41,247 nucleotides of DNA from Erysipelothrix aquatica (GTDB lineage: Bacteria; Bacillota_I; Bacilli_A; Erysipelotrichales; Erysipelotrichaceae), in NCBI RefSeq assembly GCF_009828775.2, contig NZ_WTSY02000019.1:1-41247 (forward strand). Direction: 5' to 3'. Position 1 is the stretch's first letter, and every line of letters begins with the position of its first letter. The notes under the pieces are model-generated. The model worked only from the letters and a program-made list of their open reading frames with translations, made no database searches and was not told the DNA's origin. Shown here one piece after another: positions 1 to 41,247 of the stretch. The position numbers and the translations under genes were made by a program.

Positions 1-86
1 TAGCACCTTTCTTGGAGTGTAGTAACCTAAGTATATCGTGTTTGTCATCTATGTCTTTTATTATGTTCGAAATTAAGCATTAAAAA

Positions 87-110
87 GTGTTGATGATTTC
101 TCACCAACAC
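87..110. terminator. Hairpin at left edge, possible minus-strand terminator
   Basis: AGTGTTG (86-92) pairs with CAACACT (105-111). Read on the minus strand the stem is followed by a short T run (TTTTTA). No minus-strand gene lies to its right, so it may only be a stable hairpin or part of a bidirectional terminator belonging to a gene left of the window. Confidence 0.3.
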
Positions 111-135
111 TAGAATATGTAGAACCTGAAAATTT

Positions 136-161
136 GAAACGACTTTAGCCGTTTCTTTTTT
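136..161 (+). terminator. Intrinsic terminator upstream of the multicopper oxidase
   Basis: GAAACG (136-141) and CGTTTC (150-155) form a 6-bp stem followed by six Ts. It probably ends transcription of a plus-strand gene lying outside the window to the left, so the oxidase at 212 would have its own promoter. No coding region is supported in bases 1-211. Confidence 0.5.
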
Positions 162-211
162 ATGTCATACTTTTGCCCTATTTGATGTGTATGCTATTGG
201 CGAGGTGAACT

Positions 212-1582
212 ATGAAAAAAATAACGACAATATTATTACTAATGGTTTTGCTAGTGGGGTGCACCCAAAGCCAAGAAACGGAGCCTATAGAAGCACCAAA
301 GCAAGCGGTTCAAACAAAGGAACATGATCCATATCGAATTGATTATGATACAGTCTCTGAAACAGATACAACGCATGACATCAAAGTGATTGAAACAACG
401 CAAACATTCAATTCGCAAACTTTGAATCGTTATATGTATACCGATAAGGACAATAATGACTATCCTGCTGGTTATCCGATAGTTGTAAAGAAAGATACTG
501 CACTAACATTGAATGTGGAGAATCAAACGCAAACAGATACGAATATTCACTGGCACGGTTTATCCTTGCCCAATGATCAAGACGGTCCTGCTTTACTGAT
601 AAACCGTCAACAGACTTTTCAATATCAGTTCACGCCTGACTATCAAGGGACCTACTGGTACCATTCGCATAATCGTCCAGTTCGAGACCAAGTTGATTTT
701 GGGATGTATGGACCGTTGGTTATTTTGGAACCAGAAGATGCAAAGTATACGATAGATCAAATCCTAGTGATAGATGACTGGGCTGTAAATCAAGTCAGTG
801 GACATATGCAAATCGAAGGTGATACAGATACAGTTAATGGCAAAACAGGATCTGAAATTGAGCCGATTTCTTTTAATAATACGGATTTAGTAAAGTTACG
901 ATTTATTCAGGCAGCAACTGCGAAGAGTACAGTCATCAACTTTCCATTTGAGGTTAATGTAACGCATACAGATGGGATGCCTCTTGAAACGCCTTTTAAA
1001 ACAACCGTATTGGAAATTGCACCAGGAGAGCGCTATGATGTTGAATTAACCCATAAAGGAAATACAGATGAGACATTTGCAATCACCAATGATCGTAATC
1101 AAGGCTTTAAGATTCCTTTGATTTATGCGGCAAATGAGGATGGTAATCCTCATACAATCACAAATCAACAACCATCGCTTTATCAAATCGATGAAACTGC
1201 AATTCCACAACAACCCAATGTATCAATACGAATGGGTTCAACCATGAGTCGTGGCATGGGTCATGAGTGGACATTAAATGATGAGGTTTTCCCCAATACG
1301 GAATCGTTCAATCTGCAAAAAGATACTGTTTACCGTATACGTTTTACCAATGAAAATCGTATGAACAACCATCCGATGCATATCCATGGTGCTCATTTTA
1401 AAATCTTAAGTGTGAATGGTGAAGCTGTTGAAAAAACAGTGTGGAAAGATACCGTTGATGTGCCAGCGGGGAGCTATATAGATGTTGCCATCCAATTTAA
1501 AAACCCTGGTGAGTGGATGCTCCATTGTCATATTTTGGATCACGAAGACGGTGGTATGATGACAAGTATTATTGTGGAATAA
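212..1582 (+). CDS. Multicopper oxidase lipoprotein
   Basis: This encodes a secreted, lipid-anchored multicopper oxidase (laccase/CueO/SufI-like cupredoxin family). Such enzymes oxidise phenols or metal ions such as Cu(I), Fe(II) or Mn(II) and reduce oxygen to water. The 456-residue protein starts with a lipoprotein signal whose lipobox LVGC puts the lipidated cysteine at residue 17. All four copper-ligand motifs are present: HWHG (113-116), YWYHSH (148-153), HPMHIHG, and the C-terminal HCHxxxHxxxxM (His438, Cys439, His440, His444, Met449). The trinuclear centre and type 1 copper site should therefore be intact. GAGGTG at 202-207 supports the ATG at 212. It appears monocistronic. The physiological substrate cannot be read from sequence; copper tolerance or metal oxidation is an inference from the family. 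Confidence 0.93.
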   Translation: MKKITTILLLMVLLVGCTQSQETEPIEAPKQAVQTKEHDPYRIDYDTVSETDTTHDIKVIETTQTFNSQTLNRYMYTDKDNNDYPAGYPIVVKKDTALTLNVENQTQTDTNIHWHGLSLPNDQDGPALLINRQQTFQYQFTPDYQGTYWYHSHNRPVRDQVDFGMYGPLVILEPEDAKYTIDQILVIDDWAVNQVSGHMQIEGDTDTVNGKTGSEIEPISFNNTDLVKLRFIQAATAKSTVINFPFEVNVTHTDGMPLETPFKTTVLEIAPGERYDVELTHKGNTDETFAITNDRNQGFKIPLIYAANEDGNPHTITNQQPSLYQIDETAIPQQPNVSIRMGSTMSRGMGHEWTLNDEVFPNTESFNLQKDTVYRIRFTNENRMNNHPMHIHGAHFKILSVNGEAVEKTVWKDTVDVPAGSYIDVAIQFKNPGEWMLHCHILDHEDGGMMTSIIVE

Positions 1583-1597
1583 AAAGATCTTGAGTGG

Positions 1598-1617
1598 GTT
1601 ACTAAAAATATAGTAAC
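1598..1617. promoter_or_regulatory. Palindromic operator candidate before ABC operon
   Basis: GTTACTA (1598-1604), six bases, then TAGTAAC (1611-1617) is a perfect 7-bp inverted repeat. Its right arm covers the -35 position of the promoter at 1634-1639, where a repressor or MerR-type activator would act. No regulator gene is adjacent, so the cognate protein is unknown. It lacks a T run, so it is unlikely to be a terminator for the oxidase. Confidence 0.45.
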
Positions 1618-1630
1618 AAGCTTAAATTTA

Positions 1631-1639
1631 TGATATGAT
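1631..1639 (+). promoter_or_regulatory. Extended -10 promoter of the ABC-2 exporter operon
   Basis: TGA followed by TATGAT (1634-1639) is an extended -10 element, with no good -35 hexamer 17 bp upstream. The start of transcription would fall near 1646, just before the leader hairpin at 1651. Confidence 0.5.
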
Positions 1640-1650
1640 ACTTCCACTAT

Positions 1651-1705
1651 GGGTCCGCTTCTCGGTGTGTAATGACCCTTAATTTTGATTTAGAAATTAA
1701 GGAGG
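1651..1705 (+). promoter_or_regulatory. Structured 5' leader of ABC operon
   Basis: The predicted short leader can form two abutting hairpins. GGGTC (1651-1655) pairs with GACCC (1674-1678), with an 18-nt loop. TTAATTT (1679-1685) pairs with AAATTAA (1694-1700) and directly abuts the GGAGG ribosome site (1701-1705). It does not match any riboswitch consensus I know. The second helix could modulate access to the ribosome site, but this is inference. Confidence 0.4.
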
Positions 1706-1709
1706 CATT

Positions 1710-2672
1710 ATGATACAAATAGAGCATATTTCTAAAACTTATAAAGTACCTATCCGCGAGGGTGGCATCAAAGAAGCAATCCGTGCCCTTTACAATCGTC
1801 AGTACCAAATCATTCAGGCTTTAGACGATATTAGCTATACCATTCCCAAGGGTCAAATTGTTGGTTACATCGGTCCAAATGGAGCGGGGAAAAGTACGAC
1901 GATTAAAATAATGACAGGTATTCTACAACCAGATACTGGATCATGCACCATCAACGGTCGTGATCCTTTTCGTTCGCGAAAAGAGCATGCCCAACAAATT
2001 GGGGTTGTATTTGGCCAACGGACACAGTTATGGTGGGATATTCCTGTTATTGATTCGTTTGAACTACTCAAAGATATCTATGCGATTTCGGATGAAGATT
2101 ATCGGCAGCGATTGGCGGAGTTGTCAGCCCTTTTAGAGCTTGAACCCCTGTTAAAAATACCTACTCGACAATTAAGCCTTGGGCAACGTATGCGATGTGA
2201 TATCGCAGCCGCACTTATTCATAATCCAAAGGTGCTATTCTTAGATGAGCCAACAATCGGGTTGGATGCACCTTCAAAAATAGCAGTTCGCCAATTTATT
2301 AAATCAATCAATAAACGCTTTGAAACGACAATCGTTTTAACAACTCACGATATGCAAGATATCGAATCGTTAGTCGACCGAATTATATTAATAGGTAAAG
2401 GGCGTATTTTATTTGATGGTACGATGCGCATGCTTAAAAATCAGTATGAACTTGAAAAGCAAATCAAGATTCGTTTCAATGGCATGCTCATGGAGCATTC
2501 GAGCTATGTTATCGAGTCGCAAGACGACCAAGCAGCAACGCTTCGTGTTATCGGTGCCGTCAGTGATGCGGTCCGCGTTCTAAGTGATACAGTTGATATC
2601 GTGGATATGGAAATTGTAAGCACATCTTTAGATGATATTATCGTCAAGGCGTACGAGGCATATCAAATATGA
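1710..2672 (+). CDS. ABC-2 type exporter ATPase (COG4586-like)
   Basis: This is the ATP-hydrolysing subunit of a putative exporter whose two permeases follow directly. The 320-residue protein has Walker A GPNGAGKST near residue 57, signature LSLGQRM, Walker B VLFLDEPT and the H-loop TTHDMQD. The roughly 50-residue leader with an insert (IREGGIKEAIRALYNRQ) before the first beta strand is typical of the COG4586 branch, which is paired with COG4587 and COG3694 permeases of the ABC2_membrane_6 (DUF990) family. GGAGG at 1701-1705 supports the ATG at 1710. Its stop overlaps the next start (ATGA, 2669-2672), so translation is probably coupled. The substrate is unknown; drugs, lipids or peptides are all possible for this group. 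Confidence 0.9.
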   Translation: MIQIEHISKTYKVPIREGGIKEAIRALYNRQYQIIQALDDISYTIPKGQIVGYIGPNGAGKSTTIKIMTGILQPDTGSCTINGRDPFRSRKEHAQQIGVVFGQRTQLWWDIPVIDSFELLKDIYAISDEDYRQRLAELSALLELEPLLKIPTRQLSLGQRMRCDIAAALIHNPKVLFLDEPTIGLDAPSKIAVRQFIKSINKRFETTIVLTTHDMQDIESLVDRIILIGKGRILFDGTMRMLKNQYELEKQIKIRFNGMLMEHSSYVIESQDDQAATLRVIGAVSDAVRVLSDTVDIVDMEIVSTSLDDIIVKAYEAYQI

Positions 2673-3448
2673 AACTGTATCTATCGTTTTTTAAAATACG
2701 TTTTAAAGCGGGTCTTCAATACCGTGCTGCAGCCCTATCGGGAATGATAACCCAATTTGCATGGGGCTTTATGCTTATTGTGATGTTAGGGGTCTTTAAC
2801 GGTAGTACGATGACACCCACTGATTTATCAACGTATGTGTGGCTTAATCAAGCGTTACTTGCCTTAACTGCGATTTGGGCACTGGATAGTAGTGTATTCG
2901 AAACGATTGAAAATGGTGATGTCGCTTATGAAGCAGTCAAACCGGTGAATCTCTACACACTGTGGTTTGTTCGCAATGTGGCCCATCGGCTGTCTCGTTG
3001 TGCATTACGATTTGCGCCAATTCTTCTGATTGCAGTGTGGTTACCAGAACCCTTTACATTACGGTTACCATCAACACCTACCCACTTCTTAGGGTTTCTT
3101 CTCTCACTAGCACTTACAGTCACAATTGAAGTCGCGATAACAATGTGGATGTATGTCTTTGTTATGCATACGAAGTCATCACTGGGCATCCGAACATTCT
3201 TTGTTGCTTTGTTTGAAATGTTTTCTGGAAGCAGCATTCCCTATGCGTTCTTTCCGATTGCATTCCAAAACATCCTCAAATTAACCTTCTTTTATGGTTT
3301 GCAAACAGCTACATTTAATCTATATCTTGGGCTTGCAGATCCTCTTTCAACACTGAGCATTCAATTCTTTTGGGCCTGTGTCCTGATTGGTACGGGGTAT
3401 GTTGCAATGCAGTACAAACTCAAGTCATTCGAAATTGTGGGAGGATAA
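2669..3448 (+). CDS. ABC-2 type exporter permease 1 (ABC2_membrane_6-like)
   Basis: This 259-residue integral membrane protein has about six hydrophobic segments and is the first membrane subunit of the exporter. It starts inside the stop codon of the ATPase gene. The amphipathic N-terminus followed by long hydrophobic segments and the motif ENGDVAYEAVKPVN in the first cytoplasmic loop resemble the DUF990/ABC2_membrane_6 family. That loop is where the ATPase coupling helix usually lies in ABC-2 permeases. The downstream permease starts one base after its stop. Assignment rests on the gene order ATPase, permease, permease and on hydropathy rather than on catalytic residues. Confidence 0.85.
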   Translation: MKLYLSFFKIRFKAGLQYRAAALSGMITQFAWGFMLIVMLGVFNGSTMTPTDLSTYVWLNQALLALTAIWALDSSVFETIENGDVAYEAVKPVNLYTLWFVRNVAHRLSRCALRFAPILLIAVWLPEPFTLRLPSTPTHFLGFLLSLALTVTIEVAITMWMYVFVMHTKSSLGIRTFFVALFEMFSGSSIPYAFFPIAFQNILKLTFFYGLQTATFNLYLGLADPLSTLSIQFFWACVLIGTGYVAMQYKLKSFEIVGG

Positions 3449-3449
3449 T

Positions 3450-4214
3450 ATGAAACTGTATTTTAAAATTGTTGCAATGCATATTAAGTCACAATTACAA
3501 CATCGAACTGCATTTCTTGCGTTATCTTTAGGGCAGGCTTTGTTAACATTCAGTGGCATTTTTGCAGTTATTATTTTAGCGACCAATGTTACGACCGTTG
3601 CGGGGTTCAGTACACCAGAAATTTTGCTTGCGGGTGCAGTTGTAACTTTATCATTTGCAATTGCAGAATGTGTCTTTCGAGGGTTTGATACATTTCCGCG
3701 GTTGTTGGGGAACGGTCAATTTGATCGTATCCTCGTCCGACCTCAAAATGTGTTGCTTCAGGTCATAGGGAGCACAATGGAATTAAGTCGGTTGGGAAGA
3801 ATTGTGGTTGCGAGTATTATTCTTGTGGTGGTCTCTCAGACTGTAGTGCTGTACCATATCTGGTTACTGGCAATCATGGTTGTGTCTGGGGTCGTTCTTT
3901 TTGGTTCTTTATTTATAATTTATGGATCCTGTAGTTTCTTTACGACTGATTCTTTGGAAGTGTTTAATATATTAACGGATGGTGGTCGTGAGTTTGGACA
4001 AGTGCCATATGGTTTGTATGGAAAAAATATTCTGAAAGTACTGACGTTCATCCTACCTTTGGCATGTTTTCAGTATTATCCATTATTGGTTGTGCTTGGA
4101 CGCGATGTTCCGACATACTTTCAATGGACACCGCTTGCGTGCTTTCTTTTCGTAATTCCTGCATTGTTAATGTGGCGCTGGGGTCGCCATCACTACCGAT
4201 CAACGGGCTCATAA
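3450..4214 (+). CDS. ABC-2 type exporter permease 2 (COG3694-like)
   Basis: This is the second membrane subunit of the exporter, 254 residues with about six hydrophobic segments. A longer in-frame start at 3387 exists, but it would overlap the first permease by 62 bases. The ATG at 3450 has GTGGGAGG immediately upstream (3437-3444) and gives the family-typical MKLYFKIVAMHIKSQLQHR start, parallel to MKLYLSFFKIRFKAGLQYR in the first permease. The loop motif ERxFDTFPRLLGNGQFDRILVRP-like segment (residues about 72-95) parallels the ENGDVAYEAVKP loop of its partner. This indicates the two permeases are diverged paralogs. The operon ends at the hairpin at 4217-4254. Confidence 0.85.
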   Translation: MKLYFKIVAMHIKSQLQHRTAFLALSLGQALLTFSGIFAVIILATNVTTVAGFSTPEILLAGAVVTLSFAIAECVFRGFDTFPRLLGNGQFDRILVRPQNVLLQVIGSTMELSRLGRIVVASIILVVVSQTVVLYHIWLLAIMVVSGVVLFGSLFIIYGSCSFFTTDSLEVFNILTDGGREFGQVPYGLYGKNILKVLTFILPLACFQYYPLLVVLGRDVPTYFQWTPLACFLFVIPALLMWRWGRHHYRSTGS

Positions 4215-4216
4215 AA

Positions 4217-4254
4217 AAAGACTGGTATCACATTATTGTGATTGCCAGTCTTTT
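4217..4254. terminator. Bidirectional terminator between ABC operon and GNAT gene
   Basis: AAAGACTGG and CCAGTCTTT form the lower stem and ATCAC with GTGAT the upper stem, with a small bulge. There is an A run on the left and TTTT on the right. It serves the plus-strand exporter operon and the convergent minus-strand acetyltransferase, whose stop codon (4233-4235) lies within it. Confidence 0.85.
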
Positions 4255-5156
4255 AATAAATAACCAAAGTAGTGAATATCATACCAAACATCATCATAGC
4301 GGAATGCTTCCCGTTTAGTTCCTTCATGCGTGAAGCCTAGTTTCTCATAAACATGACGGGCTCTCGGGTTGAAGTCAAAGACATCCAACTCAATACGATG
4401 GAGTCCTAAGGTTCCGAATGCATAGTCTAATAGAAGTTGAATTGCTTCGCTTCCATAACCAAAGTTTGCATGTGCTGGGTCCATAAGAATTCGAAGATTG
4501 CAAATATTCAGGATTTCGTCCCATTCGTTCAAAACGATTTCCCCAACAACAATTCCGTTTGCGACAATGGCTAAATCAAGTCTGTCTGTTGCACTAGGTA
4601 GTGATTGATACCATGTTGTATACCGTTGAAGATCTGCTTCGGTTGGTGCTTTTTGAGCATCCTTTGATGTAAAGGCACTTCCGGTTAAAAAGGTCACTTC
4701 GGGAATGTTGATGATTTCAATCATTCGTGGAATATCCTCAGTTTGAAAACGACGAAGTTGAATATTTTTACCGATTAGTGTTGGTTTATTTTCGAAAATA
4801 GTTTCGGTTGTTTCGCCATCAATCCGTTTTGATAACGTTAAGATGTCATCGATGGATTGAGCTCTTATATCCATCGACAGTATTGTTTGAAAGACTGATA
4901 ATTCTTCTGCACTTAAAACATTAAATTCTGTCGGATAAGTGGGTGCAGTGTCCGGTACTTCAAGATACTGTTGTTTGAGGACGAGATAATGATACATCAA
5001 ATTGGGTTCAATATGAGCGCCGTGTTTGATGCGTGTATCCAGTAAATCGCCAATGGTTTTTTGGTGAATTTCTCCGAAAGGGAAAACGTGCTTGAAGTAA
5101 TCTTGAGCATCTTGCTCTTGTTGCTGTTTGGTTCGAAATAGTTTTTGTAAGTCCAT
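4233..5156 (-). CDS. GNAT N-acetyltransferase with unknown N-terminal domain
   Basis: The C-terminal part, residues about 127-305, is a RimJ/RimL-like (Acetyltransf_3) GNAT fold, expected to move an acetyl group from acetyl-CoA to an amine. It carries the IQLRRFQTEDIPRMIEI start, the acetyl-CoA loop region around ANFGYGSEA, and the typical NPRARHVYEKLGF motif. The first 125 residues are not part of the standard domain: they are charged, mostly helical and unrecognised. At 307 residues the protein is well above the usual 170-190. The ribosome site AGAGGTGA precedes the ATG. It lies 28 bases downstream of the decarboxylase gene on the same strand, so the two may be cotranscribed. A role in acetylating an amine made by that decarboxylase is possible but is only inference. 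Confidence 0.85.
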   Translation of the reverse strand: MDLQKLFRTKQQQEQDAQDYFKHVFPFGEIHQKTIGDLLDTRIKHGAHIEPNLMYHYLVLKQQYLEVPDTAPTYPTEFNVLSAEELSVFQTILSMDIRAQSIDDILTLSKRIDGETTETIFENKPTLIGKNIQLRRFQTEDIPRMIEIINIPEVTFLTGSAFTSKDAQKAPTEADLQRYTTWYQSLPSATDRLDLAIVANGIVVGEIVLNEWDEILNICNLRILMDPAHANFGYGSEAIQLLLDYAFGTLGLHRIELDVFDFNPRARHVYEKLGFTHEGTKREAFRYDDVWYDIHYFGYLLKDWQSQ

Positions 5157-5184
5157 AAGGTCACCTCTGCCTTAAGTATACAAA

Positions 5185-6600
5185 TTATGCACTATACGCT
5201 GCAACATATTCTTGTGCATATGTATTTAAGCGATCGAGTGTACTTATAATGTCATGTTCAGATGTTGCAGGGTTGGTGCTGCACATACGAACTACTGTTT
5301 TTGATTCCAACTCAGTTGTGAACACGCCCGCATAACCAGAATCAACGATTGACTTAGCGATGCTTGCATTTAATGCATCGTTTGTTTCTTTTGAAGACTC
5401 TGGATGGTTGTAACGGAAGTTAATGATTGCGAAATGTGGTCCAGAGACAAGTTCCCAGTTTTCCATGGTACTAAGTGTTAAGGCGCCAAGTTCGGCTAAT
5501 GTTTGCCCATAGTCAACACGACGGCTAAACTCATCCGTACCAAGAACTTGCAAGGTAAGCCAAAGTTTTAAGGCACGAGCAGGGCGAGTCAACTCAATTC
5601 CAAGTGATGAAAAGTCAACCGATCCGCCATCAATATCTTGAAGATATTCCGGTGTTGCACTAAAACTGTTGAGAAGGTCTTGTTTATCTTTGACGATAAT
5701 CATGGCACAACTATAAGTTTGGAAAAGCAATTTATGAGCATCCCAACTGACGCTATCCGCACGTTCAATACCTTCTAGATGATGACGTTGTGTCGCGGAT
5801 AACAAGAACGATGCACCGTAGGCACCATCAACGTGGAGCCAAATGCCATATGATGCTGCAATATCAGCGATGGCATGAAGTGGGTCTACAGTACCTGTGT
5901 TGGTTGTTCCTGCGGTTGCAATTATTGTCGTTGGGACAAGGCCGTTCGATAGATCTTGTTCAATCATTGTTTGAAGCTGATGGGCGTCTATTTGGAACGC
6001 ACTATTTGTGGGAACAAAACGTAATTGTTTGCGCGTATACCCGATGATGTACAACGCTTTTTCTACGGAATGGTGAGTTTGGTCGGAAAGGTATACAACA
6101 CCAAGATGACGATTGTCTTCGGATAATACCTTATCACGGCCAACAATAACGCCTGTCAAGTTGGCCATTGAACCGCCTGAGACAAAGACACCACCCGCTT
6201 TTTCAGAAAATCCAATCTGTTGGGCTAACCATTGGATGACGTTTTCTTCGATAGTACTTGCAGATGAACTGTTAATCCAGTTACTTGCATGGACATTAAA
6301 CGCTTGCGTCATGACATCGCCTAACCATGACAATTTTGATGCAGGTCCGGGGATAAACCCAAATGCACGAGTATGGTCTTGCTTTAGAATGTGTGGGTAA
6401 ACGTCTGTGAGTAATTCTTGAACGACTGCATCGACGCTTCGTCCTTCTTTGCTAAAGGTTTGGTTGGCGAAGTATGCAATGATGTCGTCAGGTGCAACAC
6501 TACGCGCCGGCGCATCAGTTGTATCATTAAAATAGGTGTTGATAAACGCAAGCGCTGCCTCATAGACTGCTTGGTCTTCAGTTAGATTTAAATTTTTCAT
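5185..6600 (-). CDS. PLP-dependent group II decarboxylase
   Basis: This encodes a pyridoxal-phosphate decarboxylase of the glutamate/aromatic amino acid/diaminobutyrate family, which releases CO2 from an amino acid to give an amine. The 471 residues have the family length. Visible motifs are SGGSMANL (141-148, phosphate contact), HVDGAYGAS (256-264, with the Asp that holds the pyridine nitrogen) and SWDAHKLLF, whose Lys290 should form the Schiff base. Substrate choice (aromatic amino acid, tyrosine, glutamate or 2,4-diaminobutyrate) cannot be settled by eye. AAAGGAG lies 7 bases before the ATG. It is divergent from a LysR regulator and followed by a GNAT acetyltransferase, so it is likely induced by an amino-acid-related signal. 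Confidence 0.9.
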   Translation of the reverse strand: MKNLNLTEDQAVYEAALAFINTYFNDTTDAPARSVAPDDIIAYFANQTFSKEGRSVDAVVQELLTDVYPHILKQDHTRAFGFIPGPASKLSWLGDVMTQAFNVHASNWINSSSASTIEENVIQWLAQQIGFSEKAGGVFVSGGSMANLTGVIVGRDKVLSEDNRHLGVVYLSDQTHHSVEKALYIIGYTRKQLRFVPTNSAFQIDAHQLQTMIEQDLSNGLVPTTIIATAGTTNTGTVDPLHAIADIAASYGIWLHVDGAYGASFLLSATQRHHLEGIERADSVSWDAHKLLFQTYSCAMIIVKDKQDLLNSFSATPEYLQDIDGGSVDFSSLGIELTRPARALKLWLTLQVLGTDEFSRRVDYGQTLAELGALTLSTMENWELVSGPHFAIINFRYNHPESSKETNDALNASIAKSIVDSGYAGVFTTELESKTVVRMCSTNPATSEHDIISTLDRLNTYAQEYVAAYSA

Positions 6601-6633
6601 GGGGGAACTCCTTTACAATGCTTTCGATTAAAT

Positions 6634-6648
6634 ATACCATGTCCGTAT
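6634..6648. promoter_or_regulatory. LysR-box (ATAC-N7-GTAT) in divergent promoter region
   Basis: ATAC (6634-6637), seven bases, GTAT (6645-6648) is a perfect 15-bp T-N11-A LysR-type box with the ATAC-N7-GTAT form known for BenM/CatM. It lies between the divergent decarboxylase and LysR genes and overlaps a likely minus-strand -10 (TATATT, reverse of 6631-6636). It is the natural site for the adjacent LysR protein. Confidence 0.6.
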
Positions 6649-6707
6649 ACATAAGAAAAATTAAACAAATTAATGTGACATATAAATTGCATTTATAGGA
6701 GGTGCTT

Positions 6708-7580
6708 ATGGATTTACGACACATTCAATCTTTTGTTAAGGTTGTGGAAAAACAAAGTTTTAGTAAGGCAGCTCAAGAACTAGGTTACACACAAGCAGCT
6801 ATTACGATACAAATTAAGCAACTCGAAGAAACACTCGGTACGAAGTTGTTTGACCGTATTCATCGCAAAGTTCGGTTAACAGAAGATGGGGAAGCATTTA
6901 TCTTTTATGCGAATGATATTTTACGTACTTTTAACCGAGCACGATCATTCAAAAATGATGAAGAGTCAGTAAAGACGATCATCCGTGTTGGAACCGTAGG
7001 GTCATTGGGAAGTCATTTTTTCCCGGATTTTATATATACATTCAGTCAACAGTATCCGTTGGTTGAATTAAAAATAATTATAGGCACGACTAAAAGTTTG
7101 ACAGATATGATTCACCGCAACGAGATAGATATCATGTACACGATTGACGAACTCATTTATGAGCCCGAACTTGTAAACATGATGCGAGAACCGGAGCCCA
7201 TTTACTTTGTGACAAAAGATCCAAACATTAAAGCACAAAAATATGCTTTAGATGAAATTAGTGATTATCCGTTTTTACTCACAGAAAAAGGCGAAGCGTA
7301 CCGGTATGAACTCGAACGTCACCTTGCACATGAATCGGTAGATCTCAACGCGATTGTGGAAGTTGGCGAAATTGGCATCATTACAAAGGTTCTCAAAAAA
7401 GGACTTGGAATTGCATACCTTCCATATTTTTCTGTGAAAGATGATGTTGATAGTCATGCGTTAAATATTGTGGATGTAGATATTCCCAATGTCACGATGT
7501 GGCGTCAAGTTATGGTTCATGAAAAGAAATTTTTAAGTAAAGGAATGAAAGACTTTTTAGAAACAATTACAAAAAAATAA
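6708..7580 (+). CDS. LysR-family transcriptional regulator
   Basis: This 290-residue DNA-binding protein has the classic LysR layout. An N-terminal winged helix-turn-helix (residues 1-60, with SFSKAAQELGYTQAAITIQIKQLEETLGTKLFDR) precedes a periplasmic-binding-protein-like effector domain (about 90-285). An upstream GTG at 6702 is in frame, but it sits inside the AGGAGG ribosome site (6697-6702). The ATG at 6708 has correct spacing and gives the family-typical MDLRHIQSF start. It is divergent from the PLP decarboxylase with a LysR box between them, so it probably controls that gene and itself. The inducer is unknown. Confidence 0.93.
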   Translation: MDLRHIQSFVKVVEKQSFSKAAQELGYTQAAITIQIKQLEETLGTKLFDRIHRKVRLTEDGEAFIFYANDILRTFNRARSFKNDEESVKTIIRVGTVGSLGSHFFPDFIYTFSQQYPLVELKIIIGTTKSLTDMIHRNEIDIMYTIDELIYEPELVNMMREPEPIYFVTKDPNIKAQKYALDEISDYPFLLTEKGEAYRYELERHLAHESVDLNAIVEVGEIGIITKVLKKGLGIAYLPYFSVKDDVDSHALNIVDVDIPNVTMWRQVMVHEKKFLSKGMKDFLETITKK

Positions 7581-7603
7581 AACACCACGATAAGTGGTGT
7601 TTA
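7579..7603 (-). terminator. Terminator of TetR operon (minus), shared hairpin
   Basis: AAACACCAC and GTGGTGTTT form a 9-bp stem around GATAA. The minus strand continues with TTTTATTTTTTT, so it works best for the TetR/small membrane protein operon. On the plus strand the T run is short, though it may still serve the LysR gene, which stops at 7580. Confidence 0.75.
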
Positions 7604-7834
7604 GTCATGCTTGCTTTCACGATATGTGAAGTAAGATCCAATTCCGGCTAATGCAGAAAGGACAAGTAAGCCTTTTGAATTAAAGAGGACGCCAGTTCCA
7701 AGTAGAACTGTAGCAACTGTGCCATTGATTTTTGCGTGTTTTCGAAGGCTTTCGCTATCATCTTTAGGAAGCGGCATCGTAATTCCTAATTTCTTGTTAA
7801 TTGCATCTACTTTTTGGTTTATTTCGCGAATCAT
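7601..7834 (-). CDS. Small membrane protein, TetR-operon partner
   Basis: I do not recognise this 77-residue protein. A charged N-terminal 35 residues (MIREINQKVDAINKKLGI) could form a short coiled coil. It is followed by two adjacent hydrophobic segments (TVATVLLGTGVLF and GLLVLSALAGIGSYF) separated by NSKG, a helical-hairpin membrane anchor. Its ATG shares one base with the stop codon of the TetR gene (TAATG), so translation is coupled. The arrangement suggests a membrane protein controlled together with its repressor, but the function is unknown. Confidence 0.7.
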   Translation of the reverse strand: MIREINQKVDAINKKLGITMPLPKDDSESLRKHAKINGTVATVLLGTGVLFNSKGLLVLSALAGIGSYFTYRESKHD

Positions 7835-8430
7835 TATTTCTTCTCCTTTGTGATGTGTGGTAATGTGGCCCGAAGCATGAGTTCATATATATCGGCTTTA
7901 TTTGTTGTGGTCTCATGGCCGCTTCTAAGTGTAGAAAGTAGTGTGTTCAATGTGTCAAATGTAAAAGTATCTGAGATTATAGAGGTAAGTCCACAGGTTT
8001 CAAGCGCATCTTCAAAACTTGAGTAGTTGCTTTCAAAGAGACGATTCACTTGAAGCGGGTCAAGTTTCTTCAAGAACAGTTTAAAGTCGTGATCGTTAAA
8101 CGTATACAGAAAAGGCTTTGAGTCATATTCATGATAGAGCATCATATTGAGAGCAATGAATCCTTCAAGCGTTGGTTGGCGGTGGGTGATGTCATGCGCA
8201 CGTTCAGATAAATCGTTTTGAATACTCAAGAATGACTCATAAAAAAGTTCTTCCTTATTCTCAAAGAGTAAATAGAATGATCCTGTAGCAATATTGGCTG
8301 ATGAGGTAAGGGCAGCGATACTTGTCTTTGTGTAACCTTTGTCAATCCAAGATTGGATACACGCCTCTACTAAGCTTGAGCGTAGTGCTTGTTTCTCTCC
8401 GTCGGTGAATCCTTTAGGTCCAGTTTTCAT
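7834..8430 (-). CDS. TetR/AcrR-family transcriptional regulator
   Basis: This 198-residue protein has an N-terminal helix-turn-helix (residues about 15-60: ACIQSWIDKGYTKTSIAALTSSANIATGSFYLLFENKEELF) and an all-helical C-terminal ligand domain. An open frame extends upstream to 8469, but GGAGG at the right distance before the ATG at 8430 gives the better start, MKTGPKGFTDGEKQ. It is the first gene of a two-gene minus-strand operon with a small membrane protein. The promoter carries a perfect palindrome right at the transcription start, so it very likely represses itself. The ligand is unknown. Confidence 0.9.
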   Translation of the reverse strand: MKTGPKGFTDGEKQALRSSLVEACIQSWIDKGYTKTSIAALTSSANIATGSFYLLFENKEELFYESFLSIQNDLSERAHDITHRQPTLEGFIALNMMLYHEYDSKPFLYTFNDHDFKLFLKKLDPLQVNRLFESNYSSFEDALETCGLTSIISDTFTFDTLNTLLSTLRSGHETTTNKADIYELMLRATLPHITKEKK

Positions 8431-8443
8431 TGTTCCTCCAATC

Positions 8444-8469
8444 ATGAATATAATTAATTCAATATTCAT
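8444..8469. promoter_or_regulatory. Palindromic TetR operator
   Basis: ATGAATAT (8444-8451), ten bases, ATATTCAT (8462-8469) is a perfect 8-bp inverted repeat. It begins at about +1 of the minus-strand promoter at 8476-8504 and precedes the TetR ribosome site, an ideal place for autorepression. Confidence 0.7.
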
Positions 8470-8475
8470 AATTAA

Positions 8476-8504
8476 AGTATACGATGTAATGGAACATAAT
8501 TCAA
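8476..8504 (-). promoter_or_regulatory. Sigma-A promoter of TetR operon
   Basis: On the minus strand TTGAAT (8504-8499), 17 bases, TATACT (8481-8476). Spacing is optimal and transcription should begin near 8469, inside the palindrome. Confidence 0.75.
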
Positions 8505-8507
8505 GTA

Positions 8508-8536
8508 TAAAAAAACCACCATGATGTGGTGGTTGT
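8508..8536 (-). terminator. Terminator of LicC-like gene
   Basis: AACCACCA (8514-8521) and TGGTGGTT (8527-8534) form a perfect 8-bp stem around TGATG. On the minus strand it is followed by a run of Ts. It ends the nucleotidyltransferase gene that stops at 8542. Confidence 0.8.
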
Positions 8537-8541
8537 GTTGA

Positions 8542-9555
8542 TTATTGGTGAGTGATTGCAGGTGTTGCGCTGTATTCATATAGGTAAGCGACACCATTGG
8601 CAGTAAATGTGAATGCGAGAGGATACGAAGAGTCTTTAACGACCTCGATGTCTTGAATATCACGAAGCGTAACATTAAGCGTGTTTATAATGTCATTAAG
8701 GATTGGACTATCTGTTGCTTCGAGGTATCGTGAGTCAAACTGTTGGAGCTCGTGTAAGGCATCAAACTCCTGAATGACACCATCTTCATAGTGCTTCACA
8801 CGAAGATCGAAAGCATCGATATGTTGGATGTAGAGTTTTTCCCACAGGTTTTCACGAGTTTCGAGCTTTTCATACTCTTTAACGAGCAGCTCGGCAAACG
8901 CTGTTGAGAAAGCACGGTCATAATAGACATGGCCTAACATACACCAAGTTCCTTCACCGATGACGACATCAAGAATTTTTCCATCTGCATCAGCGTTGAC
9001 ATAGTACTCGCCCGCTTCAGAAACGTCATGTTGAACGACAGGATATGTTGCATGAAGTTCATATGCGTGAAAGACGTTTTCTGTAAAATAGTTATCGGAT
9101 GAACAAATATAGGTGTTTTTCAATTTGTCCAAGACAAGCATGAGTGTGGATGTGTTGTTGTAGCGATTGAAATCATGATTAATGATAATCTTGACATTAA
9201 ACATTTCAGCGAGGTACTCAAACAATTCATGTTTATAACCGAGAACTAGCGTAATATCTGTAATGCCAACTGCCTGAAGTTGCTTGATTTGACGTTCGAT
9301 TAAAATTTCATCCTTAACATTTAGAAGTCCTTTTGGTTTTTCAAAAGAAAGTGGTGCGAATCGTGATGCCATACCTGCAGCCATAATAACGGCGTTATCA
9401 ACTTTATAAGGTTCGAGTGCATTTAAACCAGCATCTGTAATGTTTCGATCAGCATCGATAAATCCCAATTCAAATAAGTGTTGTGATTGTGAATCGGAAG
9501 TATGAAGTTTGTTTTCATAAGCATTTCGTAAGTATGTAAATTCTGTAGCGTTCAT
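8542..9555 (-). CDS. LicC-like sugar/choline nucleotidyltransferase with N-terminal helix-turn-helix
   Basis: Residues about 51-270 are a nucleotidyltransferase of the LicC/CTP:phosphocholine cytidylyltransferase group. They carry the nucleotide loop AAGMASRFAPLSFEKPKGLL (59-78), GYKHELF, NNTSTLMLVL and the metal-site SSDNYF. The first 50 residues resemble a small winged-helix domain seen at the N-terminus of some Firmicutes choline-phosphate enzymes, and the C-terminal 60 residues are unassigned. LicC makes CDP-choline to decorate teichoic acid or capsule. Phosphocholine-modified capsule has been reported for Erysipelothrix, which fits, but a different sugar-1-phosphate substrate cannot be excluded. 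CAAGGAG before the ATG supports the start. It has its own terminator; the other lic genes are not in the window. Confidence 0.75.
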   Translation of the reverse strand: MNATEFTYLRNAYENKLHTSDSQSQHLFELGFIDADRNITDAGLNALEPYKVDNAVIMAAGMASRFAPLSFEKPKGLLNVKDEILIERQIKQLQAVGITDITLVLGYKHELFEYLAEMFNVKIIINHDFNRYNNTSTLMLVLDKLKNTYICSSDNYFTENVFHAYELHATYPVVQHDVSEAGEYYVNADADGKILDVVIGEGTWCMLGHVYYDRAFSTAFAELLVKEYEKLETRENLWEKLYIQHIDAFDLRVKHYEDGVIQEFDALHELQQFDSRYLEATDSPILNDIINTLNVTLRDIQDIEVVKDSSYPLAFTFTANGVAYLYEYSATPAITHQ

Positions 9556-9670
9556 AGTAACTCCTTGAGGCAGTGCCCTTGTATTCTATGGATATCTTAC
9601 ACCAATCAATTATGAACTTCAATCACGCATCAAGGGTCTAGTTTGATATACTGTAAGAAAGGAGCTTATC

Positions 9671-10105
9671 ATGAAAATTGAACGTATAGAAACTTTGGGC
9701 GAACCACAAATTGCGATGCTTGTTCGGATTTGGGAACGGTCAGTCTTTGAAACTCATGACTTTCTCAAGGTCGGAGATTATCGAAAATTTAAAACGATGA
9801 TTCCGACATATTTTGAACACACAGATAGTGTGATTGGGGCGTATGAGGACTCGCAGTGTGTAGGTTTTGCGGCACAGAAGGGTGATAACTTGGATATGTT
9901 GTTTGTTGATCCTGATCACTTTGGTAAAGGTATTGGTAAAAAGTTACTCTCGGCCATGGAAACGATGGGCGTAAAAACACTGGATGTGAACGAAGATAAC
10001 CCCAATGCACGCTTATTTTATGAAGCGATGGGCTATCGTGTTGTACGTCGTAGTGCGGTAGATGATAACGGTAATCCGTACCCTATTCTTCATATGGAAA
10101 AATAA
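9671..10105 (+). CDS. GNAT-family N-acetyltransferase (YjaB-like)
   Basis: A compact 144-residue single-domain acetyltransferase. It shows the acetyl-CoA loop DHFGKGIGKKLL (residues about 90-101) preceded by the beta strand DMLFVDP, and the C-terminal DVNEDNPNARLFYEAMGYRV typical of the fold. Family members transfer acetyl groups to small amines or protein N-termini; no substrate can be named. AAAGGAGC lies 6 bases before the ATG, and an extended -10 (TGATATACT, 9644-9652) lies just upstream. It is monocistronic, ending at the terminator at 10100-10128. Confidence 0.88.
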   Translation: MKIERIETLGEPQIAMLVRIWERSVFETHDFLKVGDYRKFKTMIPTYFEHTDSVIGAYEDSQCVGFAAQKGDNLDMLFVDPDHFGKGIGKKLLSAMETMGVKTLDVNEDNPNARLFYEAMGYRVVRRSAVDDNGNPYPILHMEK

Positions 10106-10128
10106 GCAGATTATGCTTATTTTTTTTT
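10100..10128 (+). terminator. Terminator of GNAT gene
   Basis: AAATAAGC and GCTTATTT form a stem around AGATTAT, followed by a run of eight Ts. Confidence 0.85.
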
Positions 10129-10218
10129 GTGGTGGAAGATTTTTATGTGATTTAATATTTGTCAAGATTTTGTGATATGATTATCATACAAATTAATAGT
10201 AAGTATTGGGGTAAGAAT

Positions 10219-11481
10219 ATGGGTAAAATACTGAATTCAAAAGGACGCCTTGAATTTTCATTCAAGGCCTTTAAAAAATGGGTTACGAACTATAAGCTTT
10301 TTAATATGCTCCTGGTTATTGCGTTGGTGTTAGTCGGATATACATTCTGGGATGAACGTCCCAATTCGATGCGAACACCGTTTTACAAAAATACACGCGA
10401 CTACAATAATGTCACGGGAAGTTACGATTTTAATGCGTTTTACGAATTATTGTCACAAGAAAAAGGTGCATCCGTCAAAGATGTACACTTTAAGCTCGAA
10501 ACACCGTATTGTTACGATACCAACGATGTTTCACTGTGCATTAAGGGATACGAACTATTTCAAACAGAAAAACATGTTCCGTTAACATCAGTCTATAAAT
10601 ATAATAAAGCCAGTCACTTTGTAATCGTACGTTTAGAGATTGCAAATAGGCGCGATAATCCAATATCAATAGACAATTTTTATCAACATTATGGTGATGT
10701 TTCAGATTTCACCAGACCGTTAAGAAATGAAGAATTCGAGATTCCTAACAATATAGGAAACTTTGGCCGGGACGACAAATTAAAAGTCGACCAGCATCAA
10801 ACCTATGAAGGCTATTTGCTGTATCCACTCACAGCAGAAGCATACCGCCAACTCTATTTTGAGGGAAGTTACTGGATCAGTATGCCAGATGTTGTGGATA
10901 CATCCAAATTAGATGCGCGAAACCTGATGGGACTATCTGAAGTCATTGAATTACCGATGGTCGAACCTGTCATGGCATCCCATCTCGAAACAGTTACGAA
11001 CTTACCAACAGAACAAACGAAGCGGACATCGAGTTTTTCAAAAGTATCCACTCATTATGAACCCAATGTAACAATCACCAATAGCCAAGAGACTTTGGCT
11101 GTTGAAGTACAGGTAATTGAAGAGGGATATACTGAATACCGTCCATATTATATTTCGAAACGTAAAAACAGATCGTATTTACATGGGAAGACAAACTATC
11201 AGACTGTGAAGGTTCGCCTCACGAATTTAGGAATGCCTTCGATTGATACACAAGTTCTCACCGCATCATTGGACTTGGCATCGAGCAATTTCAAATCAAC
11301 GGGTTATTTGGTTTCAACGCGAATGCAAGTTGAAGCGAATGGTACCGCAGATTTAATCTTTGAGTTTTCTAGGGATGAACGCGGGACCAATGCCCTCATT
11401 CCGAATGAAACATACCGTTTTATTTTATCAAATGACAGAAAGGACATTCTGCTTGAAGGTGAACTCAAGCTAGAACAATAG
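10219..11481 (+). CDS. Membrane-anchored protein with two extracellular DUF4352-like domains
   Basis: This is the first gene of the SPFH/zinc-ribbon operon. The open frame reaches back to 10159, but the ATG at 10219 with GGGGT at 10208-10212 gives a cleaner 420-residue product that starts cytoplasmic (MGKILNSKGRLEF). It has one membrane segment (about residues 29-45, LFNMLLVIALVLVGYTF) and a large outside part. The outside part holds two segments with immunoglobulin-like strand patterns (SHFVIVRLEIANRRDNPISI and YQTVKVRLTNLGMPSID). These resemble DUF4352/telomeric-repeat-type beta sandwiches of Firmicutes lipoproteins. No enzyme motif is visible. It may sense or bind something at the membrane surface on behalf of the three downstream proteins; this is inference. 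Confidence 0.75.
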   Translation: MGKILNSKGRLEFSFKAFKKWVTNYKLFNMLLVIALVLVGYTFWDERPNSMRTPFYKNTRDYNNVTGSYDFNAFYELLSQEKGASVKDVHFKLETPYCYDTNDVSLCIKGYELFQTEKHVPLTSVYKYNKASHFVIVRLEIANRRDNPISIDNFYQHYGDVSDFTRPLRNEEFEIPNNIGNFGRDDKLKVDQHQTYEGYLLYPLTAEAYRQLYFEGSYWISMPDVVDTSKLDARNLMGLSEVIELPMVEPVMASHLETVTNLPTEQTKRTSSFSKVSTHYEPNVTITNSQETLAVEVQVIEEGYTEYRPYYISKRKNRSYLHGKTNYQTVKVRLTNLGMPSIDTQVLTASLDLASSNFKSTGYLVSTRMQVEANGTADLIFEFSRDERGTNALIPNETYRFILSNDRKDILLEGELKLEQ

Positions 11482-11493
11482 GGGGAAAATAAT

Positions 11494-12627
11494 ATGGCAA
11501 TGATCGATATCGTAAAATACGAGGGTGATAATCAAGAATTCGCATGGAAGTTTCCAAATGATGCACTTTCAACAAAATCACAACTCATCGTGAATGAGTC
11601 ACAAGTGGCGGTACTTTTTCGAGGTGGAAAGGCCTATGACATTTATGAACCAGGACGGCATACGCTTAATACTGAAAATATTCCGTTGTTGAATGCAATC
11701 ATCAATTTACCATTTGGTAAAGAATCACCATTCAAAGCTGAAATATGGTATGTCAACATGGCACATGTATTGGATGTCAAATGGGGAACACAGACGCCTG
11801 TGAATATCCAAGATCCGAAATATGGAATTTACGTGCCAGTAAGTGCTTATGGGCAGTTTGGGATGACAATAAACGATCCGAAGACATTTTTGAAAAAGAT
11901 GGTTGGAACAGTACCAAGTTTTGGTCGAGAACATATCACCAAGTATTTCAGAGGGATGTATACCAGTCATGTTAAGGATGAAATTTCGACCTACTTAATT
12001 GAAAAAAGAATTCCAGTTTTAGATTTAGGTGCATACCTGACAGAACTGTCTGCCTTTATGAAACAACAAATGATGTCAGAATTTGATGCGTATGGCATCG
12101 AATTATTGAATTTTTACGTAGAAGACATTAGTACTGATGATGACGATGAAGGCGTTGTTCGATTGAAACAGGCTTTATCAAAACGTGCTGAAATGGATAT
12201 CATTGGTTATGAATATAAAGAAGAAAGAACCTTTGATGCTTTAGTTGGCGCTGCACAAAATGAAGGCAGCACCGGCGGTTTCATGGGAGCCGGTATTGGC
12301 TTGGGCGTAGGAAGTGCGGTTGGACAAAATCTGGGTGCCGCAATGAATGAAGTTACGCAAAGTGTTTTGAAAACTGAGACCCGAACATGCAGTAACTGTA
12401 ACCACCCTGTGAACGAAGGAGATAAGTTTTGCGGTAATTGTGCTCAAATTCTACAAGCTCCAGAACATCGTTGTACATGCGGCGCTGTCGTAGGTGAACA
12501 CCAAAAATTCTGTCACGAATGTGGACAAAGTTTGCACAATAAATGTACGGCATGTGATGCACCCCTCAAGCAAGATGCAAAATTCTGCCCTGATTGTGGA
12601 AAGGCGGTCGTAGATGATGAAGCGTAA
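11494..12627 (+). CDS. SPFH/YdjI-like protein with three C-terminal zinc ribbons
   Basis: Residues 1-240 form an SPFH (stomatin/prohibitin/flotillin) domain of the B. subtilis YdjI/virion-core-like type (FAWKFPNDALSTKSQLIVNESQVAVLFRGG region). These domains assemble into rings at membranes. A glycine-rich linker (about 250-285: GGFMGAGIGLGVGSAVG) leads to three zinc ribbons: Cys299/302/313/316, Cys327/329/340/343 (CxC spacing) and Cys351/354/365/368. YdjI works with PspA-type envelope stress proteins in B. subtilis; no PspA gene is in this window. It starts 12 bases after the membrane protein and overlaps the next gene by 14 bases. Single or double ribbons are usual; three in a row is noteworthy. 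Confidence 0.88.
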   Translation: MAMIDIVKYEGDNQEFAWKFPNDALSTKSQLIVNESQVAVLFRGGKAYDIYEPGRHTLNTENIPLLNAIINLPFGKESPFKAEIWYVNMAHVLDVKWGTQTPVNIQDPKYGIYVPVSAYGQFGMTINDPKTFLKKMVGTVPSFGREHITKYFRGMYTSHVKDEISTYLIEKRIPVLDLGAYLTELSAFMKQQMMSEFDAYGIELLNFYVEDISTDDDDEGVVRLKQALSKRAEMDIIGYEYKEERTFDALVGAAQNEGSTGGFMGAGIGLGVGSAVGQNLGAAMNEVTQSVLKTETRTCSNCNHPVNEGDKFCGNCAQILQAPEHRCTCGAVVGEHQKFCHECGQSLHNKCTACDAPLKQDAKFCPDCGKAVVDDEA

Positions 12628-12970
12628 AGCAGATGTAGCATTGATTGCGGGTATCATATGTATCGCGTTCACGGTCCTCGTGGGTGTGCTCACTGATTTA
12701 CTTGGATCCAGCTTCGTTGTTTGGGTGCTGGTTGCCGAATTCCTAGCGACAGGTTTGACCTACCAATCCCTACAAAAAAATACACTTACCAAAATAGCGG
12801 TAATGCCAGTGATGCTTGTATATGTACTATTAGCAATTGTCTTTGCGACAATTATATACGCCATTCCAAATGTTAGTGAAGCTATTTTACATATTGGCGA
12901 AGCAGCACTACTTGGTGGTGTCATTATCCCTTATTTAGTCATTAGCACAACCGGGAATAATGAGGTATAG
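12614..12970 (+). CDS. Small four-helix membrane protein of SPFH operon
   Basis: I do not recognise this 118-residue protein. It has about four hydrophobic segments with very short loops (ALIAGIICIAFTVLVGVL, FVVWVLVAEFLATGL, IAVMPVMLVYVLLAIVFATIIYAI, AALLGGVIIPYLVI) and no polar catalytic motif. Its start overlaps the end of the SPFH gene (ATG at 12614 or 12617). The next gene begins two bases after its stop, so it belongs to a tightly coupled operon. SPFH proteins often pair with small membrane partners (as in NfeD/stomatin pairs), and this could be the analogous partner, although it lacks an NfeD-type beta domain. Confidence 0.75.
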   Translation: MMKRKADVALIAGIICIAFTVLVGVLTDLLGSSFVVWVLVAEFLATGLTYQSLQKNTLTKIAVMPVMLVYVLLAIVFATIIYAIPNVSEAILHIGEAALLGGVIIPYLVISTTGNNEV

Positions 12971-12972
12971 CT

Positions 12973-13530
12973 ATGGCGAAACTCATTGATCGAAAAAAAC
13001 ATTTACGACGGAGTGAATCTGGTAAGGTACTTAAAAAACAGGCCCTGAGAAACTTGGGAATTGGCGTCTATGCGTTTGGTATGTTTACATGGTATCAACA
13101 AGTATTTGGTGATTATTACTATAGTTATGAGATCGGAAGATATTTTGCATTTGTCTTTATTGCCGTGGGCCTTCTCATGATATACCGAGCAACACGCTAT
13201 AACTTACAAATCGATATGTATAATCAGTATTATTATTGGATTTATCAAAATGAAATGTTTACACTTCACGAACTTGCGACAGCTAGTGAAAAATCAGAAA
13301 CAACAATTATTCGTGAGATTAACACATTAATTAATGATGGCTTTCTCAAAAATATTCATTTGAACACGAAAGAACGAACGATTGAAGGTGCTTTCGTGAC
13401 ATCGGTTAAAGAACAGATTCAACGGAAAGTAATTCGTTGCAGTGGTTGTGGTGCGCGAAATGAAGTTGTAGAAAACGAAACACGAGAATGTGAATATTGT
13501 GGTCGTAAACTTGTGTATGATCATCAATAA
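12973..13530 (+). CDS. Membrane protein with winged-helix and zinc-ribbon domains
   Basis: This 185-residue protein begins with a basic segment (residues 1-26). Two membrane segments follow (about 27-45 and 55-73). Next comes a cytoplasmic winged-helix-like region (EMFTLHELATASEKSETTIIREINTLINDGFLKNIHL, about 94-132). It ends in a zinc ribbon with CSGCG and CEYCG pairs. It looks like a membrane-tethered regulator or scaffold whose ribbon mirrors those of the SPFH protein two genes upstream. It is the last gene of the operon, before the terminator at 13535-13560. No named family can be assigned with confidence. Confidence 0.78.
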   Translation: MAKLIDRKKHLRRSESGKVLKKQALRNLGIGVYAFGMFTWYQQVFGDYYYSYEIGRYFAFVFIAVGLLMIYRATRYNLQIDMYNQYYYWIYQNEMFTLHELATASEKSETTIIREINTLINDGFLKNIHLNTKERTIEGAFVTSVKEQIQRKVIRCSGCGARNEVVENETRECEYCGRKLVYDHQ

Positions 13531-13534
13531 AAAT

Positions 13535-13560
13535 AACCCACTCAATACCTTGAGTGGGTT
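13535..13560 (+). terminator. Terminator of SPFH operon
   Basis: AACCCACTCAA and TTGAGTGGGTT form a perfect 11-bp stem around TACC, followed by GTATTTTTG. Confidence 0.88.
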
Positions 13561-13575
13561 GTATTTTTGCTAGAA

Positions 13576-13606
13576 TATAAAAAAACACGCGGAATATCGC
13601 GTGTTT
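13576..13606 (-). terminator. Terminator of tRNA-His copy 1
   Basis: AAACACGCG (13583-13591) and CGCGTGTTT (13598-13606) form a 9-bp stem. Read on the minus strand it is followed by TTTTTTT. It lies just downstream of the minus-strand tRNA-His. Confidence 0.82.
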
Positions 13607-13613
13607 GAATATC

Positions 13614-13718
13614 ATCATGGGGCGACCGACGGGACTTGAACCCGCGAGTGCCGGAGCCACAACCCGGTGCGTTAACCAACTTCGCCACGATCGCCATGTG
13701 CTTTGACATTATAGCCCA
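13614..13718. repeat. 105-bp direct repeat containing tRNA-His, copy 1
   Basis: Identical to 16490-16594 except for two bases. It includes the whole tRNA-His gene and its -10 element. The distance between copies is 2876 bp. Confidence 0.9.
13618..13695 (-). tRNA. tRNA-His (GTG), copy 1
   Basis: Minus-strand cloverleaf with anticodon loop TTGTGGC, anticodon GTG (His). The acceptor stem has the extra G-1 pair expected for tRNA-His (GGCGATCG with CGGTCGCC), followed by an encoded CCA. The T-arm reads TTCAAGT. It is almost identical to the copy at 16494-16571, differing by one acceptor-stem base. Confidence 0.95.
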
Positions 13719-13736
13719 AATAAGTTGCAGTGTAAA
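13708..13736 (-). promoter_or_regulatory. Promoter of tRNA-His copy 1
   Basis: On the minus strand TTTACA (13736-13731), 17 bases, TATAAT (13713-13708), giving a start just upstream of the tRNA. Confidence 0.8.
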
Positions 13737-13882
13737 CAAAAAATACTAAAAAAATGAATGATTGTCCGTGATTTGAAAATTGATCGCGGAACGATGCTCT
13801 TGAGTGATGACCCAAGCAGAAAAAAAAGAACCATTAAGCATCCTAATATTTGATACAATAAACGATAGAATGGGGAATAATT

Positions 13883-14767
13883 ATGACTAATTTTGATTTA
13901 ATCCAACTTATTAATGAAGGCGTACCATCAGTCCATATTGAATGCGACCATGACACCTTTCTCGAAATTCAAAAAAAACTGCCACAATCAAATTTGATTA
14001 CAGTAGCATTTGATGATGGCATGTATGAATTTATGAAAGTCGGAAAACTTTTGAATTTTTATAAAGATATTAATAACGCTTCTGTCGATGTTTACGATGT
14101 TATGACATGTTTTGATTTGCATCGCTATACCCAACAAAAAGTATCGAAACTTGAAGCAGGGGTTAAACGCCGGCTTATGATTGCGCAGGCTTTATTCATG
14201 AATCCCAAACTCATTCTTATTGAAGACCCTCTCGCAAACCTCGATAAAGAATCAGCCAAAATAATCGTAGGTGCACTTGAAACAATCAGTGAAACAACAC
14301 GGGTCATAACCACATCCCCATCATTTCGCAATGTCTGTTTGATGCCTGGTAATTTATATTACAGTCGTAACGATACAATTATGCCAATTTATGAGTCGGT
14401 CCAAAATATCATGCCAACCATCCAAACTAACAATACGCTTGTCGTGAAGAGTAAAGGCAATGAATATGTTATTGATATTCAAGATATTTTTTATGCGGAG
14501 AGCATCGATGCAGTGACGCATCTCTATGTAAAAAACTCGCTGATTCCGACCCAGTTCACTTTGGAAGAGCTGGAGACACAACTGCAAGCATATCAATTTT
14601 TTAGATGCCATCGCTCGTATTTGGTTAGTATTCCAAAAGTTACGGAAATCCAACAATGGACCCGTAACAGTTATGTATTAGTCTTATCAGGCCAAAGTGA
14701 TGTGGAAATTCCACTCAGCAAGCGCCGCTATAGTGAGTTCAAAGCCGTGCTCCACTCAGGGCAATAA
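13883..14767 (+). CDS. Degenerate ABC ATPase-LytTR fusion regulator
   Basis: This 294-residue protein joins two parts. Residues about 1-175 resemble an ABC ATPase. They keep a signature-like KLEAGVKRRLMIAQALF, a Walker B-like KLILIEDPLANLDKES and a DLHRY region, but have no Walker A P-loop where one should lie near the N-terminus, so it probably cannot bind ATP normally. Residues about 195-292 are a LytTR DNA-binding domain (DIQDIFYAESIDAVTHLYV, FFRCHRSYLVSIPKVTEI, LVLSGQSDVEIPLSKRRYSEFK). Such fusions regulate neighbouring ABC-2 transporters in Firmicutes, and here an ATPase/permease pair follows 124 bases downstream. An extended -10 (TGATACAAT, 13851-13859) precedes it. The ATPase-like part may sense the transporter state; this is inference. 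Confidence 0.85.
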   Translation: MTNFDLIQLINEGVPSVHIECDHDTFLEIQKKLPQSNLITVAFDDGMYEFMKVGKLLNFYKDINNASVDVYDVMTCFDLHRYTQQKVSKLEAGVKRRLMIAQALFMNPKLILIEDPLANLDKESAKIIVGALETISETTRVITTSPSFRNVCLMPGNLYYSRNDTIMPIYESVQNIMPTIQTNNTLVVKSKGNEYVIDIQDIFYAESIDAVTHLYVKNSLIPTQFTLEELETQLQAYQFFRCHRSYLVSIPKVTEIQQWTRNSYVLVLSGQSDVEIPLSKRRYSEFKAVLHSGQ

Positions 14768-14831
14768 TGCGCCACTGAGCCGATCTTCTGCAGTATTCAC
14801 TGCGTTTCTTGCGCCATTCGATGAAATAACC

Positions 14832-14859
14832 TTAAAAAAGAAAATGGAACCTCTATACT
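14832..14859 (+). promoter_or_regulatory. Promoter candidate of the LytTR-linked ABC transporter
   Basis: TTAAAA (14832-14837), 16 bases, TATACT (14854-14859), upstream of the ATPase gene at 14892. GCGCCAct and GCGCCAtt lie upstream about 43 bp apart (14769 and 14812). They are possible LytTR sites, but the spacing is not the usual one of about two helical turns, so the link to the regulator is weak. Confidence 0.4.
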
Positions 14860-14891
14860 GGATTTAGGCAAACAAGCCAGGAGGTTTATGT

Positions 14892-15740
14892 ATGAACAAA
14901 ATCGTATCCATTAACGATTTATCAATCACATTCAACACTAAAAAAGTTTTGAAACACATGTCCTTTGATGTGTACGAAGGTGAAATATTTGGTTTCTTAG
15001 GACCGAGCGGTGCGGGTAAAACTACAACGATTAAAGCCCTAACGAAACAATTACGTGTTAGTCCAAATACAATTGAACTATTTGGGAAGCCGTTAGAAAA
15101 TCATAATGCATCGGTCTATGATCGTCTTGGGATTATGACAGACAGTAATGATGTATATGATGCACTCAGTGTATACGACAATTTGAAATTCTTCGCAAAT
15201 CTAAAAAATGTTGACCTAAAACAAGTCGATCAACTGCTTAGAGAAATTGGTCTTTATGATGATCGGAAAACACTGGCTAAAAAGCTATCTCGCGGTATGA
15301 GACAACGTCTTATCCTCGCTACCGCCCTCATTCATCAGCCAGCACTGCTTTTCCTTGATGAACCAACCGCAGCCTTGGATCCGAAAACAACGGCTGATAT
15401 TCATATACTTTTTCAACGTATTAACCAAAATGGCACGACGATCTTCTTAACAACACATTCAATGGAAGAAGCAGACAAGTTGTGTGATCGTATCGCATTT
15501 CTTGATAACGGTACAATTGTTGAAATGGGAACATCCGAAGCGCTGAAACTAAAATATGCCCAAAATGAAGTTGTTGTTCACTATAACGACGGTACACACA
15601 AACGGGTAACTAAAGACCAACAAGGGCTCAAAGAACTTGCGAATGAAACTAAAATTATTAACACAATTCATTCCATCGAGCCTAACTTAGAAACAATATT
15701 CTTAGCAGTAACAGGGAGAGATAATTATGACAATGCGTAA
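14892..15740 (+). CDS. ABC-2 transporter ATPase
   Basis: An intact ATPase subunit of 282 residues. It has Walker A GPSGAGKTT (about 36-44), signature LSRGMRQRL, Walker B ALLFLDEPTAALDP and switch TTHSMEEA. A C-terminal extension (about 215-282) is typical of drug/bacteriocin-export type (CcmA/BcrA-like) ATPases. AGGAGG at 14879-14884 supports the ATG. The permease starts 13 bases before its stop. It sits downstream of the LytTR-fusion regulator, and the whole module lies between two tRNA-His copies. Export of an antimicrobial or lipid-like substrate is the usual role of the family; the substrate here is unknown. Confidence 0.92.
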   Translation: MNKIVSINDLSITFNTKKVLKHMSFDVYEGEIFGFLGPSGAGKTTTIKALTKQLRVSPNTIELFGKPLENHNASVYDRLGIMTDSNDVYDALSVYDNLKFFANLKNVDLKQVDQLLREIGLYDDRKTLAKKLSRGMRQRLILATALIHQPALLFLDEPTAALDPKTTADIHILFQRINQNGTTIFLTTHSMEEADKLCDRIAFLDNGTIVEMGTSEALKLKYAQNEVVVHYNDGTHKRVTKDQQGLKELANETKIINTIHSIEPNLETIFLAVTGRDNYDNA

Positions 15741-16446
15741 ATGGAAAGCACTCATTCAAAAAGACTTTAAACTAACATTCAGCAATAAAAGTTTCCTGGT
15801 CATCATGCTTATGCCAGTAATCTTTGCAGTTTTTTATACAACCATCCTACCGATGCCACCAGGACCCGAAGCCGATATGATTATCTTAATTATGATTACG
15901 GTTCTGGGCTTAATGATGCTAGGTTCCTCTTCTATGGGTATGTCCATTGCAGAAGAAAAAGAAAAAAAGACCCTACGATCACTTATGCTATCAGATGTAT
16001 CAGGATTTGAATTCCTAGTGAGCAAGATGATTGTTGTCACGATCCTTTTTACATTAATACAAGTCGTGTGTTTCCTCATTGTGGGAGTTGCCATGAGTTA
16101 TTTACCTTATTATATATTGTTGGTTTTTATGACAGTACTTTCATTATTGTTTATCAGCTCGATTATTGGTTTGATTGCACCAAATCAACAAGCTGTTGGA
16201 ATCTATGGATTACCTGTTATGTTATTGACGGCAGCACCAATGTTTTCCATTATGGGTGATAACCCTGTAGTGTTAACAATCAGTAAGTTTTTACCGACAG
16301 GTCCTATCACACTCATGCTATTTCGTGAAGTAGACCCAAGCTTGGTGTATCCGAGTTGGTTGGGGTTTGGATCAATGATTGTATGGATTATCATCGCTGT
16401 ACTCGCATTTACGACTTATTACAAACGAAAACAACTCGATAACTAG
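15727..16446 (+). CDS. ABC-2 transporter permease
   Basis: A 239-residue membrane protein with six predicted hydrophobic segments and a short cytoplasmic N-terminus (MTMRKWKALIQKDFKLTFSN). The motif EEKEKKTLRSLMLSDVSGFEFLVSK between segments 2 and 3 is the characteristic ABC2_membrane coupling loop. GGGAGAG lies 7 bases before the ATG at 15727; an internal ATG at 15733 is an alternative start. It pairs with the ATPase immediately upstream and ends at the terminator at 16458-16481. Confidence 0.9.
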   Translation: MTMRKWKALIQKDFKLTFSNKSFLVIMLMPVIFAVFYTTILPMPPGPEADMIILIMITVLGLMMLGSSSMGMSIAEEKEKKTLRSLMLSDVSGFEFLVSKMIVVTILFTLIQVVCFLIVGVAMSYLPYYILLVFMTVLSLLFISSIIGLIAPNQQAVGIYGLPVMLLTAAPMFSIMGDNPVVLTISKFLPTGPITLMLFREVDPSLVYPSWLGFGSMIVWIIIAVLAFTTYYKRKQLDN

Positions 16447-16457
16447 ACATAATAAAA

Positions 16458-16481
16458 AAGCTCCCTTCTTCAAGGGAGCTT
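16458..16481. terminator. Bidirectional terminator, ABC permease and tRNA-His copy 2
   Basis: AAGCTCCCTT and AAGGGAGCTT form a perfect 10-bp stem around CTTC. The plus side is followed by GTATTTTTA and the minus side by TTTTTTATT, so it can end both the permease operon and the minus-strand tRNA-His. Confidence 0.85.
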
Positions 16482-16489
16482 GTATTTTT

Positions 16490-16594
16490 ATCATGGGGCG
16501 ACCGACGGGACTTGAACCCGCGAGTGCCGGAGCCACAACCCGGTGCGTTAACCAACTTCGCCACGACCGCCATATGCTTTGACATTATAGCCCA
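16490..16594. repeat. 105-bp direct repeat containing tRNA-His, copy 2
   Basis: Second copy of the repeat at 13614-13718, in the same orientation, with two mismatches. Flanking DNA is unrelated apart from the -35 hexamer. Confidence 0.9.
16494..16571 (-). tRNA. tRNA-His (GTG), copy 2
   Basis: Same cloverleaf as the copy at 13618-13695, with anticodon GTG, G-1 and encoded CCA. One acceptor-stem base differs (GGCGGTCG instead of GGCGATCG), turning an A-U pair into a G-U pair. Confidence 0.95.
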
Positions 16595-16612
16595 TAAAAA
16601 ATCGTTTGTAAA
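16584..16612 (-). promoter_or_regulatory. Promoter of tRNA-His copy 2
   Basis: On the minus strand TTTACA (16612-16607), 17 bases, TATAAT (16589-16584). The same hexamers and spacing as copy 1 occur although the spacer sequence has diverged, which suggests selection. Confidence 0.8.
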
Positions 16613-16673
16613 TAGGGTATATTAAAAATAACGAAATATGATATAGTTACTGTAATAATGGAGGAAAAACACG

Positions 16674-17510
16674 ATGAAAATTGCAGTGATCACAGACTCA
16701 TCCGCGGGAATTTCTAAGGCCCAAGCTGAAGAATACGGAATCTACGTGGCACGTATGCCAATAACCATAGATGGAAAAGAATATATGGAAGAAGAAGGGA
16801 TTTCACGTGAAGACCTCATTGCAGCAATGCGACGTGGTTCAGTTGTTGGGACATCTCAGCCACCTTTAGGTGCTATGATGGAGCAATTTGAAACACTTTT
16901 GAAGACATATGACCATATTATCTTTCTACCTATTTCAAGTAAGTTGAGCGGAACATTTCAAACGGTCTCAAGTATTGTTGATGACTTTGATCGACGGATA
17001 ACTGTAATTGATTCGAAGTTTGTGGCTGCTCCATTACTTTTATTATCAAAAGATGTAAAACAGATGGTGGATAACGGGATGACACCGGATGCGATTAAGC
17101 GCCATGTGGAACACAATGCGGATATGTTCGCACCCTTGATTCCGGAAGATATTCAATATCTAAAACGCGGTGGTCGAATTACGCCAACAGCAGCAGCAAT
17201 TGCGAACTTACTTAAAATCATTCCGGTACTTAAAGTTGCGAATGGCGAAATTGACTTGCTAGAAAAAGTCAGAACCCATAAAAAAGCAGTGAAAGTAGGC
17301 GTTGAAAAAGTAACGGAAGGACGTAATCCAGAAGCATACCATTGGGTTGTTTTAGATGGTGACTGCGATCCAAAGTTACTCCAACAAACAATCGATGATG
17401 TTGAGAAGATAACTGGACAAACAGTTATCCGTGAACTGTTGTATCCAATCGTTTTGGCGCACACAGGACCCGGATCGATTGCAATCGCAGCGTACAAAAA
17501 AATTATTTAA
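16674..17510 (+). CDS. DegV family fatty-acid-binding protein
   Basis: A 278-residue DegV/FakB-type protein that binds a fatty acid in its inter-domain cleft. In Gram-positive bacteria, FakB proteins present the acid to the FakA kinase for incorporation into phospholipid. Visible family signatures are the start KIAVITDSSAGIS, TSQPPLGAM (about 60-68), the central ISSKLSGTFQT (about 90-100) and the C-terminal HTGPGSIAIAAY. GGAGGAAAAACACG places the ribosome site 6-8 bases before the ATG. It lies 12 bases upstream of argS and is probably cotranscribed with it. Neither fakA nor another fakB is nearby, so its exact lipid partner is unknown. Confidence 0.92.
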   Translation: MKIAVITDSSAGISKAQAEEYGIYVARMPITIDGKEYMEEEGISREDLIAAMRRGSVVGTSQPPLGAMMEQFETLLKTYDHIIFLPISSKLSGTFQTVSSIVDDFDRRITVIDSKFVAAPLLLLSKDVKQMVDNGMTPDAIKRHVEHNADMFAPLIPEDIQYLKRGGRITPTAAAIANLLKIIPVLKVANGEIDLLEKVRTHKKAVKVGVEKVTEGRNPEAYHWVVLDGDCDPKLLQQTIDDVEKITGQTVIRELLYPIVLAHTGPGSIAIAAYKKII

Positions 17511-17522
17511 AAGGAGTAAATC

Positions 17523-19163
17523 ATGAATTCAATTGAAACAAATCTAGTTGCAGCACTAGAAAATATCATAGCTGAAGCATTTGGTATCGAAAATGAACCA
17601 GGTTTAGTTATGTTAGAAATTCCAAACAAATCAGAAATGGGAGATTATTCTTCCAATATTGCGATGCGTTTAACAAAACGAGTAGGAAAAAATCCGCGCG
17701 AGATAGCAACAATAATCACAGAAGCAATTGCGGAAAATCCAATGATCCAAAATGTTGAAGTAGCAGGGCCAGGATTCATAAACTTTTTCATGAAACCATC
17801 CGTTTTGGGTGATGTCATCAACACAGTTTTAGATGCTAAAGATAACTATGGTCGTTCAACGGTTGGTGCAGGAAAGAGTGTCTTGGTAGAGTACGTGAGT
17901 GCGAACCCAACAGGACAGTTACATGTTGGACATGCACGCGGTGCTGCCTGGGGTGATTCCTTAACACGTATCATGACATATGCAGGATACGACGTTCTAC
18001 GAGAATATTACGTAAATGACCTCGGAAACCAAATCACCATGTTGAGTCATTCTTTGTTTGCGCGATATCAACAAGCATATGGTATTGAAGCAGTGATGCC
18101 AGAAGATGGATACCATGGTGAAGATATCAAACAAATCGCCCAAGATGTTATTGCACGTGAAGGTGATGCATGGCTCACAAAACCACAAGAAGAATGGGAA
18201 CCATTCTTTAAAAAAATCGGTATTGAGTTTGAACTGGAGCGTATTGAACGTGATCTAGGTAAATTTGGGGTTTCATTCGACTCATGGGTCAGTGAAAAAT
18301 CCGTTTATGACAACGGAAGTGTTGTGCGTCGTCTAGAAGAAATGAAAGCTAACGGCGAAACCTATGAAAAAGATGATGCATTATGGTTTGCATCAACAAA
18401 ATATGGTGATGATAAAGACCGAGTCTTAATCAAATCAGATGGGTCTTACACATATCTTGTACCGGATATTGCTTACCATCTCTATAAACTGGAGCGTGGA
18501 TACCAACGCTTGCTAAACCTTTGGGGTGGCGACCATCATGGATACATTCCACGTATGAACGCAGCCCTCGAATCCTTTGGATATAAAGATGTCATGGATG
18601 TTGATATTATTCAAATGGTTCGCCTTGTGGAAAACGGGGAAGAAGTTAAGATGTCTAAACGGACAGGAAATGCTGTAGGTCTTGTCGATTTAATTGATGA
18701 TATTGGTGTTGATGCAGCCCGTTACTTCTTTGCAAGCCGTGCACTACAAACACCACTTGATTTCGATTTGGGTCTTGCTCGAACACAATCAAATGATAAC
18801 CCAGTATTTTATGCACAATACGCGCATGCCCGTATTGCATCAATTCTGCGTCAGGCAGGAGATGTCAACCGTGTTGAAGTTATTGATCTCTTGACGCATC
18901 AAAAAGAAGTAGAATTGCTTAAACACATCAACGAATTTAGTTCAGTGGTTGCAGACACTGCCAAAAACCGTACCGTTCATAAAATAACAAATTATATTCA
19001 AGAACTAGCGGCATACTTCCATAGTTTCTATGGAGAACTTAAAGTTAATGACCCAAGCAATCCAGCATTAACACAACAACGTCTAAACTTACTTGTGGCA
19101 ACACAAATTACATTAAAAAATGCACTCAACCTTGTTGGGGTTTCAGCACCTGAACAAATGTAG
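17523..19163 (+). CDS. argS: Arginyl-tRNA synthetase
   Basis: This class I synthetase attaches arginine to tRNA-Arg. At 546 residues it has the normal bacterial length. It has the N-terminal Add-1 domain recognising the tRNA elbow, the HIGH-box variant HVGHARGAAWGD (134-145) preceded by SANPTG, the KMSK-type loop VKMSKRTGNAVGL near residue 380, and the C-terminal anticodon-binding helical domain (DALR, about 420-546, ending in the family-typical NLVGVSAPEQM). AAAGGAG lies 6 bases before the ATG. It is downstream of degV in a two-gene unit. No T-box is visible upstream; a tRNA-Arg(ACG) gene lies in the cluster at 32.8 kb. Confidence 0.98.
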   Translation: MNSIETNLVAALENIIAEAFGIENEPGLVMLEIPNKSEMGDYSSNIAMRLTKRVGKNPREIATIITEAIAENPMIQNVEVAGPGFINFFMKPSVLGDVINTVLDAKDNYGRSTVGAGKSVLVEYVSANPTGQLHVGHARGAAWGDSLTRIMTYAGYDVLREYYVNDLGNQITMLSHSLFARYQQAYGIEAVMPEDGYHGEDIKQIAQDVIAREGDAWLTKPQEEWEPFFKKIGIEFELERIERDLGKFGVSFDSWVSEKSVYDNGSVVRRLEEMKANGETYEKDDALWFASTKYGDDKDRVLIKSDGSYTYLVPDIAYHLYKLERGYQRLLNLWGGDHHGYIPRMNAALESFGYKDVMDVDIIQMVRLVENGEEVKMSKRTGNAVGLVDLIDDIGVDAARYFFASRALQTPLDFDLGLARTQSNDNPVFYAQYAHARIASILRQAGDVNRVEVIDLLTHQKEVELLKHINEFSSVVADTAKNRTVHKITNYIQELAAYFHSFYGELKVNDPSNPALTQQRLNLLVATQITLKNALNLVGVSAPEQM

Positions 19164-19192
19164 TTGCACATCCTAGTGTATCAGTGTATTAT
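19164..19192 (+). promoter_or_regulatory. Promoter of YtrA-type ABC operon, with tandem AGTGTAT
   Basis: TTGCAC (19164-19169), 17 bases, TATTAT (19187-19192). AGTGTATC and AGTGTATT stand in tandem across the spacer and -10, and GTATCAC lies just downstream. AGTGTA resembles the half site described for B. subtilis YtrA, so this is a likely operator for the GntR protein it drives. Confidence 0.6.
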
Positions 19193-19217
19193 ATAAGTAT
19201 CACAAGGAGGTCATGGC

Positions 19218-19577
19218 ATGTCGTTAAATAAGAGTACGGTAGCAATCTACCGACAAATAATTGACTACTTTCAATATGAAATAGCATCAGGCCGTGCTGT
19301 ACCAGGGGAACGTATTGATTCGATTCGTAACTTAGCACTTAAGTTTAAGGTGAATCCCAATACAGTACAAAAGGGCTTAACAGAATTAGAACGTGATGGA
19401 TTCATCATCACAGATAGAACAAATGGAAAATTTGTGACAGAGGATGAAGTTAAAATTCAAGAATTGAAACAGAAACTTACGCACGATTTAACCGTTGACT
19501 TTGTTCAAAGGGCGAAAGATTTAAATATAGGCAGTGAGGCACTTTTAGAAGCAGTCACACTGGTGTGGGAGGAATAA
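19218..19577 (+). CDS. GntR-family regulator, YtrA subfamily
   Basis: This 119-residue protein has the winged helix-turn-helix of GntR proteins in its first 75 residues (IYRQIIDYFQYEIASGRAVPGERIDSIRNLALKFKVNPNTVQKGLTELERDGFI). Only a short C-terminal dimerisation tail follows, the hallmark of the YtrA subfamily. YtrA-type repressors are encoded with, and control, ABC transporters; here the ATPase gene begins one base after its stop. AAGGAGG at 19204-19210 supports the start. It probably represses its own operon. In Bacillus this type of system responds to cell-wall antibiotics, but the inducer here is unknown. Confidence 0.93.
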   Translation: MSLNKSTVAIYRQIIDYFQYEIASGRAVPGERIDSIRNLALKFKVNPNTVQKGLTELERDGFIITDRTNGKFVTEDEVKIQELKQKLTHDLTVDFVQRAKDLNIGSEALLEAVTLVWEE

Positions 19578-19578
19578 T

Positions 19579-20280
19579 ATGAATCAACCATTCTTAAGTA
19601 TGCGTAATGTATCGAAACAATACGGATCATATCCTGTGCTTCGAGGCATTAATTTAGAATTAGACGGTGGTAAGATTATCGGTTTGTGTGGACCAAACGG
19701 TTCCGGAAAAACAACGATGATTAAATCCATTATGGGATTACTCAGAGATTTTGATGGCGAAATTTTAGTCCAAGGTAATGAAATTGGTGCAATTTCAAAA
19801 GCAAAAATCTCATATTTACCAGATGTAGAATATTTAGAACCAACACTTACAGGAATCAATGCAGCAAAACTGTATAAAGATATCTACCCTGACTTTGACA
19901 TGGCAGTGTTAGAAGACTTGTTCTTAAAACTAAAACTGGATCCAACGATGCCAGTATCCAAAATGTCAAAAGGGATGCGTGAGAAATTTCAACTCGCATT
20001 GTGCTTGTCAAGAAAAGCTGATATCTATATTTTTGATGAACCGATTGCAGGGGTTGACCCGGCATCACGTGATTCAATTTTAGATACAATTCTTGGTAAT
20101 TATGCAAACGATGCGTTATTGATTATTGCAACGCACTTAATTGCTGATATTGAGCCAGTCTTGGATGAAGTTGTTTTCCTTAAAGAAGGACAAATTCACC
20201 TTCACCGAAACTGTGATGATCTACGTGAAGAGTACAATGCATCGGTTAATGATGTATTCCGTGAGGTGTTCAAATGGTAA
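19579..20280 (+). CDS. ABC transporter ATPase of YtrA operon
   Basis: A 233-residue ATPase with Walker A GPNGSGKTT (about 38-46), Walker B IYIFDEPIAGVDP and switch ATHLIAD. The signature is MSKGMREKF, with Lys-Gly-Met where the consensus has Gly-Gly-Gln, a common variation in YtrB/BcrA-like proteins. The gene starts with ATG one base after the GntR gene, with GGGAGG upstream. The permease gene overlaps its last seven bases. It probably powers export or relocation of a lipid-II-binding or other membrane-active compound, by analogy with the Bacillus ytr system. Confidence 0.92.
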   Translation: MNQPFLSMRNVSKQYGSYPVLRGINLELDGGKIIGLCGPNGSGKTTMIKSIMGLLRDFDGEILVQGNEIGAISKAKISYLPDVEYLEPTLTGINAAKLYKDIYPDFDMAVLEDLFLKLKLDPTMPVSKMSKGMREKFQLALCLSRKADIYIFDEPIAGVDPASRDSILDTILGNYANDALLIIATHLIADIEPVLDEVVFLKEGQIHLHRNCDDLREEYNASVNDVFREVFKW

Positions 20281-21095
20281 TCAAACTTGTAAAAAACGAA
20301 ATTAAAGCAACAGCAAAATCATTCTTGCCAGTGCTCATTATGACGATTATTGGTGCAGTCTTTGCAGTAATAATTGGATTCCAAATGAAAGATGTAGCTA
20401 GTGGTCTCGAACTTACGACATTCGGATCTATATTCTTGGGCGTATCGATGCTTGTAATTTATGCCATGATTATTGCATCAGTTGTACTTACCTATAAAGC
20501 AATCATTGATATGCTTTACAAAGGTATTTATAAGAAAAGTGCCTATCGCTTATTTACATACCCTGCGTCTTCAACAGAGATTTTTATTGCAAAAACAATT
20601 ACAGCATCCTTCTGGAGTCTCATCTCATTTGCGGGAATCTTTGCCATTTACTTTGGAGCAATCAGTATTTTCTTCATTGATGCTTCAATGTGGCGTCAAA
20701 TTACCCAAATCTTTAGTTTCTTATTCGGAGCTATCTTTGAAGGAAATGCAACCTTTGCATCATTCCTCATCGTTGTTGGGCAATTTACACAAACAATCTT
20801 ATGGGTAACCGTATTATTGTTTGCAGGAAGTATTGCGAACTCAAGCCGATTCAGAAACAATCGTGGTTTGTTAACGTTTGTATTATTTATCGGAATTTAC
20901 TTCTTAATTTCTATTTTGTCAAACCTCATGTTACCAGGTTCCGGATTTGACATCATCAGTATTGAAAACGGTACAGGTGGTGGAATATCAAATTCATACC
21001 AAGTAATATCATTGATTAAAGATGTCATCTTCATCATTATTAGTGGTGTTGGTACAATTTGGTTCTGGAATAACAAACTCGAAATTTTAAACTAA
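20274..21095 (+). CDS. ABC transporter permease of YtrA operon
   Basis: This 273-residue integral membrane protein has about six hydrophobic segments, with the cytoplasmic coupling loop between segments 2 and 3 (KSAYRLFTYPASSTEIFIAK). A short basic C-terminus follows the last segment (WFWNNKLEILN). GAGGTG lies a few bases before the ATG, and the gene overlaps the ATPase gene by seven bases. Only one permease is present, so the transporter probably works as a homodimer of permeases with two ATPases. It ends at the bidirectional hairpin at 21104-21133. Confidence 0.9.
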   Translation: MVIKLVKNEIKATAKSFLPVLIMTIIGAVFAVIIGFQMKDVASGLELTTFGSIFLGVSMLVIYAMIIASVVLTYKAIIDMLYKGIYKKSAYRLFTYPASSTEIFIAKTITASFWSLISFAGIFAIYFGAISIFFIDASMWRQITQIFSFLFGAIFEGNATFASFLIVVGQFTQTILWVTVLLFAGSIANSSRFRNNRGLLTFVLFIGIYFLISILSNLMLPGSGFDIISIENGTGGGISNSYQVISLIKDVIFIIISGVGTIWFWNNKLEILN

Positions 21096-21103
21096 GATAA
21101 AAG

Positions 21104-21133
21104 AAAAACTCCGGTAGCAATATCGGAGTTTTT
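21104..21133. terminator. Bidirectional terminator, YtrA operon and YfcE-like gene
   Basis: AAAAACTCCG (21104-21113) and CGGAGTTTTT (21124-21133) form a 10-bp stem with A/T runs built in. It lies between the convergent permease and phosphodiesterase genes. Confidence 0.85.
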
Positions 21134-21139
21134 ATGTGC

Positions 21140-21676
21140 TTAAAAATCTAAGGTCATGTAAGGTTTGTGGTCCAACGTAAGAATTGATAATGATGAATCA
21201 CTAAGGTACCCGTAAGAATTGGGATGTCCGCCCTTAGGAAGTGCAATTGATCCGGGATTATACATCAGTGTTTTGCCGGATTTTTCGAGAACGGGAATGT
21301 GCGTGTGACCTGAAATGAAAATATCGGCATTTGATTGAGGACCAAACGTGTTCGGGTCTACCAAATGTCCATGGGTAATATATATCTTTTTGTTGTTGAG
21401 TTGCGTGAGTGTGTAATCTTGCATCATTGGGAAGTTCAACAACATTTGGTCGACTTCAGCATCACAATTACCACGCACCGCTAAAATCGGAACTGTGACG
21501 GCATTTAATAAGTCGGCAACAGCTTGTGGATTGTAGTCATCCAAGATTGGATTTCGTGGACCATGATAGAGGGAATCACCGACCAAAATCATTTGTTCAA
21601 AAGGCAAAGGTGTTGCTAAAACATCCTGCAACCGTTGGTGACTTCCGTGGATATCGGAAATAATTAGTGTATTCAT
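21140..21676 (-). CDS. YfcE-like metallophosphoesterase
   Basis: A calcineurin-like phosphodiesterase of the YfcE/MJ0936 family, 178 residues. These manganese-dependent enzymes hydrolyse phosphodiester bonds; the natural substrate is usually unknown. The five metal motifs are visible in order: SDIHGS, VGDSLYHG, VRGNCD, ITHGH and SGHTHIP, followed by NPGS. The open frame extends upstream to 21727, but AGGAGG 7 bases before the ATG at 21676 and the typical MNTLIISDIHGS start select this one. It is transcribed alone, divergent from the envelope gene at 21792. Confidence 0.92.
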   Translation of the reverse strand: MNTLIISDIHGSHQRLQDVLATPLPFEQMILVGDSLYHGPRNPILDDYNPQAVADLLNAVTVPILAVRGNCDAEVDQMLLNFPMMQDYTLTQLNNKKIYITHGHLVDPNTFGPQSNADIFISGHTHIPVLEKSGKTLMYNPGSIALPKGGHPNSYGYLSDSSLSILTLDHKPYMTLDF

Positions 21677-21738
21677 CGTAATACCTCCTAAAACTATTAT
21701 AAAAGAAAATGTGAAGTCGTGTAACACAATTCACGAAA

Positions 21739-21767
21739 TTGACATAAACTACAAGTCTTAGTATGCT
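21739..21767 (+). promoter_or_regulatory. Promoter of the LCP gene cluster
   Basis: A consensus -35 TTGACA (21739-21744), 17 bases, TATGCT (21762-21767). It drives the membrane protein at 21792 and the overlapping LCP gene. Confidence 0.75.
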
Positions 21768-21791
21768 AAAATAACTACAGGAAGTGAACAT

Positions 21792-22502
21792 ATGAAAAAT
21801 ACAACCAAACAGTCAAAAGGACTTGTGCTCTTTATAACAATACTATCACTTGCAATTATGGGTGTTGGGGGCTTTTACATTATGAAGGGATTTCAAGGAA
21901 ACAAGAATAATTCCGGTGTGGGAACCGTAAGTCAGAATAATTTTTACACATTACGTAAAAACGCGACACCACATCAAAAGGAAATCTATGATCAATTATC
22001 AGATGCATTAAACCAAGACGTACGTGATGATCAAAAAATTGCTGGGCTTGTAGCTCAGAGTTTTGTTGCGGATTTTTACACATGGACAAACAAAACAAAA
22101 TTTAACGATGTTGGGGGACTCCAGTTTATTCACCAAGATATTCGTAAACCAGTGTTTGATCAAGCGCTTGATAATATTTATGGTGATATGAACTATTACC
22201 TTCAAAAAGGAGATATTGCCAATACGTTGGAGGTCAATCAGTCAACGACGAAACCAACAAAGAATGTCAAATTCTTAATGCAAGAAGAAGAAACAGATTC
22301 AGACGGTGAAATCTCGAAGGAAGCCATCACAGTTGATGCGTTCCAAGTCGAAATCACATGGACTTACAAAGATGCGACTGCAGTGAAAACCGCAGACTTC
22401 CAAAAATCATCAACCATAACAATCGTAAAAGATACCGATGGCTTATACTCAATCGTGGAGGTAACTGATGGACAACCAACAGACACCAACAACCAAGCCT
22501 AA
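21792..22502 (+). CDS. Single-pass membrane protein upstream of LCP gene
   Basis: I cannot name this 236-residue protein. It has one N-terminal membrane anchor (about residues 10-32, LVLFITILSLAIMGVGGFYIM) and an extracellular domain. That domain starts with a helical region (HQKEIYDQLSDALNQ) and ends in beta strands (AFQVEITWTYKDATAVKTADFQKSSTITIVK) with an acidic patch EEETDSDGE. Its last 35 bases overlap the LCP gene, so the two are translationally linked. A role in cell-wall polymer attachment together with the LCP proteins is inferred from position only. Confidence 0.8.
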   Translation: MKNTTKQSKGLVLFITILSLAIMGVGGFYIMKGFQGNKNNSGVGTVSQNNFYTLRKNATPHQKEIYDQLSDALNQDVRDDQKIAGLVAQSFVADFYTWTNKTKFNDVGGLQFIHQDIRKPVFDQALDNIYGDMNYYLQKGDIANTLEVNQSTTKPTKNVKFLMQEEETDSDGEISKEAITVDAFQVEITWTYKDATAVKTADFQKSSTITIVKDTDGLYSIVEVTDGQPTDTNNQA

Positions 22503-24360
22503 ATTTTCATTATGGAATAATGTATACGTTGGTATGGGTGTAGCACTCATCGCTAACGGGCTTGTTATTGCATTACTCTTTATTGTGGGTAACTATATGA
22601 AGATTCATGCGGAGTACTTTACGTGGGCAGTAGGAATTCTTGTAATTCTTGCATTACTTCTTAATATTACATTCCTTGTGGGATATGCAAAAAATAAACG
22701 CGTATTTCGCATCGTAACGGTTGTCTTTGGGTTAATTCTAATAACCGTGGGAAGTGTTGCAACATACTACCTTTACCGTACGGATTTCCTCATTAATCAA
22801 ATTGTTAATACGACAGGTCAAGAAAATGTCGAATATGTCGTCGTATCTATTGATGGTACGTTGACAGAAAATGATTTAGATGGAAAACGTGTTGGCTTTG
22901 TTACAAGTACAAATCCAGAATTTGCTCCACTTATGCAAGATACAGTTCACCGTTACTCACGGACAGTCGAGTTCGTTGAGTATCCAAGCAACAAAGAACT
23001 CGTACAAGCAGCAATTGATAAAGAAATTCCATTTGCTGTATTACCAAAAAACTATACACGTGTTGCGGAAACAGTCGATGCACCGGTGAATCCGTTTGAA
23101 CAATCTAAAGCGATTATTCAATTTTCAACATCGATAACATCAGATATTTCTAGTGTCGATGTTATTAAAGAACCGTTTACCATGCTTATGCTGGGAAACA
23201 ATGACAACTTATCTGACTCAATCATTCTTGCAACATTTAATCCACAAACAATGAAAGCTACGATGACAAGTATTCCTCGTGACAGTTATGTTCCAATTGC
23301 ATGTTACCCTGGACAGTCATCAGATAAAATCAACCATGCCCGAGGCATCAGCCGTGAATGTATGATTGATACTGTGGAAAACTTCTTAGATATCCAAGTG
23401 GATTTCTATTTCGAAACAGACTTCTATGCATTAGTTAAGATTGTGGACGCCTTAGGCGGACTTGACATTGAATCACCGCATCAATTTGCAGGATCATTCC
23501 CAATTGAAGGGTCAAATCCAGTAGAATATGACGATATCACAGTACCTGAGGGTCTCAATCATTTAGATGGTAAGCAAGTTGTTACTTTTGCGCGTGAACG
23601 TCATACGTTCCCTGATGGTGACTTTGCGCGTCAACGAAACCAACAATATGTAATTCAAGAAGTTGCAAAGAAAATTATCAACACCAGAAATCCAAATACA
23701 CTTGTAAATGTTCTTGATGGTGCAAAAGATAACATTTCGACGAACATGTCAGTGAGTGATATGACAGGTCTCATGGGCTATGCAATTCAAAGCATTCAAT
23801 CATCACCACTTGAACCTATGGATACATTTAGAATTACACAATCACAAGTTTTAGGGATTCCAGATTTCGTGGGGGATGCGTCTGTTGTTCGTCCATACTC
23901 CACATATGTCAATAACACTCGCACATTAATCGATCAGAATATGGAAAAAGAACCGCGCTTGCAAAATGATACATCCTTTGGCTTTACATTCTTAAAGCCT
24001 TATGATGCCTTCACTCAGAATCCAGATTTAGAACCATTTGATGGACTATTCTGGTCACCAAACGGTCCGACAGGATTGCCAGTGTCAGAACGTGAAGAAA
24101 CGACACAGCAAGAGCAAACTCGAGAACCACAAACAAATAATCAGAACGGCTCTCAACAGAATACACAAACAGAACGTCCGACTGATAACGAAGAAGAGGC
24201 GGTGGAAGAAACAAAACCGCCAATTACGAAGCCAACAGAACCGGAAACCGATCCTGATACGGACAATGAGAATCAAAAACCTGACGATAACTCAGGTACA
24301 GATTCAACAAACAATAATTCAAGCTCGTCTAATCAAGCTCAAAAGCCAACGAACCGTTAG
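22468..24360 (+). CDS. LytR-CpsA-Psr (LCP) family protein 1
   Basis: LCP proteins transfer undecaprenyl-phosphate-linked anionic polymers (teichoic acid, capsule) to peptidoglycan, outside the membrane. The 630-residue protein has three N-terminal membrane segments (about 15-37, 46-68, 74-93) instead of the usual one. An accessory region (about 100-230) precedes the LCP catalytic domain (about 235-430). The catalytic domain has LMLGNNDNLSDSIILATFNPQTMKATMTSIPRDSYVP, the lipid-contact Asp and Arg residues, HARGISRECMIDTVENF and VVTFARERHTFPDGDFARQRNQQ. The last about 100 residues are a disordered Thr/Gln/Glu/Pro/Asn tail. GGAGG lies 6 bases before the ATG. A close paralog follows 84 bases later. 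Confidence 0.93.
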   Translation: MDNQQTPTTKPKFSLWNNVYVGMGVALIANGLVIALLFIVGNYMKIHAEYFTWAVGILVILALLLNITFLVGYAKNKRVFRIVTVVFGLILITVGSVATYYLYRTDFLINQIVNTTGQENVEYVVVSIDGTLTENDLDGKRVGFVTSTNPEFAPLMQDTVHRYSRTVEFVEYPSNKELVQAAIDKEIPFAVLPKNYTRVAETVDAPVNPFEQSKAIIQFSTSITSDISSVDVIKEPFTMLMLGNNDNLSDSIILATFNPQTMKATMTSIPRDSYVPIACYPGQSSDKINHARGISRECMIDTVENFLDIQVDFYFETDFYALVKIVDALGGLDIESPHQFAGSFPIEGSNPVEYDDITVPEGLNHLDGKQVVTFARERHTFPDGDFARQRNQQYVIQEVAKKIINTRNPNTLVNVLDGAKDNISTNMSVSDMTGLMGYAIQSIQSSPLEPMDTFRITQSQVLGIPDFVGDASVVRPYSTYVNNTRTLIDQNMEKEPRLQNDTSFGFTFLKPYDAFTQNPDLEPFDGLFWSPNGPTGLPVSEREETTQQEQTREPQTNNQNGSQQNTQTERPTDNEEEAVEETKPPITKPTEPETDPDTDNENQKPDDNSGTDSTNNNSSSSNQAQKPTNR

Positions 24361-24386
24361 CACAGAAATTGTAATTTAATGAAAGC

Positions 24387-24426
24387 AAAACCGTCGTGTG
24401 CACGTCATTGCAGCGATGGTTTTATT
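24387..24426 (+). promoter_or_regulatory. Attenuator-like hairpin between the two LCP genes
   Basis: AAAACCGTCG (24387-24396) pairs with CGATGGTTTT (24414-24423; one G-T pair), followed by ATTTCT. It ends eight bases before the AAGGAGG of the second LCP gene. It could terminate part of the transcripts and so reduce expression of LCP 2, or work as a processing site. Confidence 0.55.
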
Positions 24427-24444
24427 TCTATAAGGAGGCAACCG

Positions 24445-26406
24445 ATGCGACACCGAAAACAACCCAAAGCCAAGCGTTTTTTTGATGCACCATTCTATGG
24501 TATTCTCATAACCTTTGCAACTAACATTGTAATAGCGATGATGATTGTTCTTGCAGGTAATTATATGAAAATCCATTCGGAATACTTTACGATGGGAATT
24601 GGCATATTGGTTATTCTAGCACTTGTCTTAAATATCACGTTCTTAGTCGGATACGCAAAACGTGTTCGATTCATGCGAACTATCAATGTTTTCTTCGGGA
24701 TTGCTTTACTGATAGTGAGTGGAGTTGCTACTTATTATCTATATAAAACAGATTCTTTAATAAACCAAATTATCAACATTTCGGGTGAGGAAAATATTGA
24801 CTACGTTATTGTCTCAATTGATGGAACGAAAACAGACAAAGATCTAGCTGGCGCTAAAGTAGGTTACATTCAAAGTGTCAATCCAGAATTTGAAACGCTT
24901 ATTCAAGAAAGTGTACAGCGATACTCACGCACTTCGGAACTGGTCGAATACAAAGATACCAAGAGTTTGGTGGATGCAGCCCTAAATAAAGAAATTCCGT
25001 TTGCGGTACTTCCAAAGAACTACACGCGACTTGCTGAAACTGTTGACGCACCCACGAATCCATTTGAACCATCAAAAAGCATCGCAAACTTTTCAACATC
25101 TGTATCATCAGAAGTATCTAAAGTTGATGTTGTAAGTGAGCCCTTCACCTTACTCATGCTTGGTAATAATGATAATTTATCTGATTCCATTATTCTCGCG
25201 ACATTTAACCCGAATACGATGAAAGCGACGATGACAAGCGTGCCTCGTGATAGCTATGTTCCTATAGCATGTTACCCAGGGCAAACGTTTGATAAGATAA
25301 ATCATTCACGCGGTATTAGCCGTGAATGTATGATTGATACAGTGGAGAATTTCCTTGATGTTGATATCGATTTCTACTTTGAAACTGATTTTTATGCACT
25401 TGAGAAAATTGTCGACGCGCTTGGGGGACTCGATATTGAGTCGCCATTACAATTCGCGGGTTCATTCCCAATTGAAAACTCAAATCCAGTAGAATATGAA
25501 CCAATAACTGTGCCTGAAGGTATGAATCATCTTGATGGTAAACAAGTTGTTACATTTGCCCGCGAACGCTACAGCTTCGCTGATAATGATTTTGCCCGTC
25601 AACGAAACCAACAGTATGTCATTCGAGAGATTGCGGCAGCGATTATTAATACTCGTAATCCCAATACACTCGTAAACATTTTGGACGGAGCCAAAAACAA
25701 TATTTCAACGAACATGTCTGTTAATCATATGACATCTCTGATGGGGTATGCAATCACAAGTATCCAAACGTCGCCATTGGAACCGATGGAAACGTTTAGA
25801 ATTATCCAATCACAAATACTTGGAGAACCCGATGAAGCACCGAATGGTGCAAGCGTAATTCGTCCATATACTACGTATGTGCATAATACGCGAACACTCA
25901 TCGATCAAAATATGGAGACAACTCCACAGCTTCAAGGTGATACCGCCTTCGGTTTCACGTTTTCAAAACCGTATGATGCGTTTACTCAAAACCCTGACTT
26001 GGAAACATTTGATGAACGCTTATGGTCGGAGAATGAGTTAAAGAGTAATCGAGATCGTTCAAAAGACAAATCAATTGCGAATCAAGAAACGAAGATAAAT
26101 GGTACCAAAGATTCGAAAACGTCACAAACGGACTCCAAGAATTCACAAAGCTCAAAGAGTACGAAAAACGAAAATATCGATAGTATGACTGCTAATGGCG
26201 AGGTTATAGTGCCAGACTTTAGCACGATGAGTCGTGATGCTATCAATAAATGGGCAACAAAGCATAAAATTGACATCGAATTTGCACAATCAGAACAAAG
26301 TTCAGACATGTTTAATGACGGACAATTTTGGTCGCAATCGAGTCTTGAGGGCGATGTTCTTCCGCAAGGGTCAACGATTGTGATTCATTATGTTGTGAAA
26401 TCATAG
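24445..26406 (+). CDS. LCP family protein 2 with C-terminal PASTA-like domain
   Basis: This paralog of LCP 1 has 653 residues. It has the same three-segment membrane start (about 17-40, 49-71, 77-97), accessory region and LCP core (LMLGNNDNLSDSIILATFNPNTMKATMTSVPRDSYVP; HSRGISRECMIDTVENF; FARERYSFADNDFARQRNQQ). The upstream in-frame ATG at 24379 lies before the attenuator hairpin and has no ribosome site. The ATG at 24445 has AAGGAGG at 24432-24438. After a Lys/Ser/Thr-rich linker (about 545-580), the last 65 residues look like a PASTA domain (VPDFSTMSRDAINKWATKHKIDIEF...GDVLPQGSTIVIHYV), which LCP 1 lacks. PASTA domains bind peptidoglycan or muropeptides and are rare on LCP proteins. Confidence 0.9.
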   Translation: MRHRKQPKAKRFFDAPFYGILITFATNIVIAMMIVLAGNYMKIHSEYFTMGIGILVILALVLNITFLVGYAKRVRFMRTINVFFGIALLIVSGVATYYLYKTDSLINQIINISGEENIDYVIVSIDGTKTDKDLAGAKVGYIQSVNPEFETLIQESVQRYSRTSELVEYKDTKSLVDAALNKEIPFAVLPKNYTRLAETVDAPTNPFEPSKSIANFSTSVSSEVSKVDVVSEPFTLLMLGNNDNLSDSIILATFNPNTMKATMTSVPRDSYVPIACYPGQTFDKINHSRGISRECMIDTVENFLDVDIDFYFETDFYALEKIVDALGGLDIESPLQFAGSFPIENSNPVEYEPITVPEGMNHLDGKQVVTFARERYSFADNDFARQRNQQYVIREIAAAIINTRNPNTLVNILDGAKNNISTNMSVNHMTSLMGYAITSIQTSPLEPMETFRIIQSQILGEPDEAPNGASVIRPYTTYVHNTRTLIDQNMETTPQLQGDTAFGFTFSKPYDAFTQNPDLETFDERLWSENELKSNRDRSKDKSIANQETKINGTKDSKTSQTDSKNSQSSKSTKNENIDSMTANGEVIVPDFSTMSRDAINKWATKHKIDIEFAQSEQSSDMFNDGQFWSQSSLEGDVLPQGSTIVIHYVVKS

Positions 26407-26455
26407 AAATATGTTTACAATTGTAATCGATTATGCAAGAATAAATAGAGAAGAT

Positions 26456-26483
26456 AAGGAAGTGATGCCACTTCCTTTCGTCT
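26456..26483 (+). terminator. Terminator of LCP cluster
   Basis: AAGGAAGTG and CACTTCCTT form a perfect 9-bp stem with loop ATGC, followed by TTCGTCTTT. A 12-bp palindrome TTACAATTGTAA (26415-26426) lies just upstream, close to the stop codon; its role is unknown. Confidence 0.75.
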
Positions 26484-26541
26484 TTGTTGAAAAGAAAGTC
26501 GGACTGTACGATAATAGTAACGTTAAAACAGGAGAAGTTTT

Positions 26542-27426
26542 ATGAAACACGTATTTATTATTAATCCAATTTCAGGACTGGGGAATGTGAAAGATGTTGC
26601 TGGTTGGGTTCACGAATATTTTGAAAAATGTAATGAAAGTTATGAAATTCGTTTTACGGAATCTGTTGGGCATGCACAACGTATTGCGTCTGAATATACT
26701 GAAGCAGTGATCTTATATTCTGTCGGTGGAGATGGCACAGCTCACGAGATTCTAAACGGAATGAACTTTGACTCACAACTCGCAATAATTCCTGTGGGGA
26801 CAGGTAATGATTTTTGGCGGATGATCGCAGCGGATAAAAAGAATATTAAAGATGTACTTTATCGAACAATTGAAGGTGAAGTCCATAATATTGATATTGG
26901 AATCGCAAATGGTCACTATTTCCTAAATTGCTTAAATATTGGAGTAGACGCGGATGTGAACAAACGCGTTAACGCAGTTCGTACAACCATCTTTCCCCGT
27001 TCACTTGTATATATCTATAATGCAGTCATTGCACTTGCGGTAAAAAAGAAAACGCATTTGGATATTACGATGAATGGTAAGACACAACGATTCGATACGC
27101 TCCTCACTTCAGTTATGAATGGAAAGTGGTACGGCGGAGGGTTCAAGAGTGCTCCCTTAGCAGATATTGAAGACGGATTGTTGGATGTGACCATTGTGAG
27201 TGATGTACCTTTTTGGAGATTGCCAAAATTATTTCCGATGTACTACAAAGGAAATCACTTGGGGTTGGATGTTGTAGAGACGCAAAAAGTTACAGAATTA
27301 CATATTCATGCAAATCATCCGGTAGCAGTCGGATATGATGGAGAAGTCTTTGAATATACGGATATTGCGATCAAAGTATTACAAGGAAAACTCAAATTTA
27401 GAATGCCCGTGGGCAACAACACTTAA
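26542..27426 (+). CDS. Diacylglycerol kinase family lipid kinase (YegS/BmrU/DgkB-like)
   Basis: A 294-residue soluble lipid kinase, family DAGK_cat. It has the phosphate-contact start NPISGLGN (residues 7-14), the nucleotide-binding GGDGTAHEILNGM (about 65-77) and PVGTGNDFWRM (about 88-98), and the C-terminal YegS-type beta sandwich. DgkB-type enzymes recycle diacylglycerol formed by lipoteichoic acid synthesis; other family members act on other lipids. ACAGGAGAAG precedes the ATG. Its location after the LCP cluster suits cell-envelope lipid recycling, but it is separated from it by a terminator. Confidence 0.9.
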   Translation: MKHVFIINPISGLGNVKDVAGWVHEYFEKCNESYEIRFTESVGHAQRIASEYTEAVILYSVGGDGTAHEILNGMNFDSQLAIIPVGTGNDFWRMIAADKKNIKDVLYRTIEGEVHNIDIGIANGHYFLNCLNIGVDADVNKRVNAVRTTIFPRSLVYIYNAVIALAVKKKTHLDITMNGKTQRFDTLLTSVMNGKWYGGGFKSAPLADIEDGLLDVTIVSDVPFWRLPKLFPMYYKGNHLGLDVVETQKVTELHIHANHPVAVGYDGEVFEYTDIAIKVLQGKLKFRMPVGNNT

Positions 27427-27440
27427 TTTTTGAGTAGTTG

Positions 27441-27449
27441 TGGTATAAT
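27441..27449 (+). promoter_or_regulatory. Extended -10 promoter of thioredoxin gene
   Basis: TGGTATAAT (TG at 27441-27442, TATAAT at 27444-27449) lies about 25 bases upstream of the ATG at 27474, with a short leader carrying AGGAGGT. Confidence 0.65.
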
Positions 27450-27473
27450 ATACAAGCTTAGGAGGTAATACAC

Positions 27474-27782
27474 ATGAAAAACTTAACAAAAGCTAACTTC
27501 AATGAAGAAATTTCAGATGGCGTTGTACTAGTAGATTTTTACGCTGACTGGTGTGGACCTTGCAAGATGATCTCCCCGATTCTTGCTGAACTATCAGAGG
27601 TACATGCTGATAAAGCTACAATCGTTAAAGTTAACGTAGATGAGGAAGGCGAACTTGCACAACGTTTCGACGTTATGTCAATCCCAACGCTTATCTTGTT
27701 CAAGGATGGAAAACCTGTTGGTCGCAAAACAGGATTCATGCCAAAACCAGAACTCGAAAAATTCATCACATCAGCTGAATAA
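27474..27782 (+). CDS. trxA: Thioredoxin
   Basis: A 102-residue classical thioredoxin that reduces protein disulfides in the cytoplasm and is itself reduced by thioredoxin reductase. The active site WCGPCK holds Cys27 and Cys30. The cis-proline motif MSIPTL and the C-terminal helix are intact. AGGAGG at 27460-27465 gives the start. It has its own promoter and a strong terminator, so it is expressed alone. Thioredoxin reductase is not in the window. Confidence 0.97.
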   Translation: MKNLTKANFNEEISDGVVLVDFYADWCGPCKMISPILAELSEVHADKATIVKVNVDEEGELAQRFDVMSIPTLILFKDGKPVGRKTGFMPKPELEKFITSAE

Positions 27783-27784
27783 TT

Positions 27785-27816
27785 AAAACACCAACAATTT
27801 TGTTGGTGTTTTTTTT
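27785..27816 (+). terminator. Terminator of trxA
   Basis: AAAACACCAACA and TGTTGGTGTTTT form a 12-bp stem with a short TT-rich loop, followed by T residues. Confidence 0.9.
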
Positions 27817-27824
27817 CATATGTA

Positions 27825-27852
27825 TTGCATTTCAAAAATGAATATGTATAAT
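27825..27852 (+). promoter_or_regulatory. Promoter of polyamine operon
   Basis: TTGCAT (27825-27830), 16 bases, TATAAT (27847-27852). Transcription would start near 27859, just before the tandem operator sites. Confidence 0.7.
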
Positions 27853-27861
27853 AAAACTTGT

Positions 27862-27900
27862 GTTTAAGGTTACTAATATATTTGTTTAGCAATACTAAAC
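27862..27900 (+). promoter_or_regulatory. Tandem operator sites of XRE-cupin regulator
   Basis: GTTTA-N4-TACTAA occurs twice, at 27862-27876 and 27884-27898, exactly 22 bp apart (two helical turns). The second copy extends to a perfect palindrome GTTTAG-N5-CTAAAC (27884-27900). The sites follow the promoter at once and precede the regulator's ribosome site, as expected for autoregulation. Confidence 0.6.
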
Positions 27901-27913
27901 GATCGAGGTGTAC

Positions 27914-28447
27914 ATGGAAATCGGGAAAAAACTCAAACAATTACGCATAAAAAACGGACTAACATTAGAAGAGCTAGCAAGTCGCAGCGAACTGTCGAAA
28001 GGCTTTTTATCGCAATTGGAAAATGATTTAACATCGCCATCAATCGCAACGCTTAGTGATCTTGTAGAAGCGTTGGGCACGGATTTATCAGCATTCTTTA
28101 AACAAGAAAAAGAGGAACAGATTGTTTTTAAATCAGATGACTACTTTATTGATGAGAATGAAGACCATACAATCCACTGGATTGTTCCCAATGCACAAAA
28201 AAATGAAATGGAACCCATCATGCTTGAACTTAAAGCAGGTGGTGTATCAAATACAATCGAACCCCATGAAGGTGAAGAATTCGGTTATGTACTGCAGGGA
28301 AAAATACTTCTTAAGTATGGTGAGGAAGAGCTCACCGTATCTAAAGGACAAACATTTTATATTAACGGGAGCAAAACGCACGTGATTGAGAATCCGTACC
28401 AACAAACGGCTCGACTCATTTGGGTATGTACCCCACCGATTTTTTAA
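27914..28447 (+). CDS. XRE-cupin transcriptional regulator of polyamine operon
   Basis: This 177-residue protein has an XRE helix-turn-helix (residues 4-60: [44 protein letters not shown]) and a C-terminal cupin_2 domain (about 105-175: [44 protein letters not shown]). This is the PuuR-like architecture that often controls polyamine uptake or breakdown. A GTG at 27908 is in frame but lies within GAGGTG, so ATG 27914 is preferred. potA follows 11 bases later. The cupin pocket probably binds a polyamine; tandem sites upstream suggest autoregulation. Confidence 0.93.
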
Positions 28448-28458
28448 GGAGGAAACGC

Positions 28459-29508
28459 ATGGAAAACAAACCATTGATTCAATTTCGAAATATTGTTAAG
28501 AGCTTTGATGACCAACTCGTCTTAAAAGGAATTAACCTTGATATTTTTGAAAATGAATTTGTAACACTACTGGGACCATCAGGATGTGGAAAAACAACAT
28601 TACTGAGAATTCTTGGAGGATTCTTAGAACAAAATTCAGGAGAAGTTTACTTCGATGAATTGGAGATTACAAAACTTCCCGCCTACAAACGTGAAGTCAA
28701 TACAGTTTTTCAACGGTATGCACTCTTTCCACATTTGAATGTCTATGAAAATATCGCTTTTGGGCTTCGCATCAAAAAAGAAGACGAAAGCATCATTAAA
28801 CAAAAAGTTGAACGGATGCTTGAACTAGTAGGCCTTGTAGGCTATGAACACCGCAGTGTTACAGCAATGTCCGGTGGACAACAACAACGGATTGCGATTG
28901 CGCGTGCGCTTGTTAATGAACCAATGGTTTTACTCCTTGATGAACCTTTGGGAGCACTCGATTTAAAACTACGTAAAGAAATGCAACACGAACTCAAAGC
29001 TATTCAGCAAGATGTTGGGATTACTTTCGTTTATGTTACCCATGATCAAGAAGAGGCATTAACAATGTCAGATAAGATTGTAGTCATGAATGCAGGTGAA
29101 ATTCAACAAATCGGGACGCCAACAGATATTTATAACGAACCAGAAAACCGCTTCGTTGCGAACTTTATTGGTGACTCAAATATCTTTGAAGGTATCATGA
29201 TTCGCGATAACCTTGTTGAATTTGACGGCACTCAATTTGAATGTGTTGATCACGGATTCGATGAAAATGAAAAAGTCGATATTGTTATTCGACCTGAAGA
29301 CATCGATATTGTAGATGTTGAACTTGGAAAATTAACAGGTATCGTTGATTCGATTCTCTTTAAAGGTGTTCACTATGAAATAGTCGTAAAGACAGACAAT
29401 CGTGAGTTTATTATTCATACAACCGATATATCTGAAGTAGGAAAAGAAGTAGGCATCCACTTCTTCCCTGAAGATATCCATGTTATGTACACGATGGAGT
29501 CTTATTAG
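28459..29508 (+). CDS. potA: Spermidine/putrescine ABC transporter ATPase
   Basis: The 349-residue ATPase of a polyamine importer. It has Walker [10 protein letters not shown] (about 38-46), Q-loop [12 protein letters not shown], signature SGGQQQR, Walker B LLLLDEP, H-loop VTHDQEEAL and a C-terminal TOBE domain (about 240-345). The open frame begins at 28420, but AAGGAGG at 28446-28452 fits the ATG at 28459. Its stop shares one base with the GTG of potB. Known PotA partners are the potB and potC permeases and the potD binding protein, all following in the expected order. Confidence 0.97.
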
Positions 29509-30353
29509 TGAAAAGCTATCGTAAGTTAATCACACCTTATGCTGTCTGGATGTCACTTTTCGTAGTACTACCGATGTTTATCATCTTAATCTACGCATTG
29601 ACAACAAAAGGCAATGATGTTGTAACGCTACAATTATCATTTGATAACTTCAAAAAATTCTTTGATCCAGTCTTTATTAAAGTCTTACTCGAATCCCTGA
29701 AAATTGCGACAGTAACAACCGTTATTTGCTTAATTATAGGATACCCACTTGCATATATCATTTCGCGCCGAAGCGAAAAGATGCAAACCCTCTTAATTCT
29801 CTTAGTCACGTTACCAATGTGGATTAATATGTTAGTTCGAACCTATGCTTGGATTAGTATTCTGTCAGATGTTGGTATCATTAATAATATTCTTGGATTC
29901 TTTGGTATTCCACCAATTAAAATGATGTATACCGACTTCGCCGTAATTTTGGGTATGGTATACAACTTCTTACCATTTATGATTATTCAAATTTATACCG
30001 TGTTATCCAAGATGGATGAGTCACTCATTCAAGCAAGCCACGATCTTGGGGCAAATCGATTCCAAACATTCAGAAAAGTCATTTTCCCATTATCACTTTC
30101 AGGTGTTATTTCGGGAATTACATTAGTGTTTTTACCATCATTATCAACTTTTATTATTCCGAAATTTCTCGGAGGCGGAAGCTACGTCTTGATTGGTAAC
30201 CTTATTGAGAACCAATTCATTAATATTGGAGATTACAACTTTGGATCAGCTATCTCACTCATTATGGCAATTCTCATCCTCGTTTCGATGCACTTTGCAC
30301 AACGTGCCGACAAGTCGAATACTGATGAAGTGATGAAGGGAGGGAAAATCTAA
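29508..30353 (+). CDS. potB: Spermidine/putrescine ABC transporter permease
   Basis: A 281-residue permease with six predicted membrane segments and the EAA loop ASHDLGANRFQTFRKVIFPLSLSG (about 177-200), where PotA docks. The start codon is GTG at 29508-29510, overlapping the potA stop by one base; ATGGAG upstream provides a weak ribosome site and translational coupling is likely. Its stop also shares one base with the potC start. Confidence 0.95.
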   Translation: MKSYRKLITPYAVWMSLFVVLPMFIILIYALTTKGNDVVTLQLSFDNFKKFFDPVFIKVLLESLKIATVTTVICLIIGYPLAYIISRRSEKMQTLLILLVTLPMWINMLVRTYAWISILSDVGIINNILGFFGIPPIKMMYTDFAVILGMVYNFLPFMIIQIYTVLSKMDESLIQASHDLGANRFQTFRKVIFPLSLSGVISGITLVFLPSLSTFIIPKFLGGGSYVLIGNLIENQFINIGDYNFGSAISLIMAILILVSMHFAQRADKSNTDEVMKGGKI

Positions 30354-31159
30354 TGAAAAAAGAACGTAAATTTGGAAGTGTCTTGACTCTTGCAGCGATG
30401 CTAATCTTCTTCTACGGTCCAATAATCGTTATGATTATCTTCTCGTTCAATAGTTCGAAATCATTGACATCATGGACAGGTTTCTCAACAGACTGGTATT
30501 CCAAACTATTTGAAAGCCGCGATATCATGGATGCAGTCTCTAATTCGGTAAGCATTGCAATTATCGCAACAATCATCTCAACAATCGTAGGAACTCTAAC
30601 AGCAATTGGTATTTCACGACACAAACCACTCGTTCGTAAAATTTACCTTAACATCAACAATCTTCCGGTGCTTAACCCAGAGATTGTTACTGCGATTGGG
30701 TTAATGCTACTCTTTATATCCATGCCGATGCTCGACAAAGGATATATGACAATGCTTATTGCCCATATTACATTCTGTACACCCTATGTAATACTAACCG
30801 TACTGCCAAAGCTTCGATCATTAGATCCAAGCATCGCAGATGCAGCTATGGATCTGGGTGCAACACCCTTTGCAGCACTACGTAAAGTAATTCTGCCACA
30901 ACTAACACCAGCAATAATTTCCGCTGCACTAATTGCCTTTACCATGTCATTTGATGACTTCGTGATTTCATACTTTACAACAGGTAATGGTGTTAGCAAT
31001 ATTTCAATTTATGTCTATACAATGTCAAAACGTATTAATCCAATGATTAATGCACTCTCAACAATTATTGTTGTTATTATCACGATAGCCCTCATTTTAA
31101 TAAACGTACTCCCACTCATCGTGAAAAAGAAAGATAAACGAAAGGTCGAAACAATATGA
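30353..31159 (+). CDS. potC: Spermidine/putrescine ABC transporter permease
   Basis: A 268-residue permease with six membrane segments and the EAA motif AAMDLGATPFAALRKVILPQLTPA (about 162-185). It forms the heterodimeric channel with PotB. GGGAGGG upstream of the ATG supports the start. It overlaps potD by four bases (ATGA). Confidence 0.95.
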   Translation: MKKERKFGSVLTLAAMLIFFYGPIIVMIIFSFNSSKSLTSWTGFSTDWYSKLFESRDIMDAVSNSVSIAIIATIISTIVGTLTAIGISRHKPLVRKIYLNINNLPVLNPEIVTAIGLMLLFISMPMLDKGYMTMLIAHITFCTPYVILTVLPKLRSLDPSIADAAMDLGATPFAALRKVILPQLTPAIISAALIAFTMSFDDFVISYFTTGNGVSNISIYVYTMSKRINPMINALSTIIVVIITIALILINVLPLIVKKKDKRKVETI

Positions 31160-32205
31160 AAAAAATTCTAGTAGGACTTGCAGCACTAATTGTGCTTGCA
31201 GGATGTGCATCCGGCACATCAAAAGAAACACAAACACTCCGTGTATTTAACTGGGGTGAGTACATTGATGAAACACTTATCACTGAATTCGAAAAAGAAT
31301 TCAATGCAAAAGTAATCTACGATCGTTTTGAATCAAATGAAGCAATGTATACAAAACTTCAAGATGGTTCAAGTTACGATATCTTAATTCCTTCAGACTA
31401 TATGACACAACGTATGCGCGAAGAGGGGTTGCTTCAAAAAGTTGATTACTCTAAAATTCCAAACTACGCAAATGTTAATCCAAGTCTAAAAGGACGTCAC
31501 ATGGATCCCGATGATGAATATACAGTGCCATACTTCATGGGAAGTGTTGGAATTGTCTATAATAAGAACAATGTTGACCAAAAGGATTTAGATACACTTG
31601 GATGGAACATTTTCATGGATCAAAAATATGCAGGTAAAACATATTTCTACGATTCAGAACGTGATGCATTCATGGTGGCTCTAAAAGCAAATGGATACTC
31701 CATGAATACGACAAACCCAGAAGAATTAGAAGTAGCATACAACTGGTTAGTTGAAATGCGCCAAACAATGTCACCAATTTATGTAACAGATGAAGTTATC
31801 GATGGAATGGCTACAGGGGTCAAAGACCTTGCTGTAGTGTACTCAGGAGATGCAAGCTATATTCTATCAGAGAATCCTGATATGGCTTTCTATGCACCGT
31901 TACAGGGAACAAACGTATGGTCAGATACAATGGTTATCCCAACCAACGCACAAAACCCAGAACTTGCGCATGAGTGGATGAATTTCATGATTAGTGAAGA
32001 TGCATCAACACGGATTTCAGAAGAAGTTGGTTATACAAGTCCGTTGCCTTCAGTTGTTGAGGCGTTAACAGCACCAGGTGCTAAATACGCTGAGGTTAGT
32101 TCATACGTGCCACGTGATGGTTATGAGAAGGATGAAGAGTTCTTCTATGACGCAAACATGAAAGTTATTCTTTCAGATTACTGGCAAAAAATTAAAGCTG
32201 TTTAA
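31156..32205 (+). CDS. potD: Spermidine/putrescine-binding lipoprotein
   Basis: A 349-residue extracytoplasmic substrate-binding protein (SBP_bac_8 fold) tethered by a lipid. The lipobox LAGC puts the lipidated Cys at residue 16 or 17 (MKKILVGLAALIVLAGC). TLRVFNWGEYIDETLI and SSYDILIPSDYM are standard PotD-type binding-pocket segments, and DTMVIPTNAQNPELAHEWMNFM follows in the C-terminal lobe. Exact polyamine preference (spermidine or putrescine) cannot be read. It is the last gene of the operon, followed by the strong terminator at 32216-32258. Confidence 0.95.
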   Translation: MKKILVGLAALIVLAGCASGTSKETQTLRVFNWGEYIDETLITEFEKEFNAKVIYDRFESNEAMYTKLQDGSSYDILIPSDYMTQRMREEGLLQKVDYSKIPNYANVNPSLKGRHMDPDDEYTVPYFMGSVGIVYNKNNVDQKDLDTLGWNIFMDQKYAGKTYFYDSERDAFMVALKANGYSMNTTNPEELEVAYNWLVEMRQTMSPIYVTDEVIDGMATGVKDLAVVYSGDASYILSENPDMAFYAPLQGTNVWSDTMVIPTNAQNPELAHEWMNFMISEDASTRISEEVGYTSPLPSVVEALTAPGAKYAEVSSYVPRDGYEKDEEFFYDANMKVILSDYWQKIKAV

Positions 32206-32215
32206 GTAGTAATGT

Positions 32216-32260
32216 GAGAGTTATGCACTGGAGTTTATGTGTATAACTCTCGCTTTTTTT
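32216..32260 (+). terminator. Terminator of polyamine operon
   Basis: GAGAGTTATGCAC (32216-32228) pairs with GTGTATAACTCTC (32239-32251; one G-U pair), followed by GCTTTTTTT. Confidence 0.9.
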
Positions 32261-32331
32261 AAGCGAATCAAAGATCACCAATTAAATCATGAAAATAAAT
32301 GTACAACCTATTAAATGTAATACATACAAAT

Positions 32332-32457
32332 GTGCGTTTGGCTCGCTAAAATAGCGGATATATTAAATATTCAAAATCTCAATTCAAGATTGCAAATCTC
32401 CCCAAAATTATAAAAAAATTAAATAATTATTTATCGTATCAGCAAGCTCAAACGCAC
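32332..32457. repeat. 126-bp inverted-repeat element (MITE-like or RNA)
   Basis: GTGCGTTTG-GCTCGCT (32332-32347) and its near-complement AGCAAGCTCAAACGCAC (32441-32457) pair over 16 bases with one bulge and one mismatch. The interior is very AT-rich, apart from the inner hairpin CGCTA-AAA-TAGCG (32344-32356), which overlaps the end of the left arm. There is no reading frame and no clear target-site duplication. It occupies most of the 400-base gap between potD and the tRNA cluster. It may be a remnant mobile miniature element or a structured RNA; nothing else is visible there except the terminator and the tRNA promoter. Confidence 0.5.
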
Positions 32458-32526
32458 TGTTTAGTGGGTTATTGATAGTGTTGGGAAAATATTGCTAAAA
32501 AACGTAATTCTTTTTCAATAATATGC

Positions 32527-32554
32527 TTGCATTTTGTTTCTGTTATTGTATAAT
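32527..32554 (+). promoter_or_regulatory. Promoter of tRNA cluster
   Basis: TTGCAT (32527-32532), 16 bases, TATAAT (32549-32554), about 55 bases upstream of the first tRNA. Confidence 0.75.
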
Positions 32555-32610
32555 GTAAAAGCAGTCAAGGAAACGGCAAGTCAATCGCAAGATTAAAAGT
32601 CGCTTAAAAT

Positions 32611-32684
32611 GGTTCCTTAGCCAAGTGGTAAGGCAACAGACTGCAACTCTGTCATCGTCGGTTCGAATCCGATAGGAACCTCCA
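32611..32684 (+). tRNA. tRNA-Cys (GCA)
   Basis: Cloverleaf with anticodon loop CTGCAAC (anticodon GCA), acceptor stem GGTTCCT/AGGAACC, T-arm GGTTCGAATCC and encoded CCA. First gene of the cluster. Confidence 0.95.
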
Positions 32685-32688
32685 ATAT

Positions 32689-32775
32689 GGGGATGTGGCG
32701 GAATTGGTAGACGCAACGGACTTAAAATCCGTTGAAGGCAACTTCGTATGGGTTCAAGTCCCTTCATCCCCACCA
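32689..32775 (+). tRNA. tRNA-Leu (TAA)
   Basis: Class II tRNA with a long variable arm. Anticodon loop CTTAAAA gives anticodon TAA; acceptor GGGGATG/CATCCCC; CCA encoded. Confidence 0.95.
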
Positions 32776-32822
32776 TTACTTTTTAATTGGTGGATCCACA
32801 ATTCAATAAACGATGTACATTC

Positions 32823-32899
32823 GCGCTCGTAGCTCAACTGGATAGAGCACTTGATTACGGCTCAAGAGGTTATGGGTTCAACTCCTGTCGAGCGCGCCA
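32823..32899 (+). tRNA. tRNA-Arg (ACG)
   Basis: Anticodon loop TTACGGC, anticodon ACG (read as ICG after deamination by TadA). Acceptor GCGCTCG/CGAGCGC, discriminator G, CCA encoded. Confidence 0.95.
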
Positions 32900-32906
32900 T
32901 ATTAGT

Positions 32907-32983
32907 CGGGATGTAGCACAGCTTGGTAGTGCACCTGGTTTGGGACCAGGGGGTCGCAGGTTCGAATCCTGTCATCCCGACCA
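32907..32983 (+). tRNA. tRNA-Pro (TGG)
   Basis: Anticodon loop TTTGGGA, anticodon TGG. Acceptor CGGGATG/CATCCCG, discriminator A, CCA encoded. Confidence 0.95.
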
Positions 32984-33009
32984 TTTTATTTTAAAACACA
33001 TTTATACAT

Positions 33010-33086
33010 GGCGGGTTAGCTCAGTTGGCTAGAGCGTCCGGTTCATACCCGGAAGGTCGCGAGTTCGAATCTCACACCCGCTACCA
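33010..33086 (+). tRNA. tRNA-Met (CAT), elongator
   Basis: Anticodon loop TTCATAC. Acceptor GGCGGGT/ACCCGCT with a G1-U72 pair, as in Bacillus elongator tRNA-Met, and no GGG/CCC anticodon-stem signature, so not the initiator. CCA encoded. Confidence 0.9.
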
Positions 33087-33114
33087 TTTATCTAAAACAA
33101 ACTACTGTAGTATT

Positions 33115-33191
33115 GGACCCTTAGCTCAGTTGGTTAGAGCTACCGGCTCATAACCGGTTGGTCGTAGGTTCGAGTCCTACAGGGTCCACCA
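33115..33191 (+). tRNA. tRNA-Ile2 (CAT, lysidine type)
   Basis: Anticodon loop CTCATAA with CAT. The body GGACCCTTAGCTCAGTTGG closely resembles Bacillus tRNA-Ile2, whose C34 is converted to lysidine by TilS so that it reads AUA. Annotation tools may call it Met. Confidence 0.8.
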
Positions 33192-33212
33192 AATAAAACA
33201 AAATTTCCTTAT

Positions 33213-33301
33213 GGAGGAGTACCCAAGTGGCTGAAGGGACTGGTCTTGAAAACCAGCAGACGTGAGAGCGTGCGGGAGTTCGAATCTCCCCTCCTCCGCC
33301 A
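33213..33301 (+). tRNA. tRNA-Ser (TGA)
   Basis: Class II tRNA with a long variable arm. Anticodon loop CTTGAAA, anticodon TGA; acceptor GGAGGAG/CTCCTCC; discriminator G; CCA encoded. Confidence 0.95.
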
Positions 33302-33311
33302 TAAATTTTGC

Positions 33312-33339
33312 TTGATTTGTTAAGTAAATGTGATATAAT
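33312..33339 (+). promoter_or_regulatory. Internal promoter before tRNA-fMet
   Basis: TTGATT (33312-33317), 16 bases, extended -10 TGATATAAT (TATAAT at 33334-33339). It gives separate transcription of the fMet and Phe genes. Confidence 0.7.
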
Positions 33340-33363
33340 GGTGTAGCAGTAAAAATTACATAT

Positions 33364-33440
<77 letters not shown>

Positions 33441-33442
33441 AT

Positions 33443-33518
33443 GGCCCTGTAGCTCAGTCGGTAGAGCAACGGATTGAAGCTCCGTGTGTCGCCAGTTCGA
33501 TTCTGGCTGGGGCCACCA
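33443..33518 (+). tRNA. tRNA-Phe (GAA)
   Basis: Anticodon loop TTGAAGC, anticodon GAA. Acceptor GGCCCTG/TGGGGCC with G-U pairs, discriminator A, CCA encoded. Last gene of the cluster. Confidence 0.95.
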
Positions 33519-33531
33519 TGACACAAACGAC

Positions 33532-33559
33532 AACCACTCAATTATGAGTGGTTTTTTTG
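33532..33559 (+). terminator. Terminator of tRNA cluster
   Basis: AACCACTCA and TGAGTGGTT form a 9-bp stem with loop ATTA, followed by a run of Ts. Confidence 0.9.
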
Positions 33560-33656
33560 TCATCTAATCCATTTTTGGATTTCTATTGTTTACTGTTTAT
33601 GATTACGTCATTCTCATACAACTTTAAAAGAAAGTGATTTTCGCGTAATAAACATA

Positions 33657-33857
33657 TCAAAGTAACACTTTTCTGAGAAATGAGCCGTAAACAAATGACG
33701 GTATTGTACCGCTAAGGATGGTGTATTCATCGTCAAAGGCTTTGATTTTATGAGCGATGTAACGTAAGCATGTAATAAGGTGTATAAGTTTTGATGTTTC
33801 TTTAATTACGAAACTTTTTAGAGCTTGATTATTTATACAATAGTCTGAGCATGACAA
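33657..33857 (-). CDS. Possible small or remnant ORF in gene-poor gap
   Basis: A 66-codon minus-strand frame with plausible codon use (TSKLIHLITCLRYIAHKIKAFDDEYTILSG-like, about residues 21-50). I see no convincing ribosome site and no recognised domain. It lies in the gene-poor 33.6-34.7 kb gap and may be a gene remnant or chance frame. Confidence 0.2.
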   Translation of the reverse strand: MSCSDYCINNQALKSFVIKETSKLIHLITCLRYIAHKIKAFDDEYTILSGTIPSFVYGSFLRKVLL

Positions 33858-33982
33858 TCGAAATTAAACCATAATATTATCATGACATTAGGGTATAAAC
33901 TAAAATGAGAAAGATATTGTGGAAAAAAATTACTGTACAGTTTATAGTCTGAAAAATGTACTGGATTTGCTTTGACAAATAG

Positions 33983-34282
33983 AGTGATAAATTACTAGGA
34001 GATGTAGGATATACAAAAGAAGCGATAATCAAAATGAATAGAGATCCTAGAGAACTCGATTAAAGTAATGTACTCATTACAATTAGGGGATAATCTTACT
34101 AGCAAGACCTACTTCGATAATAACTTCCCTGAAAAAATCTTCTCCTTTGCTGTAAAAGAAGATGGTAATGATTTCTACGCAACAATAGATTTTGAAATTG
34201 GTTTAAGGTATAAAAAAATAATACCGTATTCAGTGTGATTGATACTGAAAACAACACTGATTCTTTTCGGATAAAAAACTAA
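33983..34282 (+). pseudogene. Frameshifted remnant of an unknown protein gene
   Basis: Three overlapping frame pieces read like one decayed protein. Frame A (33983-34060) gives SDKLLGDVGYTKEAIIKMNR. Frame B (34038-34218) gives EILENSIKV, YSLQLGDNLTSKTYFDNNF and FAVKEDGNDFYATIDFEIG. Frame C (34214-34282) gives KNNTVFSVIDTENNTDSFR then a stop. The last shift falls in a run of seven As (34212-34218). No start with a ribosome site is seen. It is followed by a good terminator, as an intact gene would be. The original function is not recognisable. The rest of 33560-34690 holds no supported gene. Confidence 0.5.
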
Positions 34283-34306
34283 AAGAGCCAAATAAGTAAA
34301 ACAAAG

Positions 34307-34345
34307 GTTGGTTCTAATACTTCGGTATTGGACACCAACTTTTTC
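34307..34345 (+). terminator. Terminator with UUCG loop after pseudogene
   Basis: GTTGGT-TCTAATAC and GTATTGGA-C-ACCAAC form a 14-bp stem with one bulged C, closed by the stable C(TTCG)G tetraloop. Five Ts follow. Confidence 0.85.
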
Positions 34346-34693
34346 AGCATAAAGATACTCTATTATAAAGAATATTCTTCACTTTCTTTGCGATAAAATT
34401 ACTTTATAGTATCTATAATTCAATCAACATTAATATTTAAGTTTGGGGATATATAAAAGTTAAATCATTTGTATATCCGTGAATCTATATTTGGGAGTGT
34501 GTACTGAATGTCTGGGTATTGTTGAACGTTTAACACATGCTGCTTAACGTATTGATTAGAAAATGTAGAGTAATTGTACATGGATTTAAGTTTTATTGCT
34601 GACTTACGCAAAATTACATAATATCATCGCTTTATAAATCAATCTTGGGTATGATAAGAGCAGTGTGAAAATGTAATTTTCTGTGGAGGACAA

Positions 34694-35725
34694 ATGAAAA
34701 AGAAGTTACTAAAGTTGAGTGTCATCATGGGAGTTTTAACGATGATGACAGTATTGCCGGTATCTGCGACGTCAGGTAAGTTAAAGGGCGGAAGTATCAT
34801 AAGTTGTGGAGACACATACTACGGTCACCATGGCGATGGGCACTGGCATGTGGCGGCTGATCGTGGGTCGGGATGGTACCCTCAAGGAGGGTCATTAGGC
34901 TATGATAATCCTTGCGGTGGTAATGTTGCGCAATCACGACAAGAAGATACGCGAGCACAAGAACAAGAGGCAAAGCGAATAGAAGATGAAAGAGTTGCTG
35001 CAGAGACTGCGGCTGCAAAGCAGTTAGAAGAAGAACGTAAGATCAAAGAAGCAGAAGAAGCCAAAGCTAAAGAAATTGAACTAGAAAAACTTAACAACAC
35101 TTCAATTGATGCAATCAGTTTTGGTGGAACTGAGTTTGGTGGTTCAAAATCAAAGAATGCATCCCCACTTCAACTTTTAGCTAGTGAAATAAACTTAGAT
35201 TCGTTTTCTGTTGCAACGAAAAATGGACAAGCTACCAGTACGATAAGCTTTGAAAAGGATTTAAAACCATTTATGGGTAACACTTTAAAAGTCAAAGTAC
35301 AGTCGGAGAATAAAGAGAAGGATCAAATCCACGACTTTAAAGTCTTTATTTTTGGTACAGCAGAGGAGTTTGTAAATGCGACCTATGACGCTAAAATCTC
35401 GTATGGAAAAGACAAAACGATTGAGTTAACAAATACATCAGTCTCTGAAATTCGGGGCTCTGACCTCAATGAACTTTCGGAAGGTACGCTTTCGAGTATA
35501 TCAGTTAATGGTTACTTGGTCGAAGATGTTTCGTATCAAGTGAAGCAGGAAGATGAAATAGCGATTAAATTATATACTAAGGACGGCGTATTCTTTGGAG
35601 AAATTCCTCTTAAAGAGAAGAATACTACAGGTGAAACTATTCTGGGAGCAGCAATCTTAACGGGTGCAGGCGCCGGGGGATATGCATTAATCCGTAAACG
35701 AAAAAAAGCAAAGATAAACGTATAA
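34694..35725 (+). CDS. Secreted YHYH-like surface protein with C-terminal membrane anchor
   Basis: This 343-residue surface protein has a Sec signal peptide (MKKKLLKLSVIMGVLTMMTVLPVSATS, cleavage near residue 25). A small Cys/His-rich domain follows (about 37-76, with TYYGHHGDGHWHVA and two cysteines) that resembles YHYH domains of secreted Firmicutes proteins and could bind a metal. Next come a charged helical coiled-coil segment (about 80-133), a beta-rich region (about 140-310) and a C-terminal membrane anchor (ETILGAAILTGAGAGGYALI) with a KRKKAK tail. No LPxTG sortase motif precedes the anchor, so attachment is through the membrane. GGAGG before the ATG supports the start. Function unknown; surface display is clear. 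Confidence 0.8.
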   Translation: MKKKLLKLSVIMGVLTMMTVLPVSATSGKLKGGSIISCGDTYYGHHGDGHWHVAADRGSGWYPQGGSLGYDNPCGGNVAQSRQEDTRAQEQEAKRIEDERVAAETAAAKQLEEERKIKEAEEAKAKEIELEKLNNTSIDAISFGGTEFGGSKSKNASPLQLLASEINLDSFSVATKNGQATSTISFEKDLKPFMGNTLKVKVQSENKEKDQIHDFKVFIFGTAEEFVNATYDAKISYGKDKTIELTNTSVSEIRGSDLNELSEGTLSSISVNGYLVEDVSYQVKQEDEIAIKLYTKDGVFFGEIPLKEKNTTGETILGAAILTGAGAGGYALIRKRKKAKINV

Positions 35726-35849
35726 CAATTACCAATTATAAATAATCAAAGGCATCATACGATGTCTTTTTCCTTGTTAAACAAAAAGTCGTGGTCACCT
35801 TCTGTCGTATATTTAGAGTATAATAATGGTAAATGGAGGGATGATATTT

Positions 35850-37247
35850 ATGCCGGCAACTGTGAAATTTGACTACAATAAAGAACCATCACGTGATATT
35901 CTCTGCATCGATTGTAAGAGCTTTTACGCGTCGTGTGAAGCAGTTGATCGCAAATTGCACCCACTAAAAACCAAGCTTGTTGTTATGAGTTATCCCAGCG
36001 ATAGTGTGAACGAGCGTGGAAGTGGTTTAATACTTGCATCAAGTCCAGCTGCTAAGAAGGCTTATGGGATTAGTAATGTTAGCCGAGCGCGCGACTTACC
36101 ATTTCCTTATCCTGATGATTTAGTTATAGCAGCGCCACGGATGCATATGTATATGCAAATGCATCGTAAAATTAACGAAATTTTTCGAAAGTATGTTGAT
36201 GATGAGAATATTTCGACGTATTCCGTTGATGAAACATTCTTAGATGTGACGGATTCACTTGAATATTTTAATTGTGAGAGTGCATATGAAATTGCGAAAT
36301 TAATCCAAACTGAAGTATATCGTGAAACTAAGATTTACACGACGGTTGGAATTGGTGATAATCCCTTATTGGCAAAATTAGCACTTGATAATGAAGCGAA
36401 GGATAATAAAGACATGAAGGCCGAATGGCGTTATGAAGATGTTGCCTCTAAATTGTGGAAAATCGAGTCCATGACTGATATGTGGGGAATTGGTCATCGA
36501 GGTGCGATTCGGTTGCAAAAACTAGGAATCTTTAGCGTTTACGATTTGGCTCATGCCAACTACGATATGTTGAAAAGTAAACTAGGGGTATTGGGAACAC
36601 AATTATACGCACATGCATGGGGAATTGATCGTACATTCTTGGGTGAATCGTATGTCCCTAAATCTCGTTCAATCGGGAATTCGCAAGTATTGAACCGTGA
36701 TTATACAAGTAGAAAAGAAATTGAAATTGTAATTCGTGAAATGGCCGACCAAGTTGCGACGCGTCTACGAAAAGAAGGTGTCAAAACGAGCAACGTAAGT
36801 TTGTGGGTGGGCTATTCATTAGGGTTTGTTGATCGTGATGGAAAGACTGGATTTAATAAGCAAAAGAATATCGAAATGACGAACCAGAGTCATAAACTTG
36901 CTGAAGTTCTCATTGATATTTTTGAACAACATTTTGATCATCAAACAGTGCGTAATATTGGTATAAATTGTTCTAAGCTAAGCCATGACAAGCCGGAGCA
37001 AATTAATATCTTCGAATCGGTAGTTCAAAAAGAAAAGAATCACAAATTTGATGAAGCGGTAGACACTGTTCGCGAGAAATTTGGGTTCACCAAAATGGTC
37101 TATGCGAGTAGCCTTATGGAAGGCGGTCGTGCCATTGCACGGAGCTCTTTAGTTGGTGGGCATGCTGGTGGTCTAGAGGGTATGGAAAGTGAGGAACGCA
37201 TTCGTGCCGAGAAAAAGGACAAAAAAGGAATTCAAAAACTACAATGA
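35850..37247 (+). CDS. Y-family DNA polymerase, UvrX/DinB type
   Basis: A 465-residue translesion polymerase of the UvrX/YqjW branch, which copies past damaged DNA at low fidelity. It has the N-terminal metal motif ILCIDCKSFYASCEAV, the SNVSRARDLPFP region and the catalytic STYSVDETFLDVTD (Asp and Glu of the active site). It also has the helix-hairpin-helix-like MWGIGHRGAIRLQKLGIFSVYDLA and the little-finger domain to the C-terminus. Upstream in-frame starts at 35826 and 35841 precede or crowd the GGAGGG at 35835-35840, so ATG 35850 is preferred. The YolD-like gene overlaps its 3' end. Many relatives are SOS-regulated or phage/ICE-borne; no clear LexA box was seen. Confidence 0.93.
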   Translation: MPATVKFDYNKEPSRDILCIDCKSFYASCEAVDRKLHPLKTKLVVMSYPSDSVNERGSGLILASSPAAKKAYGISNVSRARDLPFPYPDDLVIAAPRMHMYMQMHRKINEIFRKYVDDENISTYSVDETFLDVTDSLEYFNCESAYEIAKLIQTEVYRETKIYTTVGIGDNPLLAKLALDNEAKDNKDMKAEWRYEDVASKLWKIESMTDMWGIGHRGAIRLQKLGIFSVYDLAHANYDMLKSKLGVLGTQLYAHAWGIDRTFLGESYVPKSRSIGNSQVLNRDYTSRKEIEIVIREMADQVATRLRKEGVKTSNVSLWVGYSLGFVDRDGKTGFNKQKNIEMTNQSHKLAEVLIDIFEQHFDHQTVRNIGINCSKLSHDKPEQINIFESVVQKEKNHKFDEAVDTVREKFGFTKMVYASSLMEGGRAIARSSLVGGHAGGLEGMESEERIRAEKKDKKGIQKLQ

Positions 37248-37575
37248 GTATCAAGATCGGCCTTTTGGTTTGAAGTGGGGAACGGCTTTCGCACTTGCGG
37301 AGCTTACTAAATCGATTGATGCAGGGAAAAGTGACGCACTTAAAGTCGTGCCAGCCTTACCGCAAATGGAACGTGAGGAAATCGATGCAGTCCTACAGCT
37401 TGCATTTTTAAAATCAAAGGTGATATCGATTCAGGTAAATATAATGGATGATCACCAACGTCTCAAAGAAAGTGTGATTGGGAAGTTCGAAGGGATGGCG
37501 GATGCATCATTTTTCTATGTTGAAGATTACGCAATTAGCTGGGAAATCGTAAGGAATGTATCCATCGTTGAGTAA
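37189..37575 (+). CDS. YolD-like protein, polymerase partner
   Basis: A 128-residue YolD-like protein, the usual neighbour of UvrX-type polymerases and thought to be their UmuD-like accessory factor. The family core is YQDRPFGLKWGTAFALAELTKSI, followed by VPALPQMEREEIDAVLQLAFLKSKVISIQV and a C-terminal VEDYAISWEIVRNVSIVE. The gene overlaps the polymerase by 59 bases. The GTG at 37189 is the track start (GAGGG 8 bases upstream); a GTG at 37204 is an alternative. The exact start is uncertain. The overlap implies coupled translation. Confidence 0.85.
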   Translation: MRNAFVPRKRTKKEFKNYNEYQDRPFGLKWGTAFALAELTKSIDAGKSDALKVVPALPQMEREEIDAVLQLAFLKSKVISIQVNIMDDHQRLKESVIGKFEGMADASFFYVEDYAISWEIVRNVSIVE

Positions 37576-37669
37576 AGAAAAACTTAAAATATCAACTAAT
37601 GGAATAGGGTGCCCATTTAATAAATGAATCGATATGTGTTACTATCGAAGTATATCAGGGGGGAACGAT

Positions 37670-38143
37670 ATGAAAAAAATTGCTATTGTACTTTTGGTGA
37701 CGATAATACTTGCTGGGTGTTCGACGAAAGAGAACCCTTCGCAAACACTTTGTGAGTTAAAAGATGATGGACCGATAAGTTACACATACATAATTGATGC
37801 GAATGGGAATGATGTTACGAGAATGGAAAATGTGCTTCGTATGAAAGGTTCTAATGAAGGATTTGACTTTGTTGCGAATGAGTTCCAAAAAGCGTTTGAT
37901 GCAAGCAAACAAACTTGGGCTGAACGCGCGGGGAAAAAGGATATCCCAGGCCTCGAATTCAAAGTAGATAAAAGCGATAGTATGATTGCATTGATTCAGA
38001 TTCAGACGATGAAGGATATCGACTTTGAATTGATGAATCGCATCAAATTTTACGAAGGGTATGATCGTGTGGTTAAAGGGTTATTCTTAGATGAGGAAGT
38101 AAATGCATTACAGCAGAATGGCTATACCTGCACGAAAAAGTAG
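37670..38143 (+). CDS. DUF1307/YehR-like lipoprotein
   Basis: A 157-residue lipoprotein. The signal MKKIAIVLLVTIILAGC has lipobox ILAGC with Cys at residue 17, and the rest resembles DUF1307/YehR-type lipoproteins (SYTYIIDANGNDVTRMENVLRM; DIDFELMNRIKFYEGYDRVVKGLF). The open frame extends to 37634, but AGGGGGG just before the ATG at 37670 selects this start. Function is unknown for the family. The next gene begins 10 bases downstream, so they form an operon. Confidence 0.85.
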   Translation: MKKIAIVLLVTIILAGCSTKENPSQTLCELKDDGPISYTYIIDANGNDVTRMENVLRMKGSNEGFDFVANEFQKAFDASKQTWAERAGKKDIPGLEFKVDKSDSMIALIQIQTMKDIDFELMNRIKFYEGYDRVVKGLFLDEEVNALQQNGYTCTKK

Positions 38144-38153
38144 GAGAAACAAC

Positions 38154-38633
38154 ATGAAGTTATATATCAAACAAAAAGTATTTGCATTCAGTGAGAGGTT
38201 CACGGTTAAGGATGAAACTGGAGTCGATAGATTTGTCGTCGAGGGAAGTTTCATGAGAATACCCAAGAAATTTATAATTCGAAATGAATTTGGCGAAATG
38301 GTATCGGAAATTGAGAAACAAATGTTCCGAATTTTTTCACGCTATGATATTACGACACCAACCACAGATCATGTTGAACTTGTGCGAAGATTTTCATTCT
38401 TCAAAAGTAAGTTCGAGATAACAGGGAAACAATGGGAATTGCGTGGCGATATTTGGGATCACGATTACAGTGTCGTCTATGGTGATAGGCCTGTGATGTA
38501 TCTGAGAAAGCACTGGTTTACATGGGGTGATAGTTATGAACTGACAATTCCTGATGAACGTGACGCTGTGCTTGCATTATCCATCGCAATTGCTATCGAT
38601 AAAGAAATAGCGGATGATCAACAATCAAATTAA
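38154..38633 (+). CDS. LURP-one-related family protein
   Basis: A 159-residue protein of the LURP-one-related/YxjI family, a Tubby-like beta-barrel fold. It has the typical start MKLYIKQKVFAFSERFTVKDETG and repeated strands (RIPKKFIIRNEFGEMVSEIEKQMFRI; ITGKQWELRGDIWDHDYSV). The upstream open frame to 38103 overlaps the lipoprotein gene; ATG 38154 with GTAGGAG upstream is preferred. Tubby-like proteins can bind phosphoinositides or membranes in eukaryotes, but the bacterial role is unknown. It ends before the terminator at 38660-38688. Confidence 0.9.
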   Translation: MKLYIKQKVFAFSERFTVKDETGVDRFVVEGSFMRIPKKFIIRNEFGEMVSEIEKQMFRIFSRYDITTPTTDHVELVRRFSFFKSKFEITGKQWELRGDIWDHDYSVVYGDRPVMYLRKHWFTWGDSYELTIPDERDAVLALSIAIAIDKEIADDQQSN

Positions 38634-38659
38634 AAGTCTCGAATCGTGAGACATGCATT

Positions 38660-38688
38660 AAGGCAGCACATCAAAAGGGCTGTCTTTT
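38660..38688 (+). terminator. Terminator of lipoprotein/LURP operon
   Basis: AAGGCAGC (38660-38667) pairs with GCTGTCTT (38679-38686; one G-U pair), followed by TTG. A small GTCTC/GAGAC stem lies just upstream (from 38636). Confidence 0.65.
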
Positions 38689-38768
38689 GTATGTATATTA
38701 CATCAACATCATCATTAATATTTGTGAATTCTGTAATTAATAAATTGCATAGAGTTGGTATCGTAGTT

Positions 38769-38777
38769 TGATATAAT
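38769..38777 (+). promoter_or_regulatory. Distal promoter of pflB (extended -10)
   Basis: TGATATAAT (TATAAT at 38772-38777) is an extended -10. It would give a 5' leader of about 190 bases before pflB. Confidence 0.45.
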
Positions 38778-38829
38778 GCAGTTAAACAGAGCTTGTGAGT
38801 GTTTTGTAATTATTATCAAACGAACCGAC

Positions 38830-38857
38830 AATATGTTATTTATAAATAATATGTTAT
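38830..38857. promoter_or_regulatory. Tandem repeat and palindrome in pflB leader
   Basis: AATATGTTAT occurs twice (38830-38839, 38848-38857; 18 bp apart), and TTATTTATAAATAA (38836-38849) between them is a perfect palindrome. It could be a regulator site for anaerobic or catabolite control of pflB. It lies between two candidate promoters. Confidence 0.4.
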
Positions 38858-38907
38858 ATATTTCACGACAAATACAATGAATATACACCTCAAATGATAA
38901 CCACTAT

Positions 38908-38916
38908 TGATATACT
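38908..38916 (+). promoter_or_regulatory. Proximal promoter of pflB (extended -10)
   Basis: TGATATACT (TATACT at 38911-38916) gives a leader of about 50 bases before the ATG at 38971. No good -35 hexamer. Confidence 0.45.
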
Positions 38917-38970
38917 TTAAGGGTAATACATTAGATATGGGGATTTGATTCTAATAAAGGAGGTATCTTG

Positions 38971-41208
38971 ATGTATAATCAATGGAATGGTTTCAAAGGA
39001 AACTATTGGAAAGAAAATATTGATACGCGTGATTTTATCAAACAAAACTACACAGAGTATCGTGGAGATGATGAGTTCTTAGAAGGACCAACACAAAATA
39101 CAATTGATCTTATGGAACAATTGGAAACTATGAATGCTTACCAACGTGAGCATGATGGTGTCTACAACATGGATACTAAAATTGTATCAACTGTAACATC
39201 ACATGGACCAGGTTACATGAATAAAGACTTGGAACAAATTGTTGGTTTCCAAACTGACGAACCTTTAAAACAAGCATTCATTCCTTTCGGAGGAATTGGA
39301 ATGGCTGTTAAGTCATTGGAAAGCAATGGTTACGTTGCTGATGAAGAGCTTGTAAACATTTTTACAAAATGGCGCAAAACGCACAACCAAGGTGTCTTTG
39401 ATGTTTATACTGCAGAGATGCGTGCAGCTCGTAAAAATAAAATAATCACAGGGCTACCAGATGCATACGGACGTGGACGTATTATCGGTGACTACCGTCG
39501 TGTAGCTTTATATGGTATTGATCGTTTAATTAAAGCGAAAAAAGATGACCTCAACCATGCAGGTTATCGAACAATGACGGATGACGTCATTCGTCTTCGT
39601 GAAGAAATTAATGAACAAATTCGTGCATTAGCTGACATGAAAGAAATGGCAGCAAGCTATGGTTTTGACATTTCACAACCAGCTGCAAATGCTAAAGAAG
39701 CTGTACAATGGTTATACTTTGGATACCTTGCAGCAATCAAAGAAAACAATGGTGCAGCGATGTCTATTGGACGTATTTCTGCATTCTTAGACATCTACCT
39801 ACAACGTGATTTAGCAGCAGGTACTATTTCAGAGCAAGAAGCTCAAGAGTTGATTGACCACCTCGTTATGAAATTGCGTATGGTCAAGTTTGCTCGTACA
39901 CCAGAGTACAACTCACTCTTCAGTGGATACCCAATTTGGGCTACACTTTCAATTGCTGGGATGGCATTTGATGGACGTTCATTAGTCACAAAAACAGACT
40001 TCCGTCTCTTGCATACACTCATTAACATGGGCCCATCACCAGAACCAAACTTAACTGTTTTATACTGTGATGCATTACCAGAAGGTTTCCGTACTTTCGC
40101 TTCACGTATCGCAATTGAAACATCTTCAATTCAATTTGAAAATGATGAATTGCTCCGTGAAAAATGGGGTTCAGATGATGCAGCGATTGCTTGCTGTGTT
40201 TCAGCAACAGTTATTGGTAAAGATATGCAGTTCTTCGGAGCACGTGCTAACTTAATTAAAGCATTGCTATATGCAATCAACGGTGGTGTTGATGAAATTA
40301 CCGGTGCGCAAGTTGGACCACGTTACCGTCCAATTTCATCAGAAATCTTAGATTTCGAAGAAGTTAAGGTCGCTTACCAAGATATGATGGACTGGTTAGC
40401 AGAACTATATGTTAATACATTGAACTCAATCCACTATATGCATGATAAATATGCATATGAGAAATCACAACTAGCATTAATGGATTCAGATTTAAAACGT
40501 ACTTTTGCAACAGGTATCGCTGGTATCTCACACGTAGCAGACTCATTGTCAGCGATTAAATATGCTAAAGTTAAACCAATTCGTGATGAAAATGGTGTTG
40601 CAATTGACTTTGAAATTGAAGGTGATTTCCCACGTTATGGAAATGATGATAACCGTGCGGATGATCTTGCTAACTGGGCACTTCAATACTTTATGAAACA
40701 AATCAAACGCCACCATACATACCGCAATTCAACACCAACATTAAGCTTGCTAACAATCACATCTAATGTTGTCTATGGTAAAGCAACAGGAAATACTCCA
40801 GATGGTCGTGGAAAAGGTGTTCCATTGGCTCCAGGAGCTAACCCATCATATGGCGCAGAACGTAACGGTCTTCTTGCATCACTAAACTCAACTGCTAAGT
40901 TAGACTATAACTGTGCGTTAGATGGTATTTCAAATACACAAACTATTGCACCAATCTCATTGGGTAAATCAGATCCAGAGCGTGTTGCAAACTTACGAGG
41001 CATCATGGATGGATACTTCTCACAAGGAGCATATCACCTCAATGTTAACGTCTTCGACAATTCATTGTTAGAAGATGCTATGGCAAATCCACTCAAATAC
41101 CCGAACTTAACAATTCGTGTTTCTGGATATGCAGTTCGTTTCGTTGAACTTACGAAAGAACAACAACTCGATGTTCTAATGCGTACAGCTCACGAACGTA
41201 CAGTTTAA
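38971..41208 (+). CDS. pflB: Formate C-acetyltransferase (pyruvate formate-lyase)
   Basis: This glycyl-radical enzyme splits pyruvate and CoA into acetyl-CoA and formate during anaerobic sugar fermentation. The 745-residue protein has the catalytic Cys-Cys pair in [21 protein letters not shown] and the C-terminal radical loop [10 protein letters not shown] with the radical glycine at 719, ending RTAHERTV as in other PflB enzymes. It must be activated by PflA using S-adenosylmethionine; no pflA is inside the window, though it may follow beyond 41247. A TTG at 38968 precedes the ATG, but AAGGAGGT at 38957-38964 fits ATG 38971. The last 39 bases of the window hold no gene. Confidence 0.98.
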
Positions 41209-41247
41209 AATTACTTATAATCAATAAATAGTAAAGCTGTTAAATTG

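Follow-up and report, generated by a model that had tools for sequence, protein, structure and literature searches.

A conserved SPFH–zinc-ribbon membrane operon, apparently undescribed, in Erysipelothrix genomes without PspA

Four adjoining genes of Erysipelothrix aquatica, here called A to D, form a real and conserved variant of the SPFH–zinc-ribbon membrane systems that has apparently not been described. We consider it about an even bet (roughly 50%) that their products build a stand-alone, membrane-anchored SPFH scaffold acting in envelope stress or in the maintenance of membrane proteins. The genes for B, C and D recur together far outside the genus, and PspA, the partner expected from the best-known comparable system, is missing throughout Erysipelothrix.

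The analysed stretch of 41,247 nt (the window) corresponds to contig 19 in a genome of 2.15 Mb, whose closest named relatives are Erysipelothrix species. All four genes are genuine open reading frames on the plus strand, located where a preliminary description of the sequence had placed them, and abut each other: A at 10219–11481 (420 aa), B at 11494–12627 (377 aa), C at 12614–12970 (118 aa) and D at 12973–13530 (185 aa). A gap of 12 bp separates A from B, the start of C overlaps the end of B by 14 bp, and 2 bp lie between C and D. Upstream of A, a sigma-70-like site on the same strand (TTGTCA-17-TATCAT, 10159–10187) matches 10 of the 12 consensus positions and is a promoter candidate by this match alone. 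Directly downstream of D, a terminator-like hairpin, likewise a consensus match (13533–13562, plus strand; 13-pair stem with 5 GC pairs, followed by ATTTTTG), closes the operon. The outer neighbors are a GNAT gene upstream of A and a tRNA-His gene with a LytTR/ABC group downstream of D. The preliminary view of four genes coupled in one operon is borne out. Its outline of the products also held, namely a membrane protein with two extracellular beta domains (A), an SPFH protein ending in three zinc ribbons (B), a four-helix membrane protein (C) and a membrane protein with a winged helix and its own zinc ribbon (D).

Gene B encodes a protein with an SPFH domain of the Band_7_1 type (PF13421, E 1.4e-49; 169.1 bits against the Pfam gathering cut-off of 24), no transmembrane (TM) segment, a Gly-rich linker and three C-terminal zinc ribbons that match PF12773 (E 9.9e-14). 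Aligning ten relatives showed strong conservation of the SPFH core and a reduced number of ribbons in one species. The CxC spacing singled out earlier in the middle ribbon is present, but only the three nearest species have it, and the others show CxxC. This restriction points to ordinary drift, and we rejected CxC as a special or defining trait of B.

For C, four TM segments were predicted, as seen in its orthologues, and no Pfam family scored above cut-off. Many relatives possess longer C homologues with an additional cytoplasmic tail of ~90 aa in which a YSD motif recurs. Protein A is predicted to consist of an N-terminal TM helix (residues ~22–45) followed by two extracytoplasmic beta-rich domains. 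In its model, which is of moderate confidence (mean pLDDT 67.7), the first domain resembles Listeria 4eae (Z 11.7) and B. subtilis YjhA (3cfu, Z 9.2), and the second resembles FlaF/FlaG-type sandwiches (Z 7.3–9). The best Pfam score of A among DUF4352 and DUF5067 was 24.1 bits at a cut-off of 25.9, and the sub-threshold DUF4352 hits agree with the fold. A Foldseek search of A against the PDB returned mainly long multi-domain beta matches of low TM-score, plus 4eae.

Within Erysipelothrix, 9 of 13 genomes, our own included, carry A, B and D as a set in unchanged order. The arrangement A-B-(C)-D is thus syntenic in eight further genomes, in several different flanking contexts, with C missing from one species that has the block (G012, locus L072). 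The set is absent from four genomes (G001, G003, G008 and G011), two of which are incomplete assemblies, suggesting that the operon is dispensable. B is strongly conserved in a vertical pattern and reaches 92% identity in E. anatis. All four genes are under purifying selection, with dN/dS ratios against E. anatis of ~0.09 (A), ~0.02 (B), ~0.14 (C) and ~0.02 (D), at dS values near saturation.

We scanned 84,980 species genomes with an alignment of B and obtained 80 loci, in Clostridia, Paenibacillus, Bacillaceae (Litchfieldia), Streptococcus acidominimus, one spirochaete and various metagenome-assembled genomes (MAGs). Among the 69 loci with at least 1.3 kb of sequence beyond B, D lies downstream in 62, and the order B-C-D is found in at least 48. 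As a control, D was found upstream of B in none of 78 loci. D is present in tandem in nine loci. The link reappeared in independently sampled genomes: all three genomes with a B match above 500 bits in a phylum sample of 295, again including our own, carry D at the expected distance (among them L167), and a Clostridia sample yielded another B-C-D locus (L163). D was also seen without an adjoining B (L162, L168), so the coupling is strong, not absolute. Certain loci are without C, or show YdjG-like ribbon proteins where D would be expected; together with the D-only cases they indicate a flexible composition. Long apparent D fusions in termite-gut MAGs and one Lachnospiraceae MAG were rejected as ribbon-TM proteins other than D; several are weakly YdjG-like, and MORN-like or leucine-rich tails were recognized by eye. 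Protein A was not found in 47 relatives from outside the genus; it is specific to Erysipelothrix, and we dropped it from the general core. What is kept as a unit beyond the genus is therefore B-C-D, and for these three genes the outcome named beforehand as a refutation, that they never co-occur in other genomes, did not arise. Other surface proteins with TM segments stand beside B in some hosts, a DUF5067 protein downstream in S. acidominimus and a DUF6591 protein upstream in two loci (L117, L138).

Protein D consists, according to an AlphaFold2 model with a mean pLDDT of 86.6, of a two-helix TM hairpin, a winged helix (residues ~94–139) and a C-terminal four-cysteine zinc ribbon. Profile comparison with the PDB gave marginal sequence matches to DDRGK1 (E 1.8e-4) and Rpn7 (E 0.03), and Pfam DDRGK matches among the relatives of D stayed below threshold. 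In the structural ranking of the winged helix, the PCI domains of Rpn6/Rpn7, COP9 and TREX-2 came out on top with DDRGK1 close behind (Z 7.3–9.6, 55–61 aa, rmsd 1.6–2.3), an assignment against DtxR/MntR-type winged helices that rests on a domain of ~60 residues. Foldseek against the PDB gave nothing for D at E <0.001. DDRGK1 is itself TM-anchored, and PCI and DDRGK1 domains serve as adaptors in the proteasome lid, COP9 and the UFM1 ligase.

This resemblance to adaptors would also fit a different function, in which B-C-D is a platform for quality control or protease adaptation, comparable to HflK/C or prohibitins with FtsH, and the PCI-like domain and the ribbons collect damaged membrane proteins. 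Several SPFH families do work with FtsH (PMC2636767). The conserved core genes include no protease gene, and we regard such a platform as unlikely.

It had been suggested beforehand that the operon recalls the B. subtilis ydjGHI/PspA system while lacking PspA and having other partners, and our data agree with this. PspA (PF04012) was detected in none of the 13 Erysipelothrix genomes, while the control gave hits in 9 of 14 known genomes, and this genus-wide negative led us to reject a PspA hidden elsewhere in the genome. Nor did any of the 80 loci have PspA in the flanks of B. One may suppose that the operon is a system of the ydjFGHI/PspA type that lost PspA or recruits an unlinked one. YdjI is, like B, a soluble SPFH-ribbon protein; YdjI needs two TM partners for its membrane localization, and its loss lowers membrane fluidity (PMC8581546). 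Moreover, some B-carrying genomes, mainly Paenibacillus, encode PspA elsewhere. However, PspA scored above cut-off in only 21 of the 43 other B-carrying genomes, and a maximum-likelihood tree placed 32 B proteins apart from the SPFH proteins of YdjI loci with 100/100 support, in a comparison that includes only two such loci and raised long-branch warnings. Litchfieldia has B-C-D (L135) as well as a PspA-YdjG-SPFH locus (L148) distinct from it, and a further relative has a PspA-SPFH-YdjG-YdjH locus (L064) in which the TPM domain was found (2.6e-8). TPM had no match in A, C or D, and the YdjG body was not found in C or D. For Erysipelothrix this supposition is largely refuted, and overall we consider it improbable. 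Many bacteria retain a scaffold of this type in genomes devoid of PspA, which implies a PspA-independent job for these proteins.

The combination of winged helix and TM hairpin could alternatively mark D as a membrane-bound transcription regulator that contacts DNA and for which A, B and C would do the sensing. D has weak HTH_36 and Lrs14 matches, and DtxR/MntR folds appeared in Foldseek. Against this, both the sequence profile and the structure agree better with PCI/DDRGK, and the recognition helix is slightly acidic, with a mean net charge of −0.63 (n = 65). These two properties make DNA binding unlikely, and the winged helix, as modeled, is more likely to dock proteins than to read DNA. The same module also sits within XpaC: the TM2–winged-helix part of D is homologous to XpaC in a profile-to-profile comparison (hhalign 98.8%, E 9.4e-17, 83 columns), the only level at which the relationship is visible, as single-sequence BLASTP of the window's D against XpaC gave no match. 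The XpaC proteins compared have telA as a neighbor; PF10112 had no match in D or anywhere in the genus. We disfavor the regulator and give it little chance.

A role in defence against phages, the last function raised in the preliminary description, is very improbable: D weakly matches a CARF-wH model (PADLOC 2.0, E 2.3e-4), but only through the winged-helix stretches of CARF/CasR models, A, B and C have no PADLOC 2.0 match, the phage and plasmid matches of B are at most 26% and 37% identical, leaving no close relative on phages or plasmids, and within Erysipelothrix the pattern is vertical with strong conservation.

Returning to the scaffold favored at the outset, we propose that B would oligomerize through its SPFH domain at the membrane's inner face, where the integral proteins C and D would keep it in place. 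The C-terminal ribbons of B, the ribbon of D and its PCI-like winged helix would offer docking surfaces, and A, or elsewhere the DUF5067 or DUF6591 TM proteins, may contribute an extracytoplasmic portion able to sense or contact the envelope. Such a complex would keep up the state of the membrane or of its proteins under envelope stress without PspA as effector. The maintenance role is proposed by analogy with YdjGHI and with XpaC/TelA; a Listeria telA mutant is more susceptible to nisin, and xpaC and telA were among the genes induced by membrane-protein overproduction in a Lactococcus CesSR study (PMC12791056, PMC3139573). More speculatively, B-C-D might be a widespread undescribed membrane machine that combines an SPFH assembly with a TM-anchored PCI/DDRGK-type adaptor shared with XpaC/TelA, maybe related to the PCI/ESCRT-II-type winged-helix scaffolds of eukaryotes and archaea, and that handles membrane proteins without PspA; we hold this broader idea to be doubtful.

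Published surveys cover ydjFGHI, SPFH operons linked to NfeD and SPFH-ribbon loci of archaea (PMC11237479, PMC2636767, PMC10936438), and no description of B-C-D was found in the open-licence papers searched, these three included. Of the earlier idea of an undescribed complex for membrane integrity, stress or defence, the word undescribed thus stands for the papers searched, and the defence part found no support in the PADLOC, phage and plasmid searches. B may belong to one of the small SPFH6–12 subfamilies, which are listed without documented members (PMC2636767). The operon sets SPFH–zinc-ribbon scaffolds apart from PspA and joins poorly understood envelope families (SPFH-ribbon proteins, XpaC/TelA and the DUF4352/5067/6591 surface proteins) in one testable module, and it provides genomic context for a bacterial TM-anchored PCI/DDRGK-like domain.

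By the features tested, the operon is outside both ydjFGHI and XpaC/TelA, and by analogy it probably works like the former. With B. subtilis pspA-ydjGHI it shares a soluble SPFH protein with a C-terminal zinc ribbon beside TM proteins, which presumably recruit it to the membrane; the operon differs in having no PspA, no TPM protein (YdjH) and no YdjG-type protein with an N-terminal ribbon, and in the separate branch formed by B. The XpaC-TelA pair (PF10112/PF05816) has the TM2–winged-helix module in common with D, which instead of the Halogen_Hydrol domain carries a ribbon and has no TelA adjoining. As in the NfeD-SPFH operons of flotillins and stomatins, an SPFH gene adjoins one for a small membrane protein, but B carries ribbons and lacks a membrane segment, and no NfeD match reached threshold here (three of ten D members gave sub-threshold NfeD_membrane hits, the best at E 0.0057). 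The archaeal Meth_adaptin ESCRT loci (PMC10936438) likewise place a protein with SPFH domain, coiled coil and zinc ribbon near ribbon, TM and beta-sandwich proteins; they differ by Vps4 and ESCRT-III/PspA, which are lacking here, and the resemblance is thematic. Finally, D resembles DDRGK1 and the PCI subunits in the fold of its winged helix, but it is bacterial and combines this domain in one chain with a TM hairpin and an Rpb12-like zinc ribbon.

Downstream of D, the last gene of the operon, a LytTR DNA-binding domain fused to an ABC-ATPase-like segment (window 13883-14767) is followed by an ABC transporter pair (window 14892-16446). Two tRNA-His(GTG) genes on the minus strand lie on either side of this group (window 13618-13694 and 16494-16570), possibly marking a duplication or insertion boundary.

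Homologues of the four-TM protein C (e.g., L080 9325-9999, in that locus's own coordinates, as for all L-numbers) optionally carry a cytoplasmic tail, which has a recurring YSD motif and matches no Pfam family. Next to B, the SPFH protein with three zinc ribbons, a Lachnospiraceae locus encodes a protein with an N-terminal ribbon, a TM segment and a long leucine-rich-repeat-like region (L124 9199-11217). In termite-gut 'Deltaproteobacteria' MAGs, D is not what lies close to the B-type SPFH: the ribbon-TM proteins there are large and YdjG-like, and appear to contain MORN-like repeats (L118 9853-12114, L132 4668-6926, L136 9521-13028 and L091 13919-15964).

XpaC-type proteins, whose genes adjoin TelA, were found in four loci (L157 2373-3542, L158 2134-3468, L160 2301-3428 and L161 2146-3438), with PF10112 confirmed in all except L161. 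Their winged helix, which corresponds to no named Pfam domain in these proteins, forms with the TM part a module shared with D.
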